From Flavobacterium croceum DSM 17960 (GTDB taxonomy: Bacteria > Bacteroidota > Bacteroidia > Flavobacteriales > Flavobacteriaceae), in contig NZ_PQNY01000001.1 of assembly GCF_002917885.1 (NCBI RefSeq), positions 62,001 to 126,000 of the forward strand: DNA of 64,000 nucleotides, written 5' to 3'. How positions within the stretch are numbered: position 1 is the first letter of the stretch; each line of letters opens with the position of its first letter. This document shows positions 1-64,000 of this stretch, piece after piece. Both the position numbers and the translations under genes were made by a program. Below the pieces are notes generated by a model. It had not been told where the DNA came from, ran no database searches, and saw nothing but the letters and a program-made list of their open reading frames with translations.

Positions 1-1
1 T

Positions 2-655
2 AAAGCCGAAAGCGAACCAGAAAAAGCGCACAATATTAATGTTTTAGGCGCAAAAAACTTAGCTCAAGCTTGTTTAAAACACAATAGCATATTGTTGCAT
101 ATTTCTACCGATTTTGTTTTTGATGGCACTAAAAACAGTCCTTATCAAGAAACCGACACTCCAAATCCGTTGGGAGTATATGGAAAAACAAAATTAGATG
201 GTGAAAAAGCAATTCAGGAAACATTTTCAAACTACTATATCATCAGAACTTCTTGGGTTTATTCGCAATTTGCGAACAATTTTATGAAAACCATGTTACG
301 GTTGGCTCAAGAAAGAGATAGTTTATCTATAGTATCCGATCAAGTAGGTACGCCTACTCATGCATTAGATTTAGCCGAATGTTTAGTCAAAATAATACAA
401 AACCACAACAACCAATTAGCACACACTAATTATGGATTGTATCATTTTTCTAATGAAGGCTATTGTAGTTGGTTTGATTTTGCAAAAAAAATATTTGAGG
501 CTAATAATGTAACTATTGCTATTCAACCCATACCAAGTTCGGCATATCCTACACCTGCTAAACGACCTTTGTATAGTGTTTTGGATAAAACTAAAATAAA
601 AAAAACTTTTAATCTTGATATTCCAAACTGGGAACAAAGTTTAAAACCATTGTAA
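2..655 (+). CDS. rfbD: dTDP-4-dehydrorhamnose reductase, 5' end missing
   Basis: This would reduce dTDP-4-dehydro-L-rhamnose to dTDP-L-rhamnose, the last step of rhamnose donor synthesis in the cytoplasm. The reading frame is open from base 2, so the N-terminal Rossmann glycine motif lies outside the window. Visible are the HISTDFVFDG strand typical of RmlD, the catalytic YxxxK (YGKTK), SWVYS, and the C-terminal RPLYSVLDKTK-like segment where the family binds substrate. The stop is one base before the next gene, so the two are surely cotranscribed. The other rml genes are presumably upstream. Family assignment is firm; only the start is unknown. Confidence 0.93.
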   Translation, partial: KAESEPEKAHNINVLGAKNLAQACLKHNSILLHISTDFVFDGTKNSPYQETDTPNPLGVYGKTKLDGEKAIQETFSNYYIIRTSWVYSQFANNFMKTMLRLAQERDSLSIVSDQVGTPTHALDLAECLVKIIQNHNNQLAHTNYGLYHFSNEGYCSWFDFAKKIFEANNVTIAIQPIPSSAYPTPAKRPLYSVLDKTKIKKTFNLDIPNWEQSLKPL

Positions 656-656
656 A

Positions 657-1586
657 ATGACAACCAACCCCAAAATATCTATTGTAAGTCCCGTATATCG
701 AGCAGAGAATATTGTAGAAAAATTAGTCGCCGAAATTCAAAAAGCGATGCAATTAATGCAAGTTTCTTACGAGATTATTTTGGTTGATGATAGAAGTCCG
801 GATAATTCTTGGGAAAAGATGAAAGAAATTTCGAAACAAAACTTAAACGTAAAATCAATCCGTTTAAGTAGAAATTTTGGACAACATCCCGCTATTATCG
901 CCGGATTATCTAAAGCACAAGGAGAATGGGTTGTAGTAATGGATTGTGACTTACAAGATCAGCCCAAAGAAATCATTAAACTATACCAAAAAGCACAAGA
1001 AGGTTACCAAGTAGTTCTAGCCAAAAGAGTGCAACGCCATGATACGTTTTTAAAAAAATTATCTTCAAAAGTTTTTTCCAAAGCTTATTCTTTTTTTACC
1101 GATACTACCTACGATAACGAAGTGGCAAACTTTGGTATTTATAATAAAAAAGTGGTTCAATCGATACTTAATATAGGCGATACCATTAAATTTTTTCCTC
1201 TTTTTGTAAAATACGTCGGTTATCATAGTACCTCTATAGAAGTAGAGCATGCAAATCGAGAATCTGGAACAACTTCATACAGTTTTTCAAAGCTATTAAG
1301 TCTTGCTTTTAACACAATTATTTCATTTTCAAATAAGCCTTTAAAACTATTTGTAAAATTTGGCATGTTGGTCTCTTTTCTTTCTTTTTTAGTTGGATGC
1401 TATTATATTTATGAGGCTATAAATCATAAAATTGCTGTTTTAGGTTTTACATCAATCATTGTTTCAATTTGGTTTCTATCTGGAATTATCATTACAACTA
1501 TAGGTATTACAGGAATTTATATAGGTAAAATATTCGATCAAACAAAAAACAGACCCGTTTTTATTATAGACGAAATACATGGTTAA
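657..1586 (+). CDS. Family 2 glycosyltransferase, GtrB/ArnC-like, two C-terminal membrane helices
   Basis: The 309-residue protein has a GT-A fold family 2 domain at about residues 7-200: the first acidic pair D44-D45 (VDDRSPD), the metal-binding DxD at D96/D98 (DCDLQD) and the RESGTTSY segment near 201-208, which matches the RxxGxSKY motif of polyprenyl-phosphate sugar synthases. Two hydrophobic segments follow at about 231-254 and 263-290. This is the layout of DPM1/GtrB/ArnC enzymes that move a sugar from a nucleotide onto undecaprenyl phosphate. It fits with the GT39-like protein two genes downstream, which would use such a lipid-linked sugar. The sugar cannot be read from sequence. It starts one base after rfbD. 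Confidence 0.85.
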   Translation: MTTNPKISIVSPVYRAENIVEKLVAEIQKAMQLMQVSYEIILVDDRSPDNSWEKMKEISKQNLNVKSIRLSRNFGQHPAIIAGLSKAQGEWVVVMDCDLQDQPKEIIKLYQKAQEGYQVVLAKRVQRHDTFLKKLSSKVFSKAYSFFTDTTYDNEVANFGIYNKKVVQSILNIGDTIKFFPLFVKYVGYHSTSIEVEHANRESGTTSYSFSKLLSLAFNTIISFSNKPLKLFVKFGMLVSFLSFLVGCYYIYEAINHKIAVLGFTSIIVSIWFLSGIIITTIGITGIYIGKIFDQTKNRPVFIIDEIHG

Positions 1587-2253
1587 AAAACTAACATGGG
1601 ATTCGGATTTTTTCAAAAAAAATATTGGACAAATTGATGCTTCAGAATTTAAAAAAGCAAATTTGCTCGAATATGATTTGATTTATGTAACCTCTCAAAC
1701 AGATTTTAACATCGTTATACAAGATTTTGAATGTACATTTGAAGAAGTAAAGGTAGTATTTGAAAAAAAGAATCTTACAACAGCAAATCTCGATTCTCAT
1801 ATATTTTCTGTTGCAGAAGTAAATGTAAACCTAGAAGACTTGTATGTTCTTGCTTACGAAAGTGGTAAATACAGCCGTTTTCTTTTGGATTATAATTTTT
1901 CTAAATTAGAGTTTGAAACTATGTATAAAATGTGGGTAGATAATTCTATATCCAAAAAAATAGCTACCGATGTTTTGGTTTATATAGAAAACCAAAAACT
2001 ATTGGGCTTTGTTACCTATAAAATAGATAATAAAAACGCACATATTGGTTTAATAGCTGTACATCCAAACGCACAAGGCAAAGGAATTGGTAAAAAATTA
2101 CTAGCCAGAGCAGAACATATGGCGCAGATACAGCACTGCCATATAATGCAAATACCTACTCAAAAACAAAATAAAGAAGCTTGTACTTTTTATTCGAAAC
2201 AACAATACAATGTCTCTTCTGAAACATATATTAAACACTATTGGAGGAAATAA
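1579..2253 (+). CDS. GNAT N-acetyltransferase, WecD/RffC-like
   Basis: The 224-residue protein has an N-terminal region without clear motifs, then a GNAT domain from about residue 95. The acetyl-CoA loop is clear at 161-174 (VHPNAQGKGIGKKLL, matching the Q/RxxGxG/A pattern). Length and two-part layout resemble WecD/RffC and other nucleotide-sugar N-acyltransferases that acetylate dTDP-4-amino-4,6-dideoxyhexoses. The start overlaps the preceding glycosyltransferase by 8 bp, so it is translated from the same mRNA. The GNAT call is firm; the amino-sugar substrate is inferred from context. No aminotransferase partner is visible in the window, so it may lie upstream. Confidence 0.75.
   Translation: MVKKLTWDSDFFKKNIGQIDASEFKKANLLEYDLIYVTSQTDFNIVIQDFECTFEEVKVVFEKKNLTTANLDSHIFSVAEVNVNLEDLYVLAYESGKYSRFLLDYNFSKLEFETMYKMWVDNSISKKIATDVLVYIENQKLLGFVTYKIDNKNAHIGLIAVHPNAQGKGIGKKLLARAEHMAQIQHCHIMQIPTQKQNKEACTFYSKQQYNVSSETYIKHYWRK
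2243..2247 (+). promoter_or_regulatory. Shine-Dalgarno-like GGAGG
   Basis: GGAGG lies 7 bases before the ATG at 2255. Such a strong ribosome-binding site is unusual in this A+T-rich Bacteroidota window. It argues for starting the GT39-like gene at 2255 rather than at the in-frame ATG at 2210 inside the preceding gene. Confidence 0.6.
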
Positions 2254-2254
2254 A

Positions 2255-3721
2255 ATGACACAAAATACAGTAAAAAAATACTTTGGTAAAACCAATTTAT
2301 GGCTTATCGTAATTTTATTATGTGCCACTTTTTTGCGCTTTTACCATTTAGATTTTCAAAGCATGTGGATGGACGAACTTTACACCATGGTTGTTTCCAA
2401 TCCAGCGATGAGTTGGGCTGCTTTTCACAAAGAATTAATTGCTCGCGAGGGCTTTCCGCACTTGTATTTTATCATTTTAAAAATATTTTATTTCTTTTTT
2501 GGCTTTACTAGTTTTACTGCACGTTCAGTATCTGCTATTGCAGGTATTGCGTCGATTTATGCTTTATTTTTGGTTGGAAAAGCATTATATAATTCAAAAA
2601 CCGGACTCGTTGCGGCATTGCTTATCACAGTAAGCAACTATCATATTTATATTTCGCAAGATGCTAGACCGTATACCTTGTATTTCCTATTTGTATGTTT
2701 GTCATTTTATAGACTCATACTTTTTATAAAAAATACCACATGGAAAAATGCGTTATATTATGCTGTTTTTACTGGTATTCTTTTAAATTTTAACTTCTTT
2801 GCGCTCATTAATGTTTTTTCACAAGTTGTTATATTAGCACTTATATTGGTGCTATTACCTCAACGAGATCGAATAGATTTTGTGAAAAAATCGGCCGTTT
2901 CGGGTGCTATTATTTTGGGAATGTTTGCTATAAATTATCAAAAATTTATAGTACTCATGAATTATCAAAAATTCTGGGTATATCCACCTCAACCCGATTC
3001 GTTTTCAAAAATATTTAAAACATTTTTTGGCGATTCAGAAATCGTTTTGTATCTTATTTTTCCTTTATTGCTTTATTATATTTTTATCATCTTTAAAAAC
3101 AAAGAAGAAGAAATATTCAACTATAAAACCTTGCTCAACAACAAATTGTTTTTTGGCTTTATTATTTTATTTGTTTGGTTTTTTGTTATGTTTTCTTTTT
3201 TAATGATAAAATCCTATGGAAAAATATCTTATTTACTTACACGGTATTTTTTAAGTTTAATGCCTGTATTATTTATTATTATTGCAATATCTATAGTACA
3301 TATTAAAGGGAAAATAAAGCAAGGTATTGTACTCTTTGTAGTTACTTTTTATATGTTTATTCATCTTGTGGTTGTTACAAAACAATATACAACTGTTAAG
3401 CATGCTCAATATAGAGAAGCAGCTGCCTTTGTGCTTAAAAACAATACAGAGAAAATACCAATATACAGTAATCAAGCCTATTGGTATCGTTTTTATTTTA
3501 AAGATAATGCTATTAAACCGAAAGAACTTTCTTTAAATAAACTGTATGAAAAGTACAAAAAAGATAGTATATTACCTCAAAAATTTTGGTACATAGATGC
3601 TTTTAAACGATTTGATTCGACAAACGTGGCTACCAAAACTTTTTTTAATAAAAAATACAACATTAAAAAGATTTTTAAAGGTCATAAGGCTTGGGCAGAA
3701 TTGTATGAAGTTAGAAAATAA
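2255..3721 (+). CDS. GT39/ArnT-like integral membrane glycosyltransferase
   Basis: The protein has 488 residues from the chosen ATG, with about ten or more hydrophobic helices and a C-terminal soluble tail of about 100 residues. After the first helix comes MWMDELYT, with the acidic pair D40-E41. This is the catalytic first-loop motif of GT-C enzymes of the PMT/ArnT group, which transfer sugars from polyprenyl-phosphate carriers on the periplasmic side. SQDARPYTLY in the second loop is also typical of bacterial GT39 proteins. The upstream GT2 protein is the likely maker of its lipid-linked donor. An in-frame ATG at 2210 exists but overlaps the acetyltransferase by 44 bp; the GGAGG before 2255 decides the start. 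Confidence 0.82.
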   Translation: MTQNTVKKYFGKTNLWLIVILLCATFLRFYHLDFQSMWMDELYTMVVSNPAMSWAAFHKELIAREGFPHLYFIILKIFYFFFGFTSFTARSVSAIAGIASIYALFLVGKALYNSKTGLVAALLITVSNYHIYISQDARPYTLYFLFVCLSFYRLILFIKNTTWKNALYYAVFTGILLNFNFFALINVFSQVVILALILVLLPQRDRIDFVKKSAVSGAIILGMFAINYQKFIVLMNYQKFWVYPPQPDSFSKIFKTFFGDSEIVLYLIFPLLLYYIFIIFKNKEEEIFNYKTLLNNKLFFGFIILFVWFFVMFSFLMIKSYGKISYLLTRYFLSLMPVLFIIIAISIVHIKGKIKQGIVLFVVTFYMFIHLVVVTKQYTTVKHAQYREAAAFVLKNNTEKIPIYSNQAYWYRFYFKDNAIKPKELSLNKLYEKYKKDSILPQKFWYIDAFKRFDSTNVATKTFFNKKYNIKKIFKGHKAWAELYEVRK

Positions 3722-3824
3722 AAATTTCATATTCCTTATAAAAATCATTAAAACCGTCAAAACTATCACATAAAATTAGTTAATTTAGTAAAAAATTGAA
3801 CATACATATCAAACATAAATATCT

Positions 3825-5090
3825 GTGGGACAAATACTTAAAAAAAATAAGATCTCAAAAATAAATAAGAAGTCTGCTTATAATTTTTTAAATATTGCGA
3901 TAATAAAACTTTTAAATATTTTTTCAAAGGTTTTTGTGGTAGGATATCTGATAAGAACATTAGGAGATTTAAATTATGGTGTTTTAACGTGGGTTGATTC
4001 TATCATTCAATACTTTATAATATTCATTAATTTTGGATTTGATTTATATGCGGCAAAGTATATTGTCGAGACTGAAAATAATCAATATAAAAAAAATCAA
4101 ATTATTTCAAGCATTTATTATATTAAATCATTTATATTCTTTGTTTCATTTATTCTAATGTCTTTAATGACCTTTAACCAACAAATATATATTTACAAAG
4201 ACCTTCTATTTTTAATGTTATTATTTGCAATAGGGGAAATTTTAAATCCTTTGTGGTATTTTCAAGGAGTAGAAAAAATGCATAAAATAACTGTTACAAC
4301 CACAATAGGAAAGGTATTACTTCTATTAGCAACATTGTTTTTTATAAAGAAACAAAATGACACCATATATTACATATTGTTTCTAGTTTCAATAAACGCA
4401 TTGACGGGATATGTGGGATACTATTTAATGAAAAAAGACTGTAATTTTAAATTTATAAGAGTACCTATTGGTAATTTAAAAAAGTATTTTAAAGAAAGTT
4501 ATTTGTTTTTTTTAGGAAGAATGTCAATGTTTACATTCAATTTAGGAACCGTATTTTTAATAGGCTATAGTTTTCAAAAAGAATTAGTATCTATTTATGA
4601 TATCTCGATAAAAATAATATTTATATTTATAATACCATATGAAGTGCTTCAACAAGCATTATTCCCAATCCTTGTTAAAGGAACATCAAATAAAGTAATT
4701 AAAAATTTAATTTTATTTACACTACTATCAAGTGTAATAATTACAATTTCAATATTATTATTTTCAAAACATTTACTTATTCTTTTTGCTGGAAATGAAC
4801 TTTTAAACAATTTATATGTTTTGAAAATTTTGACATTTTTAATAATACCCGTAAGCTTATCTCTTATTTATGCTAATACTATTATGGTTGCAAAAGGATT
4901 TTTTAAGGAATTTAATAGCACATTAATAATTTCAAGTATTTTTTATATAGGTTCTTTAGCCGCGTTATATTTTACTAATAATTGGTCATTCGTAAATGTA
5001 ATTGTTGCAAGAGTAGTTGCAGATATTTTTTTAATTGGAATTAGAATGTATATTTGCAGAAAAAAAATTTACAATGAAAAATATACATAA
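3825..5090 (+). CDS. Wzx-type polysaccharide flippase
   Basis: The 421-residue protein is almost entirely hydrophobic, with about 12 predicted helices, and has the N-terminal pattern of Wzx/MOP-superfamily flippases (IRTLGDLNYGVLTW, then GFDLYAAKYI). It would move undecaprenyl-diphosphate-linked repeat units across the inner membrane. No ATG exists near the 5' end; GTG at 3825 is the most likely start. A gap of about 100 bp separates it from the previous gene, and the base composition becomes visibly more A+T rich here. The 3' end overlaps the next lipoprotein gene by 17 bp. The family is secure, the substrate unknown. Confidence 0.85.
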   Translation: MGQILKKNKISKINKKSAYNFLNIAIIKLLNIFSKVFVVGYLIRTLGDLNYGVLTWVDSIIQYFIIFINFGFDLYAAKYIVETENNQYKKNQIISSIYYIKSFIFFVSFILMSLMTFNQQIYIYKDLLFLMLLFAIGEILNPLWYFQGVEKMHKITVTTTIGKVLLLLATLFFIKKQNDTIYYILFLVSINALTGYVGYYLMKKDCNFKFIRVPIGNLKKYFKESYLFFLGRMSMFTFNLGTVFLIGYSFQKELVSIYDISIKIIFIFIIPYEVLQQALFPILVKGTSNKVIKNLILFTLLSSVIITISILLFSKHLLILFAGNELLNNLYVLKILTFLIIPVSLSLIYANTIMVAKGFFKEFNSTLIISSIFYIGSLAALYFTNNWSFVNVIVARVVADIFLIGIRMYICRKKIYNEKYT

Positions 5091-5697
5091 AATCTTTCTA
5101 CTATCTATTTTTTTAATATTTATTTCTTGTGATAAAAGCTCGAAAGAACTTGAAATTAAACCAAATGCAAGTAATGGACAAGATGCGTTAATTAGTAGTT
5201 CTTTGCCTTTTCAAAACTTTAATGATGATGAGAACATTCATCTATATGTATCACAGCAAAAAGACTCTGTTTCTTTAAACAGAGTACTAATAGACTTCAA
5301 GGAAATACCTTCAAATGTTACTATTGACAGTGCGTTTTTATATTTTAAATTCAACAATAAATCTGCTTTTGGAAAAGAGAACTATGGTGAAAATGGATTT
5401 ATATTAAGTAGAGTCATTTCTCCTTGGGACTCTAAAGACGTAAATTGGAAAAATCAACCAGTAACATCAAATATAAATCAGGTGTATACTTCAAAAACTA
5501 AACTTAGTAAAGACCCGAAGCGAATAAATGTAACTAGATTAGTGCAAGATATATCTTCCGATAAAGAAAACAGTTATGGATTTATGTTAAAAATGATAAA
5601 TGAGAAAGAAAATGCCATATTGCTATTAGCATCAAGTAACTCAAATGATGAAAGTTTAAGACCTCGCCTTTCTATATTTTATTCAGAAAAAAAATAG
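5074..5697 (+). CDS. Lipoprotein with DNRLRE (CBM96-like) domain
   Basis: The 207-residue protein begins with a lipoprotein signal peptide ending in the lipobox FISC-D, so it is probably acylated at that cysteine. The rest looks like a single DNRLRE-type beta-sandwich: DALIS near the start, LNRVLIDF and IDSAFLYFKF in the middle, the WDSKDVNWKNQP segment, NVTRLVQDI and a C-terminal LRPRLSIFY. In the literature this fold is a carbohydrate-binding module of extracellular enzymes. Here it stands alone, starts 17 bp inside the end of the flippase gene, and is followed by a Wzy-like gene, which suggests a job in polysaccharide assembly, retention or attachment. That role is inference. ATG 5074 is chosen because it gives a complete signal peptide. 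Confidence 0.75.
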   Translation: MKNIHKIFLLSIFLIFISCDKSSKELEIKPNASNGQDALISSSLPFQNFNDDENIHLYVSQQKDSVSLNRVLIDFKEIPSNVTIDSAFLYFKFNNKSAFGKENYGENGFILSRVISPWDSKDVNWKNQPVTSNINQVYTSKTKLSKDPKRINVTRLVQDISSDKENSYGFMLKMINEKENAILLLASSNSNDESLRPRLSIFYSEKK

Positions 5698-5714
5698 TCA
5701 AATAAAAACCCATA

Positions 5715-6983
5715 TTGATAATATTATCTAAAACATCTAATTTACCTTTAATATTAAAAGCATCTGCAATATTGGGTGTTACGGAAGTCTTATTTTCCAT
5801 TCTATTTAGGTATTTGGGACTTGAAGATTTTCAAATGGTTCCATACCTAAGACTTGTAACGACTGTTTTTTTAATTGCTTATTTGTTTTATAAAAAACTG
5901 ATAATTAAAGACTCCATAAAAAGAATTGTCTATTATAACAGTTTAAATAATAAATTAGTTTTTTATTGGATTTTAATTACATTAATTTGTTTGATTGTCG
6001 GGATTTTTAGACTAAACCCTATTTTATACATAATAACTGATTTTTTTTATATTTTTTTTGGTTTTCTTTTTTATAGAATAATTCAAACTAGTGTCAATAT
6101 AAACTCTGAAATTCAAAAATTAGAAATAAATACTGTACATAATACATTTATTATTTTATTATTATTACTTTCAATTATATGCCTTTTTTCAAAAATTAAT
6201 ATCCCATCTTTTCTTTTAGTTTTATCTCTTAGTTTTTCTTTTTTCTTTTTTTTTAAAAAAAAATATTTATATACCTTTTTATATTTTATCCCTTTTATCA
6301 TACAGTTTACAACAGCTAATAGAGCTATATTAATAGTATTCTTACTGTTCGCTACTTTATCTTTTTTTAATCGACCTATTTCTGAAAAAACATTATTTAA
6401 AGTTATTTCCTTAAGTGTCACAGCTATAATTGTAACTCCATATATTCTTAGTTTTTCTATAAAACAAATTCTTCCTTTAATTTCTGACGGTTCAGTATTA
6501 AAAGCTAGATTAGATCAAGTAAAAATGCTTATGGAAGGTAAATACAATTGGAATTCCCCAGAAATGCTATCGCTAAAACAAAGAATAGACGAAGTACTTA
6601 TTGTTTTAAAATTTTGGACAGCTAATGTATTTAATTTTGTTTTTGGAGGAGGGCTAGGAGCTACAATTGAAGGACATAGCTTTAAAGATGTTGGTGTTGG
6701 ATCATCAGCCATATTAGGTAAAGAAAAAATACACAATATACATATACTCCCTTTTTCATTAATATTTAGATATGGTTTGTTTGGATTGATTCTGTTTTAC
6801 TTACTTTTGAAAAATCTTTTTTTAAATCTTTTTAAAGTTTTGACTACTAAAAATTCTATTTATAGTAGTTTAATTCTATTTCAAATCTCTTGGATAATTT
6901 ATTCGTTACCTGCGGCATCTTTTTTATGGACAAGTCCAATATTTTGGTTTTTATTAGCGTTCGATTATGGAAAGAATAAATAA
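5715..6983 (+). CDS. Wzy-like O-antigen/capsule repeat-unit polymerase (first of three)
   Basis: The 422-residue polytopic protein has about eleven hydrophobic helices and a large hydrophilic loop at about residues 255-345 that carries FVFGGGLGATIEGHS and IHNIHILPFSLIFRYG. A loop with GxGxG followed by a histidine-rich stretch next to a helix is the usual look of Wzy/WaaL/RfaL-type proteins. Overall sequence conservation in Wzy is low, so the call rests on topology and context (directly after the flippase and lipoprotein). The frame opens at 5706 and has no early ATG; TTG at 5715 is the best start. A T9/A9 homopolymer junction lies at 6246-6263. The 3' end overlaps the next gene by 17 bp. Confidence 0.7.
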   Translation: MIILSKTSNLPLILKASAILGVTEVLFSILFRYLGLEDFQMVPYLRLVTTVFLIAYLFYKKLIIKDSIKRIVYYNSLNNKLVFYWILITLICLIVGIFRLNPILYIITDFFYIFFGFLFYRIIQTSVNINSEIQKLEINTVHNTFIILLLLLSIICLFSKINIPSFLLVLSLSFSFFFFFKKKYLYTFLYFIPFIIQFTTANRAILIVFLLFATLSFFNRPISEKTLFKVISLSVTAIIVTPYILSFSIKQILPLISDGSVLKARLDQVKMLMEGKYNWNSPEMLSLKQRIDEVLIVLKFWTANVFNFVFGGGLGATIEGHSFKDVGVGSSAILGKEKIHNIHILPFSLIFRYGLFGLILFYLLLKNLFLNLFKVLTTKNSIYSSLILFQISWIIYSLPAASFLWTSPIFWFLLAFDYGKNK

Positions 6984-8133
6984 CTTAAAATTTCTTGAAT
7001 TATTATTTTTAAGCACTGCATTGTTTATTTTATTGCCTAATAAAATAAAAGAAATTCCTTTTTTATTGTTTTCAATTACACATCTAATGTGTTATGGGTA
7101 TAAAAATATTAAAATGAAATACTTTAGTTTACTTATATTTTTCTTTCTTGTAAATCTTGTTAGTTTATTTTATTCTGATGATTTAAAATATGGATTGAGA
7201 AGAATAGAGGGTTTTTTACCATTTATTTATCTAGCAATACCTTATTCTACTCAAAACTTTAAGAATATTAACATTACTAAATGGAGTAAAATATTTAATA
7301 TTTGTAACGCAATTTTTTTGTTGATTTTTGTTTTTTATTGTTTTATTAGTTCTGATCATTTGAGTTACAACATTATAAGAACTAGTTTTGAAAAATTACC
7401 ACTTATAAACATCCACCCTATTTACCTTTCTATTATTGCTTTTATTGGATTTATCACATCATTGTTTTATTTAAAAAACACTATTTCAATATTGTCGATA
7501 ATAAGTAATTTAATTATTATTATGTTAACAGGTGCTAAATCCACATTAATTTTTTTGATAATTATTATACCCTTTGTTTTTTTTAATAAAAAAATAGAAA
7601 AAATAAAGAAGATAATGTTTTTTTTATTAATAATATTTTTCGCTTCATTATTAATTTTTACAAAAAATGGACATAGAGAAAGATTTAGAGAAATGTTTTT
7701 AGCTGTATCCTATAACCAATTCAATACTAATAATTCAACTAGTGTAAGGAATGCTGTTTATAAATGCACACTAGATAGATTAGAAAAAACAAACTTATTT
7801 TTTGGTAATGGTATTGGTGATTCCCAATATTTTTTAGATCAATGTTTTAAAATTTCACACTCAGATTTGTTGGGTTATAACACTCATAATCAGTATTTAG
7901 GAATTGTCATCTCAACAGGTTTTTTTGGCTTATTTTCTTTTTTCTTACTAATTTTTTATGTTTTTTTACTAAATCAATATAAGGGTTTTACGCCTTTTTT
8001 AATAGTAATATCTTTTTTTCTTTATTTTTTTCTTTTTGAAAACGTCTTAGAAAGAAAAAACGGTATATTACTTTTTTTGTTTTCAATTTACTTTATATTC
8101 AATAAAAAAGTTTATCAATCATCAAAGTATTAA
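6967..8133 (+). CDS. O-antigen ligase family (Wzy_C-like) membrane protein (second of three)
   Basis: The 388-residue protein has about ten hydrophobic helices. The long periplasmic loop has NSTSVRNAVYKCTL, FFGNGIGDSQ and the signature THNQYLGIVISTGFFG, in which the histidine before NQYL is the conserved residue of the O-antigen ligase/polymerase domain. It would join or polymerise lipid-linked glycans at the periplasmic face. The ATG overlaps the end of the preceding Wzy-like gene by 17 bp, so the two are translated as a pair. Whether this one is the polymerase, the ligase that attaches glycan to lipid A core, or a protein O-glycosylation ligase cannot be decided here. Confidence 0.78.
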   Translation: MERINNLKFLELLFLSTALFILLPNKIKEIPFLLFSITHLMCYGYKNIKMKYFSLLIFFFLVNLVSLFYSDDLKYGLRRIEGFLPFIYLAIPYSTQNFKNINITKWSKIFNICNAIFLLIFVFYCFISSDHLSYNIIRTSFEKLPLINIHPIYLSIIAFIGFITSLFYLKNTISILSIISNLIIIMLTGAKSTLIFLIIIIPFVFFNKKIEKIKKIMFFLLIIFFASLLIFTKNGHRERFREMFLAVSYNQFNTNNSTSVRNAVYKCTLDRLEKTNLFFGNGIGDSQYFLDQCFKISHSDLLGYNTHNQYLGIVISTGFFGLFSFFLLIFYVFLLNQYKGFTPFLIVISFFLYFFLFENVLERKNGILLFLFSIYFIFNKKVYQSSKY

Positions 8134-8138
8134 AACAA

Positions 8139-9218
8139 ATGAGAATTTTAATTATAGGTCCTTTTCCAAATCCAATTACAGGTGTTAGTTTAGCAAACAA
8201 AGTGTTATATGATGGGCTTACTAAGCATGGTTTTATTATTAAAAAAATAGATACTGAGTTTAACTCAAATATTAACTCAAAGCATGGTTCATTTAAATTA
8301 AACAAAGTATACATATTTAAATCATATTTTCAAGCATATAAAGTTATTTCCTCAAATTTGGTGTACATTACTATTGGACAATCGTTTTTTGGGGTTTTAA
8401 AATATCTTCCTTTTTTAATTATATCTAAAGTCTTCAAAAAAAAAACAATAGTTCACTTACATGGTGGACACTTATACAATGAATATTATTTGCTTTCTAG
8501 GATAAAGAAAATAATTTTTAGAAAAACAATTGGTATGTTTGATTTTGGAATTGTTTTATCAGAAAGCCTTAAGATAAACTTAGAAAAGTTTCTAAAGCCT
8601 CAAAATGTGTTCTGCTTGAATAATTTTTATCTAGATGAATTAAAAACAAACTTTGAAACAATAAGATCAAAGGATTTTTCAAAAATAAAAATGGTTTTCT
8701 TAAGTAACCTTATAAAAGAAAAAGGAATTAATAATTTACTTGAGGCAAAAAAGAAATTAAAACAAAAAGGAATACATTTTAATTTAAAAGTTGCAGGAAG
8801 TGTTATTTCAACAAACAATTTAAATGAGTATTTCAAATTTGATAATGAAATATCCTATTTAGGAAACGTTACAGGGAAACGTAAATATGAACTACTTCTC
8901 TGGTCAAATATTTTTTGTTTACCAACATATTACAATATGGAGGGACAGCCTATAAGTATTATTGAAGCCATGGCAACTGGAAACATGATATTATCAACTA
9001 AGCATGCTGGGATTATAGATATTTGTTCTGAAAAAAACGCTTTGTTTTGTCAAAAAAACGACATAGATGATTTAGTAGAAAAAATAGAATTTGTATATTA
9101 CAATTCAAAACTAATACAAGATATTTCTTATGAAAATTATAAATATGCTTCGGAAAAATTTACTGAAAAATCATTTATAGATAATGCAATAAAAATCTTT
9201 CAAAAATGTATGAACTAA
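8139..9218 (+). CDS. Family 4 glycosyltransferase
   Basis: The 359-residue GT-B enzyme starts with MRILIIGPFPNPITGVS, the usual N-terminal strand and glycine loop of GT4 enzymes. The C-terminal half has the Ex7E motif (EGQPISIIEAMATG), which contacts the nucleotide-sugar donor in retaining GT4 transferases. The central hydrophobic stretch (GVLKYLPFLIISKVF) is a membrane-facing patch, not a helix pair. The gene lies 5 bp after the second Wzy-like gene and overlaps the next by 13 bp. It should add one sugar to the repeat unit on the cytoplasmic face; donor and acceptor are unknown. Confidence 0.85.
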   Translation: MRILIIGPFPNPITGVSLANKVLYDGLTKHGFIIKKIDTEFNSNINSKHGSFKLNKVYIFKSYFQAYKVISSNLVYITIGQSFFGVLKYLPFLIISKVFKKKTIVHLHGGHLYNEYYLLSRIKKIIFRKTIGMFDFGIVLSESLKINLEKFLKPQNVFCLNNFYLDELKTNFETIRSKDFSKIKMVFLSNLIKEKGINNLLEAKKKLKQKGIHFNLKVAGSVISTNNLNEYFKFDNEISYLGNVTGKRKYELLLWSNIFCLPTYYNMEGQPISIIEAMATGNMILSTKHAGIIDICSEKNALFCQKNDIDDLVEKIEFVYYNSKLIQDISYENYKYASEKFTEKSFIDNAIKIFQKCMN

Positions 9219-9733
9219 ACAATTTTAAAGTCCCAAAAGATTTTAGAGGAAAAAATATCATAACTGTTCAGCTTTGGGACTTTGTTAAGTTTTTTTTGTT
9301 TAAACCATCACCAAAAGCATTATACGGTTGGAGAAGGTTTTTATTGAGAGTTTTTGGAGCAAAAATAGGCAAAGGGGTAATTATTAGACCAAGTGCAGAA
9401 ATTACCTATCCATGGAAATTGATTGTTGGTGATTATAGTTGGATTGGAGACAATGTTGTTTTGTATACTTTAGGAATAATAGAAATAGGAAGTCATACTG
9501 TAATTTCTCAAAAAAGTTATCTTTGTACAGGTTCGCATGATTATTCAAAAAGAGATTTTCCAATTTATGCTGTGCCTATAAAAGTTGGGAATTCATGTTG
9601 GATTGCCACAGATGTTTTTATTGCACCTGGTGTAAAAATCAACGATGAAGTAATTATAGGTGCTAGGTCTTCAATATATAAAAGCATATCTGCTAGAGGA
9701 ATTTATAAAGGTAATCCAGTACAAAAAACATAA
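9206..9733 (+). CDS. WcaF-like left-handed beta-helix acetyltransferase
   Basis: The 175-residue protein carries hexapeptide repeats of the LbH fold (GVIIRPSAEITYP, IEIGSHTVISQKSYL, IAPGVKINDEVIIGARS). The catalytic histidine context CTGSHDY is present, and the N-terminus (FKVPKDFRGKN, then QLWDFVKFFLF) matches the WcaF/colanic acid acetyltransferase subgroup. It would O-acetylate a sugar of the polymer using acetyl-CoA. It overlaps the upstream GT4 gene by 13 bp and the downstream gene by one base (TAATG), so it belongs to a tightly coupled operon. Confidence 0.85.
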   Translation: MYELNNFKVPKDFRGKNIITVQLWDFVKFFLFKPSPKALYGWRRFLLRVFGAKIGKGVIIRPSAEITYPWKLIVGDYSWIGDNVVLYTLGIIEIGSHTVISQKSYLCTGSHDYSKRDFPIYAVPIKVGNSCWIATDVFIAPGVKINDEVIIGARSSIYKSISARGIYKGNPVQKT

Positions 9734-10944
9734 TGCAAATAACAATTATTAGCAACAATTATTATCCTGAAGACAGCGGAATAGGATTATACTCTACAGG
9801 AATGGCAGAGTTTTTGGCAAAAACACACAATGTAAAAGTTATTTCCGCAATGCCCTATTATCCGCAATGGGAAATTTATTCTGAATATAAAAACAAACCA
9901 AAGTTTTACAGAGAAACCATTAACAATGTTGAGGTTTTACGCTTTAAACAATACACACCTAAAAATCCCACTTTTTTAAAAAGGATTTTTCAAATGTGCC
10001 ATTTTTTTTTAGGTTCGATAGTAAATGTATTTAAAATTAAAAAAAATGATGTTGTAATAGTAGTTATGCCTTTTACAATTTCAATTATTTTAGGAAGATT
10101 GGTTAAGTTGTTTAAAGGAGGAAAGCTATTAGTTCATGTTCAAGATTTTGAATTTGACGCTGCTTTTGAAACAGGACTTTCAAAGAAATCGGGATTATTA
10201 GCGAAGATTATTTTTCACGTAGAACGGTTTTTGCTTAATCGTGCCGATTCTGTCAGTACAATAAGCTATGGAATGTTAAAGAAGTTGGAAACGAAAACCT
10301 CTTCTTCAACAAGTTATTTTCCTAATTGGATAGATTATTCAAAGATTAATCCCAAAACAGCAAAACCAAATAAACTCTTTGACCCTAATAAATTTAATAT
10401 TTTATATTCAGGAAATATAGGAGCAAAGCAAGACTGGGAGTTTTTTATAGATTTTGTAAAAGCTTGTCAAGAAAATAATAAAATCCATATTTGTCTAATT
10501 GGTGAAGGAGCAAAAAGAATGGAAATAACTGAAAAAATTAAAAATTTCTCTAATTGTACTTATTTTCCTCCAGTACGTTATGAAGAATTAAACGACTTAT
10601 TATGTAATGCTAATTTACATATTCTTTTTCAAAAAAGCACCGTAGTTGATACAGTAATGCCTTCAAAAATATTAGGAATGATGGCAAGCGCAAAACCATC
10701 AATTGTTACAGGGCACAAAGAGTCTGAGGTAAAATATAATTTTGAAATTTCGAATGGTGGATTTTATTTTTATGATGAAAACAAACTAAATCAAATAATG
10801 AAAAAAATCAATCATTTGATAGAATCTCCTCAAGAATCAAAAGAAATTGGAATTAATGCAAGAAAGTTTATTGTTGAAAAGTTCTCATCAGAGAAAATTT
10901 TATCTACCTTTATGAAAGAATTAAACTATATAACAAGAAAATAG
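9733..10944 (+). CDS. WcaI-like family 4 glycosyltransferase
   Basis: The 403-residue protein starts with MQITIISNNYYPEDSGIG and has PYYPQWEIYSEYK, both characteristic of the WcaI colanic acid glycosyltransferase subgroup of GT4. The donor-binding region shows NILYSGNIGAKQDWE and the MPSKILGMMASAKPSI segment. It would add a sugar (fucose in the colanic acid model) during repeat-unit assembly; in this locus GDP-fucose genes are present on the opposite strand downstream, which fits. The start codon shares one base with the stop of the acetyltransferase gene. Confidence 0.85.
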   Translation: MQITIISNNYYPEDSGIGLYSTGMAEFLAKTHNVKVISAMPYYPQWEIYSEYKNKPKFYRETINNVEVLRFKQYTPKNPTFLKRIFQMCHFFLGSIVNVFKIKKNDVVIVVMPFTISIILGRLVKLFKGGKLLVHVQDFEFDAAFETGLSKKSGLLAKIIFHVERFLLNRADSVSTISYGMLKKLETKTSSSTSYFPNWIDYSKINPKTAKPNKLFDPNKFNILYSGNIGAKQDWEFFIDFVKACQENNKIHICLIGEGAKRMEITEKIKNFSNCTYFPPVRYEELNDLLCNANLHILFQKSTVVDTVMPSKILGMMASAKPSIVTGHKESEVKYNFEISNGGFYFYDENKLNQIMKKINHLIESPQESKEIGINARKFIVEKFSSEKILSTFMKELNYITRK

Positions 10945-10953
10945 CGATTATTT

Positions 10954-12576
10954 ATGAGAAAAGCCTTGTGTTTTATAGCTGTTTTTTTTCTTATTGCTTG
11001 TTCAAATGATTCAAACACTAGTTATTTTGAATTATCACAATCAAGTTTTGCATTAAACAAACCACAACAAACTATTACGGTTCATATTTCTTGTAATTCA
11101 AGTTGGCAAGCAACTGATATTCCATCATGGATTACTTTGCAACAAACACAAGGAAATGGTGATGCCGACTTGCAGATTGTTGTTTCACAAAATAACGATC
11201 AAGATGGACAAACAAGAACGGGTATTATAAAGTTTATATCTGATAATAAAGTTTACTTACTAACAATTGTTCAAACAGCAGCAAATTCTTTTCCGATAAC
11301 AATAGTTAATAATGAAGTACATCATTTGGATTACAATCAGCATGTTTTTACTATTCAAATTTCGAGTACACAACCTTGGTATATACAAAGTAAACCTGCA
11401 TGGGTTCAAGTAAACCCATCAACAGGTAATGCAGGCATAACTTCTGTAGAAATAACAATACCAGAAAACAATACAATTTCAAATAGAGGCGGATCTACTA
11501 TTTTTGCAACCGAAAATCCATTTAATGCAAATAATCCTACATACACAGTATTAGATATTGACCAAACAATTAGCCCAATATTACCTAATCCAAACTCACC
11601 AACATTATATGATTGGGACTTAATAAAAGGTGATGTTGATGTTTCATTGAATTACGCCCGAAGTTTGTCGAGTGATTTTAAAAATAACACATATTATTTA
11701 ATGCATACAACACAATCTACGGGACATATAGATAAATTTAATGGCAGTTGGAGTAATTATGGAGATATTAATAGTTTCGATTATCCAAAAATGACAGTAG
11801 GAAATAATGGAATTCCTTATGCAATATACTATCAAAATGGGCCAAAGGTTTGTCAATTTAATCCAAGTATAAATAACATCCCTTTTCCCGCATCTACTTC
11901 TTGGAAAAGTAGTATGGATTTAGACAGTAACAATGACATATATTTAAGTAATAGTAGCATAAATTCAAGCTCAGGTAACATAGAAAATTTATCAATTTAT
12001 AAATACAATTCAAGTTGGTTAAATATTGGTAACTTTAATGAATTTCTAATTATAAATCATATTATTAAAATTGACGCAAATAACATCCCATATATTGCCT
12101 ATAATTATCGCGACCAAACAGGGAGTTATAATTTGGTAGTTAAGAGTTTTAATGGTTCATCATGGACTACTGTGGGAGGTAGTGTTGTAGATAATAGTAG
12201 TGGTGAAATTGATTTTCAGATAGGTACAGACAATTCATTATATTTAACTTATAATAAAAACAATACTTCTTATGTTAAAAAATTCAACAATGGTAGTTGG
12301 TCAACAATTGGTTTTTTTAATGGTTTTATATTTCGTGTTTTTTTAGATAATAATAATAATCCATATATATTTTGTAATGGTAAAATCAAAAAACTTGTCA
12401 ATTCACAATGGGTTGAATTGGAACCATTTAAAATAATTTATAATAATCAAGTAATAGATTATTCTGGATATGAATTACAAGATATAACTATGTCTTTTGA
12501 CCAAGAAAACAAATTAATTGTTGCTTTTATAATAGGTGGTAATTTATCCTTAAAAGTTTTAAGATATAGAAACTAA
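10954..12576 (+). CDS. Surface lipoprotein with BACON-type domains and beta-propeller-like repeats
   Basis: The 540-residue protein starts with a lipoprotein signal (lipobox LIAC-S near residue 16). Residues about 24-110 form a BACON domain (SWQATDIPSWITLQQ, GDADLQIVV, RTGIIKFIS), and a second BACON-like copy runs from about 115 to 200 (PWYIQSKPAWVQVNP, GGSTIF). The rest, about 215-540, contains roughly five degenerate repeats built around FNGSWSNYG, NSSWLNIG, NGSSWTTVGG and NNGSWSTIG, each followed by a D-x-NN-x-PYI strand pair, which looks like a beta-propeller. In polysaccharide-utilising Bacteroidota, BACON domains accompany glycan-binding surface proteins. The gene is only 9 bp after a glycosyltransferase gene and ends 4 bp from the convergent fcl gene. 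Function unknown. Confidence 0.72.
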   Translation: MRKALCFIAVFFLIACSNDSNTSYFELSQSSFALNKPQQTITVHISCNSSWQATDIPSWITLQQTQGNGDADLQIVVSQNNDQDGQTRTGIIKFISDNKVYLLTIVQTAANSFPITIVNNEVHHLDYNQHVFTIQISSTQPWYIQSKPAWVQVNPSTGNAGITSVEITIPENNTISNRGGSTIFATENPFNANNPTYTVLDIDQTISPILPNPNSPTLYDWDLIKGDVDVSLNYARSLSSDFKNNTYYLMHTTQSTGHIDKFNGSWSNYGDINSFDYPKMTVGNNGIPYAIYYQNGPKVCQFNPSINNIPFPASTSWKSSMDLDSNNDIYLSNSSINSSSGNIENLSIYKYNSSWLNIGNFNEFLIINHIIKIDANNIPYIAYNYRDQTGSYNLVVKSFNGSSWTTVGGSVVDNSSGEIDFQIGTDNSLYLTYNKNNTSYVKKFNNGSWSTIGFFNGFIFRVFLDNNNNPYIFCNGKIKKLVNSQWVELEPFKIIYNNQVIDYSGYELQDITMSFDQENKLIVAFIIGGNLSLKVLRYRN

Positions 12577-12580
12577 CAAT

Positions 12581-13624
12581 TTATTTTTCCAAATACCATC
12601 GATACATTTTTTCAATACCATCAGCCAATTCGATTTTATGTTTCCAACCTAAACTGTTTAATTTAGTACAATCAGTAAGTTTTTTAAGTGTTCCATCGGG
12701 CTTTTCAGTATTAAAAACAAAATCACCTTTGTAACCTACAATATCTTTTATTAGATAAGCTAAATCTTTTATAGAAATATCTTTTCCTGTCCCAATATTT
12801 ATGTGTGTATTTTTAATGTTTCTTGGGTTAGTATAACAATCGGTGAAATCTCTATTTTCCATAATAAAAACACAAGCATCAGCCATATCTTCAGACCAAA
12901 GAAATTCTCTCATTGGCGCACCACTTCCCCAAATTTCTACCGAGTTTTTAGAAATCTTGTGTTTTTCCAAGATTATGTTTGCTTCTTCAATAGAATTTAC
13001 TTTCAAATCCAAAAGCAATGCTTTAGTATTATTTTCAGAAAGTAATTTTGCCAAGTGTACTTTTCGTAATAAAGCAGGTAAAACATGTGATTTTTCTAAA
13101 TCAAAATTATCATTTGGTCCATACAAATTGGTAGGCATCACCGAAATAAAATTGGTGTTATACTGTATGTTATAGCTTTCACACATTTTTATACCCGAAA
13201 TTTTCGCAATAGCATAAGGCTCATTGGTATATTCCAATTCATCAGTTAATAGATATTCTTCTTTCATGGGTTGCGGACAATTTTTAGGATAAATACAGGT
13301 ACTTCCTAAAAACAAAAGTTTCTTTACATCATGAACATAACTTTGATGAATAACATTGTTTTGAATCATCAAATTTTCATATATGAAATCGGCACGATAA
13401 ACATTATTAGCAATTATACCGCCTACTTTGGCTGCTGCTAAAAAGATATATTCAGGTTTTTCTGTTTCAAAAAAATTATTTACATCTGTTGTATTTGTTA
13501 AATTAAGCTCGCCACGAGTTTTGGTGATAATATTAGTAAAACCTTTTTGATTTAAATTTTTAACAATAGCACTTCCTACTAACCCATTGTGACCTGCAAC
13601 AAATATTTTAGACGATTTTTCCAT
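12581..13624 (-). CDS. fcl: GDP-L-fucose synthase
   Basis: This enzyme epimerises and reduces GDP-4-keto-6-deoxymannose to GDP-L-fucose with NADPH. The 347-residue protein has the SDR glycine motif at residues 11-17 (GHNGLVG), LGSTCIYP with the catalytic serine, and YAIAKISG with the YxxxK pair. An insertion of about 40 residues after LPALLRKVHLAK, with LEKHKISKNSVEIWGSG, makes it longer than the E. coli enzyme; I believe this is common in Bacteroidota. ATG 13624 is preferred over an in-frame ATG 18 bp upstream because it sits one base after the gmd stop. The gene runs against its neighbours. Confidence 0.93.
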   Translation of the reverse strand: MEKSSKIFVAGHNGLVGSAIVKNLNQKGFTNIITKTRGELNLTNTTDVNNFFETEKPEYIFLAAAKVGGIIANNVYRADFIYENLMIQNNVIHQSYVHDVKKLLFLGSTCIYPKNCPQPMKEEYLLTDELEYTNEPYAIAKISGIKMCESYNIQYNTNFISVMPTNLYGPNDNFDLEKSHVLPALLRKVHLAKLLSENNTKALLLDLKVNSIEEANIILEKHKISKNSVEIWGSGAPMREFLWSEDMADACVFIMENRDFTDCYTNPRNIKNTHINIGTGKDISIKDLAYLIKDIVGYKGDFVFNTEKPDGTLKKLTDCTKLNSLGWKHKIELADGIEKMYRWYLEK

Positions 13625-13625
13625 A

Positions 13626-14681
13626 CTATTTTTTAATAACATATTCTAAATCATGTTGAACCATAATTTTCACAAGTTCTTCAAACGATGTTCTTGTAGG
13701 ATTCCACCCTAATTGATTTTTTGCTTTAGCAGGATTTCCTAAAAGAGTTTCAACTTCAGCTGGTCTATAATAGTTTTTATCAACTTCAATCAAAACTTTC
13801 CCAGTTTCTTTACAAATTCCTTTTTCGTTTTCATTGGTTCCTTCCCAAATAAGAGAAATACCAATTTCTCTAAATGCTAATTCACAAAATTCTCTAACAG
13901 AATGTTGTTCACCTGTTGCAATAACATAATCTTCGGGACGCTCTTGTTGAAGTATAAGCCACATACATTCTACATAATCTTTTGCATAACCCCAATCTCT
14001 CAAAGAGTTTAAATTTCCAAGATAAAGCTTCTCTTGTAAGCCATGTTTAATCCTTGCAACCGCTAAAGAAATTTTTCTGGTAACAAAAGTTTCTCCTCTT
14101 CTTTCAGACTCATGATTAAATAAAATTCCGTTTACTGCATAGATATTATAGGATTCTCTATAATTTTTAGTAATCCAGAATGCATAAATTTTTGCTACCC
14201 CATAAGGAGAACGAGGATAAAAAGGAGTTGTTTCGGTTTGAGGTATTTCTTGTACTCTACCATAAAGTTCTGATGTTGAAGCTTGGTAAATTCTAGTTTT
14301 TTTCTCTAATCCACATATTCTTATTGCTTCAAGTAATCGCAATGTTCCAACAGCATCAGTTTCCGCTGTATATTCAGGCAATTCAAATGATACTTTTACA
14401 TGTGATTGTGCTGCAAGATTATAAATTTCATCTGGCTTTATTTGTTGTACAAGTCTTATTAAGTTAGTAGAGTCAGTCATATCACCATAATGCAATTGTA
14501 TTTTACGTTTGTTGTGTAAATCTTGTATCAGAGAGTCTATATACAAGTGCTCAATACGATGCGTGTTAAATGAAGAACTTCGTCTTATTATACCGTGTAC
14601 TTCATAATCTTTTTTTAATAAAAATTCTGCCAAATATGAACCGTCTTGTCCATTTATTCCTGTAATTAAAGCAATTTTCAT
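13626..14681 (-). CDS. gmd: GDP-mannose 4,6-dehydratase
   Basis: This NADP-dependent dehydratase forms GDP-4-keto-6-deoxy-D-mannose, the precursor of GDP-fucose and related sugars. The 351-residue protein has the glycine motif at residues 8-14 (GINGQDGS), the [14 protein letters not shown] segment, the catalytic STSELYG and YGVAKIYA (YxxxK), and the family signature [16 protein letters not shown]. It is followed after one base by fcl, making a two-gene reverse-strand operon inside the otherwise forward-strand locus. A TAnnTTTG element at 14756-14763 is its likely promoter. Confidence 0.95.
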
Positions 14682-14755
14682 TTCATGTAATGTTTTTCAA
14701 GTGATTAAGATTCTTAATACATAGATAAATATATTAAAATCTCTTTAAGATTTTG

Positions 14756-14763
14756 CAAATATA
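14756..14763 (-). promoter_or_regulatory. -7 promoter element for gmd-fcl
   Basis: The reverse strand reads TATATTTG, an exact match to the Bacteroidota TAnnTTTG element, about 75 bp before the gmd start. No clear -33 TTTG is seen at the usual spacing. Confidence 0.5.
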
Positions 14764-14837
14764 AGACTCTAAATCATTTTCCATGTTATAATTAGCTTCT
14801 TTAAAGTGGCGTGGTTTTATTCTGATAAAATTATCGT

Positions 14838-14845
14838 TACATTTG
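14838..14845 (+). promoter_or_regulatory. -7 promoter element for the third Wzy-like gene
   Basis: TACATTTG matches TAnnTTTG and lies 31 bp before the ATG at 14877. With the gmd element on the other strand it makes this gap a divergent promoter region. Confidence 0.5.
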
Positions 14846-14876
14846 CAAAAAACAGAGGTATTTATTATAATCATTC

Positions 14877-16151
14877 ATGAATATTTTGAATTTAAAAAAG
14901 AAAGATATATTACTAGTATTGTTCAATTCAATGCTGTTTACAATCCCCTTTCCTTTTATAATAAATAGTATTTCACTTATTTTATTTTCAATTTTCTATA
15001 TATATTATTATAGAGATAATTTTATATTTTGTTTTAACTTCTATCTTTTTCTACCAATATCTTATTTTATTTTAGTATTGATTCTGTGTTTATTATTTCA
15101 AAATGAGAATCTTTTTTTTGGAATTAAAAAAAACATTCCTTTTTTAGTAATTCCTTTGTTTTTTTTAAATGCTTCTTTTGTTAAAGAGGTAGATATTAAA
15201 ACTGTCTTGAAACACTATAGTTTTAGTTTTCTTTTAGTGGCACTATATTTTATTTTAAATGCCTTTTATTGCTTTTTACTTACAAAAGATAGAGAATTAT
15301 TTTTTTTTCAAAAACTTGTTGGTATAGATCAAAATGCAATTTATGTCTCTGTTTATGCGTCTATAGCAATGTTTTATTTTTATTCAAAAAACAACAAAAC
15401 TATTTTAGACAGAATATCTTTAGTTTTTTTATTATTTTTTATTTTTTTACTTTCTTCTAAAACGGTGATTTTTATTGATATATTATTATCAATTATATAT
15501 TATTTTTTCTTCTCAAAGAAAAATAAATCCGTTCGTGTTTTAACTTTTGTATGTGGATTTCTATTTATACTTTTTTCTTGCTATTTTGTTCCACAAGTAA
15601 ACAAAAGAGTTCTTGAAGAATACGAGACTGCTTTTGTTGATAACACAATAAATGATTTATACAGTAATACAAAACAAAAGACATATAATGTATCTTTAAA
15701 AGATGCGTATTATAATAAAAGTTTTAAAAAAAATCAATTTTTTCCAGGAACAGCATATAGAGTTTTCCATATTAGACTTTTCAAGGAAATAATGAATAAA
15801 AAAAAGGAGTGGTTTAGAGGACTTGGTATAAATAATACTGATCTTTTGTTGCATGAAAAATATTTGAAATATAATGTGTTTTTGAACCAAAATTATTTTA
15901 ATTTTCATAATCAATATGTACAGTCTTTTGCAGAGTTAGGTTTAATAGGATTAATAATAGTTGTTTTAATGGTGTTTTTTAATGTTTATAATGCGATTCA
16001 AAAGCAATCTTTCCTACATCTAGCATTTGCATTTATGATGCTTGTATTTTTTCTTACAGAAGTATTTCTAATAAGACAAAGAGGAATAATGTTTTTTGTT
16101 TCATTTTATTGTATATTCAATGTTTATAAAAATAAAAATTTAAAAGAATAA
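14877..16151 (+). CDS. O-antigen polymerase/ligase-like membrane protein (third of three)
   Basis: The 424-residue polytopic protein has about ten hydrophobic helices and a periplasmic loop at about residues 245-355. The loop carries [26 protein letters not shown] and [17 protein letters not shown]. The HNQY followed by E-L-G and a helix is the conserved Wzy_C/O-antigen ligase signature, more complete here than in the first Wzy-like gene. It starts its own transcript, with the UDP-glucuronate decarboxylase and initiating transferase genes downstream. It could be the WaaL-type ligase or a polymerase; the sequence does not decide. Confidence 0.75.
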
Positions 16152-17134
16152 TGAAAAGAATTCTTATAACAGGTGCGGCTGGGTTTTTAGGCTCGCATCT
16201 TTGCGATCGATTTATTAATGAAGGTTACCATGTAATTGGAATGGATAATTTAATTACTGGTGACTTAAAAAACATAGAACATTTATTTAAATTGGAGCAT
16301 TTTGAGTTTTATCATCATGATGTTACAAAATTTGTACATGTGCCTGGCAATATAGATTATATATTGCATTTTGCTTCGCCAGCAAGCCCAATAGATTATT
16401 TAAAAATCCCAATACAAACCTTAAAAGTTGGTTCTCTTGGCACGCACAATCTACTAGGATTGGCTCGAGTAAAAAAAGCAAGAATTCTTATTGCTTCAAC
16501 ATCAGAAATTTATGGAGATCCTTTGGTACACCCTCAAACAGAAGATTATTACGGCAATGTAAATACAATAGGACCACGTGGTGTTTACGATGAGGCTAAA
16601 CGATTTCAAGAATCTATCACAATGGCATACCATACTTTTCATGGTTTGGAAACTAGAATTGTGCGTATATTTAATACTTACGGACCAAGAATGCGCCTTA
16701 ACGATGGTCGAGTAATTCCTGCTTTTATAGGGCAAGCGTTACGCGGTGAAGATTTAACCATTTTTGGTGATGGAAGTCAAACCCGTTCTTTTTGCTATGT
16801 TTCCGATCAAGTAGAAGGAATATTTAGACTCTTACATTCCGATTATCATTTGCCTGTAAACATTGGAAATCCTGATGAAATAACAATTAAAGATTTTGCA
16901 GAAGAAATTATAAAACTAACGGGCACTCAGCAAAAAGTAGTGTATAAACCCCTACCAATAAACGATCCATTACAACGCCAACCAGATACCACAAAAGCAA
17001 AAGAAATACTTGGTTGGGAAGCCAAAGTTTCTAGAGCAGAAGGAATGAAACTTACCTATGAGTATTTCAAATCATTATCGTCTGAAGAATTACTAAAAGA
17101 AGAACACAAAGATTTTTCGAATTATATAAAATAA
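16151..17134 (+). CDS. UDP-glucuronate decarboxylase (UDP-xylose synthase)
   Basis: This extended SDR enzyme converts UDP-glucuronate to UDP-xylose. The 327-residue protein has GAAGFLG at residues 8-14, HFASPASP at 73-80 (the UXS signature where dTDP-glucose dehydratases differ), STSE at 116-119, and the catalytic pair Y146/K150 within [21 protein letters not shown] and [15 protein letters not shown] are also typical. The start overlaps the stop of the Wzy-like gene by one base (TAATG). It would supply a pentose for the polymer. No UDP-glucose dehydrogenase is visible in the window, so UDP-glucuronate must come from elsewhere. Databases often mislabel this group as dTDP-glucose 4,6-dehydratase. 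Confidence 0.88.
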
Positions 17135-17138
17135 CTTT

Positions 17139-18476
17139 ATGTTAAATAAGAATTATTCTAAATTAATAATTCCAATATCTGTTTGTATAGATATTAGTAT
17201 TTTAATTTTTCTTGTCAAAATAATCTTGCCGTTAGATTTTAGCATAAAATATTTCTATTTTTTTATAAGTATATCTTGGATTGTATTAAGTATAAATTTA
17301 AACTATTATAAAGTTTACAGATTTATAAAACCATTCGCTATTATAATTAAAAACATTAAACAATTTGTCTATTTTTCAATATTATGTTATGCTTTCTCAG
17401 GTTTTTATTTTGACAGTATAAAGTCTTTTAGAATAGCAAATTATGTTTTATATTGTTTTCTGATAATTTTAACGATTGATTTAGTTAAATTTTTTTTATT
17501 AAAATTTTATAGAAGTGTTTTTAAAAGAAATTATGTTAATGTTATTTTATTTGGAAATGGAGAAAATACAAATAACTTATATTCATTATTAAAAAAAAAT
17601 CAACAATACGGTTATAATGTCGTTAAATATTATACAAACATTCACGAAATTAATACTGAAGGTATAATTGATGGAAATAATGAGGAAAATATTAAAGAAT
17701 TTTATATATCTCTAAACAAAACTTCAAAAGAATTTATAAAATCGATTAAAAAAATAGCAGAAATTCATTTAATAGATATAAAATATGTTCCTGAAAACAA
17801 AGATTTATTATCATACGACTACAAAATAGAATATTACTCTTTTATTCCCATCTTTAGCCTACAAAAGTCATTTTTACAAGACCCAATAATTGCAGGATTT
17901 AAAAGGACCTTTGATTTAATATTTTCATTATTAGTCATTATACTACTCCTTTCTTGGTTTATACCTATTATGGCAATTTTGATAAAACTAGAATCTAAGG
18001 GTCCTGTCTTTTTCAAACAAAGTCGTCCTGGTTTTGACGAAAAAGAATTTTTTTGCTATAAATTTAGGTCTATGAAAATTAACCAAACTACAGAAAAAGA
18101 AGCATCTAGAAATGACCCTAGAGTAACCAAAATAGGAAAATTTATAAGAAAAACGAGTATTGATGAATTGCCTCAGTTTTTTAATGTTTTATTTGGAGAT
18201 ATGTCTATTGTAGGGCCTAGACCTCATCTATGGACACAAAATAAAGTATATGGTAAAAAAATAGACCGTTACATGATGCGTCATTATGTAAAACCTGGTA
18301 TTACAGGTTTAGCACAAGTAAGAGGATATCGAGGCGAAATAGAAACCGATAATGATATGATTAACCGAATAAACTATGATGTTTATTATATAGAAAATTG
18401 GTCTTTTTTACTCGACATTAAAATTATTATTCAAACGGTTGTTAATATTTTTAAAGGAGAAGAAAAAGCGTATTAA
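17139..18476 (+). CDS. Polyprenyl-phosphate sugar-1-phosphate transferase (WcaJ-like)
   Basis: This enzyme would start repeat-unit synthesis by moving a sugar-1-phosphate onto undecaprenyl phosphate. The 445-residue protein has four N-terminal hydrophobic helices (to about residue 120), a linker with a Rossmann-like segment (NVILFGNGENTNNL), a re-entrant helix near 255-285 and the conserved catalytic domain: KQSRPGFDEKEFFCYKFRSMK, DPRVTKIGKFIRKTSIDELPQ and GDMSIVGPRPH. The C-terminus has PGITGLAQVRGYRGE. This is the full-length WcaJ/WbaP layout, not the short PglC form. It overlaps the convergent glycosyltransferase gene by 4 bp. Sugar specificity is unknown. Confidence 0.92.
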   Translation: MLNKNYSKLIIPISVCIDISILIFLVKIILPLDFSIKYFYFFISISWIVLSINLNYYKVYRFIKPFAIIIKNIKQFVYFSILCYAFSGFYFDSIKSFRIANYVLYCFLIILTIDLVKFFLLKFYRSVFKRNYVNVILFGNGENTNNLYSLLKKNQQYGYNVVKYYTNIHEINTEGIIDGNNEENIKEFYISLNKTSKEFIKSIKKIAEIHLIDIKYVPENKDLLSYDYKIEYYSFIPIFSLQKSFLQDPIIAGFKRTFDLIFSLLVIILLLSWFIPIMAILIKLESKGPVFFKQSRPGFDEKEFFCYKFRSMKINQTTEKEASRNDPRVTKIGKFIRKTSIDELPQFFNVLFGDMSIVGPRPHLWTQNKVYGKKIDRYMMRHYVKPGITGLAQVRGYRGEIETDNDMINRINYDVYYIENWSFLLDIKIIIQTVVNIFKGEEKAY

Positions 18477-19669
18477 AACACATCGCTTTCAATTAAGTTT
18501 TTTACTTGTGTTTGTAGATTAAAATTGTTTTTTGCTGTATCAAAAACATCTTTTTTTATTTGAGAAAATTCTTGCCTATCCAACAGAGAAATTTCTCTAA
18601 GTTGTACGTTGAACTGTACATAATTTTCTACAGGTACAACCCAACCCAATTTATGTTTGTTTACAATGTCTTCTCCTTCGCCTCCACCAAAATACAAAAT
18701 TGGAAAGCCTAATGCCGCATATTCAAATATTTTGGAAGGAACAGAGCCATAAATACGTGTTTTTAATGGAACAAGGGCAATATCAAAGTCTTTTAACATA
18801 TCGTGAAGTTTATGTCTCTCAATCATACCATGAAAAACAATTTTTGATGCAGTATTTGCTTCAATAAAAGCCAGTATTTCGTTTTTTTCGGCACCATCGC
18901 CAAATATATGCCATTCGACATTTAAGTGGCTTAAATCGATTTTTTTACATAATTCGGCTATGCCTTGCGCTATACCCAATAATCCTGCGTAGAATATTTT
19001 AATAGGTTTATCTGCTTCTTGAGTATTTGCGCTTGTTGTTTGTACTTGTGAATGACTATGCTCTGGAAAATTTCGATATAAATAACATGTTTTGTGAGAA
19101 ACTATTGTTTTTACATGATTTACAATTTCGTGCGATTGTGCCAAAACAACCGTTGCCTTTTTGTAAATATACTTTTCAAAAAAAAGAGAAACTTTATGAG
19201 AAATAGAATTTTCTTTTAATGCTTTGAGTTCAATTGCGGCAAGTGGCCATAAATCAGAAATATTTAAAATAATCTTTTTCTTTTTGAAAGAAAGTACCAA
19301 AATAGATAGAAAAGATACTAATAATGGTGGCGATTGTATTACTACTTTTTGTGGTGTTTTTTTAAACAACAAATAAAAAAACAAACCCAATACAAACGAC
19401 ATAACAGATATTACTCTAATAAGAATGTTCTTGCTTACACTAGGATAAACCCACAAGCGTTTTACTGTAATTCCTCCCCTATTTTCTATTACAGAAATTT
19501 TGCCTTTGTATTCTTTAAACAATTCTCCTTTAGGATAATTTGCCAACGGGCATAAAACGGTTACTTCATACTTATTTTGATGCAATTTTAAAGCCAGTTG
19601 TTCTATTCTATTGGCAGCAGCTCCTTTTTCGGGTGGGTAATAATTAGAAACTATAAGTATTTTTTCCAT
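18473..19669 (-). CDS. Family 4 glycosyltransferase, WbuB/WcaI-like
   Basis: The 398-residue GT-B protein starts with MEKILIVSNYYPPEKGAAANR and has PLANYPKGELFKEYKG, both typical of WbuB-like GT4 enzymes that often add fucosamine or similar sugars. A hydrophobic segment (VISVMSFVLGLFFYLLF, about residues 87-103) may anchor it to the membrane. The donor site has FYAGLLGIAQGI, HIFGDGAEK and VPSKIFEYAALGFPILYF. It is downstream of wecB by one base and so belongs to the reverse-strand operon capK-wecB-GT4. It overlaps the convergent initiating transferase gene by 4 bp. Confidence 0.85.
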   Translation of the reverse strand: MEKILIVSNYYPPEKGAAANRIEQLALKLHQNKYEVTVLCPLANYPKGELFKEYKGKISVIENRGGITVKRLWVYPSVSKNILIRVISVMSFVLGLFFYLLFKKTPQKVVIQSPPLLVSFLSILVLSFKKKKIILNISDLWPLAAIELKALKENSISHKVSLFFEKYIYKKATVVLAQSHEIVNHVKTIVSHKTCYLYRNFPEHSHSQVQTTSANTQEADKPIKIFYAGLLGIAQGIAELCKKIDLSHLNVEWHIFGDGAEKNEILAFIEANTASKIVFHGMIERHKLHDMLKDFDIALVPLKTRIYGSVPSKIFEYAALGFPILYFGGGEGEDIVNKHKLGWVVPVENYVQFNVQLREISLLDRQEFSQIKKDVFDTAKNNFNLQTQVKNLIESDVF

Positions 19670-19670
19670 T

Positions 19671-20762
19671 TTATATTGGCATTTTCATCAAAATATTAAT
19701 AATTCTTTCTGATGTTTTTCCGTCCCAAAGTTCTGGTATACTGTGAGTTTTTAATCCGTTTGTAATAAAATTAGAATATGTTTTTTGTAACTCATGTATT
19801 GTGGTTCCTATTAAATAATTGGTTCCTATTGAAACTGTTTCTGGCCTTTCGGTACTTGTTCGCATAGTAAAACAAGGTATTCCTAAAACTGTTGTTTCTT
19901 CTGTAATTCCGCCAGAATCTGTAATTACAGCAAAACTATGCTGAATAAGAAACATGAAGTTTAAATAGCTTTGAGGTTCTACAAAAATAATATTTTTCAA
20001 CCCTACTGTTTTTTCTCCCAAAATTGCCTTTGTACGTGGGTGAACAGGAAAAATTATTTTTTTATCACTAATTATGCTTTCTATTCCTTGTAATAAAGTA
20101 ATTAATCCATTTTCTTCATCAACATTCGAAGGTCTATGCAGGGTAAGTACCACGTAATTTTGAGGTTGTAATGCTAATGTATCCCAAAATGTAGGTTTAC
20201 TAAATTTGTTTTGATTTTGATAAAGCGTATCAATCATCACATTGCCTACAAAGTGTATTTGCGAGGGTAATGCGCCTTGTTTGAGTAAGTTTTCTCCTGC
20301 CCATAACGATGTAGTAAAATAATAATCGGATATACTATCGGTAACAATTCTATTTATTTCTTCTGGCATGGTAATATCTCCCGATCGTATTCCTGCTTCT
20401 ACGTGAGCTACTTTTATATGGGCTTTTTTTGCGGTTATGGCACATGCCATAGTAGAGTTTACATCGCCTACCACCAAAACTAAATCTGTAGGGTTCTCTT
20501 GTAATTCTTTTTCAAAAGCAACCATAATCGCTGCTGTTTGTACTGCTTGCGAACCACTTTTTACTTCCAAATTGGCATCTGGTTTCGGAATATTTAATTC
20601 TTCAAAAAAAGTATCACTTAAGTTTTTATCGTAATGCTGACCCGTATGTATAAGTCTGTAATGAATATTTTCATTACACTGTTGTTGTTGTTGAATGGCT
20701 TTTATGATAGGTGCAATTTTAATAAAGTTTGGTCTAGCTCCTGCAACTATAGTGATTTTCAT
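19671..20762 (-). CDS. wecB: UDP-N-acetylglucosamine 2-epimerase, non-hydrolysing
   Basis: This enzyme interconverts UDP-GlcNAc and UDP-ManNAc. The 363-residue protein has GARPNFIKIAPI at the N-terminus, HTGQHYD, GDVNSTMACA, HVEAGIRSGDITMPEEINR with the catalytic acidic residues, LTLHRPSNVD, HPRTK and TDSGGITEETTVLGIPCFTMR, in the order seen in WecB/MnaA. The family also includes UDP-2,3-diacetamido epimerases (WbpI-like), which cannot be excluded. It sits between the CapK-like gene (4 bp) and a GT4 gene (1 bp). No UDP-ManNAc dehydrogenase (wecC) is visible. Confidence 0.9.
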   Translation of the reverse strand: MKITIVAGARPNFIKIAPIIKAIQQQQQCNENIHYRLIHTGQHYDKNLSDTFFEELNIPKPDANLEVKSGSQAVQTAAIMVAFEKELQENPTDLVLVVGDVNSTMACAITAKKAHIKVAHVEAGIRSGDITMPEEINRIVTDSISDYYFTTSLWAGENLLKQGALPSQIHFVGNVMIDTLYQNQNKFSKPTFWDTLALQPQNYVVLTLHRPSNVDEENGLITLLQGIESIISDKKIIFPVHPRTKAILGEKTVGLKNIIFVEPQSYLNFMFLIQHSFAVITDSGGITEETTVLGIPCFTMRTSTERPETVSIGTNYLIGTTIHELQKTYSNFITNGLKTHSIPELWDGKTSERIINILMKMPI

Positions 20763-20766
20763 ATCT

Positions 20767-22083
20767 TTATTGTTTAACTAATGATGTAAATTGTTTTAAT
20801 TTTCCACTTGGGCTTCGGGTAAGTTTTTCTTTTCTATGAAAATATATTTTTAATCCTTTTTCCAAATAATTTGTCATAGCTTTTTCAATTTCAATAACTT
20901 GAGAAGCATTTAACTCACGTTCGCTTACATACTCGATTTCAAAATTATCTATTTTCGTTTGTTTTATTACAAACTCTTTTACATTTCCTGTGTCTTCAAT
21001 AATGCTTTTGGTAATGTAGTAAAATGTGAGTCCTGCTGCTTTTTTTCCGCTTGGTAATACGGCTATATCATTGGTTCTACCTGTAAGCTTTTTCAAAAAA
21101 GTGTTTTTTGCGGTGCTCTTTTCGTCTAGTATGCCCATATCGCCAATATCATAACGAATAAATGGGTGGGCTTTGTTGTACAAAGAAGTAATTACAATTC
21201 TGCCTTCTTCTCCATTGGGCAATACATTTCCTTTTTCATCAACAATTTCTACAAAAAGTGTTTCGGTATTAACTTGCCATTCCCCATTTGGGTTTTGAAA
21301 AGCAATTAAGTCGAGTTCCGATGCGCCGTATTCGTTTATTACACAAACGCCAAATTGTGTTTCGAGTAGTATTTTGTCTTCTTCAAAAAGCATTTCAGAA
21401 GTAACAATACAACATTTTAGCGTAGGGCAGACATCTTTTAAAACAATGTTTTTTTTGTTTAAATATTTGGCAAATTGAACTATAGAAGAAGTATATCCGT
21501 TGATGTAATCAAACTTTTTTACACTAAATTTTTTTAATACTTTTTCTAAGTAAGCATCCGATAAATCAAAAACAGAAAAACGATAGCGATTGCTAAAAAA
21601 ATCTTTAATTCGTTCTTTTAAATTCCCTTTAAAATCGAGTGGTATTCCATAAAATCGTGCTTGGAAAGATTTATTAAAATCTATACCATTAGCACCAAAT
21701 TTATCTATAATATTTGCCCACGTTAAAGCATGACAAAACTTATCTTTGGCAAAAAAAAATGGATCACCACTTGAACCCGAAGTTTTGTTTATATACACAT
21801 TGTTTTTAGAATATCCGTTGGATAGCCTTAAAGACAATGGCTTTTGGAAATCTTTTTTGGTCATTATAGGAATGTTGTTCCATTCCGAAATGTTTGTATT
21901 GCCTATAAAATGTTTATAATTCGCATTTTCTTTGCTATGATAGCGTACAATTTCGGCTTTCTTTTTTTCAAGAAAAGCTGCATAATTGTGCTCTTGAATT
22001 TGTTGTTGTTTGAGTAAAATGCTGGCTTGGTTTACAGGAAATCCTTTACGTTGTAAAATTTGAGTAAATAAAGAAATTTTCAT
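20767..22083 (-). CDS. CapK/PaaK-like adenylate-forming enzyme
   Basis: The 438-residue protein belongs to the phenylacetate-CoA-ligase-like (CapK) branch of ANL enzymes: ATP loop NKTSGSSGDPFFF, INEYGASELD, HPFIRYDIGDMG with the ribose-binding aspartate, and KLTGRTNDIAVLPSGKK before the mobile C-terminal domain. CapK-like proteins occur in capsule and O-antigen loci, where they are thought to activate an acid that decorates a sugar, but their reaction is rarely proven. It heads the reverse-strand operon with wecB and a GT4 gene. No carrier protein or acyltransferase gene is adjacent. Confidence 0.82.
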   Translation of the reverse strand: MKISLFTQILQRKGFPVNQASILLKQQQIQEHNYAAFLEKKKAEIVRYHSKENANYKHFIGNTNISEWNNIPIMTKKDFQKPLSLRLSNGYSKNNVYINKTSGSSGDPFFFAKDKFCHALTWANIIDKFGANGIDFNKSFQARFYGIPLDFKGNLKERIKDFFSNRYRFSVFDLSDAYLEKVLKKFSVKKFDYINGYTSSIVQFAKYLNKKNIVLKDVCPTLKCCIVTSEMLFEEDKILLETQFGVCVINEYGASELDLIAFQNPNGEWQVNTETLFVEIVDEKGNVLPNGEEGRIVITSLYNKAHPFIRYDIGDMGILDEKSTAKNTFLKKLTGRTNDIAVLPSGKKAAGLTFYYITKSIIEDTGNVKEFVIKQTKIDNFEIEYVSERELNASQVIEIEKAMTNYLEKGLKIYFHRKEKLTRSPSGKLKQFTSLVKQ

Positions 22084-22121
22084 GTAAAGCGTTTGTTGTG
22101 TAGATTTGTAAAAAAGCTCTA

Positions 22122-22129
22122 CAAAGCTA
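22122..22129 (-). promoter_or_regulatory. -7 promoter element for capK-wecB-GT4 operon
   Basis: The reverse strand reads TAGCTTTG, an exact TAnnTTTG match, 38 bp before the ATG at 22083. The expected transcript start would give a leader of about 30 bases. Confidence 0.5.
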
Positions 22130-22311
22130 GTAAAAAATAAACACTCCTAAATATTCAACTAGGTTTTGTGCTTTGTAAACCCTATTTTTTTAAAGTTTTT
22201 TTATATAAACCTCACATTATATTTACTACTTTAGTGCCCAAATGATTTTTTGGAATCAAAACCCAAAATCATAGATACCATATAATAGCATTAAAAAATA
22301 AATAGAAATAT

Positions 22312-23946
22312 ATGAAATTGATAAAAAAACGTTATTGGCTTACTGCTTTTGCGGCTGGGTTTATGTTTGTAGGCGTAAGTTTTAAAGATGATTTTTTTGA
22401 AATAGCCAAACAGATAGAAATCTTTACAACATTATTTAAAACGGTAAATCAAAACTATGTAGATGAAACCAATCCGTCAGAATTGATGGATAAGGCCATT
22501 AAAAGTATGCTTGCCGATTTAGACCCTTATACCAACTATTTTAATGAAGAAGATGTTATAAAATTTCGCATCAACAATACTGGTGAGTATACAGGTATTG
22601 GTGCTATGATTACCAGAAAAGAAGATAAACTCATTATCAAAGAGCCGTACAAAGGTTTTCCTGCAGACAAAGCAGGGCTTAAAGCTGGTGATGCCATTAT
22701 ACAAATTAATGATGTAAAATTGGCAGATTATAAAGAAGATGCTTCCGAACTATTAAAAGGTGCCAAAAACACCAAAGTAAATATTGTGTATGTAAGACAA
22801 GGTAAAACCTTAACCACGCAATTAATTTTAGATGAAGTAGATGTAAAAGCAGTTCCGTTCTTTTCAAAAATAGATGATAAAACAGGGTATATTGTTCTAG
22901 AAAAATTCAACAACAAAGCCTCTACAGAAACAAGAGATGCTTTAGAAAAATTAAAAAGTCAAGGAGCAGAAAAAATTATTTTAGACTTAAGAGGAAATCC
23001 TGGTGGGTTGCTACACGAAGCGGTAAATATTTGTAATTTATTTGTGCCAAAAGGAGAAGTTATTGTAACTACCAAATCTAAAAACGAAAAATACAATATT
23101 ACCTACAAGACAATAAAAGAACCTATTGATACCGAAATTCCTCTTGTAGTTATTGTTGATGGAAAAAGTGCTTCAGCATCAGAAATTGTATCGGGAGCTT
23201 TACAAGATTTGGACAGAGCTGTTGTATTAGGAAGCCGAAGTTTTGGAAAAGGATTGGTACAACGTCCTTTTGATATGACTTACAACACTCAAGTAAAAGT
23301 TACCATTTCTCGATACTACACTCCTGCTGGCAGATGTATACAAGCCTACGATTATACCAAAAAAGATAAAGATGGTAAAGCCCAAAAAACCGATGCTGCT
23401 AAATACAATGCTTTTAAAACCAAAAACGGAAGAACAGTTTACGACGGTGGCGGTATACAACCTGATGTAGAATTGGAAGAAACAAAGTTGAGCCCTATAG
23501 CACAAGCTTTGCAAAAAAATGATGGTATTTTTAATTATGCTACCCAATATTATTTTAAAAACCCTAATGTAGGCGATAAAATTCCTACTGTTACAGACGC
23601 TGATTTTGCAGATTTTAAAAATTTTCTGAAAAAAGAAAATATTAATTTTGATACAGAAACAGAAGTGGCGCTTAAAGCAACTTTAGAAAAAGCTAAAAAA
23701 GAAAAAATAGACGAAACTATTAAGCTACAATACGATCAATTATTGGTGGCTTTACAAAAAAGTGAAGAAACTCTTTTAGACAAAAATCAAAAAGAAATCA
23801 AACGCTTATTGGTAGATGAACTCATTAAACGCTATCAGTATAAAGAAGGGTTGTATCAATACTACATTAAAAACAATGCCGAAATACTCAAAGCTACTAC
23901 CCTACTTTCAAATGCTACAGAATACAACAAAATACTGAAAAAATAA
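22312..23946 (+). CDS. S41-family C-terminal processing peptidase
   Basis: This periplasmic serine protease trims or degrades proteins from the C-terminus. The 544-residue protein has an N-terminal hydrophobic stretch (uncleaved anchor or signal), a PDZ domain at about 85-170 (GIGAMITRKEDKLIIKEP, GLKAGDAIIQIN) and the S41 catalytic core. The Ser-Lys dyad is S288 (SASASEIVSG) and K313 (SRSFGKGLVQ), with the normal 25-residue spacing. A C-terminal extension of about 140 residues rich in lysine and glutamate is common in Bacteroidota Ctp proteins. It overlaps the OmpA-like gene by one base (TAATG), so the two envelope genes are coexpressed. Confidence 0.92.
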   Translation: MKLIKKRYWLTAFAAGFMFVGVSFKDDFFEIAKQIEIFTTLFKTVNQNYVDETNPSELMDKAIKSMLADLDPYTNYFNEEDVIKFRINNTGEYTGIGAMITRKEDKLIIKEPYKGFPADKAGLKAGDAIIQINDVKLADYKEDASELLKGAKNTKVNIVYVRQGKTLTTQLILDEVDVKAVPFFSKIDDKTGYIVLEKFNNKASTETRDALEKLKSQGAEKIILDLRGNPGGLLHEAVNICNLFVPKGEVIVTTKSKNEKYNITYKTIKEPIDTEIPLVVIVDGKSASASEIVSGALQDLDRAVVLGSRSFGKGLVQRPFDMTYNTQVKVTISRYYTPAGRCIQAYDYTKKDKDGKAQKTDAAKYNAFKTKNGRTVYDGGGIQPDVELEETKLSPIAQALQKNDGIFNYATQYYFKNPNVGDKIPTVTDADFADFKNFLKKENINFDTETEVALKATLEKAKKEKIDETIKLQYDQLLVALQKSEETLLDKNQKEIKRLLVDELIKRYQYKEGLYQYYIKNNAEILKATTLLSNATEYNKILKK

Positions 23947-24764
23947 TGCCTCGATTTCTCCAAATACTAGCCTTACTTTTGTTCTTTAATGTGTTACATG
24001 CACAAGAAGAAATTGTACGTTCTGTTTACTTCGAATTTGATAAATTTAATGTAGATGACACGCAACAAAAAGATTTACTAAAATTTGTACAAGCTACCGA
24101 TTCTACCCGTATAGAATCGGTGCAAATATTTGGATATACAGATGATATAGGTAAAGACGACTACAACTTTAAACTTTCGACAAAAAGAGCTAATACCATT
24201 AAAGACCATTTAATAAGCAACGGTATAAAAAGTAAAATTATTGTAACGATTGAAGGTAAGGGGCGTATTTTAATTGATGATGATATTGTAGAAAACTTAC
24301 CCGAAAAACGCTCTAAAAACAGACGTGTAGACGTGGTTATTAATTTAAAACCACTACCCAAACTCATTATGCCTGGTGTATATAGCACTGTACAAAAAAA
24401 TCATGTAATTGGCGATCGTATTTTACTAGAAGATGTTTTGTTTGAAAAAGGAAGTAGTAAACTTACCACCAAAGCAAAAAACGATTTAGATAAAATGGCA
24501 TTGTTGTTTCAAAGGTATAAAAATTTAGAATTTGAAATTCAAGGTCATGTTTGCTGTACTCCATCATATTACAAAGAAGCTATAGATAAAGATACCAAAA
24601 AAAGACAACTCTCTACAAATAGAGCGCAGGCGGTATATAAATATTTATCTTTTAGACGTGTAGATAAAAAAAGAATGACTTTTAAAGGCTATGGCAACAC
24701 ACGTCCTTTGGGTAGAGAACCTGAATATGATAGACGAGTAGAAATTGTTATAACTAAAATTTAA
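23946..24764 (+). CDS. Tandem OmpA-domain periplasmic protein
   Basis: The 272-residue protein has a signal peptide (cleavage probably after HAQ, residue 20) and two OmpA-like domains. The first, about 27-135, has VYFEFDKFNVD, the GYTDDIGKDDYNFKLSTKRA peptidoglycan-binding segment and NRRVDVVI. The second, about 150-272, has VLFEKGSSKLT, IQGHVCCTP, LSTNRAQAVYKYL and the terminal YDRRVEIVI. There is no membrane barrel, so it is probably a soluble peptidoglycan-binding protein. The second domain carries a CC pair and an insertion. It starts inside the stop codon of the protease gene and may help place it at the cell wall. That link is inferred. Confidence 0.82.
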   Translation: MPRFLQILALLLFFNVLHAQEEIVRSVYFEFDKFNVDDTQQKDLLKFVQATDSTRIESVQIFGYTDDIGKDDYNFKLSTKRANTIKDHLISNGIKSKIIVTIEGKGRILIDDDIVENLPEKRSKNRRVDVVINLKPLPKLIMPGVYSTVQKNHVIGDRILLEDVLFEKGSSKLTTKAKNDLDKMALLFQRYKNLEFEIQGHVCCTPSYYKEAIDKDTKKRQLSTNRAQAVYKYLSFRRVDKKRMTFKGYGNTRPLGREPEYDRRVEIVITKI

Positions 24765-24769
24765 GGATA

Positions 24770-25219
24770 TTAGCCTTTCTGCATTTGTATATGCGGAATA
24801 TCATCTTCCAGATACATGGCACTGGTTTGAACAAAACCATGTGTTTCGTAAAATTTCTTTAAATATTGTTGCGCCGATATTGTGATTTTGGTTTCGTGCA
24901 AAATATTCTCGCACAATAGTATAGCTTGTTGCATCAATTCGTGCCCAGTGTTTTTTCCTCTATAATTTGGGTGCACCACTACCCTACCTATTGAGGCTTC
25001 GTTAAAATAATCGCCCGCTTTAAACAATCTAGCATAAGCAATTATTTGATTGTTTTCTGTACAAAATAGATGAAAAGCTTTTTGATCTTTGTTGTCTATA
25101 TCTTGATAAACACAATTTTGCTCTACTACAAACACCAAACTACGCAAAGCTAGTATTTGATATGTTTGGGTTGTAGAAAGCTCGTTAAATTGCTTAATTT
25201 GCCAATTTAGATTTTCCAC
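24770..25219 (-). CDS. ElaA-like GNAT acetyltransferase
   Basis: The 149-residue protein is a compact GNAT of the ElaA family: LALRSLVFVVEQNCVYQDID at the N-terminus, AYARLF, and the acetyl-CoA loop GRVVVHPNYRGKNTGHELM. ElaA-type enzymes have no settled substrate. The best start is GTG at 25219, because the coding sequence lacks an ATG before the conserved N-terminal NWQIKQFNEL; this overlaps the upstream DUF4837 gene by 26 bp. It ends 5 bp from the convergent OmpA-like gene with no terminator between. Confidence 0.85.
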   Translation of the reverse strand: MENLNWQIKQFNELSTTQTYQILALRSLVFVVEQNCVYQDIDNKDQKAFHLFCTENNQIIAYARLFKAGDYFNEASIGRVVVHPNYRGKNTGHELMQQAILLCENILHETKITISAQQYLKKFYETHGFVQTSAMYLEDDIPHIQMQKG

Positions 25220-26204
25220 TTTTGTTTGGTTTTAAAAATTGTATCGATTTGATTATTGCTTCCAACTCAAACATTAAGTCGCGTTTTTGTTTTGAAGGAG
25301 CATAGCAAAACCCTTCCAACACCAATATTCTTTGATTTTTATCATCAAAAATGCAATAATTTATAAAAGGGCCGTTCATGTAATCGTTTTGCATTTCCCA
25401 ACTTCCTTTGGTTTCGTAAGTTTTTCTGCCGGCAATTTCTATTTTTGAAAAATAAGGCGAAAATGCCGATTCGGTTACCATTTTTGTGTTTGAAATTGCT
25501 CCACGTATAAACCTTCCGTTTATAGAGTCTCGTATTTTTACAATGCGTTTTATGGCATTATTATTTTGTTTAATTGATGTATATGGTAATTGATATACTA
25601 TTAAACTTAAGTTTCCGCTGGTAATTTCTTTTTTAAACCAAAGAAAATTTTTGGTTTTTAAAACCAATTTATACTTAGCAGGTATATCTAGTAGTATTCG
25701 GTATTTGTTTTTTAATTTTTGGTTTTTTAAAAGTGTATCATTTTTTAATTCTTGTTGGTATTTTGATATTTCTAAGCTTTTTATTCTATCAATAATTAAT
25801 GAGTCGTTGGCTTGTATAGAGTCTAAAAGTTCTTTTACGGTTTCTCCAGAAATATGAAATACAAGTTGTGGTTTGGCAAATTCGTTTTCTACTAAATCAA
25901 AACGGCTTTTGCTTTCTTTTTTTATAAGGATAATGTTTCGGTTATTACTCATAAATCCTTCGAGCAATTTTACTGGGTATTGGTTTATGGTAAACAAGGG
26001 TTCTTCTTGTGGTAACCCAAGTATAGGCCCAGCAAATTTATTGCGCAACGTATCTCCTATTTCTCCATTCCAAAGTTCATCATCAATTATTACGGCTATT
26101 TCGTTGTGTTTTGTGTATACAGTTCTGTTGTTTTTTTCTTTTTTGTTACAAGAAGAAAAGAATAAGATAAGGGTAAGAATAAAAAAAAATTGAGCTTTAT
26201 TCAT
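25194..26204 (-). CDS. DUF4837 family lipoprotein
   Basis: The 336-residue protein has a lipoprotein signal ending in FFSSC-N at about residue 19, then a conserved body with EIAVIIDDELWNGEIGDTLRNKFAGPILGLPQEEP split over the first 75 residues, and a C-terminal EGFCYAPSKQKRDLMFELEAII. This matches the DUF4837 family, found across Bacteroidota with no known function. The C-terminal part resembles an oxidative-stress or folding-type alpha/beta domain, but I cannot assign it. The start codon lies in the loop of a 12-bp hairpin with a U-tract formed by the next codons (26181-26223), which may control it. Confidence 0.8.
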   Translation of the reverse strand: MNKAQFFFILTLILFFSSCNKKEKNNRTVYTKHNEIAVIIDDELWNGEIGDTLRNKFAGPILGLPQEEPLFTINQYPVKLLEGFMSNNRNIILIKKESKSRFDLVENEFAKPQLVFHISGETVKELLDSIQANDSLIIDRIKSLEISKYQQELKNDTLLKNQKLKNKYRILLDIPAKYKLVLKTKNFLWFKKEITSGNLSLIVYQLPYTSIKQNNNAIKRIVKIRDSINGRFIRGAISNTKMVTESAFSPYFSKIEIAGRKTYETKGSWEMQNDYMNGPFINYCIFDDKNQRILVLEGFCYAPSKQKRDLMFELEAIIKSIQFLKPNKSGKSKLAN

Positions 26205-26223
26205 AGTGATAAATAAAGCTCAA
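26181..26223 (-). terminator. Intrinsic terminator overlapping the DUF4837 start codon
   Basis: On the reverse strand TTGAGCTTTATT (26223-26212) pairs perfectly with AATAAAGCTCAA (26201-26190), with a 10-base loop holding the ATG, followed by ATTTTTTTTT. This is a good intrinsic terminator for mltD, but its 3' arm and U-tract are also codons 2-8 of the next gene. Confidence 0.65.
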
Positions 26224-26245
26224 ATTTAAGTAAGATTTTTAGAAA

Positions 26246-28534
26246 TTAACTGTTTATTTTCAGTTTCATTCCTGGTTTTATTTTTTCATTTTTGATTTTA
26301 TTCCATTTTTTTATGTCGGCAATCGTTACACCTGGAAATTTTTTTGAAATACTAAGTAAAGTATCTCCTTTTCGTACTTGATAAATAGTTGGTTTATTAT
26401 TATCTGCTAAATACTTATCTTTCTTAGTTTTTGTTTTGGTTACAGGTTCTTTTGAAACAACGAGAGTTTGGCCTAATTTGATTACGTTATCATCTAGATT
26501 GTTTAACTCTTTTAGTTTATCTATAGTGGTATTGTGTTTTTTGGCAATACTACTCAAATTATCTCCTTGCGCAACAGTATATTCTATTTCTTTAAAATCT
26601 GACTTAGCAGCAATTTCTTGTTCTTTTTTGGTGGTAGACTCTCCAGATATTACAAGTTGAGTTCCAGCTTTTACATCTGTGTTAAATAGATTATTCCATT
26701 CTTTTAAATCCTCAACGGTAACATGATGCTTTTTGGCTATCGAAAACAAATTTTCTCCTTTGGCAACAATATAATAGTTCTCAGAAACGGTATCGTTTTT
26801 AGTAGCTTTTTTAGACTTTTTATCAACATTTGCTATTGGTTGCTCGTCGTTATTATCTATACTAGGCACCAAAACCTCTTTTTTAATCGTTTTGGTTACT
26901 TGCTCTGTTTTTACAATTTTTAAACTTTTTCCAGCAATTAAATTATTGCCTTTTATTTTATTCCATTTTTTAATTTCTGAAACATCTACATCGTATTTTG
27001 ATGCAATTTCCGAAAGATTGTCTCCTCGTTTTACTTTATGGTATTTTGTAACTTGTTTATTTGTAGTTACTTTTTCTAGCTTATATGTTTTAGCAACTTT
27101 GGAAGTTGGATTTTCTACAGAGGCTATATCTGTCGTTTCTGATTTTTCTTTTTTGTTTTGCTTATAGGCAATTCGTTCTGTAGTAACAATTTTTAATGTT
27201 TTTCCTCTCGATACCTTACTGCCCTTTAGGTTATTCCAATCTCTTATATTATTGGCTGTAACTCCATATTTTAAAGCGACATCATAGATGTTTTCTCCTC
27301 TTTTTACTTTATGAAACTTATATCGGGTAACAAATTCTTTATCTGTTTCTGGTTTTTCGAGCGTGTCTATCGATTTGTTTGATGTAGTTTTTGCAATAGC
27401 AAATGGCTTTTCGCGGTTTTTCTCTTCATAATCTACATACGCATATATTTTATCTTCATTAGAAGTGAAAACCGCAACTTTTGATTTTGGTAAACGAATA
27501 AAGTTTTGTTCTCCAGAAATATAAGGTACTTCTTGTCTTTTATACGATGGATTGTAAAATTTTAACTCATCTACTGATATGTCTAATAAATCTGATATTT
27601 GTTTAAAAGACATGTGGCGTTTTACCATAATAGTATCTGTAGCAAAATGATTGGCTATCGCTTTATTAGGCACAATTCCATGCTCTTTATGGTATTCAAA
27701 AATATACATTGTGGCTAAAAAAGCAGGAAGATATCCTTGTGTTTCTTTGGGTAAATGTTTTCTTATGTTCCAATAATTTTGGTAACCACCCGATCTACGA
27801 ATAGCTTTTGAAACATTTCCAGGACCTGAGTTGTAAGAAGCTAAAACCAAATCCCAATCGCCAAATATTTTGAACATATTTTTCATATATTCTGAAGCAG
27901 CCGAACTGGCTTTAAGCGGATCACTGCGTTCGTCTACATAAGAGCTAATGTTAAGGCCGTATTGTTTGCCTGTTTGATACATAAATTGCCACAAACCCGT
28001 AGCTCCTACTCTTGAAACTGCTTTGGGGTTTAAGGCAGATTCTACCACTGCAAGGTATTTTATTTCTAGTGGTATGTTGTTTTTTGCTAATTCTTCTTCA
28101 AAAATTGGAAAATAAAATTGAGAAATTCCCATTAACCTTTCAAAGGTCTTTTTACGGTTTTTTAAAAATGATTTTATTACGTTTTCTAAACCTTCATTAT
28201 ACTCGATATTAAAAGGCGATTTCTCGTCTAATTTTTTAAGACGTTCTTTAAGTAATTCTGTAGGAAGTTCATAATCTACCTTTTGATCTACATTTACATT
28301 TTTAATATCGGTAATCATTTGGTCATAACTATCCAAAGATACCATTTCTTTTGCCCATAAACTGTCTACACACGAGGCCATTTCGTCGTTTACAAAAGTC
28401 TTTTTTATCGAATCTAGAAACGATATTTTAACTTCTGGTTTTACCAAAGAGTCTTTGTCTTTTACAATTTCTTGGGCATTCAAAAATGCAGTTGCCACAA
28501 TGCAGATTGCAGTAAATTTATTTTTTAATGTCAT
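26246..28534 (-). CDS. Lytic murein transglycosylase (MltD-like) with five LysM domains
   Basis: This enzyme would cleave peptidoglycan glycan strands in the periplasm. The 762-residue protein has a signal peptide (cleaved near LNAQ, residue 21), a family 1 SLT domain at about 140-300 with catalytic E165 (VVESALNP), GATGLWQFMYQTGKQYGL and ASYNSGPGNVSKAI. Then follow five LysM domains, each with a [K/Q]GDxLxxIAxK pattern, in the region from about 410 to the C-terminus. E. coli MltD has fewer LysM copies, so this one should bind peptidoglycan strongly. It is separated from DUF4837 by 41 bp containing the terminator-like hairpin. Confidence 0.92.
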   Translation of the reverse strand: MTLKNKFTAICIVATAFLNAQEIVKDKDSLVKPEVKISFLDSIKKTFVNDEMASCVDSLWAKEMVSLDSYDQMITDIKNVNVDQKVDYELPTELLKERLKKLDEKSPFNIEYNEGLENVIKSFLKNRKKTFERLMGISQFYFPIFEEELAKNNIPLEIKYLAVVESALNPKAVSRVGATGLWQFMYQTGKQYGLNISSYVDERSDPLKASSAASEYMKNMFKIFGDWDLVLASYNSGPGNVSKAIRRSGGYQNYWNIRKHLPKETQGYLPAFLATMYIFEYHKEHGIVPNKAIANHFATDTIMVKRHMSFKQISDLLDISVDELKFYNPSYKRQEVPYISGEQNFIRLPKSKVAVFTSNEDKIYAYVDYEEKNREKPFAIAKTTSNKSIDTLEKPETDKEFVTRYKFHKVKRGENIYDVALKYGVTANNIRDWNNLKGSKVSRGKTLKIVTTERIAYKQNKKEKSETTDIASVENPTSKVAKTYKLEKVTTNKQVTKYHKVKRGDNLSEIASKYDVDVSEIKKWNKIKGNNLIAGKSLKIVKTEQVTKTIKKEVLVPSIDNNDEQPIANVDKKSKKATKNDTVSENYYIVAKGENLFSIAKKHHVTVEDLKEWNNLFNTDVKAGTQLVISGESTTKKEQEIAAKSDFKEIEYTVAQGDNLSSIAKKHNTTIDKLKELNNLDDNVIKLGQTLVVSKEPVTKTKTKKDKYLADNNKPTIYQVRKGDTLLSISKKFPGVTIADIKKWNKIKNEKIKPGMKLKINS

Positions 28535-28579
28535 AGTGAATTTATCAATATATTATCAATCAGTAGGTTAAGTATGTTA

Positions 28580-28587
28580 CAAACATA
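28580..28587 (-). promoter_or_regulatory. -7 promoter element for the MltD-like gene
   Basis: The reverse strand reads TATGTTTG (TAnnTTTG), 45 bp before the ATG at 28534. No -33 TTTG at the usual spacing. Confidence 0.5.
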
Positions 28588-28633
28588 ATTTATATGTGGG
28601 AAAAATTATGTTTAATATTTGTTAAAACTAAAG

Positions 28634-29821
28634 TTATGCCAAAATAGCTGCTATTCCAGGTAGGGTTTTCCCTTCTAGCATTTCTAGCATAGCTCCTCCT
28701 CCGGTAGACACGTAACTCATTTTTGGTTCTAGTCCAAATTGTTTTACTGCGGCTACAGAATCTCCTCCTCCAACTAGCGAAAAAGCTCCATTTTTTGTTG
28801 CCTCTGCTATATATTCGCCCAATGTAATAGTACCGTGAGCAAAATTTTCCATTTCAAATACACCTACAGGTCCGTTCCACAATATAGTTCTAGACTGCAT
28901 AATGATTTCTTTGAAGTTTTCTAGCGACTTCGGACCCGCATCAAGTCCTTGCCAGCCAGTTGGTATATGGCGTACATCTACTATTTGTGTTTGGGCATTG
29001 TTTGAAAATTCATTGGCAGCTACTACATCTACTGGTAAATGAATGTGTACATTTTTCTCTTTGGCTTTGTGAAGAATTTCTAATGCCAAGTCTAATTTGT
29101 CTAATTCGCAAATAGACTCACCTATTTCTCCGCCTAATGCTTTTATAAATGTAAAAGTCATTCCTCCACCAATAATCATGTGGTCTACTTTGTCTAGAAT
29201 ATTCTCAATTACCGTAATTTTTGATGATACTTTCGATCCTCCTAAAATAGCAGTTACAGGTTTTTCAGAATTTTTTAGTACTTTGTTTAGGCTCTCTATT
29301 TCTTTTGCCAATAGGTATCCAAAACATTTGTTTTCTGGGAAAAACTGCGCAATGATTGTTGTAGAAGCATGTGCTCTATGTGCTGTTCCAAACGCATCAT
29401 TTACATAAATATTGCCCAATGAAGCTAATTCTTTAGAAAAATTAACATCGCCAGCCTCTTCTTCTGCATAAAATCTAAGGTTTTCCAAAAGTAATACTTG
29501 CCCAGGTTTAAGATTGTGGGCAGCGTTTTGAGCTACTTCTCCAATACAATCTTCTGCAAAAAGCACAGGTACTCCAAGTACTTCTGATGTTTTGTTTACT
29601 ATATATTTTAAAGAATATTTTTGTTCTTTTCCTTTTGGTCTACCCAAATGCGACATTAAAATAACACTGCCTCCATCGGCTAAAATTTTGTCTATAGTAG
29701 GTTTTGCTGCTTCTATACGGTTGGCATCGGTTACATGAAAGTTTTCGTCCAAAGGAACGTTAAAATCTACTCGAATTAATGCTTTTTTATCTTTAAAATT
29801 AAATTGGTCTATTGTTTTCAT
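28634..29821 (-). CDS. pgk: Phosphoglycerate kinase
   Basis: This glycolytic enzyme transfers phosphate between 1,3-bisphosphoglycerate and ADP. The 395-residue protein is full length: [27 protein letters not shown] begins the N-domain (given here only as RVDFNVP and NRIEAA key parts), [34 protein letters not shown]-like AILGGSKVS, and the nucleotide loop [13 protein letters not shown]. It has its own -7 element at 29841-29848 and appears monocistronic, since about 70 bp separate it from the upstream SPOR gene and about 100 bp from mltD downstream. Confidence 0.96.
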
Positions 29822-29840
29822 TTTTAATAATATAGTAATA

Positions 29841-29848
29841 CAAAGATA
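29841..29848 (-). promoter_or_regulatory. -7 promoter element for pgk
   Basis: The reverse strand reads TATCTTTG (exact TAnnTTTG), 19 bp before the pgk ATG. The expected leader is only about 10-15 bases. Confidence 0.55.
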
Positions 29849-29892
29849 TTACGTTTCTAAAATTGGTTTTAATGAGAAAAATCAGTTTTAAA

Positions 29893-31443
29893 CTATTTTA
29901 CAATAAGCAACCACAAATAATCGGAATACTTATTGTTAAACCCGCTCTTTTTAAGGGCTCGTATTTGTTCTTCGTTGGTAGAATAATTTAAGTAAACGTA
30001 GTGGTACTTTGTTTCTGGATTTACAACATATTTTGCGGGTATTCCTTTTTGTTTTAATGATTCTGCAAATTTTATAGCGTTTTCGGGCACCGCAAAAACA
30101 TTGGCAACAAGATAAAACCCTTTTGGTATTGCGTTTGACACCAGTGTTCTATCTCTATCTGGAGCTGGAGTTGGTGGCGTTTTTACTTCAGTATTATCTG
30201 CGTTATCTGTTGTTTTGTTTTTTGTAATAGGCGTTGTATTTACTGCTACATTTGGCAATGTTGTTGAAGCATTTAGAGCTGCTTTTTTTGCAATAATCTC
30301 ACTTTCTGTATAAATAATAGGTCGTGGCGGAGAAACTTCTACATTAAATGCGGTAAAAAACATAAAATATCTATCGCCGTTAGATTGTAATCTTAAAGTT
30401 AATTGCGATGTAGCATTATCAATCAAATTATTGTTGATATTTGGAATACTAAGTAAACACATGTCGTATCCTAAAGTATTTGTACTATTTGGTGTTCTTC
30501 CGTTTAAGAAATCGTCTTCTATAGTAATGGTTCCGTTGAAAAAGTTATCGCTCTCTCTTATTGCATTTTTTAAATTAAAAAATTGCTTGTTTTTACCTGC
30601 CATAAGAAGTTGATCGCCGACTAAGTTATTGTCTCCTTCAAGTGCTGAGGCAACAAGTTTTGCTTTTATTTCTCCTTCTATTACCGATTTAAATCCAGAA
30701 AATTTCACATCGGTATATCGCTCTGTAACTCCTACAAAACCATCGTAAGTTGATATAAATTTTTCTGTTAATTCTTCTTCTTCGTAAACCAAAAATAAAG
30801 TCCAACCACCTGCTACTCCGCCTGCTACTTTTCCTTGTGTTGCATAAATATTGGCTACTGTATAAACTCCTTCATAATTTGCAAAGTCTGTAAACAATGG
30901 AGTAATATCGGCATAACAAGTGTACGGTGCATATTCTTTTGTCATTGGATCTTTGTATCCATCAAATAGAACTTGTCCTGAAACAGGTACATATTTATCG
31001 GTATCGGGTAGTTTTATTTTAACTTTTGTATAGTCTTCTCTTTTTGAGTCGGTTAAAATATATTTATTGAATTTCAATTCTGATTCGTTTGACTTATAGG
31101 TAGCCGACCAATAAAGAGCAGCATAAATAATTCTCTTTGTGTTTTTATCATTAAATTTAACGGTGGCACTACTCGAAGAAAATGTAGAAGGATCACTATC
31201 TACATCTATATATCGCATATTATATTCATCATTATTATCTGCAGATTTTGACAAATCATTAAGTTCGGTATTTGCAGAATGACGTTTATCTTGCCTATTT
31301 ACAATGGTATTGGCTATAACAACCATATCGCCTTGTACCAACTTTTGAAATCTTGGTTTAAAACTTTGATTGATTTGCGCAGACCCAAATAATCCTGTTA
31401 ATAAAACAACGAAAGTTGCGATTTTTGAATAGTTATTTTTCAT
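29893..31443 (-). CDS. Secreted protein with adhesin-like N-terminal region and C-terminal SPOR domain
   Basis: The 516-residue protein has a signal peptide ending near FGSAQ (residue 22). The next part (FKPRFQKLVQGDMVVIANTIVN, then RIIYAALYWSATY and GGWTLFLVYE) resembles the opening of large flavobacterial surface proteins and DUF3344-type folds, not an enzyme. A Pro/Thr-rich linker at about 395-430 leads to a SPOR-like domain at about 436-516 (GFYLVANVFAVPENAIKFAESLKQ, YHYVYLNY, LWLLIVK). SPOR domains bind denuded peptidoglycan at septa. The combination suggests an exported protein held at the cell wall. The precise role is unknown. Confidence 0.65.
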   Translation of the reverse strand: MKNNYSKIATFVVLLTGLFGSAQINQSFKPRFQKLVQGDMVVIANTIVNRQDKRHSANTELNDLSKSADNNDEYNMRYIDVDSDPSTFSSSSATVKFNDKNTKRIIYAALYWSATYKSNESELKFNKYILTDSKREDYTKVKIKLPDTDKYVPVSGQVLFDGYKDPMTKEYAPYTCYADITPLFTDFANYEGVYTVANIYATQGKVAGGVAGGWTLFLVYEEEELTEKFISTYDGFVGVTERYTDVKFSGFKSVIEGEIKAKLVASALEGDNNLVGDQLLMAGKNKQFFNLKNAIRESDNFFNGTITIEDDFLNGRTPNSTNTLGYDMCLLSIPNINNNLIDNATSQLTLRLQSNGDRYFMFFTAFNVEVSPPRPIIYTESEIIAKKAALNASTTLPNVAVNTTPITKNKTTDNADNTEVKTPPTPAPDRDRTLVSNAIPKGFYLVANVFAVPENAIKFAESLKQKGIPAKYVVNPETKYHYVYLNYSTNEEQIRALKKSGFNNKYSDYLWLLIVK

Positions 31444-31473
31444 TTGTATTGAAAAATTATAGTTTATAACCTA

Positions 31474-31481
31474 CAAAAATA
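31474..31481 (-). promoter_or_regulatory. -7 promoter element for the SPOR-domain gene
   Basis: The reverse strand reads TATTTTTG (TAnnTTTG), 30 bp before the ATG at 31443. Confidence 0.45.
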
Positions 31482-31575
31482 ATTATTTTATCGTACAAAC
31501 TTGTTTTTTTTACATTTTTGTATCGAGCAAAATGGTAGCCGTTGTATTTTTACTTTATTTTTATAGTAAACATTG

Positions 31576-31583
31576 TATCTTTG
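31576..31583 (+). promoter_or_regulatory. -7 promoter element abutting the holB start
   Basis: TATCTTTG matches TAnnTTTG and ends only 3 bases before the ATG at 31587. If used, transcription would begin at or next to the ATG, giving a leaderless mRNA. Confidence 0.45.
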
Positions 31584-31586
31584 CTT

Positions 31587-32735
31587 ATGCTTTTTTCTGA
31601 AATTTTAGGGCAAGATCATTTAAAAAATCATCTTACAAAAAGTGCCGATGAAGGTAGAGTACCTCATGCACAACTTTTTGTAGGTCCAGAAGGTAGTGGC
31701 ACTCTTGCTATGGCTATTGCATATGCTCAATATTTAATTTGTAACAATACATTGGGCGAAAATAATACCGAGAATAGTGCTTGTAATTTAAAGTTTCATC
31801 ATTTACAACATCCCGATTTACATTTTGTATATCCTACTATTACTACCGAAGATGTTAAAAGTAAACCCAAAAGCCTTGATTTTCTTACCGATTGGCGTCT
31901 TTTTGTACAACAAAATCCTTATGGTGGTATATTTGATTGGTATAAGTTTTTGGGCGTACAAAACAAACAAGGCGAAATACGAGTAGAAGATGCTCAAGAA
32001 ATAGTGAAGTCTTTATCATTAAAATCATTAGAAGGTAGTTACAAAATTATGATTATTTGGATGGCTGATAAAATGAATATCGCCGCATCAAATAAGCTAC
32101 TTAAATTATTGGAAGAACCTACAGATAAAACTGTTTTTATTTTAATTACCGAAAATGTAGAAAATATTATTCAAACTATACTGTCTCGGTGTCAAGTATT
32201 ACAATTTAATCCTTTACCAGAAAATATTATTGTTGAAGCACTTGTAAATCGTGAACAGATAGATAGGGTAGTGGCTCAAAAAATTGCGCGCCAAAGTCAG
32301 GGTAATTATAATAAAGCATTACAAATAGTAAAAGAAAATAATGATGAACTCCCTTTTGAAGAGTGGTTTGTATTTTGGGTTCGAAGTGCTTTTAAAGCCA
32401 AAGGAAATGCAAGTGCAATACACGATTTAATAATTTGGAGTGAGCAAATAGCTGCTTTGGGTAGAGAAACTCAAAAAAAGTTTTTGAGCTTTTGTACCGA
32501 AATGTTTAGACAAGCCTTACTTTTGAATTACAATGCGCCTTCGCTAGTATATATGGAGCCCAAAGTAGAAAAGTTTACCTTAGAAAATTTTGCTCCTTTT
32601 GTACACGGAAATAATATTCTTGAAATTTTTAAAGAAATATCCGATGCGTCTTATCATATAGAACGCAATGGTAATGCCAAAATTATTCTTACCGATTTAT
32701 CCATAAAATTAACCCGATTAATTCATAAAAAATAA
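31587..32735 (+). CDS. holB: DNA polymerase III subunit delta'
   Basis: This is the clamp-loader delta' subunit. The 382-residue protein starts MLFSEILGQDHLKNHL and has a degenerate P-loop (VGPEGSGTLAMA, lysine lost, as normal for non-ATPase delta'), RVEDAQEIVKSLSLK, YKIMIIWMADKMN, LLKLLEEPTDKT and TILSRCQVLQF with the SRC motif. The usual four-cysteine zinc site is reduced: only CNN and ACNL remain. An ATG 45 bp upstream in frame exists, but the conserved N-terminus and the -7 element between the two favour 31587. It is followed by DoxX after 4 bp. Confidence 0.9.
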   Translation: MLFSEILGQDHLKNHLTKSADEGRVPHAQLFVGPEGSGTLAMAIAYAQYLICNNTLGENNTENSACNLKFHHLQHPDLHFVYPTITTEDVKSKPKSLDFLTDWRLFVQQNPYGGIFDWYKFLGVQNKQGEIRVEDAQEIVKSLSLKSLEGSYKIMIIWMADKMNIAASNKLLKLLEEPTDKTVFILITENVENIIQTILSRCQVLQFNPLPENIIVEALVNREQIDRVVAQKIARQSQGNYNKALQIVKENNDELPFEEWFVFWVRSAFKAKGNASAIHDLIIWSEQIAALGRETQKKFLSFCTEMFRQALLLNYNAPSLVYMEPKVEKFTLENFAPFVHGNNILEIFKEISDASYHIERNGNAKIILTDLSIKLTRLIHKK

Positions 32736-32739
32736 CATT

Positions 32740-33123
32740 ATGCACAATACTGCCTCTTTACTTGTTTTGGTGTTTTTGGCTGTCACTTTTATTCAAAGTG
32801 GTTACGACAAAATTTTTGCTTGGAACGATAATGTTTCTTGGCTAAAAAGTCATTTTGAAAAAACAATTTTAAAAAACCAAGTGCCTATGGCTTTGGGTAT
32901 TATACTTTTACTAGAAGTGTTGGCAAGTGTAGCTTGCTTGGCAGGTTGTGTAGAATTGTTGGTAAACGGCGGACGCACTTTTGGTTTTTATGGTGCTGTA
33001 ATTTCGTGTATTACCTTAATAATGTTGTTGTTAGGGCAACGTTTAGCCAAAGATTATGATGGCGCTCGAACTATTGCTATCTATTTTATTGTTGCTGTAT
33101 TGGCAGCTAATTGGTTAGGGTAG
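32740..33123 (+). CDS. DoxX-family membrane protein
   Basis: The 127-residue protein has four hydrophobic helices and the DoxX-like start LLVLVFLAVTFIQSGYDKI, with a mid-protein acidic residue in the second helix (LLLEVLASVACLAG). DoxX/DUF4870-like proteins are small inner-membrane proteins often linked with respiratory or thiol chemistry, but their role is usually unknown. It lies 4 bp after holB and its 3' end overlaps the convergent helicase gene by 17 bp. Confidence 0.75.
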   Translation: MHNTASLLVLVFLAVTFIQSGYDKIFAWNDNVSWLKSHFEKTILKNQVPMALGIILLLEVLASVACLAGCVELLVNGGRTFGFYGAVISCITLIMLLLGQRLAKDYDGARTIAIYFIVAVLAANWLG

Positions 33124-35374
33124 CTTTGTAAAGTTTTAATTCGTCCCATGTTACATCATTGGATGCTTTTTCTTTAAGCTCTGTTAAAGACTCTCCGTTG
33201 TAATTTGTAAAAAGATTTTCTAATTCATCTATTCTATCTTGAGGTAAAACCTCTTGTATTGCTATTTTTGATTCGGCAATCAATTTGGCAATATGTGAGT
33301 AAATGGTTTGCACAGAATATTTTCTATGTTGAGCTATTTCTACAATAGATTTTTTTTGTTTCCAGAGTTCTAAGGTTTCTTCTAATGTAGATTTTTTGGG
33401 TTCTTTTGGCTTTTTAGTTTTATGATATCTTTCTGGAAATTCGTCAAAATCTACCAAAGTTTTATGAGTGTCTTTGTACCTTTCTTTGGCTTTTTGGTTT
33501 GCGTTTTCTTTTATGGCTATGAGCTCTTTGGCATGTAGACTTTTTTTGTTAAGCTCTTGATTTGTATGCAATAAATGCATCATTTTTTTTGCTCTAATAA
33601 GATATGACAATCTATTGCTTAGCTCGTATTCTAATTCTAAAAACATAGTAAACCAAGTTTTTGCTTTTTTGGTGTTTTGAAGTTCTACCAATTGGTAAAC
33701 AATTTCTTCATACATTTTTAAAAAAATAGGGTAGAAGTAAAGGTAAGCCGCTTCTATTCTAGAATTTATATACTCTTGTTTTTCGTTTTTAAAAAATAAA
33801 TTTTTGAGTTGTTTTTGAAAATTTTCTGAAGCCAACACGGTTTCTTTTATTGCATTTTCTTGATTTGTAACAAACTCATCTATTTTTTGTTTCAATTTTA
33901 CAGAAGCCTCATCGCTCGCAAAACGAATATTTCTGTAGTGTTGTTCTAATTCTTTCCACGAGAAACATTCTAATAAAAAATCTAAAATATATGTGTTTGT
34001 TTGTTGTATTAATGTACTTTCAATACTTTGTGGTGGTATTTTTTGATTGGAAAAAGAAATGACATCATTATCTGTAGCAAAACCTTGTACTTGTAGGTTA
34101 GAAAGCAAAATAAGCCCTTCTAACGAACGAAGTCTAGAAAAAGCCACATAGAGTTGTCCTGGTTGAAAAACTTGCGATACATCGAGCGCAGCTTTATCAA
34201 ATGTTAATCCTTGACTTTTGTGTACCGTAATCGCCCATGCCAATTTTAATGGATATTGTACAAACGTACCGAGTGTTTCTTCTTCTATCTCTTTGGTAGT
34301 TGGGTTGAGAGTGTATTTTATATTTTGCCATTCGTATTTTTCCACTTCTATTGTGGTTTGATCATCTTCAAAATAAACAAATATTTCGTTTTGACTGAGT
34401 TTGGCAACAACACCTATTTTTCCATTGTAATACCTTTTTTCAGCATTGGTATCGTTTTTTATAAACATGACTTGTGCTCCTTTTTTCAACACAATGTTCT
34501 CATCAACAGGGAAAATTTTATCTGGAAAATCTCCAACAATTTCAGCTTTATAGCTTTGTGGTTTTTCTTTTATTATTTCTAATGATTCTTGATTTATTTT
34601 ATCGGCTTTATAATTATGCGTGGTAAGAATAATGTATCCAGCGTTTTTATCTATTGAAAATGAATGATTTACATACTTATTGAGGTAATCTATATCTTGC
34701 TGTACAATCGTGTTGTTACGAAACCGATTTAATAAGTCTATAAAAAACGCATCTTTTTGGCGAAATATTTTTTCTAATTCAATGTATATCAATTTATTAT
34801 GAATAGATTGCGCATTAAAAAAGTATTTTCCTGCGTAGTATTTTTGTAGTACTTGCCATTCAGAATCTTTAATAACAGGTGGTAACTGCAACAAATCGCC
34901 AATAAAAAGCACTTGTACACCTCCAAAACTCTTTTTGTTTTTGCGTACACTTTGAAGCATAAACTCTATTGCATCGAGCAAATCGGGACGAAGCATACTC
35001 ACTTCGTCTATAATAAGTAATTGAAGTTGCTGAATCACTGCTTTTTTGGTCGCATTCATTTTAAAATGCTTAGCCAAAGTAATTTTAGTTTCGAGCTTGG
35101 TATCTGTAGAGTAGGGCGGCCACTCATGTATGGGTAAAAATGTACCAAAAGGCAACTGAAAAAACGAGTGTATCGTAACACCTTTGGCATGTAGTGCCGC
35201 AATGCCAGTAGGAGCAACTACAGCAAAGTTTTTGTGTGTAGAGGCAGTAATTTGATGTAACAATGTTGTTTTACCAGTACCTGCTTTACCTGTAAGAAAA
35301 ACATGTTGTTGGGTTTGGTTTATAAATTTTAATACATATTCGGCTTCTACTGATAATGGTTCCACGTGGCGCAA
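33107..35374 (-). CDS. Pif1/RecD-like helicase with C-terminal helix-turn-helix region
   Basis: The 755-residue SF1 helicase has Walker A near residues 28-36 (TGKAGTGKTTLL), APTGIAALHAKGVTIHSFF, Walker B LLIIDEVSMLRPD, a Q-motif GDLLQLPPV, and the SF1B C-terminal domain AITVHKSQGLTFDKA and QLYVAFSRLRSLEGL. This core (to about 440) is that of Pif1-like DNA helicases. A coiled, charged region follows, and residues about 680-750 form an HTH of the HTH_40 type (KKSIVEIAQHRKYSVQTIYSHIAKL). No ATG exists at the 5' end: TTG at 35374 or GTG at 35365 must be used. The start region overlaps a degenerate parS-like palindrome. Known in Bacteroidota; the tail function is untested. Confidence 0.85.
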   Translation of the reverse strand: MRHVEPLSVEAEYVLKFINQTQQHVFLTGKAGTGKTTLLHQITASTHKNFAVVAPTGIAALHAKGVTIHSFFQLPFGTFLPIHEWPPYSTDTKLETKITLAKHFKMNATKKAVIQQLQLLIIDEVSMLRPDLLDAIEFMLQSVRKNKKSFGGVQVLFIGDLLQLPPVIKDSEWQVLQKYYAGKYFFNAQSIHNKLIYIELEKIFRQKDAFFIDLLNRFRNNTIVQQDIDYLNKYVNHSFSIDKNAGYIILTTHNYKADKINQESLEIIKEKPQSYKAEIVGDFPDKIFPVDENIVLKKGAQVMFIKNDTNAEKRYYNGKIGVVAKLSQNEIFVYFEDDQTTIEVEKYEWQNIKYTLNPTTKEIEEETLGTFVQYPLKLAWAITVHKSQGLTFDKAALDVSQVFQPGQLYVAFSRLRSLEGLILLSNLQVQGFATDNDVISFSNQKIPPQSIESTLIQQTNTYILDFLLECFSWKELEQHYRNIRFASDEASVKLKQKIDEFVTNQENAIKETVLASENFQKQLKNLFFKNEKQEYINSRIEAAYLYFYPIFLKMYEEIVYQLVELQNTKKAKTWFTMFLELEYELSNRLSYLIRAKKMMHLLHTNQELNKKSLHAKELIAIKENANQKAKERYKDTHKTLVDFDEFPERYHKTKKPKEPKKSTLEETLELWKQKKSIVEIAQHRKYSVQTIYSHIAKLIAESKIAIQEVLPQDRIDELENLFTNYNGESLTELKEKASNDVTWDELKLYKATLTN

Positions 35375-35402
35375 ATTATATTAACTTATTGATTTACAAA
35401 AC

Positions 35403-35427
35403 AAAAGCCTGTATAAAACAGGCTTTT
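35403..35427 (-). terminator. Intrinsic terminator after the OmpH-like gene
   Basis: AAAAGCCTGT (35403-35412) and ACAGGCTTTT (35418-35427) form a 10-bp stem with a 5-base loop. On the reverse strand it is followed by GTTTTG, so it should end the OmpH-like transcript before the helicase gene. Confidence 0.75.
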
Positions 35428-35433
35428 AAAATA

Positions 35434-36027
35434 TTATTTTTTGTCTTTTGCAGCAGTTTTGTCTTCTTTTTTGGTTTCGTCTTTGGTTTCAGACTTCGCT
35501 TCAGATTTGTACTTATCGTTTACCAACTTTATTAAATCTTTAGTAATATCATAACTATCTTTTGCGTACAAAACAGTAGCTACATCACCTGTTCCAAAAA
35601 TATAGTCGAAACCTTTTTCTTTACCGTAATCTTTAAACATTTTTTTGTAACGTTTTACTAAGCTATCCATTTCTTGGCCGCTTTCGGCTTGCAATTCTTG
35701 CATCAAAGCTTGACTAGCGTATTGTATTTCTTGATTGCGTTGTTGCAATTCGGCATATTTTTGTTGAGCCCAAACTTGCCCGTTTTTTTGAGCATTTGAT
35801 TGGAAACTATTTTTTTCTGCTTCCAGGCGATCTGCAGCTTCTTTTATTCTGCTTCCCTTTTCTTCAGATTTAGATTTGTACTTCGCTTCAATATCTTTTG
35901 CTTCGGTACTTTCTTCCATTAATTTTGAAGTATCTACATAAGCTGTTTTAAATTCTTTTGTTTCTGGTGCATTGTTACAAGAAAATAGTGCAAGAACTAT
36001 TGCAAAAATCGATAAGGTTTTTTTCAT
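35434..36027 (-). CDS. OmpH/Skp-family periplasmic chaperone lipoprotein
   Basis: The 197-residue protein begins with a lipoprotein signal (ALFSC-N, about residue 17). The OmpH/Skp domain follows: FKTAYVDTSKLMEES at the start of the core, a long amphipathic coiled coil at about 40-125 (RIKEAADRLEAEKNSF, QQRNQEIQYASQALMQEL), and the C-terminal FDYIFGTGDVATVLYAKDSYDITKDLIKLVN strand segment. Skp proteins carry unfolded outer-membrane proteins. Being a lipoprotein is unusual for Skp but seen in Bacteroidota. The tail is highly charged (lysine/glutamate repeats). A -7 element lies at 36044-36051. Confidence 0.88.
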   Translation of the reverse strand: MKKTLSIFAIVLALFSCNNAPETKEFKTAYVDTSKLMEESTEAKDIEAKYKSKSEEKGSRIKEAADRLEAEKNSFQSNAQKNGQVWAQQKYAELQQRNQEIQYASQALMQELQAESGQEMDSLVKRYKKMFKDYGKEKGFDYIFGTGDVATVLYAKDSYDITKDLIKLVNDKYKSEAKSETKDETKKEDKTAAKDKK

Positions 36028-36043
36028 TTTAATTAATTTTTGT

Positions 36044-36051
36044 CAAAAATA
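36044..36051 (-). promoter_or_regulatory. -7 promoter element for the OmpH-like gene
   Basis: The reverse strand reads TATTTTTG (TAnnTTTG), 16 bp before the ATG at 36027, giving a very short leader. Confidence 0.5.
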
Positions 36052-36070
36052 TAAATTTTAGGTTATTTAA

Positions 36071-36114
36071 AAAACTAAAATCAAAACATCTATAGACTAT
36101 AGTTTGTTTTGATT
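36071..36114 (-). terminator. Terminator hairpin after the methyltransferase gene
   Basis: AATCAAAACA (36079-36088) pairs with TGTTTTGATT (36105-36114), and CTATAG repeats between them extend the palindrome. On the reverse strand the stem is followed by TTTTAGTTTTTT. Confidence 0.65.
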
Positions 36115-36170
36115 ATGGTATATTTTACTATAAATTTCAATTATTTTATTAAAAATAAGAAATTTTAAGT

Positions 36171-37016
36171 TTATTTTTTATTTTTTAAAACATAAATATG
36201 AGAAGAATACTCTAAATTTTGTTTTCCAAATCTATTTGAAATCCAACCTCTATAAATAGCGCTTATATAATTCATTCTTCCTGTTTTATATTTTTCAGAA
36301 AGTAAACTTACGTAATAGCTGTCCCATTTCATAGGTAATATTTCAGTAAGCTCCATATCTACACGAGCAAACAATTTTTTAATTGAATATTTTGAGAAAT
36401 GCCACAAATGTCTAGGAACATCAAAAGCTGCCCAAAATTCTTTATAATGTTTGGCATCATACGAATTAAAATTTGGAACAGCTATAAAAACAATTCCGTT
36501 GGGTTTAAGTATTCGCTTTAATTCTATTAAATATTGATTTAAGTCGGGCACATGTTCTAGTACATGCCACATCGTAATTACATCTTGAGAGTGTGATGGA
36601 ATGTCGGTTAAATTATCTATAAAATCTATTCCTTTTAAAATTGCATTATTTTTGGCCTTTTCATTAGGTTCTATACCTAGAGTAGTCCAACCGTTATTTT
36701 TTGCAACCAATAAAAAATCTCCTGTGCCTGCGCCAATATCTAGAAGACTTCCTTTTGATGCACGTGTATTTATAATTTTTAATTTATTTTTTAAAGCTAC
36801 TTTTTTTACTGCATGATAGGCTTTTTCAAAAAGTCCTCTTTTATGATCGGTGTGTGAAATATAATCTTCACTTTCATAATAAGAGGGTAGTTTTTCCAAT
36901 GAAGGTTGTGGGTGTGTAACCAACATATTTAAATCTTCGTTTAACAAAAGAGTAAACGATTCGTTTGATACTGAAAAATCTTTTAATTTTAAATATTCTT
37001 TTTTACTTGAATTCAT
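36171..37016 (-). CDS. Class I SAM-dependent methyltransferase
   Basis: The 281-residue protein has a Rossmann methyltransferase domain from about residue 87: LLDIGAGTGDFLLVAK (motif I), LGIEPNEKAK, DVITMWHVLEHVPDLNQYL (motif II with an EH pair) and LKPNGIVFIAVPNFNS. The N-terminus (SNESFTLLLNEDLNMLVTHPQPSLE, then SYYESEDYISHTD) is that of the group often labelled methyltransferase domain 23-type, which acts on sugars, lipids or quinones. The substrate is not readable. It lies 45 bp downstream of mnmG, with a parS site between. Context gives no pathway. Confidence 0.85.
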   Translation of the reverse strand: MNSSKKEYLKLKDFSVSNESFTLLLNEDLNMLVTHPQPSLEKLPSYYESEDYISHTDHKRGLFEKAYHAVKKVALKNKLKIINTRASKGSLLDIGAGTGDFLLVAKNNGWTTLGIEPNEKAKNNAILKGIDFIDNLTDIPSHSQDVITMWHVLEHVPDLNQYLIELKRILKPNGIVFIAVPNFNSYDAKHYKEFWAAFDVPRHLWHFSKYSIKKLFARVDMELTEILPMKWDSYYVSLLSEKYKTGRMNYISAIYRGWISNRFGKQNLEYSSHIYVLKNKK

Positions 37017-37044
37017 TCTCGGATTTTTTTACAAGAAGTTAAAT

Positions 37045-37060
37045 TGTTTCACGTGGAACA
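37045..37060. promoter_or_regulatory. parS-like ParB-binding site (copy 1)
   Basis: TGTTTCACGTGGAACA is a 16-bp palindrome with one imperfect pair. It is built from one arm of each common parS variant (TGTTTCAC and GTGGAACA). It lies one base after the mnmG stop codon. Confidence 0.8.
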
Positions 37061-37061
37061 T

Positions 37062-38933
37062 TTATCTTCCCATATAAATTAATAGTACGGAAATATCTGC
37101 AGGAGAAACCCCGCTTATTCTAGATGCTTGCGATATAGTAACAGGTTTAATTGCTGCCAATTTTTGACGAGCCTCAATAGACATTGATTTAATTTTTGAA
37201 TAATCGAAATTATCGGGGATTTTAATATCTTCTAGCTTAATGAGTTTCTCGGCATTATTTTTCTCTTTTTCTATATAACCAGAATACTTTACTTGAATTT
37301 CTGCTTGTTCTAAAATTTCTTGATCTAAATTATTTTGTTGTAAATAATCTTGAACTTTTTCTAAACGAAGCATATCTTGTAAAACAATTTGAGGTCTCGA
37401 AAAAACTTTAAACATTTTGTCGGCTTGCGCCATAGGAGAAGAATCTTTTTCTATCAATATAGAATTGGCTTCTTGAGGTGAAACACTGGTTTCTTTAAAA
37501 AAGTCTACAAACTTATCACTTTCATTAAATTTGTATTCCATTCGACTTAATCGCTCTTGAGAGGCGAGGCCAATAGCGTGCGACTTTGGAGTAAGTCTAA
37601 AGTCGGCATTATCTTGTCTAAGCAACGTGCGGAATTCTGCTCGAGAGGTAAACATTCTATAAGGTTCTTCCGTTCCTTTGGTAATTAAATCATCAATAAG
37701 TACACCAATATAAGCTTCGTCTCTACGTAAAACAAAAGGGTCTTTGTCATGAACTTTTAAATGCGCATTAATTCCAGCCATTAAACCTTGTGAAGCCGCT
37801 TCTTCATAACCTGTAGTTCCATTAATTTGACCCGCAAAATATAGATTTTCTATAATTTTTGTTTCTAATGTATGCTTAAGTTGGGTAGGAGGGAAGTAAT
37901 CATATTCGATAGCATAACCTGGTCTAAAAAATTTTACGTTTTCAAAACCAGCAACACTACGTAGGGCTTTGAACTGTACATCTTCTGGTAATGAAGTAGA
38001 AAAACCATTTATATAAAACTCAACTGTGTTCCATCCTTCGGGTTCTACAAAAAGCTGATGTCTTTCTTTATCGGCAAATCTATTAATTTTGTCTTCTATA
38101 GAAGGACAATAGCGAGGGCCTAAACTTTTTATTCTACCATTAAACATTGGAGATCTATCAAAACCTTCTCTTAAAATATCGTGTACTTCATTTGAAGTAT
38201 ATGTCATATAACAATCTCGTTGATGAGAAAGCGGTTGTGTTTGATTTGAATAAGAAAATTTTTGAGGGTTTACATCACCTGGTTCTACACGCATTTTAGA
38301 AAAATCTAACGAACGACCATCTACACGAGGTGGCGTTCCTGTTTTCATGCGTCCGGCTGTAAAACCTGCTTGAACCAAACATTCTGTAATTCCGTATGCA
38401 GCACTTTCGCCTGCACGCCCACCTCCAAATTGCTTTTCTCCAATATGAATTAAACCATTTAAAAAAGTACCATTTGTTAAAACAACCGATTTTGCTTTAA
38501 TTGTAACGCCTAAAGCTGTTTTAACTCCTATTACTTTATTGTTTTCGAAAATTAAATCTGAAACCATTTCTTGGTAAAAATCTAAGTTTGGAGTGTTTTC
38601 TAACATTAACCTCCATTCTTCAGAAAAACGCATACGGTCACTTTGACAACGAGGAGACCACATTGCTGGGCCTTTTGATTGATTAAGCATTTTGAATTGA
38701 ATGGCTGTTTTGTCGGAAACTATTCCAGAATAACCGCCTAGCGCATCAATCTCTCGAACAATTTGTCCTTTTGCAATACCACCCATGGCAGGGTTACAAG
38801 ACATTTGTGCAATGTTTTGTAAACTCATGGTAACCAAAAGTGTTTTTGAACCTAAATTTGCTGCTGCTGCTGCTGCCTCACAACCTGCATGGCCAGCGCC
38901 AACCACAACTACATCATATATATCTACAAACAT
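37062..38933 (-). CDS. mnmG: tRNA uridine-5-carboxymethylaminomethyl modification enzyme MnmG (GidA)
   Basis: MnmG, with MnmE, installs the cmnm5 group on U34 of several tRNAs using FAD. The 623-residue protein is full length: FAD-binding VVGAGHAGCEAAAAAANLG near the start, MSCNPAMGGIAKGQIVREIDALGG, KGPAMWSPRCQSDR, TGTPPRVDGRSLDF, RYCPSIEDKI, GQINGTTGYEEAASQGLMAGIN, RAEFRTLLRQDNADFRLT and the C-terminal helical domain ending QASRISGVSPADISVLLIYM. The gene is flanked by parS-like sites on both sides. In many bacteria gidA lies near oriC. MnmE is not in the window. Confidence 0.96.
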   Translation of the reverse strand: MFVDIYDVVVVGAGHAGCEAAAAAANLGSKTLLVTMSLQNIAQMSCNPAMGGIAKGQIVREIDALGGYSGIVSDKTAIQFKMLNQSKGPAMWSPRCQSDRMRFSEEWRLMLENTPNLDFYQEMVSDLIFENNKVIGVKTALGVTIKAKSVVLTNGTFLNGLIHIGEKQFGGGRAGESAAYGITECLVQAGFTAGRMKTGTPPRVDGRSLDFSKMRVEPGDVNPQKFSYSNQTQPLSHQRDCYMTYTSNEVHDILREGFDRSPMFNGRIKSLGPRYCPSIEDKINRFADKERHQLFVEPEGWNTVEFYINGFSTSLPEDVQFKALRSVAGFENVKFFRPGYAIEYDYFPPTQLKHTLETKIIENLYFAGQINGTTGYEEAASQGLMAGINAHLKVHDKDPFVLRRDEAYIGVLIDDLITKGTEEPYRMFTSRAEFRTLLRQDNADFRLTPKSHAIGLASQERLSRMEYKFNESDKFVDFFKETSVSPQEANSILIEKDSSPMAQADKMFKVFSRPQIVLQDMLRLEKVQDYLQQNNLDQEILEQAEIQVKYSGYIEKEKNNAEKLIKLEDIKIPDNFDYSKIKSMSIEARQKLAAIKPVTISQASRISGVSPADISVLLIYMGR

Positions 38934-38945
38934 ATGGTATCTATT

Positions 38946-38961
38946 TGTTCCACGTGGAACA
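38946..38961. promoter_or_regulatory. parS-like ParB-binding site (copy 2)
   Basis: TGTTCCACGTGGAACA is a perfect 16-bp palindrome identical to a known parS form. It lies 12 bp before the mnmG start codon. Confidence 0.85.
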
Positions 38962-38980
38962 TAAAATATAAATTGGTTTA

Positions 38981-39403
38981 TTAACTCTGTTCCACGTGGA
39001 ACATTTTGATTTTTTCTTCTTCTTTATTTCTCATTAGTGTTTCATCGGTTTCTGTTTTATCTTTATATCCGCAGAAGTGTAAAACACCGTGAATGATAAC
39101 GCGTTGTAATTCGTTTTCAAAAGAGACATTATAGGTTTTTGCGTTATCTAAAACCCTTTCTATAGAGATGAAAATATCTCCTGAAATTTCGTTGCCAATA
39201 GTATAATCAAAACTTATAACATCTGTGTAATAATCGTGTTCTAGATATTGCTTATTAACATTAAGCAAGTATTCATCGTCGCAAAATATATATGAGATTT
39301 CGCCTTCCTCTTTAACTTCAGATTTTAACACCGAAGTAATCCAATGAGAATATGCGTCTTCATTAGAAATTTTAAAATCACATTCGTAATTATAACTGAT
39401 CAT
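38981..39403 (-). CDS. ybeY: Endoribonuclease YbeY
   Basis: YbeY is the RNase for 16S rRNA 3' maturation and ribosome quality control. The 140-residue protein is short but complete, with DEYLLNVNKQYLEHDYYTDVISFDY, GDIFISIERV and the metal motif HGVLHFCGYKDKTETDE. The first two histidines (HxxxH) are present, but the third histidine of the family motif HGxLHLxGYDH is replaced by the KDK segment; I recall this from other Bacteroidota YbeY proteins. The C-terminus MFHVEQS is encoded by a parS palindrome. It overlaps the DUF4175 gene by 14 bp. Confidence 0.9.
   Translation of the reverse strand: MISYNYECDFKISNEDAYSHWITSVLKSEVKEEGEISYIFCDDEYLLNVNKQYLEHDYYTDVISFDYTIGNEISGDIFISIERVLDNAKTYNVSFENELQRVIIHGVLHFCGYKDKTETDETLMRNKEEEKIKMFHVEQS
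38988..39003. promoter_or_regulatory. parS-like ParB-binding site (copy 3)
   Basis: A second perfect TGTTCCACGTGGAACA, located inside the last codons of ybeY (encoding MFHVEQ). It is 26 bp from copy 2. Confidence 0.85.
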
Positions 39404-42400
39404 TACCTTTGAAATATTGTTGTACTTTTTGATTGAAATTTTCCTGCAAAGGTAAGGTTTGTCTGTTTAAAATTTCAATACTATTTAAATATTCTTGCAA
39501 TCGGGCAGGAAGTGCATTTGCGTTGTTATTGTATTCTTTTTTATTGATTTCTGATTGGCGTTTTTTATCTTCTCCCTGTTGCTGAATAGCTTTGTCTAAT
39601 TTTAATAATTCATATTTAAGGTTTAGTATTTTTTGAAGGGTTTCGTTGTTAAAACCTTTATTTAAAAGCTGCTTTTCTATTTGTTTCATTTTATCAAGCG
39701 TACTTTGCCCTTGGTTGGACAAACCGTTTTTATTAAGTTCTTTTTCCAAAGCATCACGTAACTGTTTTTGCTCTTTATAAATATCCATAATGGTTTTGGC
39801 ATCGCCTTCGCCATCTTCTCCTTCGCTATCTTTTTTAGTGCCTTCTTTACCTGATTTAGAACCAGAACCTCCAGAACCCGATTGACCATTTTGATTGGGT
39901 TTATCGCCTTTGTTACCCTCTTTACCTTCGCCAGATTTGTCACTTGGTTTATCGCCTTTTTGCATACCATCTTTCATCTTATCAGCTAAACCTTCTTGCT
40001 TTTTAATAATATCTGGGAGCTGCATATCGCCTTTACCCCCAGAGCCTGGCATAGGCATACCGTTTTTGCCTTTTCCTTTTCCAGAAGCAGACATTTGCAT
40101 CTGCATTTGCATATTATTCAAGGTAAATGAAAGCATTTCTGCTAATTTATTAGCCGAAGTAATTGCAAATTGTTGGTGCGAAACTCCTTTATAAACATTA
40201 GCTTCTGCCAATACTTCTAAGGCTTTGTCTACATTGTATTGAACATTACCAACTTCTGTAGTTACTTGTTCGGCAATTTTTGGATTACGCAATGAAAGTG
40301 CAAATAAACTATCATCAACATGCTTGAATTGAGCGCGCAAGTCTTGTTGGATTTTTAAGTTTTTTGCAAATGCTGGAGAGCCTCTTTTAAGTCCTTTAAA
40401 ACCTTTCATCACATCTTCTTGAGAGAAAGAGTAAGCAAGAAGATTATCTATTATTTGACGTAACATAGAAGCATCTTCTTCCATTTGTTCCATTTCGCCA
40501 CCTGCCATATCTTGCATCATCATCTCACTCATTTGTTGCATCTTTTTGGAGGCAGATTTTTGCTTAGATTTTGCTTTCTCTTTTTGTTGCTTTTGAAGTT
40601 GATCTGAAGCATTTTTCATATCTTCTTCTATACTTTTTTCTTTATCATCTGTATTAGGAAGATCTACAGGAGCTTTAAGCTCTTTATTTTCTTTATCAAG
40701 TTCGTTTAATTCCTTTTGAATATCATTGAATTCTTTATTGATTTCTTCTTGCTTTTTAGCCTCGTTTTCTTTATCAGACTCGGCAAGCTTGTCTTGTTTT
40801 TCGGCAAGTTTTTGGAGTTTTTCAGCCAATTGTTCAGCCTTTTTTTCTACATAATATTTTTTGGTAAGTTCTACCAATTGTTGCAAACTCTTTGTTTGAT
40901 TTTTGCTTTGCTGTTTAAGCTTTTCCATTTTGTCAAAAAGCTCTTCTTTTTGAATCTTATCATTGAGTTCTTTAAGTTCATCTAGAAGTTTTTGATTTTT
41001 TTCTAAATCTTTTTCAACTTTTTCTAAACGATCTTTTAGCAACTCTTTATCCTCGTCTTTTTTGTCTGATTTTTGTTTATCGAGATTGTCTTTCATTTTC
41101 TCAGCAAACTCCTTCATCAATTCATCTTGCTTTTTCTGACGTTCTAAAAAGTCATTTACTTTTTGTTGTTCTTTAAAATCTAACGACTCTTTTTCTTTAC
41201 CCATCTTTTGCAATTTATCCAATTCATTGAATTGCTTTTCTTGGGTTTTTAAAGACTTTTCAAGAGAGTTAATATTGCTGTTTTGTTGTTCTAGTAGTTG
41301 ATCTTCTTTTTCTGTATCTGTAGCTTCTCTATGAGAAAATACACTAGACTTGGTAGATTTGTAATTGTGAGCTGCATCATTATCAAAAACTTCAAAATAA
41401 TAATCGTAGCTAACTCCTTGTTCTACAGGTAAATTACTTGGAAACGAAAACACAAATCGATCAAAAATATCTTTTTTAACAGGAATTGTTCCACGTTTCA
41501 CATTGTTGGGTTTGTCTTTTGGATAATAAATGATGGACAATCGAGACAAACCATAATCATCAGAAACTTGACCAATAACATAATCTTTTGAAACCTTTAA
41601 GCTATCTGGTGCTTGGGTAACAGAAATAGTAGGATATTGGTCTTTTACAACAGAAAGTTGGTAGTTTAATTTTTCAAAATCTTTTACTTTATTATTTGAA
41701 TTAACTATTTGATATTCTGTATTTTGAGTAATATTTTTAGAAAGAATAAATGTATTTCCAGAGGGAGAAAATGCTACAAGAGAAGATGCGTCTTTCCAAA
41801 TAACTTGTTGTGTAGCTAATGTATTCATTTTCCAAGTAATACGTGTTCCTTCGGGAACAATGGCGTTTCCTGTACCCTTAATCCACTCATTCTTTTTACC
41901 TAAATAAGAAGGAAACTGCAATAACATATCCAACTGAACTATAGAAGGAACGGTTACTACTTGAAGCTGATAGTCTTTTGAAACGACTTCGTTGGCTTGC
42001 AAATGAAAACTTAAATTCGATTTTGGTTTTGGTATAGTAAATTGAAATTCTCCTTGCTCATTCTTTTCCATAAAATAGCTTTCATCGCCAATAAATATCA
42101 TGGCATTTTCTGGAATAACTTTACCTTCAGTTTTTACTTTAAGCAGAAAATCTTGATTTTGTTCCGTTTGTAAATTACTATTAAGTATTTGAAATTGAAA
42201 TGGGGCAGGAGGTAAGTACTGCTTGTCGTAATTAACTACTCTGGTAAAACTTTGGCTTATAATATTTTGATTACCTGATATGTAAAAAAATAAGAAAAAC
42301 AAAATAGGTATAGCGGCAAGCGGAATATATTTTTTATTCTTGGCATAATCTACCGCTTTTGTAAAGGGAATAGGGTGTAGGGCATTTGCTTTTTGTTCAA

Positions 42401-42782
42401 TAGAAGCCAATAAAAGTTCTGATTTGTGTTTATCTTGAGCCAATTGCAAAAAATTGGTGAGCTTATCTCCAATTTCTGAAAAATGATTTCCAATAATTTT
42501 TGATGCTTCGGTATAATCTAATCCTTTTTGAAACTTAAATAATTTGAATACTGGAAAACAAATAAAACGCACCAAAAGAAATAATTCGACAAGTATAAAA
42601 CACCAAAATAATAAAGTTCGAGCAACAGGTTTTAACCATAAAAAATACTCGATAAATAGTGTAAATAAAAAATACAGCAAGCCTAAACCTATAAAAAATA
42701 AAGTGCCTTTTATTAACTCATTGGAGTAATATTTTTTAATAAACTGTTCTAGTTTGGAGTAAATAACTGCTGTTTTATCCAC
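39390..42782 (-). CDS. DUF4175 family large membrane protein
   Basis: The 1130-residue protein has hydrophobic segments at about residues 23-45, 52-73 and 150-168, then a long extracytoplasmic region. That region runs through beta-rich segments (about 190-480), a highly charged coiled coil (about 490-760, lysine/glutamate/glutamine rich), a conserved helical block (SQEDVMKGFKGLKRGSPAF), a glycine- and lysine-rich low-complexity stretch (about 940-1020) and a final coiled coil. This is the layout of DUF4175 proteins of Bacteroidota, whose function is unknown. No ATG is available: GTG at 42782 is the start. The DUF4175-ybeY-mnmG order recurs in related genomes as far as I recall. Confidence 0.8.
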   Translation of the reverse strand: MDKTAVIYSKLEQFIKKYYSNELIKGTLFFIGLGLLYFLFTLFIEYFLWLKPVARTLLFWCFILVELFLLVRFICFPVFKLFKFQKGLDYTEASKIIGNHFSEIGDKLTNFLQLAQDKHKSELLLASIEQKANALHPIPFTKAVDYAKNKKYIPLAAIPILFFLFFYISGNQNIISQSFTRVVNYDKQYLPPAPFQFQILNSNLQTEQNQDFLLKVKTEGKVIPENAMIFIGDESYFMEKNEQGEFQFTIPKPKSNLSFHLQANEVVSKDYQLQVVTVPSIVQLDMLLQFPSYLGKKNEWIKGTGNAIVPEGTRITWKMNTLATQQVIWKDASSLVAFSPSGNTFILSKNITQNTEYQIVNSNNKVKDFEKLNYQLSVVKDQYPTISVTQAPDSLKVSKDYVIGQVSDDYGLSRLSIIYYPKDKPNNVKRGTIPVKKDIFDRFVFSFPSNLPVEQGVSYDYYFEVFDNDAAHNYKSTKSSVFSHREATDTEKEDQLLEQQNSNINSLEKSLKTQEKQFNELDKLQKMGKEKESLDFKEQQKVNDFLERQKKQDELMKEFAEKMKDNLDKQKSDKKDEDKELLKDRLEKVEKDLEKNQKLLDELKELNDKIQKEELFDKMEKLKQQSKNQTKSLQQLVELTKKYYVEKKAEQLAEKLQKLAEKQDKLAESDKENEAKKQEEINKEFNDIQKELNELDKENKELKAPVDLPNTDDKEKSIEEDMKNASDQLQKQQKEKAKSKQKSASKKMQQMSEMMMQDMAGGEMEQMEEDASMLRQIIDNLLAYSFSQEDVMKGFKGLKRGSPAFAKNLKIQQDLRAQFKHVDDSLFALSLRNPKIAEQVTTEVGNVQYNVDKALEVLAEANVYKGVSHQQFAITSANKLAEMLSFTLNNMQMQMQMSASGKGKGKNGMPMPGSGGKGDMQLPDIIKKQEGLADKMKDGMQKGDKPSDKSGEGKEGNKGDKPNQNGQSGSGGSGSKSGKEGTKKDSEGEDGEGDAKTIMDIYKEQKQLRDALEKELNKNGLSNQGQSTLDKMKQIEKQLLNKGFNNETLQKILNLKYELLKLDKAIQQQGEDKKRQSEINKKEYNNNANALPARLQEYLNSIEILNRQTLPLQENFNQKVQQYFKGNDQL

Positions 42783-42956
42783 AATGGTTGATAGTTTTGT
42801 TTATAACCGATAAATATAGCAATTATTACACAAGTAAAAGTTAAAAGATTTTTAAAAGAAAAAGAGAGTAGATATAGCACTATTATAGTAGAGATATAAT
42901 ACTAATAGTAAAAGAAATCAACTAATATTTTGATATTCCAATTGCTATAGAAGTTC

Positions 42957-42964
42957 TATATTTG
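42957..42964 (+). promoter_or_regulatory. -7 promoter element for gltX
   Basis: TATATTTG (exact TAnnTTTG) lies 17 bp before the ATG at 42982. A TTTG at 42929-42932 is 24 bases upstream, slightly too far for the usual -33. Confidence 0.55.
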
Positions 42965-42981
42965 TAAAAAAATACAACATC

Positions 42982-44469
42982 ATGTCAAAACCAGTACGCG
43001 TTCGGTTTGCGCCAAGTCCAACCGGACCACTACACATAGGCGGGGTTCGCACTGCTTTATTCAACTATTTATTTGCAAAAAAAAATAACGGAACTTTTTA
43101 CCTACGTATAGAAGATACAGACCAAAATAGGTTTGTACCTGGAGCCGAAAACTATATTTTTGAAGCTCTAGAATGGCTCGGTATTCCACCTAGTGAAACG
43201 GTAAATAAAAACGAAAAATTTGGACCTTATCGCCAAAGCGAACGCAAAGAAATATACAAACAATATGCCGATACGTTACTAGAAAAAGGTTGGGCATATT
43301 ATGCCTTTGACAGTGCAGAATCGTTAGATAAACATAGAAAACAACACGAAGCCGAAGGGAAAACATTTATCTACAATTGGCATAATCGTGAAAAATTAGA
43401 AAATTCATTATCCCTTTCTCAAGAAGAAGTTCAAGAAAGAATTGCCAATGGTACCGATTATGTAGTACGCTTTAAAATACCTGTAAACGAAACCTTGCAT
43501 TTACACGATATAATACGTGGCGATATAAAATTTGAAACTAATTTACTAGACGACAAAGTTTTATTTAAAAGCGATGGTATGCCAACGTACCATTTAGCCA
43601 ATATAGTAGATGATCATTTAATGCAAACTACCCATGTAATACGTGGCGAAGAATGGCTACCTAGTTTACCATTACATTATTTATTATACAAAGCTTTTGA
43701 TTGGGAAGCGCCACAATTTGCTCATTTACCTTTAATATTAAAACCTATTGGAAACGGAAAACTATCAAAACGCGATGGTGATAAAATGGGCTTTCCTGTA
43801 TTTCCATTACAATGGACAACAGAAGAAGGAACATCTATGGGATATAGAGAACAAGGCTATTTTCCAGAAGCTGTAGTAAACTTTTTAGCACTTTTAGGTT
43901 GGAACGATGGCACAGAGCAAGAGCTTTTTACATTAGAACAACTATGTGAAAAATTTGATTTAACACGTGTACACAAAGCAGGAGCTAAGTTTGACCCTGA
44001 GAAAAACAAATGGTTTAACCATCAGTATTTACAAAAACAAACCGATGAAAGTCTAGCGGAAAGTTTTACAAAAATATTAGCAGAAAAAAATATTGCTACT
44101 ACACTCGATGTAATAAAAATTACATCTTTAATAAAAGAACGAGCTAATTTTGTTTCAGAATTTTGGGATTTGGCAGATTACTTCTTTGTTGCTCCAACAT
44201 CTTATGATGAAAAAGGACTTAAAAACTGGAAAGAAAACACGCCTGATGTAATGAATGCCTTACTTGTAGAATTGGAAAGCATCAATAATTTTTCTGCAAC
44301 AGCATTGGAAGAAAAAATAAAACCTTGGCTTTTAGAAAATAAAGTAATGCCTGTTTTAAGATTATGCCTAGTTGGGGCTTTAAAAGGTGTAGACTTATTT
44401 CAGTTAATGGAAATTATTGGCAAGCAAGAAACTACAAACAGAATAAAAAAAGCAATAGAAAGTATATAA
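42982..44469 (+). CDS. gltX: Glutamyl-tRNA synthetase
   Basis: This class I synthetase charges tRNA-Glu. The 495-residue protein is full length with the HIGH motif FAPSPTGPLHIGG, YLRIEDTD, GPYRQSER, IRGEEWLPSLPLHYLLY, and the KMSKS region KLSKRDGDKMGF, which carries a short flavobacterial-type insertion before the C-terminal anticodon-binding domain (FDLTRVHKAGAKFDPEK). It has its own promoter and is followed by a clear intrinsic terminator, so it is monocistronic. Confidence 0.96.
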   Translation: MSKPVRVRFAPSPTGPLHIGGVRTALFNYLFAKKNNGTFYLRIEDTDQNRFVPGAENYIFEALEWLGIPPSETVNKNEKFGPYRQSERKEIYKQYADTLLEKGWAYYAFDSAESLDKHRKQHEAEGKTFIYNWHNREKLENSLSLSQEEVQERIANGTDYVVRFKIPVNETLHLHDIIRGDIKFETNLLDDKVLFKSDGMPTYHLANIVDDHLMQTTHVIRGEEWLPSLPLHYLLYKAFDWEAPQFAHLPLILKPIGNGKLSKRDGDKMGFPVFPLQWTTEEGTSMGYREQGYFPEAVVNFLALLGWNDGTEQELFTLEQLCEKFDLTRVHKAGAKFDPEKNKWFNHQYLQKQTDESLAESFTKILAEKNIATTLDVIKITSLIKERANFVSEFWDLADYFFVAPTSYDEKGLKNWKENTPDVMNALLVELESINNFSATALEEKIKPWLLENKVMPVLRLCLVGALKGVDLFQLMEIIGKQETTNRIKKAIESI

Positions 44470-44474
44470 ATAAT

Positions 44475-44501
44475 AAGCCTCTGTAATAAGAGGCTTTTTT
44501 A
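44475..44501 (+). terminator. Intrinsic terminator after gltX
   Basis: AAGCCTCT (44475-44482) and AGAGGCTT (44489-44496) form an 8-bp stem with a 6-base loop, followed by a T run. Confidence 0.85.
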
Positions 44502-44569
44502 TTTTACTAAAATATTGTAACAATACGGTAATAGCAACGTATAATATATGTAACCTAAAAATCATTAGT

Positions 44570-45547
44570 ATGCCATTTTTAATTATTTTACTTTTTATAG
44601 GATTTGTAATCCTTATGTCATCATTCTTTACTGTAAAGCAACAAACCGCTATAGTTATAGAACGATTTGGAAAATTTGAAAGCATTCGCAATTCGGGTTT
44701 GCAGCTTAAAATTCCTATTATAGATAGAGTAGCAGGCCGTGTAAATTTGCGTATTCAACAACTCGATGTTATTATAGAAACACAAACCAAAGACAATGTG
44801 TTTGTAAAAATGAAAGTATCTGTACAATTTAAAGTGATACAAGAAAAAGTTTACGAAGCATTTTACAAACTAGAATATCCGCACGACCAAATTACAGCGT
44901 ATGTATTTGACGTAGTACGTGCCGAAGTACCAAAATTAATTCTTGACGACGTTTTTGTAAGAAAAGATGATATTGCTGTAGCCGTAAAACGCGAACTTAA
45001 TGAAGCTATGATTGCCTACGGATATGATATAATAAACACATTGGTAACAGATATCGACCCAGATGCACAAGTTAAAAATGCTATGAATCGTATTAACGCA
45101 GCTGAAAGAGAAAAAACAGCAGCTATGTACGAATCTGAAGCACAACGTATTAGAATAGTTGCCAAAGCAAAAGCAGAAGCAGAAAGTAAAAAACTTCAAG
45201 GACAAGGTATTGCCGATCAACGTAGAGAAATTGCTCGCGGATTGGTAGAAAGTGTAGAAGTTCTTAATAATGTAGGCATCAATTCGCAAGAAGCCAGTGC
45301 TCTTATTGTAGTAACCCAACACTACGATACATTGCAAGCCGTAGGTGCAGATACCAATAGTAACCTTATTTTGTTGCCCAACTCACCACAAGCAGCCACC
45401 GATATGCTGAACAATATGGTAGCAAGTTTTGCAGCTAGTAATCAAATTGGTGAACAAATGAAAAAACAACCAAAAAGAAATAAACATTTAGAAGACAAAA
45501 CATCATTAGATTATAATCCAAGAGATACAACCAATCCAGCCGAATAA
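44570..45547 (+). CDS. SPFH/stomatin-like membrane protein
   Basis: The 325-residue protein has one N-terminal hydrophobic helix (about 2-20) and a band 7/SPFH domain: TVKQQTAIVIERFGKF, GLQLKIPIIDRVAGRVNLRIQQLDV, and LVTDIDPDAQVKNAMNRINAAERE at its end, followed by a helix rich in alanine, lysine and glutamate (AKAKAEAESKKLQGQGIADQR). This is the QmcA/stomatin group of scaffold proteins that form large membrane rings. No NfeD partner gene is adjacent. It lies alone between two terminators. Confidence 0.9.
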   Translation: MPFLIILLFIGFVILMSSFFTVKQQTAIVIERFGKFESIRNSGLQLKIPIIDRVAGRVNLRIQQLDVIIETQTKDNVFVKMKVSVQFKVIQEKVYEAFYKLEYPHDQITAYVFDVVRAEVPKLILDDVFVRKDDIAVAVKRELNEAMIAYGYDIINTLVTDIDPDAQVKNAMNRINAAEREKTAAMYESEAQRIRIVAKAKAEAESKKLQGQGIADQRREIARGLVESVEVLNNVGINSQEASALIVVTQHYDTLQAVGADTNSNLILLPNSPQAATDMLNNMVASFAASNQIGEQMKKQPKRNKHLEDKTSLDYNPRDTTNPAE

Positions 45548-45568
45548 AAAAATCATTACATAAATTAT

Positions 45569-45600
45569 AAGAGTTCACTTTTTTGTGAGCTCTTTTTTTT
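45569..45600 (+). terminator. Intrinsic terminator after the SPFH gene
   Basis: AGAGTTCAC (45570-45578) pairs with GTGAGCTCT (45585-45593) with one G-U pair and a T6 loop, then a run of eight or more T. Confidence 0.85.
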
Positions 45601-45930
45601 GAAACATCACAAAAGGCAAAAAAATATCCCTATTCCTGTTGTTCGTTTTTATCTTTTATTTTTATTCAAAAAATAAAAGGATAACCACTTCCATCAGGGT
45701 TAAAAAATAAACTTTGAGGCATTTTTAAACACTTTTTTAATTCTAGACGTTTTAATAAACTATCTATAACTTAGATATAAAATCATATAGGATAAAAATA
45801 AAAATAGCTTAAATAAAAGATATGGAAGTCAATTTTAAAAGTATTTTATTATTAAAAATAATTTTTTAATAGATTTTATAAATAATAATATTTATTGATA
45901 AAAAATAAAAATAGAATAGTTTTTAAAAAT
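45601..45930. other. Gene-free A+T-rich stretch
   Basis: About 330 bases between two convergent terminators, very A+T rich. I see no open frame with family similarity, no tRNA and no convincing promoter. It holds homopolymer runs and an imperfect inverted repeat around TTTTATTTTTATTCAAAA and AATAAAAGG near 45652-45680. Nothing functional could be recognised. Confidence 0.5.
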
Positions 45931-45961
45931 AAAAACCTTTAAGTTACTCTTAAAGGTTTTT
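45931..45961 (-). terminator. Intrinsic terminator after glnS
   Basis: AAAAACCTTTAAG (45931-45943) pairs perfectly with CTTAAAGGTTTTT (45949-45961), a 13-bp stem with a 5-base loop. It is placed 20 bp after the glnS stop on the reverse strand. Confidence 0.85.
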
Positions 45962-45981
45962 ATTTTTAAAAAAGTGAAAAA

Positions 45982-47664
45982 TTACTGTTCACTAATTTTT
46001 GCCCACGTATCTCGAAGTCCAACTGTTTTGTTAAAAACTAATTTTTCTACCGATGAATCTTTATCAACACAAAAATAACCCAAACGCTGAAATTGAAAAT
46101 GGTCTAAATTTTTAGCAGTAGTCAAACTTGGCTCTACATAACCAGTAATTACTTTCAAAGAATTAGGATTAATATATTCTTTAAAATCAATTTCTTTATT
46201 TCCATCGGGCATTTCATGTGTAAATAAACGATCATAAATTCGCACTTCAGCCTCTAGAGCATGTTGCGTAGAAACCCAATGTATGGTTCCCTTTACCTTG
46301 CGTTTACTCGCTTCTGTACCGCTACCGCTTTTAGAATCAACATCATAGGTACAATGAATTTCGGTAATATTTCCATTGCTATCTTTTACTACAGATTCAC
46401 CTTTTATAATGTAAGCATTTTTTAAACGTACTTCTGTACCTAGTGTTAATCTAAAAAATTTCTTATCAGCTTCTTCTTTAAAATCTTCACGTTCTATAAA
46501 TAATTCTTTAGAAAACGGAACTTTTCTATAAGTTAATGTTTCTTCTTCAGGGTTATTTTCAGCATCAAGCCATTCTTCTTGCCCTTCTGGATAATTGGTA
46601 ATTACCAATTTAACAGGATCTAAAACTGCCATAACACGAGGTGCTGTTTTGTTTAAATCTTCTCGAATACAAAATTCTAATAAAGAAACATCTATTAAAT
46701 TTGTACGCTTGGCAATACCTATCGTTTTGGCAAAATTTCTTATAGAAGCTGGTGTATAACCGCGTCTTCTTAACCCAGAAATAGTACTCATACGAGGGTC
46801 ATCCCAACCTGTAACATGTTTTTCTTCAACCAATTGTAATAATTTTCGTTTAGAAACTACTGTATGAGATAGATTTCTTCGGGCAAATTCTCGTTGTTTT
46901 GGTCTTACTAAATCTGTTTTGTAAATTTGATTTAAAAACCAATCGTATAACTCTCTATGTGGTAAAAACTCTAAGGTACACAACGAGTGAGATATTTGTT
47001 CTAAATAATCACTTTCGCCATGTGCCCAATCATACATAGGGTATATACACCAATTATTTCCAGTTCTATGATGATGTTCATGCATAATTCTGTACATTAT
47101 TGGATCGCGCATAAGCATATTAGGCGAAGCCATATCTATTTTGGCACGCAATACATAAGAACCATTTGGAAATTCACCGTTTTTCATTCGGGTAAATAGC
47201 TCTAAATTTTCTTCTATACTGCGGTTTCTGTTTGGACTATCAATTCCTGGTTGTGTAGGTGTTCCTTTTTGTTTTGCCATCTCTTCAGACGACTGATTGT
47301 CTACATAGGCTTTGCCTTTTTTTATCAATTCTACAGCCCAATCATACAATTGCTGAAAATAATCGGAAGCATAACACTCTTTTTCCCATTGAAAACCAAG
47401 CCATTGTACATCTCTTTTTATAGCATCTACATATTCTTGCTCTTCTTTACTTGGGTTTGTATCATCAAAACGAAGATTTACGGGAGCATTATAATCTATA
47501 CCTAAACCAAAATTTAAACATATCGCACTAGCATGACCTATATGTAAATAACCATTTGGTTCTGGTGGAAAACGAAAACGAAGTTTATTTTTTGATAAAC
47601 CATTTTTTATATCTTCTTCTATGATTTGCTCTATAAAATTGAGTGATTTTTCTTCTGTAGACAT
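45982..47664 (-). CDS. glnS: Glutaminyl-tRNA synthetase
   Basis: This charges tRNA-Gln directly. The 560-residue protein has RFPPEPNGYLHIGHAS (HIGH), LRFDDTNPSKEE, YPMYDWAHGESDYLEQISHSLCTLEF split around the conserved active site, VVSKRKLLQLVEE (KMSKS equivalent) and WDDPRMSTISGLRRRGYTP, followed by the two beta-barrel anticodon domains. With GlnRS present, the organism need not rely on the GatCAB transamidation route for Gln. A -7 element at 47684-47691 precedes it. Confidence 0.96.
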   Translation of the reverse strand: MSTEEKSLNFIEQIIEEDIKNGLSKNKLRFRFPPEPNGYLHIGHASAICLNFGLGIDYNAPVNLRFDDTNPSKEEQEYVDAIKRDVQWLGFQWEKECYASDYFQQLYDWAVELIKKGKAYVDNQSSEEMAKQKGTPTQPGIDSPNRNRSIEENLELFTRMKNGEFPNGSYVLRAKIDMASPNMLMRDPIMYRIMHEHHHRTGNNWCIYPMYDWAHGESDYLEQISHSLCTLEFLPHRELYDWFLNQIYKTDLVRPKQREFARRNLSHTVVSKRKLLQLVEEKHVTGWDDPRMSTISGLRRRGYTPASIRNFAKTIGIAKRTNLIDVSLLEFCIREDLNKTAPRVMAVLDPVKLVITNYPEGQEEWLDAENNPEEETLTYRKVPFSKELFIEREDFKEEADKKFFRLTLGTEVRLKNAYIIKGESVVKDSNGNITEIHCTYDVDSKSGSGTEASKRKVKGTIHWVSTQHALEAEVRIYDRLFTHEMPDGNKEIDFKEYINPNSLKVITGYVEPSLTTAKNLDHFQFQRLGYFCVDKDSSVEKLVFNKTVGLRDTWAKISEQ

Positions 47665-47683
47665 AATATTTTTGTAATTTTAG

Positions 47684-47691
47684 CAAAGATA
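47684..47691 (-). promoter_or_regulatory. -7 promoter element for glnS
   Basis: The reverse strand reads TATCTTTG (exact TAnnTTTG), 19 bp before the glnS ATG. Confidence 0.55.
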
Positions 47692-47697
47692 TAAAAA

Positions 47698-47760
47698 GGT
47701 TTCAAGTTTAAGGTTTGATGTTTCAAGTTTATTGAATGAACCTGTAAGTTGAAACTTAAA
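47698..47760. repeat. Short extragenic repeat region
   Basis: GGTTTCAAGTTT and GTTTCAAGTTT-like copies occur twice about 20 bp apart (near 47699 and 47720), followed by an inverted, imperfect AAGTTGAAACTT near 47750. Such TTTCAAGTTT units recur in flavobacterial intergenic DNA as I recall. Only this cluster was noticed in the window. Confidence 0.4.
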
Positions 47761-47769
47761 AATAAAATA

Positions 47770-48129
47770 ATGGGAACCATAAAACTTAAAAACATTCGCA
47801 CTTTTTCATTTCATGGTTGTTTAGAAGAAGAAGCAAAAATAGGTAGTGATTACAGAGTAGATTTGGAAATAAAAACCGATTTAAGAAAATCTGCTATAAG
47901 TGATGCGCTTGAAGATACTGTAGATTATGTACATCTTAATAAAATAGTAGTCGAAGAAATGGCTATTCGTTCAAAATTATTAGAGCATGTAGCACAACGA
48001 ATTATAAAAAGAATATTTACAGAACTGCCAGCAGTAGCCCGAATTGTATTGGAAGTTTCAAAACTAAATCCGCCTATAGGTGGTGATGTTGAAGCAGTTA
48101 CTATTGTAATGGAAGAATATAGGAATTAA
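47770..48129 (+). CDS. folB: Dihydroneopterin aldolase
   Basis: FolB cleaves 7,8-dihydroneopterin in folate synthesis. The 119-residue protein has the family start MGTIKLKNIRTFSFHGCLEEEAKIG (key parts: FSFHGC and EEE), YRVDLEI, the DTVDYVHLNKIV segment, LLEHVAQRI and the C-terminal VSKLNPPIGGDVEAV with the conserved lysine and proline. The length matches the family. An in-frame ATG 21 bp upstream adds seven lysine-rich residues and is less likely. It stands alone between glnS and tRNA-Cys. Confidence 0.92.
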   Translation: MGTIKLKNIRTFSFHGCLEEEAKIGSDYRVDLEIKTDLRKSAISDALEDTVDYVHLNKIVVEEMAIRSKLLEHVAQRIIKRIFTELPAVARIVLEVSKLNPPIGGDVEAVTIVMEEYRN

Positions 48130-48143
48130 TTATAAATTTTTAA

Positions 48144-48173
48144 TTGTAAATTATTAATTGTTTTCTATATTTG
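48144..48173 (+). promoter_or_regulatory. Promoter for tRNA-Cys
   Basis: TTG (48144-48146), 19 bases, then TATATTTG (48166-48173): the best match in the window to the Bacteroidota consensus of -33 TTTG and -7 TAnnTTTG. The tRNA begins 13 bases further on. Confidence 0.75.
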
Positions 48174-48185
48174 CAATCCAATCAA

Positions 48186-48256
48186 GGCGTCGTGGCCGAG
48201 CGGCTAGGCACCGGTCTGCAAAACCGTCTACTCCGGTTCGAATCCGGACGATGCCT
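48186..48256 (+). tRNA. tRNA-Cys (GCA)
   Basis: The cloverleaf is complete. The acceptor stem GGCGTCG pairs with CGATGCC (one G-T), the D-arm holds GGCCGAGCGGCTAGGC, the anticodon loop CTGCAAA has anticodon GCA, and the T-arm is CCGG-TTCGAAT-CCGG. No variable arm and no encoded CCA. It has a near-consensus promoter upstream and a terminator downstream, so it is a single-gene transcript. Confidence 0.96.
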
Positions 48257-48291
48257 CAAAAAGAGATACAGAAATGTGTCTCTTTTTTTAT
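48257..48291 (+). terminator. Intrinsic terminator after tRNA-Cys
   Basis: AAAGAGATAC pairs with GTGTCTCTTT (one G-U pair), followed by a T run, immediately after the tRNA. Confidence 0.8.
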
Positions 48292-48324
48292 TTTAAATTT
48301 TTAGAAAAAATTAATTAAAGTTGT

Positions 48325-48343
48325 GTTCGAATCTGGACGATGC
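48325..48343 (+). repeat. Partial copy of the tRNA-Cys 3' end
   Basis: GTTCGAATCTGGACGATGC matches the T-loop to acceptor part of tRNA-Cys (48236-48254) in 18 of 19 bases. It lies 69 bp after the tRNA and has no matching 5' half. It looks like a tRNA remnant or attachment-site scar. Confidence 0.8.
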
Positions 48344-48414
48344 TCTTCTTAAAAATCCTCTCGTCTGATAAGATTTTTTTGTTTACAATTTTTGAGAATC
48401 TAAACGATATCACA

Positions 48415-48443
48415 AAAAAAACTCTCAATATTGAGAGTTTTTT
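48415..48443 (-). terminator. Intrinsic terminator after the LysE-like gene
   Basis: AAAAACTCTCAA and TTGAGAGTTTTT form a perfect stem of at least 12 bp around a 2-4 base loop near 48429, with T-rich sequence on the reverse strand. Confidence 0.8.
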
Positions 48444-48448
48444 ATAAT

Positions 48449-49138
48449 TTATTTTTTTAAATCTTCAATTTGTTGTTTGATGATTTCTTTTTCGTTTGGA
48501 AAAAAGCCCTGAATAATTAAAAAACTTCCAAATATCATTAATATAATACTGATTATTCTTTTAATTTTATAAATATTAAAAGGTGTTAAGCGTGATTTTA
48601 ATTGTTTGGCTACCAAAATTTTAAGTAAATCTACAGCAAAATAAGTAAGTATAATTACCGAAATAAATAGTATAATTCTATTGGTTTCCATATTGAGTTT
48701 TGGACCAAATACAATAATAATACCCATCCAAAATGCTAATACACCTATATTAATAAAATTGAGAAAAAAGCCTTTAAATATTAATCCTATATAATTGTTT
48801 TTTGGTATGTTATCTTCAATATCGTCTTGGTCGTTTTGTTGTTGTTTTACAAAATCTTTTTTGAGTTTTATAAATGATATAATTCCGTAAGAGAGCATTA
48901 ACAAACCTCCAAATACAAAAAGTAGCGGGTTATCTTTTAATCGTTCTAAAATTTGATTGGTACTAAAATAAGCTATAAGTATAAAAACAATATCGCCAAG
49001 TACTACACCTAAATCAAACAACATTGCAGCTTTAAAACCTTTGGTAATACTGGTTTCTAGTAATACAAAAAATACCGGACCTATAGTAAAAGCTAATAAT
49101 ATTCCCCACGGAATGGCTGCAAGGATGTCGTTTATCAT
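48449..49138 (-). CDS. LysE-family exporter
   Basis: The 229-residue protein has six hydrophobic helices and the LysE/RhtB start IPWGILLAFTIGPVFFVLLETSITKGFKAA (key parts: TIGPVFFVLLETS and KGFKAAML), with a charged central loop at about residues 92-115 (KKDFVKQQQNDQDD). The family exports amino acids or related small molecules. The substrate is not predictable. It is preceded at short range by the GIN-domain gene but has about 30 bp between, so cotranscription is possible. Confidence 0.88.
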   Translation of the reverse strand: MINDILAAIPWGILLAFTIGPVFFVLLETSITKGFKAAMLFDLGVVLGDIVFILIAYFSTNQILERLKDNPLLFVFGGLLMLSYGIISFIKLKKDFVKQQQNDQDDIEDNIPKNNYIGLIFKGFFLNFINIGVLAFWMGIIIVFGPKLNMETNRIILFISVIILTYFAVDLLKILVAKQLKSRLTPFNIYKIKRIISIILMIFGSFLIIQGFFPNEKEIIKQQIEDLKK

Positions 49139-49170
49139 ATATTAATTTTTGAATCTCTAAATATAAATAT

Positions 49171-49842
49171 TTATTTTGCTTCTTCTATAATCCCTCCAGC
49201 AATTATTTTTTGATTGATTTGTTTTGGCTTACCATAAATGGTAATAACACCTCCTGCACGTACTTTTGCATCTACAAAATCTGTAGCATAAATATCGGCT
49301 TCTCCACCTGCATTTACAGTACTAGTAGTTTGATTGGTTTTTAGTTCTTGAGCGGTGTATATACCTCCAGAATTTACCAATACATCTTGGTTTGTAGCAC
49401 TACCACTAATTTCTACAGTAGAACCATTTGCTACTCTTACATTGAGTTTTTCTACAGCAACATTTATATTTATTGTCGATCCTTCTTTGGCAATTACATC
49501 AAAACTTGTGTTTTGAAAACGATATTCGCTTCCTACTATAGAACCTTCATTTGCTTCTACAGCTTCTATATTTTTAAAATATACAGTAGCAGATACATTA
49601 TCACCTTTTAATAGTTTGGTTAAAGGCATACGAATTTTTAACTCTCCGTTTTTATTTACCAATTGAACTTCATTAGCATAATTACCAGATAATACTACTT
49701 TGTTTTCTGTAGATTTTATTAAGGTTACATCTATTTGGTCGAATACAGTTACTTTGGTAAAGTCGCCAACGTTTTTTTCTGTTTGAGCCACCGAAGTTGA
49801 AAAAACTGAGTAGGTTAAAATAGTAAAAAATATTTTTTTCAT
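49171..49842 (-). CDS. Exported GIN-domain (DUF2807) protein
   Basis: The 223-residue protein has a signal peptide (cleaved near VAQ, residue 20). The rest is a DUF2807/GIN beta-helix: VTVFDQIDVTLIKSTENKVVLSGNYA, repeated V-x-EGS, VRVANGSTVEISGSA and VNAGGEADIYATDFVDAKVRAGGVITIYGKPK (regular strands with G-x-D/N turns). These putative adhesin-like proteins are common in Bacteroidota periplasm or surface, with unknown role. It ends about 30 bp before the LysE-like gene and follows rnr on the same strand. Confidence 0.82.
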   Translation of the reverse strand: MKKIFFTILTYSVFSTSVAQTEKNVGDFTKVTVFDQIDVTLIKSTENKVVLSGNYANEVQLVNKNGELKIRMPLTKLLKGDNVSATVYFKNIEAVEANEGSIVGSEYRFQNTSFDVIAKEGSTININVAVEKLNVRVANGSTVEISGSATNQDVLVNSGGIYTAQELKTNQTTSTVNAGGEADIYATDFVDAKVRAGGVITIYGKPKQINQKIIAGGIIEEAK

Positions 49843-49899
49843 AGGTTTATCAATTTTAATTTATAGTACTTATATAGTGCAGATATAGCACTATATTTA

Positions 49900-52077
49900 T
49901 TATTTTCTTCTTATAAATGTATAATCTAATTGTTTTTTAATTAAATCGGCATTTTTTACTTTAACGTAAACTTCGTCTCCTAATTGTAATAAATCTTTAG
50001 AAACAGCTCCTACAAGTGCATATTGTTTTTCGTCAAATGTATAATAGTCTTCTTTTATATCACGTATGCGTATCATGCCTTCACATTTATTTTCTATTAT
50101 TTCTACATAAATACCCCATTCGGTTACTCCAGAAATAACACCCAAAAACTCTTGATCTTTATGATCTTGCATATATTTTACTTGCATATATTTTACAGAA
50201 TCTCGCTCGGCTTGAGCTGCTAGAGCTTCCATATTACTACTATGCTCGCATTTTTCTTCATAATTTTCTGCATCTACACTTTTACCTCCATCGAGATAAT
50301 ATTGCAATAAACGATGTGCCATAACATCGGGATAGCGACGAATAGGCGATGTAAAATGGCTGTAATAATCAAAAGCCAAACCATAATGACCAATATTTTC
50401 GGTAGAATATTTGGCTTTACTCATACTACGAATAGCAAGTGTATCAATTAAATTTTGTTCTTTTTTACCATTTACTTCTTCCATTAATTTGTTTAAAGAA
50501 CTAGATATGTGTTTTTTATCTTTTAAATTTAATGAATAACCAAACTTAGAAATAACGCCTTGCATAGCAAAAAGTTTATCTTCGTTGGGTTCATCATGAA
50601 TTCTATAAACAAAGGTTTTCTTTTGTTTTCCTATAAACTCGGCTACTTTTCGGTTTGCTAGAAGCATAAATTCTTCTATAAGATGGTTCGCATCTTTAGA
50701 AACTTTAAAAAATACACCTACAGGTTCATTATCTTCGTTTAGATTAAATTTTACTTCTACTTTGTCAAACGATATAGCTCCAGCTGCCATACGTTTTTGA
50801 CGTAAAATTTTAGCCAATTCATCTAGTTTTAAAACCGCTTCTTTTATCGAGGTTGGTACTTTGTAATCTTTTCCTGTTAAAGAAATTTCTGCTGGAATTA
50901 AATCAGATTTTAACTCAATAATACTTTGTGCTTCTTCGTAGGCAAAACGCTGATCGCTGTAAATTACTGTTCTGCCAAACCATGAGTCGATAAGCTCGGC
51001 TTTGTTGTTAAGTTGAAATACTGCCGAGAATGTATATTTTTCTTCGTGCGGACGTAACGAACAAGCAAAGTTTGATAAAACTTCGGGCAACATAGGTACA
51101 ACTCGATCTACCAAATACACCGATGTTGCTCTATTGTAGGCTTCATCGTCTAGAATAGTTCCTTCTTGTACATAATGAGAAACATCGGCAATATGAATAC
51201 CTATTTCGTAATTTCCATTTTCTAAAACTTGAAAAGACAAAGCATCATCAAAATCTTTGGCATCTTTTGGGTCTATCGTAAACGTAAGTATATCGCGCAT
51301 ATCTCTACGTTTGGCAACTTCGTTTGGAGTTATTGATGTATCTATTTTATTGGCGTATGCTTCTACCTCTATTGGAAAATCGTAAGGTAAACCATACTCG
51401 GCAAGTATGGCATGAATTTCTGTATTGTGTTCACCTGGTTTACCAAGTACTTTAATTACAGTTCCAAAAGGTGAATCGGCTTTTTTTGGCCAATCTTCAA
51501 TTTTTACCAAAACTACATCGCCATTTTGAGCATCGTTAATTTTATCTTTTGGAATAAAAATATCGGTATACATTTTAGCATTGGCAGTCGTAACAAAAGC
51601 AAAGTTTTTTTGTATATCGATTACGCCTACAAACTCTTCTTTGGCTCTATTTAAAATTTCTACAACTTCGGCTTCTGGCTTTCTAGATTTTCTTTTGTTG
51701 TAAACATATACTTTTACCGTATCATTATCTAAAGCATGGTTTAAATTACCAAAAGGTATAAAAACATCGTCTTCCAATTCATCGCAAACAAAATAGGCAG
51801 TTTTACGAGAAGTCATATCTATAACACCTTCGTAATATTCTTGACTACTTGCTTTAACTAAATATTTTCCGGGTTCTGTTTCTATAATTTGTTTCTTTGA
51901 AGCTAAAATTTTTAAATCTTTAATTATTTCATTACGACTTTTGGTATCTGAAAGTTCTAATACCGCACAAATTTGTTTGTAGTTAAAAGATTTATTGGCA
52001 TTTTTTGATAGTATTTTCAGTATTTTATCTGAAAAATCTTTAGGCTTTTTTCCTAATTTATTGGGTTTCTTACTCAT
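49900..52077 (-). CDS. rnr: Ribonuclease R
   Basis: This 3'-5' exoribonuclease degrades structured RNA. The 725-residue protein has an N-terminal winged helix (residues about 15-75), two cold-shock-type domains (YYEGVIDMTSRKTAYFV, FVGVIDIQKNFAFVTT), the RNB catalytic domain with RRDMRDILTFTIDPKDAKDFDDALSF (the DPxDAxDFDDA active site), IHIADVSHYV and HFTSPIRRYPDVMAHRLL, and a C-terminal S1 domain. Complete and typical in length for the family. Confidence 0.95.
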   Translation of the reverse strand: MSKKPNKLGKKPKDFSDKILKILSKNANKSFNYKQICAVLELSDTKSRNEIIKDLKILASKKQIIETEPGKYLVKASSQEYYEGVIDMTSRKTAYFVCDELEDDVFIPFGNLNHALDNDTVKVYVYNKRKSRKPEAEVVEILNRAKEEFVGVIDIQKNFAFVTTANAKMYTDIFIPKDKINDAQNGDVVLVKIEDWPKKADSPFGTVIKVLGKPGEHNTEIHAILAEYGLPYDFPIEVEAYANKIDTSITPNEVAKRRDMRDILTFTIDPKDAKDFDDALSFQVLENGNYEIGIHIADVSHYVQEGTILDDEAYNRATSVYLVDRVVPMLPEVLSNFACSLRPHEEKYTFSAVFQLNNKAELIDSWFGRTVIYSDQRFAYEEAQSIIELKSDLIPAEISLTGKDYKVPTSIKEAVLKLDELAKILRQKRMAAGAISFDKVEVKFNLNEDNEPVGVFFKVSKDANHLIEEFMLLANRKVAEFIGKQKKTFVYRIHDEPNEDKLFAMQGVISKFGYSLNLKDKKHISSSLNKLMEEVNGKKEQNLIDTLAIRSMSKAKYSTENIGHYGLAFDYYSHFTSPIRRYPDVMAHRLLQYYLDGGKSVDAENYEEKCEHSSNMEALAAQAERDSVKYMQVKYMQDHKDQEFLGVISGVTEWGIYVEIIENKCEGMIRIRDIKEDYYTFDEKQYALVGAVSKDLLQLGDEVYVKVKNADLIKKQLDYTFIRRK

Positions 52078-52173
52078 ATTCTTTTCTAATATTTTTTAAA
52101 ATTACAAACTATAAACCATAATCTTAGTAACTTGCATAAGATTTATATAAAATATAACTTTTACTACTTTTAT

Positions 52174-52407
52174 ATGAACAGTTTAATAACAGTGGCTGTA
52201 TTCTATAATCCGCAAGAAATATTGGTTTTAAAATCTGTATTGGAGCACAAAGGAATAAATTACTTTTTTGAAAATGAAACTCTCGTTTCGATAGATCCTT
52301 TTGCTAGCATAGCATACGGTGGCATAAAACTTAAAGTCCACACAAACGATGTAGAGCAAGTAAAAGAAATTCTGAATAATTTAAACAACAATTTAAAAAT
52401 AGTTTAA
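52174..52407 (+). CDS. DUF2007-family small protein
   Basis: The 77-residue protein has the DUF2007 pattern (VAVFYNPQEILVLKSVLEHKGI, SIAYGGIKLKVHTNDVEQVKEIL), a small ferredoxin-like fold often annotated as a putative signal-transducing protein. Its function is unknown. The ATG at 52174 is chosen because the conserved region starts directly after it; an in-frame upstream ATG at 52132 would add 14 unconserved aromatic-rich residues. It is the last gene before the 638-bp gene-free stretch. Confidence 0.75.
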   Translation: MNSLITVAVFYNPQEILVLKSVLEHKGINYFFENETLVSIDPFASIAYGGIKLKVHTNDVEQVKEILNNLNNNLKIV

Positions 52408-53045
52408 TCATTATTTTTTTATTCTGTAAAAATCCAAAGTTTTCAACAACTATTAAAAACAAAAAAAAAGATTTTAAAATTTTAATTTATTTATGATGGT
52501 TATTATAGAATGTTAATATCGTAAAAAACTTTTTGATTCTTTATTTTGATATAATGTTATTGTTTTTTATCACGAATTATTAACACTAAAAAAGAATCTT
52601 AAAACCTTAATATTTAGTTTATTTTTAAACGTTATTAACAACCGTTGATAATTTAAAAATGGTTTAATTGTAAATATTTTTCAGTGGAATTATCTGTTGA
52701 AAAACTCAAAAAAAGTATGAATAACTTTTCTAAAAAAACTCAAAACTATGTTTGGTTTTTTAAATTCAATTTTTGATTACAAAAAAAAGTAACACCACAA
52801 AAAAATAGTTCTAAAAATATATTTAAAGTTATGAACAAGTTATGTTAATGTTAATTGCTTTGAAATACAGCGACTTATATTTTATAATTAACAAAGCCAT
52901 TAATAAGTATAAATAACTGAAAATAAGTTTATTAAAAAACAATTAAATAAATAAAAACACATAGAGTTTTATTTAAGTAAGCTTAAGAAAACACAAAAAC
53001 ATAATTACGTATTTTTGTACTATATAAATCAGTAAAAATAGCAAC
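52408..53045. other. Gene-free A+T-rich region, candidate replication origin
   Basis: No open frame with family similarity, tRNA or terminator is visible in these 638 bases. They are extremely A+T rich, especially 52900-52990. Six DnaA-box-like 9-mers of the form TTWTNAACA (or one off) lie within 400 bp: 52440-52448, 52577-52585, 52632-52640, 52829-52837 on the forward strand, and 52643-52651 and 52695-52703 on the reverse. A 12-mer AAAAACTCAAAA is repeated at 52700 and 52734. No exact TTATCCACA is present. It lies 13-16 kb from the three parS-like sites. Origin function is a hypothesis. Confidence 0.4.
53010..53017 (+). promoter_or_regulatory. -7 promoter element for rpiB
   Basis: TATTTTTG (TAnnTTTG), 28 bp before the ATG at 53046. 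Confidence 0.45.
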
Positions 53046-53477
53046 ATGAAAATTTCTATAGGCAACGACCATGCAGGCCCCGAATACAAAAAAGCAATTG
53101 TTTCATATTTAATAGAACAAGGACATGAAGTTTTTAATCACGGAACCGATAGTTTTGAAAGTGTAGATTACCCAGATTTTGGTCATCCAGTAGCTTATGA
53201 TGTAGAAAGCCGTAAAGCCGATTTTGGTATTGTAATTTGTGGTAGTGGCAACGGAATTGCTATGACTGTAAACAAACACCAAGATGTACGTGCAGCTTTA
53301 TGTTGGACCAAAGAAATTTCGGCATTGGCACGCCAACATAACGATGCTAATGTAGTGAGTATTCCAGCACGTTTTACCTCTATAGAACAAGCTATAGATA
53401 TTGTAAAAACATTTTTGAATACTGCTTTTGAAGGCGGAAGACACGCCAATAGAGTAAAAAAAATAGCTTGTAAATAA
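53046..53477 (+). CDS. rpiB: Ribose-5-phosphate isomerase B
   Basis: RpiB interconverts ribose 5-phosphate and ribulose 5-phosphate in the pentose phosphate pathway. The 143-residue protein has MKISIGNDHAGPEYKK with the D-H pair, the VDYPDFGHPVAYDV segment, GIVICGSGNGIAMTVNKH with the catalytic cysteine, and RQHNDANVVSIPARF. The length matches the family. The next gene, a cation transporter, begins inside its stop codon (TAATG). Confidence 0.95.
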   Translation: MKISIGNDHAGPEYKKAIVSYLIEQGHEVFNHGTDSFESVDYPDFGHPVAYDVESRKADFGIVICGSGNGIAMTVNKHQDVRAALCWTKEISALARQHNDANVVSIPARFTSIEQAIDIVKTFLNTAFEGGRHANRVKKIACK

Positions 53478-54379
53478 TGAGCCACGTTCACATACACAAG
53501 CACGAAGTAAAATCGGATAACTTAGTAATTTCGATTGTTTTAAATTTAGTGATAACTATCGCTCAATTGGTTGGCGGAATCATATCGGGTAGTTTAGCTT
53601 TAATTTCTGATGCGTTACACAATTTTTCCGATGTATTATCATTGGTATTTAGTTTAATTGCTCACAAACTTTCGCGTCGTAAAGCATCTATAGACCACAC
53701 TTTTGGATACAAACGAGCCGAACTTATAGCAGCATTTGTAAATGCTTCTACACTTGTAATTGTAGCTTTTATACTTATATATGGTGCGGTTGAACGATTT
53801 ATAACTCCAAAACCAATAGCTTCAGATTTGGTAATATGGTTGGCATTATTAGGTATTGTTGTTAATGGACTTTCGGTATTATTTTTAAAAAAAGATGCCG
53901 ATCATAACTTAAATATGAAATCGGCCTACCTGCATTTACTTACCGATATGATGGCATCGGTAGCAGTACTTGTAGGCGGTTTGCTTATGAAATATTTGGG
54001 TTGGTTTTGGGTAGATAGCCTTATGACTATTTTTATTGCTGTTTATCTTATTTATGTAGGTTGGGATTTACTGATAAAATCAACAAAAATGTTAATGCTT
54101 TTTACTCCCGATGAAATAGATATTAAAGAAATAGTACGAGAAGTTCATAAAATAGAAGGCGCTGGAAAACTTCACCACATACACGTTTGGCATCTTAATG
54201 AAGAAGAATTACATCTAGAAGCACATCTAGATTGTCCAGAAAATTTTACTTTAACCCAATTTGATGAAATTTTACATAAAATAGAAACAGTACTATTTCA
54301 AAAATTTGGTATCAATCATATTACTATTCAGCCCGAATTTAAAAAAGAAGACCCAAAAGATTTTATAGTTCAAGATTAA
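53477..54379 (+). CDS. Cation diffusion facilitator (CzcD/ZitB-like)
   Basis: This exports divalent metals such as Zn2+ from the cytoplasm by proton antiport. The 300-residue protein has a short histidine-rich N-terminus (SHVHIHKHE), six helices, the metal site in helix 2 (ISDALHNFSD, HxxxD) and helix 5 (HLLTDMMAS, HxxxD), DHTFGYKRAE, and the cytoplasmic C-terminal domain with HHIHVWHLNEEELHLEAHLD. All four helix metal ligands are present in the Zn-type arrangement. It is coupled to rpiB by a TAATG overlap. Confidence 0.92.
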   Translation: MSHVHIHKHEVKSDNLVISIVLNLVITIAQLVGGIISGSLALISDALHNFSDVLSLVFSLIAHKLSRRKASIDHTFGYKRAELIAAFVNASTLVIVAFILIYGAVERFITPKPIASDLVIWLALLGIVVNGLSVLFLKKDADHNLNMKSAYLHLLTDMMASVAVLVGGLLMKYLGWFWVDSLMTIFIAVYLIYVGWDLLIKSTKMLMLFTPDEIDIKEIVREVHKIEGAGKLHHIHVWHLNEEELHLEAHLDCPENFTLTQFDEILHKIETVLFQKFGINHITIQPEFKKEDPKDFIVQD

Positions 54380-54394
54380 TAAAAAACAAAACTC

Positions 54395-54435
54395 GTAAAT
54401 AATGCGAGATTTTAAGATAATCTCGCATTATTTAC
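54395..54435. terminator. 17-bp perfect hairpin between the CDF gene and tex
   Basis: GTAAATAATGCGAGATT (54395-54411) pairs perfectly with AATCTCGCATTATTTAC (54419-54435), with a 7-base loop. There is no T tract after it. It ends 13 bp before the tex ATG. It could end the rpiB-CDF transcript, act as an RNA stabiliser, or bind a regulator. Confidence 0.6.
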
Positions 54436-54448
54436 AACAATTATAACA

Positions 54449-56581
54449 ATGACAAACATACAATATATACACAACCATACTCAAATTGCAGTAAAAAGTA
54501 TAGAAAACACGGTACAATTACTTAACGAAGACTGTACCATTCCGTTTATAGCTCGTTATAGAAAAGACCAAACAGGAAACCTTGACGAAGTACAAATAGA
54601 GCAAATTGCAAAACTCAACAAGCAGTTTGATGAAATTGTAAAACGGAAAGAATCTATTTTAAAGTCTATAGAAGAACAAAATGCACTTTCGCCAGATCTA
54701 AAATCAAAAATTGAAAATAGTTTTGATTTACAGGAACTCGAAGACTTGTATTTACCTTACAAAAAGCGTAAAAAAACCCGTGCCGATGTTGCCCGAGAAA
54801 AAGGATTAGAACCTTTGGCAAAAATTATCATGGCTCAAAAAAACGACGATTTAGATTACTTAGCATCAAAATACTTAAATGACAACGTAGCCAATGAAGA
54901 AGAAGCTCTACAAGGCGCACGCGATATTATTGCAGAGTGGATTAATGAAAATATTTTTATTAGAAAAACACTACGCAGAACTTTTCAGAAAAAAGCTATT
55001 GTAGAAACCAAGGTAGTCAAAACCAAAAAAGAGGAAGAAGAAGCTCAAAAATTTTCTCAATATTTCGATTGGAACGAAAATCTTGCCAAAGCTCCATCAC
55101 ATAGATTGTTAGCCATGCTTCGTGCAGAAAACGAAGGAATTATCAAACTAAAAATCACCTTACTTGATGAAGATAAAGATGAACTATTACGGTTTATGGA
55201 TAAAAACCTTATCAAAAACGAAGGCGATAGCGCTTACCATATAGAAAAAGCTATAGACGACAGTTATAAACGTTTGCTCGAACCCGCTATTTCCAACGAA
55301 GCTTTGCAAGAAGCCAAAACCAAAGCCGATATCAAAGCCATTGATGTTTTTTCGGAAAATTTACGCCAACTTTTACTAGCACCACCATTGGGCGAAAAAC
55401 GAATTTTGGCGATAGACCCAGGCTATAGAACAGGTTGCAAAGTAGTGTGCTTGGACGAAAAAGGAGATTTGCTCTACAACGAAACCATTTATCCGCATGC
55501 GCCACAAAATGAAACGGCTATGGCGATGAAAAAAATAAAATCGATGGTAAATGCCTATAATATCGAAGCCATTTCTATAGGTAACGGAACAGCTAGCCGT
55601 GAAACCGAGTTTTTTATCAAAAAAATAGCTTTTGATAAGCCGGTTCAGGTTTTTGTAGTTTCCGAAGCGGGTGCTTCGGTGTACTCTGCCAGTAAAATTG
55701 CTCGAGAAGAATTTGGTAATTATGATGTTACTGTTCGTGGTGCGGTTTCTATAGGCAGAAGATTGAGCGATCCGTTGGCAGAATTGGTAAAAATAGATCC
55801 AAAATCAATAGGAGTGGGGCAATACCAACACGATGTAGATCAAAGTAAATTGAAAGAAGAATTAGACAACACGGTAATTCGTTGTGTAAATTCGGTGGGT
55901 ATTAACATCAATACAGCGAGCAAATCGTTGTTGAGTTATGTTTCTGGAATAGGAGAAAAAATGGCCGAAAACATTGTAAATTTTAGAACAGAAAATGGTG
56001 CTTTTCAAGATAGAAATCAATTAAAAAAAGTGCCTCGTTTAGGTGAAAAAGCGTTCCAGCAAGCTGCCGCATTTATTAGAATAAAAGAAGGAAAAAATCC
56101 GTTGGATAATTCGGCAGTGCATCCAGAATCTTACAAAAAAGTAGAAAAAATGGCTAAAGATTTAGGTATTTCATTAACCGATTTGGTAGCCAATAAAGAT
56201 CAAATAGCTAAAATTACTCCCGAAAAATATATAGACGAAACAATTGGAATTTTAGGAATAAAAGATATATTAAAAGAACTTGAAAAACCAGGTCTTGACC
56301 CACGCAAAGCAGCCAAAGTTTTTGAGTTTGACCCAAATGTGCGCACCATAAACGATGTGAGAGCGGGCACGATTTTACCTGGAATTGTTAATAATATTAC
56401 TGCATTTGGCTGCTTTGTAGATATAGGCATCAAAGAAAGCGGCTTGGTACATATTTCACAACTCAAAGAAGGCTATGTTTCCGATGTAAATGAAGTAGTA
56501 AAAATGCACCAACACGTGCAAGTAAAAGTAGTTGAGGTAGATGAAGCTAGAAAACGCATTCAACTTACTATGGTAATCTAA
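54449..56581 (+). CDS. tex: Tex-family RNA-binding protein
   Basis: The 710-residue protein has the Tex layout: N-terminal helical region with CTIPFIARYRKDQTGNLDE and the YLPYKKRKKTRADVAREKGLEPLA segment, a YqgF RNase H-like domain (LAIDPGYRTGCKVVCLDEKG, ISIGNGTASRETE), helix-hairpin-helix domains (NINTASKSLLSYVSGIGEKMAENIV) and a C-terminal S1 domain (GTILPGIVNNITAFGCFVDIG, LVHISQL). Tex is linked to transcription and RNA stability in several bacteria. The length is slightly below the usual 720-780 but complete. Confidence 0.94.
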   Translation: MTNIQYIHNHTQIAVKSIENTVQLLNEDCTIPFIARYRKDQTGNLDEVQIEQIAKLNKQFDEIVKRKESILKSIEEQNALSPDLKSKIENSFDLQELEDLYLPYKKRKKTRADVAREKGLEPLAKIIMAQKNDDLDYLASKYLNDNVANEEEALQGARDIIAEWINENIFIRKTLRRTFQKKAIVETKVVKTKKEEEEAQKFSQYFDWNENLAKAPSHRLLAMLRAENEGIIKLKITLLDEDKDELLRFMDKNLIKNEGDSAYHIEKAIDDSYKRLLEPAISNEALQEAKTKADIKAIDVFSENLRQLLLAPPLGEKRILAIDPGYRTGCKVVCLDEKGDLLYNETIYPHAPQNETAMAMKKIKSMVNAYNIEAISIGNGTASRETEFFIKKIAFDKPVQVFVVSEAGASVYSASKIAREEFGNYDVTVRGAVSIGRRLSDPLAELVKIDPKSIGVGQYQHDVDQSKLKEELDNTVIRCVNSVGININTASKSLLSYVSGIGEKMAENIVNFRTENGAFQDRNQLKKVPRLGEKAFQQAAAFIRIKEGKNPLDNSAVHPESYKKVEKMAKDLGISLTDLVANKDQIAKITPEKYIDETIGILGIKDILKELEKPGLDPRKAAKVFEFDPNVRTINDVRAGTILPGIVNNITAFGCFVDIGIKESGLVHISQLKEGYVSDVNEVVKMHQHVQVKVVEVDEARKRIQLTMVI

Positions 56582-56877
56582 ATTATCTTTTCCTAAAGAA
56601 TCTAAAAATTAAAAATAGTGCAAATAAAATAGAAACTACACTCAAAAAGTCTTGATTTCAAAATATAAAATATTTTGAAAAACAGAAAAATTTGATTTAA
56701 TTGTTTCAAGCTAACCGTTTTCTTAAAATGATTTTCATTTCATAAAACAAAATATCAATCATTTATCATATTTACAATACTTTGAAAATTCCCCGTTTTT
56801 ATTACAACATTTTTACTGTAATATAAGGTTTGTTGTTTAGTAGAAAATAGCTTGTTGCATTAACAATATGTTGATAA
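56582..56877. other. Intergenic region upstream of the T9SS protein gene
   Basis: About 300 bases, A+T rich, with no gene, tRNA or strong terminator visible. Small direct repeats such as TTGAAAA and TTTCA are present. Its 3' end leads into a near-consensus promoter. Nothing else is seen. Confidence 0.5.
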
Positions 56878-56909
56878 TTTGTTAATTAAGAGTAAAATTT
56901 ATATAATTG
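56878..56909 (+). promoter_or_regulatory. Promoter for the T9SS Omp28-like gene
   Basis: TTTG (56878-56881), 20 bases, then TATAATTG (56902-56909), one mismatch from TAnnTTTG. Spacing matches the Bacteroidota sigma consensus. The ATG is 31 bp further, at 56940. Confidence 0.65.
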
Positions 56910-56939
56910 CATATTATTAACTAACTAAACTTTAACAAC

Positions 56940-58754
56940 ATGAAGAAAATTACTTTATTTTTTCTTTCTTTAATTGCTGTTCCTACGGTGTCTGAGGCAC
57001 AGGTAGTGGCAAGTCAAAATTTTGACACAGCTTTGGGTTGGACTACTACAACAGTTACCAACGATTCTGGAGCAACTATTAATGCTTGGTCTAGAAGAAC
57101 CACGGGTGGTGCTCCAGCCTGTTCACCTTTTGCGGGTGCTGGTATGGCTCGATTTAATTCTTACAATATACCATCTAATGGTGTAGGAACTCTTACTTCT
57201 CCAACTCTTACATTTTCTGGTGCTACTTACAGAGTAAAGCTAAAAATGTATCGCGATGATGGATATACAACAGATGCAGATAAAATAGATGTTTATTACA
57301 ATACAACAGCAACAGCAGGAGGAACTTTACTTGGAACAGTAAATCGTTCTATAACATTAGCGCCAGCTGTATCAGGAAATGGTTGGTATTCGTATTCTTT
57401 TGATATTCCTGGTACATTAACAGGCACAGGTTATATAAACATAAAAGGAACCTCAAATTATGGTAACAATATTTTTATTGATGAGGTATCTGTAGAGCAA
57501 ATTCCAAACCTAGATTTAGAGTTATCTACTTTCACTATTAATTCTATTATACCAAATGGCACAACAAGTGTACCTATTGAGGGATCTTTTCAAAATCAAG
57601 GATCTTCAACTATTACTTCCTTTAATTTGAATTGGCAAGAGGGCACAGGCGCAGTACATACGCAAACTATTACAGGGTTAAGTTTGGCGGCAGGGCAAAC
57701 TTATGCCGTAACACATCAAGATGCTTGGAATTGTTCTCCAGGATTATATTCATTAAAGCTATGGGTTTCAAATATTAACGGCTCAGGCGCAGATGCAGTA
57801 GCTACAAATGATCAAATAATAAAATCGATATCTGTTGCGAGTAATTCTGTTGCAAGACTACCATTGTATGAAGAATTTTCAAGTTCTACTTGTGGCCCTT
57901 GTGCAACTTTCAATAATAATTATTATAATCCGTTTCATACAAACAACGGTTCAAATTTTGCCTCCATAGCCTACCGTGTAGATTGGCCAGGTACAGGAGA
58001 TCCTTATAATACGGCAGAAGTAGATACTAGAGTTGGATATTATGGTATTACAGCAGCTCCAACGTTATTGGTTGATTCTGTAGAGGGAACAAATTTCAAT
58101 ACATCTTTGTTGCAACAAGATTTAACAAACGCTTTAGCAAAACCATCATATTTTACCATAAATGCAACAAAAGAATTATCGGGCAATATTATGAATGTTA
58201 GTATTAATACTATGCCTTATATATCAGGTACATATAGAGTTTTTGCTGCAGTTGTTGAAGGTACTACTTATAATAATACAGCTTCCAATGGTGAAACTTC
58301 ATTTCATGAAGTATTTATGAAAATGTTACCAAGCGCAACAGGACAAACAGTAAATTTTGTTTACAATCAACCAACAACTACAACATTATCAGCTGATTTG
58401 ACAGGTACATTTATTGAACAAATGACAGATTTGAAAGTTGTTGTTTTTATCCAAGATTATGCTACCAAAAATGTAATGCAAGCTAAATATGCTACACAAG
58501 CATTGGCTGTAAACAATACTGAATTTGCTAAAAACACAAGTTTATATCCAAATCCTTCTACAGGAATATTTTATTTGAAAGCAACAGATGCTTGTACAGT
58601 TCAAATTACAGATATCAGTGGTAAAGTTGTTTACACACAAAATTCGGTATTAGACGGTCAGTCAGTAAATCTTTCTCAATTTTCAAAAGGAATTTACTTA
58701 GCAACACTTTCTAATGGTGATTCACAATCTACACAAAAAATTATTATTAACTAA
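56940..58754 (+). CDS. T9SS-secreted Omp28-related protein with CGPC thioredoxin-like motif
   Basis: The 604-residue protein has a signal peptide (cleaved near EAQ, about residue 21), a jelly-roll-like N-terminal domain (QNFDTALGWTTTT to FIDEVSVEQ, about 25-185), an Ig-like middle domain (about 188-295), an Omp28/thioredoxin-like domain with LPLYEEFSSSTCGPCATFN at about 300-320 (CxxC = CGPC) followed by GITAAPTLLVD, and a C-terminal type A sorting domain (LYPNPSTGIFYL ... GKVVYTQ ... SKGIYLATL ... KIIIN, about 535-604). It is therefore probably exported by the Por (type IX) system and anchored or released. The redox role of CGPC is inferred. A near-consensus promoter precedes it. Confidence 0.82.
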   Translation: MKKITLFFLSLIAVPTVSEAQVVASQNFDTALGWTTTTVTNDSGATINAWSRRTTGGAPACSPFAGAGMARFNSYNIPSNGVGTLTSPTLTFSGATYRVKLKMYRDDGYTTDADKIDVYYNTTATAGGTLLGTVNRSITLAPAVSGNGWYSYSFDIPGTLTGTGYINIKGTSNYGNNIFIDEVSVEQIPNLDLELSTFTINSIIPNGTTSVPIEGSFQNQGSSTITSFNLNWQEGTGAVHTQTITGLSLAAGQTYAVTHQDAWNCSPGLYSLKLWVSNINGSGADAVATNDQIIKSISVASNSVARLPLYEEFSSSTCGPCATFNNNYYNPFHTNNGSNFASIAYRVDWPGTGDPYNTAEVDTRVGYYGITAAPTLLVDSVEGTNFNTSLLQQDLTNALAKPSYFTINATKELSGNIMNVSINTMPYISGTYRVFAAVVEGTTYNNTASNGETSFHEVFMKMLPSATGQTVNFVYNQPTTTTLSADLTGTFIEQMTDLKVVVFIQDYATKNVMQAKYATQALAVNNTEFAKNTSLYPNPSTGIFYLKATDACTVQITDISGKVVYTQNSVLDGQSVNLSQFSKGIYLATLSNGDSQSTQKIIIN

Positions 58755-58761
58755 AAACCAT

Positions 58762-58793
58762 ACACTTTAGCGCTAAAAACGCTAAGGTGTTTT
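58762..58793 (+). terminator. Intrinsic terminator between the two T9SS cargo genes
   Basis: ACACTTTAGCG (58762-58772) pairs with CGCTAAGGTGT (58780-58790) with one G-U pair, a 7-base loop and a short T run. It is only 8 bp before the next ATG, so readthrough is likely. Confidence 0.65.
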
Positions 58794-58801
58794 AATAAAA
58801 C

Positions 58802-59533
58802 ATGAAAAAAATATTCGCAATATTTGGATTCATAATACTTTCAACTTCTTTACAAGCTCAAATAAGTGTTTTAAAAGCTAATGGACAGCAAGTAACAGAA
58901 GGAGAAATTATTACTTATAACACTACTGCTTATCCGCAGGCATCTTTTGATTTTCATATTCATAATGCTGCATCAACCCCTACTTTGATAAAAATAAAAT
59001 CTATGAGTATTACAAATTCTGATGGTAGTGCTCTAGAGTTATGTATAGGCCCTGTTTGTTTGAGTTCTATACATACAGGCAATTCTTACCCAAGCAATCC
59101 AGTTACAGTAGCTGCAAATTCTACTGAAACTAATGCTAATCATATTTATAATTTAGATACAGGAGACGGGGTTAATTATCCTATAGATTATGTTTTTAAA
59201 GTTTATCAATTGGACACTTCTGGAAATGAAGTGGGTAATTCGGTTACATTTACTTATAGATATACTACAACTTTATCTGTAAATACTGTTGAGTCTCTCG
59301 ATACCTTGGGAGTTACTCTTACATCTACATTGGTTAATCAGACACTAGATTTTTCGAGTAGTTCAAACGGAACAGTAACGTTGTTTGATATGAATGGAAG
59401 AAGCTTAGTGCAAGAGGTTTATAAACAAGGAGCAAATACTATTACTTTAGATACTATTACTTCGGGCGTTTATGTATTGCAATTAAATTCGTCAGATAAT
59501 AAATCGGCTAGCGTTAAAATTGTAAAAAAATAA
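58802..59533 (+). CDS. Small T9SS type A cargo protein
   Basis: The 243-residue protein has a signal peptide (cleaved near LQAQ, about residue 19), a beta-sandwich-like middle domain (about 20-155: ATYNTTAYPQ-like YNTTAYPQASFDFHIHN, ELCIGPVCLSS with a Cx5C pair, and VFKVYQLDTSGNEVGNSVTFTYRY) and a C-terminal type A sorting domain (SVNTVESLDTL, then GTVTLFDMNGRSLVQE, TITSGVYVLQLNS, VKIVKK). The middle domain matches no family I recognise. It sits 48 bp after the Omp28-like T9SS gene with a terminator between. Likely a surface protein of unknown function. Confidence 0.75.
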   Translation: MKKIFAIFGFIILSTSLQAQISVLKANGQQVTEGEIITYNTTAYPQASFDFHIHNAASTPTLIKIKSMSITNSDGSALELCIGPVCLSSIHTGNSYPSNPVTVAANSTETNANHIYNLDTGDGVNYPIDYVFKVYQLDTSGNEVGNSVTFTYRYTTTLSVNTVESLDTLGVTLTSTLVNQTLDFSSSSNGTVTLFDMNGRSLVQEVYKQGANTITLDTITSGVYVLQLNSSDNKSASVKIVKK

Positions 59534-59566
59534 GAATACCTACAAATATACATATTTTGTAATGTT

Positions 59567-59595
59567 AAAAGCCCGATTTTTTAAATCGGGCTTTT
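59567..59595. terminator. Bidirectional intrinsic terminator
   Basis: AAAAGCCCGATTT (59567-59579) and AAATCGGGCTTTT (59583-59595) form a 13-bp stem with a 3-base loop between convergent genes. It serves the T9SS gene on the forward strand and the cytochrome-like lipoprotein gene on the reverse. Confidence 0.88.
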
Positions 59596-59601
59596 ACATT
59601 T

Positions 59602-60675
59602 TTAATTACAGTCTGTTAAACTATTAATCCATTGTTCTATAAGATTTACACCTTCTGTATGAATAATGGTTTTTCCAACAAAAGGCATCATGTAATTTGG
59701 ATTTAAAGTATTCATTTTATAATACAATATTGATTGATTTGCTACGCCAGGTATAATTATTTTATTAGCATTGTATCCTGGAACGAAATGGATAGCATCT
59801 TTACAAATACCTAAATTTGATGATGAGGTTGATTCGTTAAAAGAAAAACGAACATTAAACTCTTCTGCATAGCCACCATCTACATGACAATAACTACAAT
59901 TTGCATCAAGATACGAGCGCACTCTTGTTTTAAGTGGATAATTAGTATTTGTATAATCTATTACAGAAACTATATTTTGAGGAATATTTTGAGAAGATAA
60001 ATAACCTTCTTCTATAAGTTTAGTAATTTGATTCTTAGTTCCATCATTATAAGCTAAATTCCAATTTAAGTTTTGTGGTTTAGGCCCAATAGGCACCAAT
60101 TGATTGTTCAATGTGTGGCAGTAGGCACATTCTGTATTGGTTGGGGTTTTGTAATTGATAGATATTTGTTCGCCATTAGATTTTTGAAACGAAATAGGAA
60201 AAACAACAGCATTAGCATTTAAATAAGCTTCATTTTGCTCGGCATTCCAGATGTAATTTGCAGTTATCCATCCTGTATTTTTTTTAATAAGTAGTCTTGT
60301 TTCTACTATTTTTTGGGTATGATTGGGTAAAACATCTTTATAATAAAACACTTTAATAAGTACAGTATTTTCGGGAAAGTTTAAAACCTCTCCGTCTGAA
60401 ACATAATTTGCCATTGTACTTTTTGGCATCCAAATGTATCTTTTTTTATCGGCATAGTCTGTAAATAAACCACTTGCTGGTTCATAAGGCAAAACACCAG
60501 TGTTAGCAACCAAATCTTTTATATTGCCTGTAAAAAAATGATAATCGCTTAGTTTTTGATATGGGTTAGTACCTACCGAAACTGGAGTAGAAATTTCTTC
60601 ATATTCTTCAGAATCAGATTTATTACATGAAGAAATAATACCCAAGATAAAAAAATAAACAATTATTTTTTTCAT
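59602..60675 (-). CDS. Lipoprotein with two CxxCH haem-binding motifs (HNE_0200-like)
   Basis: The 357-residue protein has a lipoprotein signal (IISSC-N, about residue 17) and two c-type haem motifs, CAYCH (in NTECAYCHTLNNQ, about residue 187) and CSYCH (in DANCSYCHVDGGYAEEF, about residue 262), each followed later by methionine-rich or MMPF-like segments that may supply axial ligands. The layout resembles the HNE_0200 (TIGR03806-like) family of di-haem proteins of unknown electron partner. It is last in a three-gene reverse-strand operon with tlpA and the beta-barrel gene, which it follows with a one-base overlap. Likely faces the periplasm or surface. An electron-transfer role is inferred. 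Confidence 0.75.
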   Translation of the reverse strand: MKKIIVYFFILGIISSCNKSDSEEYEEISTPVSVGTNPYQKLSDYHFFTGNIKDLVANTGVLPYEPASGLFTDYADKKRYIWMPKSTMANYVSDGEVLNFPENTVLIKVFYYKDVLPNHTQKIVETRLLIKKNTGWITANYIWNAEQNEAYLNANAVVFPISFQKSNGEQISINYKTPTNTECAYCHTLNNQLVPIGPKPQNLNWNLAYNDGTKNQITKLIEEGYLSSQNIPQNIVSVIDYTNTNYPLKTRVRSYLDANCSYCHVDGGYAEEFNVRFSFNESTSSSNLGICKDAIHFVPGYNANKIIIPGVANQSILYYKMNTLNPNYMMPFVGKTIIHTEGVNLIEQWINSLTDCN

Positions 60676-62354
60676 CAGAAAGAAGTGTTTATTGAAAACG
60701 AAAATCCAGAGCTAGCAGGTACATATCTACATACGCCACCAACACAAACCAAACCATCTCTTTGTCTACCATAACTTAAAGACACTCTTGTCGAACCCAA
60801 TCGGTAAGCATTTCCTACTGTAAAGTAATGTTGTCTTAATTCTGGTTCATCGTTGCCATAGTTGTACATATCTGTAACATATACAGTATATTTACTGCTA
60901 AGGTTAAATTCTGTTAATAATGAAGCCCAATTTTTTTTGTCGGCGTCTGCCCATAAATGTTCTCCTTGCGCACGAATAGATTTATTCGTTCCAAATTTGT
61001 AAATGGCTTCTGCAGCCAAAATATTTGTGTTAATTACACCGTATTGCTCGGTTATAAACTTTTTGTTGTAATATTGATTTATATACGAAAAAACAGATTG
61101 CCATTTAGAATTCCATTTTTTAGTAATTTCTATGTTTATATCTGAGAAGTATTTTTGTCCGAAGCCAATGAATTTTGTTTGAAAATCTTGTGGATTGTAA
61201 ATAAAATAATCTCCTGACAACCCATGGTATTGAGAAAAATTGACCGCCAATTTTGTACCGTATTTTCCGCCAAAATGGGTTCCTTTTTTAAAATTGTAAT
61301 ACAAATCTATTTGACCACCAATTTCCCCTGCTTTTACCATACTTGGGTCGTTTAATATTATGCCTGGTTGCGATTGGTACACATAAATATTTGCTAAATT
61401 ATAATGATGTTGTTTTGTTAAACTAGGAACATAATTCATCAACATATCGTTGTAAGCATTTTTGTTTGCCAATCGTTCAGAATAGAACCCCATATTTTCG
61501 AGTCTTCGAAATGTACCATCAATACCAAACCCTTTTTTAGAGTAACCCATATTAAATAGTAGTGCGCTTCCCGATTTTATCAAATTATTATCAATTTGAT
61601 TTTTAACCTGTACTACAGCATCTTTTGATTTAAAATTGTATTCTCCCGAAGCATAAAACGAGTTTCTCGAGTAATTAAATCGACCGCCAATACCGTATGT
61701 AAGATTCGTAAAATTTGGATTTACTAGAGTTGTTTTTTCATTTCTACCTACAAAGGTAAAACCTACTGAAAGCTCAGAGTTTTCTTTTTTCAAAGCTTCA
61801 AAAACATTAAAATCGGTATCAAAACCATATATTTTACCTTCAGATACTTCAAAACCTGTGCGTTGTTGCCCATAAAGTGTTTTGAAGGTAAGATACGAAG
61901 TAGGTTTGTAAACAAATCGAGCTCCTCTTAGAGCATTGTTAATACCAAGGGCTCTATCTTCCCAACTTCTTAAAAGTAAACCGCTACCAAATTGTTCGTA
62001 AAAATAACCTAATGTAGCTTCAATTTTTTCGTTTTTGTATTGAGCAAAATACGTTGCAATATTTGCTTTTTCAAATTTTGGATTCAAATTAAGCAATGCT
62101 TTATCGTAATATCCTTCTGTTTGAACACCAAAAGTAAAATTTTTAATCTTGTAGTTTACAAACAAATAACTATTGGAACGAAAGGGTTGCTCGGGGTGTT
62201 GTGTGGGTAAAAGATTTTCATCAAAAAGATTTTTATCATTAAGGTACCACTGACTGTTATTTTCAAAACCACCAGAAATATTTGATTTTTTTTCTTGCGC
62301 CATAACAGTTCCCAATGATAATAGTAGAGAACAAAATATTATTTTTTTCTTCAT
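60675..62354 (-). CDS. DUF6029-like outer-membrane beta-barrel protein
   Basis: The 559-residue protein has a signal peptide (cleaved near VMAQ, about residue 20) and then alternating polar/hydrophobic strands with aromatic residues and short turns, ending with SSGFSFSINTSF, where the C-terminal aromatic residue is typical of outer-membrane barrels. Segments such as NITFGVQTEGYY-like FTFGVQTEGYY, ATLGYFYEQFGSGLLLRSWEDRALGINNALRG and RVSLSYGRQRDGLVCVGGVCRYVPA match a Bacteroidota family I know as DUF6029. A CVGGVC pair near the end is notable. It lies between tlpA (3 bp) and the haem lipoprotein gene (1-bp overlap). Confidence 0.68.
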   Translation of the reverse strand: MKKKIIFCSLLLSLGTVMAQEKKSNISGGFENNSQWYLNDKNLFDENLLPTQHPEQPFRSNSYLFVNYKIKNFTFGVQTEGYYDKALLNLNPKFEKANIATYFAQYKNEKIEATLGYFYEQFGSGLLLRSWEDRALGINNALRGARFVYKPTSYLTFKTLYGQQRTGFEVSEGKIYGFDTDFNVFEALKKENSELSVGFTFVGRNEKTTLVNPNFTNLTYGIGGRFNYSRNSFYASGEYNFKSKDAVVQVKNQIDNNLIKSGSALLFNMGYSKKGFGIDGTFRRLENMGFYSERLANKNAYNDMLMNYVPSLTKQHHYNLANIYVYQSQPGIILNDPSMVKAGEIGGQIDLYYNFKKGTHFGGKYGTKLAVNFSQYHGLSGDYFIYNPQDFQTKFIGFGQKYFSDINIEITKKWNSKWQSVFSYINQYYNKKFITEQYGVINTNILAAEAIYKFGTNKSIRAQGEHLWADADKKNWASLLTEFNLSSKYTVYVTDMYNYGNDEPELRQHYFTVGNAYRLGSTRVSLSYGRQRDGLVCVGGVCRYVPASSGFSFSINTSF

Positions 62355-62357
62355 TTT

Positions 62358-62837
62358 TTATAATGCTTTTAGCTTAGCTAATAATTCGTTTTCGCTTCCT
62401 GGTACATAACCACTTTGTACCAATACTATTTTATTATTTTTTACAACTATAGTATGTGGTATATTTACAATACCTAAACTTCGTTTAAGATCTTGATTAC
62501 TATCTAATAGCACGTTAAAACCCCATGCTTTGCCATTTACTAAAGGTTTTATTCTTTTTTGGGTTCTTGTATCATCGGTAGCTACAGCAACAACTTCTAC
62601 ATTAATTTCTTTTTTCCAGTCTTCAATTACATCATTCATTTCGTCAAGTTCATTTATACAAGGTGTACACCAAGTAGCCCAAAACGAAAATATATAAATT
62701 TTATCTTTTTCACTATAATCGGTTGTAATTGTGTGGTTTTTTCCTTCCAAATCTTTTAAAGAAATGTTGGGCATTTGTGTTTGACACCAATTGTAGGTTG
62801 TTACTAGGAGTAATGCAGTTAGAATTATTTTTTTCAT
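62358..62837 (-). CDS. TlpA-like periplasmic thiol-disulfide oxidoreductase
   Basis: The 159-residue protein has an N-terminal signal (about 1-19) and a thioredoxin fold with the active site FWATWCTPCINELDEM (WCTPC, about residues 55-59) and the cis-proline segment GIVNIPHTIVV. It should reduce disulfides in exported proteins, for example keeping cytochrome c cysteines reduced for haem attachment. This fits its place at the head of an operon ending in a CxxCH lipoprotein. No membrane CcdA-type partner is in the window. Confidence 0.9.
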   Translation of the reverse strand: MKKIILTALLLVTTYNWCQTQMPNISLKDLEGKNHTITTDYSEKDKIYIFSFWATWCTPCINELDEMNDVIEDWKKEINVEVVAVATDDTRTQKRIKPLVNGKAWGFNVLLDSNQDLKRSLGIVNIPHTIVVKNNKIVLVQSGYVPGSENELLAKLKAL

Positions 62838-62931
62838 TGTTTAGTTATTATTTGTACTACAAATAAATAAAATAAATATTTAATAATTATAATATTTTTC
62901 TTTAATTTGCTTATAATAAACCCACAACAAC

Positions 62932-63762
62932 ATGAACAAATCTTATTTTTTTGGCTTGTTTTTCATCTTTATGGCATTATTTTCTTGTAATGCCCCAAAT
63001 GTTATAGAAAACATTCCTTCAGATTCTGAAACAGCACCACCTATTTCTGGATATTTTAAAAAACGTGTGCTAATTGAAGATTATACAGGTACATGGTGCG
63101 GTAATTGTACTCGTGTTGCCTATGCAATAGATCAAGTTTTTACTAAAACAGACAAAGCCGTTTCGGTGGCTATCCATAATGGAAACGACCCGTATCATTT
63201 CGCTGGAATTCAACCTTTAAAAGAATTGATATTACCAAATTCTGATTTAGAACTACCACAATCTAGATTAAATAGAACGATTGTTTGGACATCGCCAGAA
63301 CCATCAAATGTGCAACAAGCGCTAGATTTAACAGGAAATAATTCAGGATTAGGACTTGCTTTAAATTCTACAGTAACCAACGGAAATATAAACTTAGATG
63401 TTACTATAAAATTTGCTCAAAACTATTCAAATTTAAAGTTGGTGGTTTATTTGCTTGAAGATCATCTTATTTATATGCAACGCAATTATACTTCGTATTA
63501 TAATGGAGTAAACCCGATACCAAATTTTGAGCACAATCATGTATTACGCCAATCGGTTACGAATATTCTAGGCGATCCGCTTTTGGGCAGCTTTACTACA
63601 GGTACTTCTGTAACAAAATCATTTTCTTTTCCAGTTCCTGCCAATGTTTCTAACCCCGAAAATATAAGTTTTGCTGCATTTGTGGTAAATGAAAACAATG
63701 TAGTGGTTAATGTAAGAAACGCACACAAAGGAGAAAGTCAATCGTTTGAACAAAATCCGTAA
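62932..63762 (+). CDS. Omp28-related lipoprotein with WCGNC motif
   Basis: The 276-residue protein has a lipoprotein signal (LFSC-N, about residue 19) and an Omp28/thioredoxin-like domain: VLIEDYTGTWCGNCTRVAYAID with the CGNC active site at about 54-57, LPQSRLNRT in place of the cis-proline segment, and a C-terminal beta domain (NLDVTIKFAQNYSNLKLVVYLLEDHLIYMQ, HNHVLRQSVTNILGDPL, ISFAAFVVNENN). It resembles the T9SS-secreted protein at 56940 without its sorting domain. It is transcribed away from tlpA, with about 95 bp between them, so a shared divergent control region is likely. Confidence 0.82.
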   Translation: MNKSYFFGLFFIFMALFSCNAPNVIENIPSDSETAPPISGYFKKRVLIEDYTGTWCGNCTRVAYAIDQVFTKTDKAVSVAIHNGNDPYHFAGIQPLKELILPNSDLELPQSRLNRTIVWTSPEPSNVQQALDLTGNNSGLGLALNSTVTNGNINLDVTIKFAQNYSNLKLVVYLLEDHLIYMQRNYTSYYNGVNPIPNFEHNHVLRQSVTNILGDPLLGSFTTGTSVTKSFSFPVPANVSNPENISFAAFVVNENNVVVNVRNAHKGESQSFEQNP

Positions 63763-63784
63763 GAAATAATTAAAAACATACGTT

Positions 63785-63816
63785 AAAGACTGCCTTTTTT
63801 AAGCAGTCTTTTTTTT
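63785..63816 (+). terminator. Intrinsic terminator after the Omp28-like lipoprotein gene
   Basis: AAAGACTGC (63785-63793) pairs with GCAGTCTTT (63803-63811), followed by a T run. Confidence 0.85.
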
Positions 63817-63817
63817 G

Positions 63818-63825
63818 TAAATTTG
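63818..63825 (+). promoter_or_regulatory. -7 promoter element for the enoyl-CoA hydratase gene
   Basis: TAAATTTG (TAnnTTTG), 19 bp before the ATG at 63845. Confidence 0.5.
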
Positions 63826-63844
63826 TATTTAAATATATTTTGTA

Positions 63845-64000
63845 ATGTCCAATTTAGGCACTATTTCTGTACAAAAAAATGATAAAGTTGCTACAATAAC
63901 TTTTTTTCACCCTTCTGGAAATTCATTTCCTAGTGTGTTGTTGCAAAAACTTACAGATGCCATATCCCAATTATCCAACGACGCCTCGGTACATTGTATT
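63845..64000 (+). CDS. Enoyl-CoA hydratase/isomerase family protein, 3' end missing
   Basis: Only the first 52 codons are in the window. The N-terminus (SNLGTISVQKNDKVATITF, then HPSGNSFPSVLLQKLTDAI) has the crotonase-fold start: first beta strands with the V-A-T-I-T-F pattern followed by N-S-F/A and a helix. The reaction cannot be identified without the oxyanion-hole and acid residues further on. It begins after a clear terminator and has its own -7 element. Confidence 0.8.
   Translation, partial: MSNLGTISVQKNDKVATITFFHPSGNSFPSVLLQKLTDAISQLSNDASVHCI

Follow-up and report, generated by a model that had tools for sequence, protein, structure and literature searches.

A lipoprotein with a glycan-binding fold that recurs in surface-polysaccharide gene clusters suggests a polymer-specific helper

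To our knowledge, the travel of Wzy-made chains through the periplasm, and the help that polymer-specific factors may give them, are poorly understood. In cellulose synthase, the periplasmic jelly-roll domains of BcsB lie beside the polymerase and are thought to guide the chain.

The DNRLRE or CBM96 fold is represented by 7VBO (CBM96, or TM6-N4), a module of the alginate lyase Dp0100 in which Arg36 is essential for alginate binding according to the available excerpt of PMC9971899, and by 8WAB, a chondroitin-sulphate-binding DNRLRE module of a chondroitinase. The same fold forms the BamG-proximal end of BamH, a lipoprotein of the F. johnsoniae BAM complex described in the accessible part of PMC12611786 as extracellular, essential in the wild type and present throughout the phylum. 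Nothing on polysaccharide biosynthesis loci was found in the parts of the DNRLRE and CBM96 literature that were retrieved. In the literature on O-antigen wzx/wzy loci of Flavobacterium and Bacteroidetes, judged from listings, no description of such a lipoprotein was found, and the word 'lipoprotein' is absent from the main text of the F. psychrophilum O-polysaccharide papers searched.

The window, i.e. the whole stretch of 64,000 nucleotides of Flavobacterium croceum DSM 17960 that was analysed, carries a gene for a lipoprotein of this fold within a row of polysaccharide genes, the features of which are the following.

3825 to 5090, forward strand: wzx, flippase (PF01943, E 3.6e-19).
5074 to 5697, forward strand: DNRLRE/CBM96-fold lipoprotein gene (NF033679, PF24517; AlphaFold2 model of pLDDT 81 and pTM 0.79).
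5074 to 5127, forward strand: signal peptide with the lipobox at its end (FIS, then C; codon of the lipidated Cys at 5128-5130).
5179 to 5676, forward strand: DNRLRE domain, residues 36-201 (NF033679).
5715 to 6983, forward strand: putative wzy polymerase with a TTG start and about eight transmembrane segments (no Pfam match; weak profile match to Wzy_C proteins).
6967 to 8133, forward strand: second polymerase/ligase-like membrane protein, Wzy_C (PF04932, E 3.8e-14).
8139 to 9218, forward strand: glycosyltransferase (PF00534, E 2.1e-22), order kept in two relatives.
9206 to 9733, forward strand: WcaF-type acetyltransferase (NF007797, 252.5 bits, cut-off 192), order kept in two relatives.
9733 to 10944, forward strand: WcaI-family glycosyltransferase (NF007640, 298.6 bits, cut-off 276), order kept in two relatives.

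The lipoprotein frame opens with an ATG at 5074, ends with a stop codon at 5695-5697 and encodes a product of 207 amino acids, which was matched by NF033679 (DNRLRE_dom) with E 5.6e-22 (78.6 bits, cut-off 34) and by PF24517 (CBM96) with E 6.2e-8 (33.1 bits, gathering cut-off 26). Its lipidated residue is Cys19, followed at +2 to +6 by DKSSK. With both matches above their cut-offs and a lipobox present, the single-domain DNRLRE lipoprotein proposed by a sequence-only reading of this DNA is a real gene. The spacing given in that reading was also correct, as the gene starts 17 bp inside wzx, whose stop lies at 5090, and a further 17 bp separate its own stop from the TTG of the following gene. The description of the gene as 'fused' into the junction of wzx and wzy was wrong, since the reading frames are separate. 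A wzx-lipoprotein fusion was rejected for this reason and because relatives do not share the overlap: F. yafengii and F. xinjiangense have the start of the lipoprotein gene approximately 51-52 bp past the wzx stop, and the overlap is a local detail.

No second DNRLRE/CBM96 match was found in the window's genome. On contig 26 of this genome, a 204-aa lipoprotein (L072:639-1253) was matched weakly by the lipoprotein profile in its first part (E 1.4e-4), had no NCBIfam match and was not counted as a relative. A phage or plasmid origin was rejected, as the lipoprotein had no phage match and the plasmid search gave three DNRLRE proteins of Priestia, 28-29% identical to it, and no others.

Upstream of the lipoprotein gene, the window's genome carries rmlA, rmlC and rmlD (L036). 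The gene that follows the lipoprotein, 5715-6983, is probably wzy, a name given from its position and from the character of its product, with about eight predicted transmembrane segments. Its earlier label 'Wzy-like' holds as far as these segments and a weak profile match to the Wzy_C proteins of these loci are concerned (hhalign probability 25%, E 7.5e-4, query residues 187-372), whereas a Pfam search of the product gave no match and the identity of the polymerase is our own inference. Such a call despite the lack of a Pfam match has a precedent in F. psychrophilum, for which one serotype-linked Wzy is listed without InterPro match in the excerpt of PMC5601056 consulted. The AlphaFold2 model of the Wzy-like protein (pLDDT 47) was too poor for use.

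The polysaccharide region of the window encodes three polymerase/ligase-like membrane proteins in all (5715-6983, 6967-8133 and 14877-16151), two of which carry PF04932. The same gene row ends with another lipoprotein of unusual kind, which has BACON domains (10954-12576, forward strand); it lies outside the shared block, as the WcaI-family gene of F. yafengii and F. xinjiangense is followed by an epimerase-type gene without an intervening frame of at least 120 aa.

When 299 Flavobacterium genomes were searched, NF033679 matched in 25 and frames below 330 aa with a DNRLRE domain were found in five, but a small lipidated single-domain DNRLRE gene was present in three, namely those of the window, F. 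yafengii (apparently G242) and F. xinjiangense (apparently G224), all with the gene order wzx-DNRLRE-wzy-Wzy_C-GT-wcaF-GT. The small matches of G150 and G125 were under the cut-off, and their neighbours, as judged by eye, were not polysaccharide genes; L034 had no match in a test with 34 marker proteins, and the neighbours of L035 were judged by eye. A search of named genomes with narrow patterns gave no match with the single sequence and two with the three-row alignment. A three-row Wzy profile, with the best five candidates per genome scored, matched at least three of the 299 genomes, which among the matches listed were the same three that carry the lipoprotein.

The lipoproteins of the window and F. 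yafengii are 60% identical, compared to 50% for wzx, 41% for wzy, 43% for the Wzy_C gene and 54% for the next glycosyltransferase, with wcaF (70%) and the WcaI-family gene (68%) both above this value. For the pair F. yafengii and F. xinjiangense, dN/dS of the lipoprotein was 0.19, which is low and slightly above the values of its operon neighbours (0.09-0.17). The lipoprotein gene is under purifying selection and is a working gene.

In the family Flavobacteriaceae, a three-row lipoprotein profile, scored on the best seven candidates per genome, matched at least eight of 397 genomes. NF033679 matched in 81 of the 397, mostly in large frames, in agreement with the previous statement that DNRLRE domains usually belong to larger proteins. 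There were 18 frames of 330 aa or less in the 397 genomes, and seven of them lay in rml/wz loci (one each in G000, G515 and G638, two each in G468 and G492), all seven being lipidated and lacking the acidic signal for surface export. For the remaining 11, none of the 34 marker proteins gave a match within approximately 10 kb (phmmer, E 1e-4; a shorter stretch for L056 and L060, where the contigs end). As this marker test is not fully sensitive and missed L078, a glycan locus by Pfam, the neighbouring frames of the 11 were also read by eye. Two of the 11 are lipidated and carry the export signal (GNDDD and SSDDD), and nine have no lipobox, showing an ordinary signal peptide or no visible start; these classes were drawn up after the data had been seen, with some lipoboxes read by eye. 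No marker match was found around the DNRLRE genes of G574, G366 and G633, the last of which is weak and was not counted as a relative.

Apart from the cassette of the window, two other types were found in the family. In G492 and G468, two tandem DNRLRE copies lie downstream of a nucleotide-sugar dehydrogenase gene (TIGR03026 in G492) and 10 and 3 bp upstream of the gene for a membrane protein of about eight transmembrane segments, with a flippase next. The loci of G515 and G638 contain rml genes and a flippase; their single DNRLRE copy comes after an acetyltransferase-like gene, and the polymerase-like gene closest to it is encoded on the opposite strand. Neither the flippases nor the polymerase-like proteins of one type have BLAST similarity to those of another (E 1e-3); therefore, the three cassette types are unlike.

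The known ligands of the fold are polyanions, and a link of the lipoprotein to acidic polymers was considered. Nucleotide-sugar dehydrogenase genes occur in four of the seven Flavobacteriaceae loci (L047, L048, L051 and L052, three confirmed by NCBIfam and L048 by similarity to L047), where some may be conserved flank, and none was found by the marker search in the stretches of the window, F. yafengii and F. xinjiangense. The tandem lipoprotein genes of L047:9171-10496 and L048:9349-10649 belong to the same locus type in two genera, and the tree pairs the two first copies, and likewise the two second copies, so that the duplication seems older than the split between the two.

For the order, 246 genomes were searched with a nine-row profile and the best 12 candidates per genome were scored, which makes the counts minimum values, and the neighbourhoods were examined in nine of the 15 matching genomes outside Flavobacterium. 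Outside the family, the small proteins examined were mostly secreted and not encoded in wz loci; L062 and L066 had one glycosyltransferase marker each, and the stretch of L065 was too short for the locus to be judged. At L062:6096-14371, four single-domain DNRLRE genes were seen within approximately 8 kb, downstream of glycosyltransferase-like genes and interspersed with a response-regulator-like gene and genes for larger proteins, all named by eye. L068:9105-10592 and L069:6382-7851 encode secreted two-domain DNRLRE proteins near some glycan genes, with three and two marker matches, respectively; their neighbours are PIG-L-like, WbqC-like and glycosyltransferase-like genes, with names given partly by eye.

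For the phylum, 335 genomes were searched with the best nine candidates per genome scored, and at least 23 gave a match; besides that of the window, neighbourhoods were examined in five genomes, which are all those with a frame below 395 aa. At least four convincing frames of 360 aa or less were found, two of them lipidated and in glycan loci (L078 and L080, in genomes G1048 and G1025). According to Pfam, PF01943, GT4, GT9 and DegT genes surround the DNRLRE lipoprotein gene of L078, and that of L080 lies among GT2 genes, where wzx was not seen. The frame of L081 and the lipidated one of L079 are outside glycan loci. G1169, with an exopolysaccharide-like locus by eye, was not counted as a relative, as it covers profile positions 8-90 only.

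Taken together, at least 11 lipidated DNRLRE proteins in at least nine genomes are encoded in glycan-assembly loci, and nine of them, from seven genomes, are in clear wzx loci, all of Flavobacteriaceae. The recurrent neighbourhood that the sequence-only reading had predicted was therefore found. Its refuting case, a gene located mostly outside polysaccharide loci, applies to DNRLRE domains overall but not to the lipidated single-domain subset: of the 13 lipidated proteins without export signal that were encountered, 11 are in glycan loci (the exceptions are L062:6750-7391 and L079:9717-10793). The gene recurs beside wzx and polymerase-like genes in dissimilar cassettes, and is in this sense a component of Wzx/Wzy loci. 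It is also rare, being present in three of 299 genomes of the genus and five of 397 of the family (approximately 1%), and is thus no general part of the Wzx/Wzy pathway, most Wzx/Wzy systems doing without the lipoprotein.

A gene so rare and cassette-bound, and found with its Wzy in the same three Flavobacterium genomes, could be a passenger in a serotype cassette that is mobile as one unit, and have a function that does not concern polymer assembly. This is unlikely, as the linkage recurs in three cassette types with dissimilar flippases and polymerase-like proteins, and as the lipoprotein is better conserved than the adjoining wzx and wzy and is maintained by selection.

The descent of the domain was analysed in a tree of 41 rows, obtained from 47 aligned domain rows after dropping six with fewer than 110 filled columns. 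In the best tree, the nine Flavobacteriaceae wz proteins did not form one clade, with two changes forced by the starred branches, and the long-branch row L060 fell inside them. A single clade of the nine was not rejected (p-AU 0.436), and a clade of the nine plus the two phylum-level proteins gave a p-AU of 0.086.

Regarding the side of the membrane, surface lipoproteins of Bacteroidota have an acidic signal that directly follows the lipidated Cys and is SDDFE-like in F. johnsoniae, as stated in the portion of PMC5080379 consulted. With the signal scored as at least two acidic residues at +2 to +6, it was absent from all 11 glycan-locus DNRLRE lipoproteins (lipobox found by script in nine and by eye in G468b, NIKTS, and G638, SKSYT) and present in 12 of 39 other lipoproteins of the examined loci, the 12 including the two DNRLRE proteins of L049 and L050. 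The chance of this difference would be approximately 0.02 if the proteins were independent, but they are related, which makes the comparison statistically weak. The lack of the signal in the 11 proteins makes the periplasmic side more likely, and a periplasm-facing lipoprotein is favoured, for which 'guide' or 'hold', from among the roles proposed earlier, would fit better than 'anchor'.

A surface-exposed anchor that keeps released polysaccharide on the cell would agree with a lipoprotein of glycan-binding fold inside a glycan locus, and BamH, which partly has the same fold, is on the extracellular side according to the excerpt of PMC12611786. Nevertheless, such a role is improbable, since none of the 11 has the acidic export signal, and two lipidated DNRLRE proteins of the family outside wz loci do have it. 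Surface anchoring is thus less likely than the role of a periplasmic accessory.

The AlphaFold2 model of the lipoprotein, built from a nine-row alignment, was fairly confident. Its best match in the PDB was 8wab (Z 18.9, rmsd 3.3, 171 aligned), followed by 7vbo (Z 15.9, rmsd 3.2, 162 aligned), and lower matches were TGF-beta-family prodomains, then BamH (Z 11.2) and BcsB (Z 8.2). All nine proteins have N, T or V at the position aligned with Arg36, as read from alignments. The modelled fold thus suggests glycan binding, with the known alginate site not kept. Related domains are parts of polysaccharide lyases, as described in the part of PMC9971899 seen, and the protein might accordingly modify or hydrolyse the polymer and not bind it; this is highly improbable, as the alginate-lyase domain is a non-catalytic binding module and the protein of the window has nothing else attached.

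The above results suggest a polymer-specific helper, as a lipoprotein of glycan-binding fold recurs in surface-polysaccharide gene clusters. The explanation that we prefer, and to which we give about an even chance, is that a periplasmic CBM96/DNRLRE lipoprotein binds the glycan of its own locus and serves as a polymer-specific accessory of Wzx/Wzy assembly. The gene, its lipobox, the predicted fold, the purifying selection and the recurrence beside wzx and polymerase-like genes in three dissimilar cassettes of one family are established by the present data; glycan binding, a periplasmic orientation and a partnership with Wzy are parts that we infer. The lipoprotein would be made together with the flippase and the polymerase, its single jelly-roll would bind, on the periplasmic side, the glycan of the locus or lipid-linked intermediates of this glycan, and the lipid-tethered domain would receive, guide or retain the chain between polymerase, ligase and outer membrane. 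The rarity and the cassette-bound distribution suggest that the lipoprotein suits particular polymers.

In a broader and more tentative form, which we find possible though doubtful, some Wzx/Wzy pathways of Bacteroidota would use a dedicated, polymer-matched periplasmic glycan-binding lipoprotein encoded beside wzy. If true, this would be a class of assembly factor between the polymerase and the outer membrane for which no description was found in the literature searched, and a fold known mainly from degrading enzymes would be put to use in polysaccharide synthesis. A small cassette-bound lipoprotein of this fold, encoded beside the polymerase gene, is a concrete and easily deleted candidate for a role in chain transit.

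Compared to the described systems, BamH shares with the lipoprotein the lipid anchor and the fold of one end, and an outer-membrane assembly accessory of this kind, aiding a partner outer-membrane protein of the locus, would agree with the structural match and with a weak match of one of the nine proteins to the BamH family NF053686 (E 8.4e-4, 18.1 bits vs. a cut-off of 420). Such a role is very unlikely. BamH is larger, its solved chain having 517 residues and the NCBIfam model 516 positions, whereas the protein of the window is one domain of 166 residues, without a match to NF053686 at E 0.1 and without a surface signal; and BamH is phylum-wide, whereas the lipoprotein is rare and cassette-bound. 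It is the modelled fold that would speak for a BamH-like role. The structural match to BcsB is weak and near chance level, no sequence match between the two was seen, and BcsB is a membrane-anchored synthase subunit, not part of a Wzy system. 8WAB, the best structural match, is 14% identical to the lipoprotein and belongs to a chondroitinase. Finally, 7VBO has the same fold and is also matched by profile (E 1.5e-7), but it is one module of a large lyase, whereas the protein of the window, without the aligned Arg36, is a free lipoprotein encoded in a biosynthesis operon.
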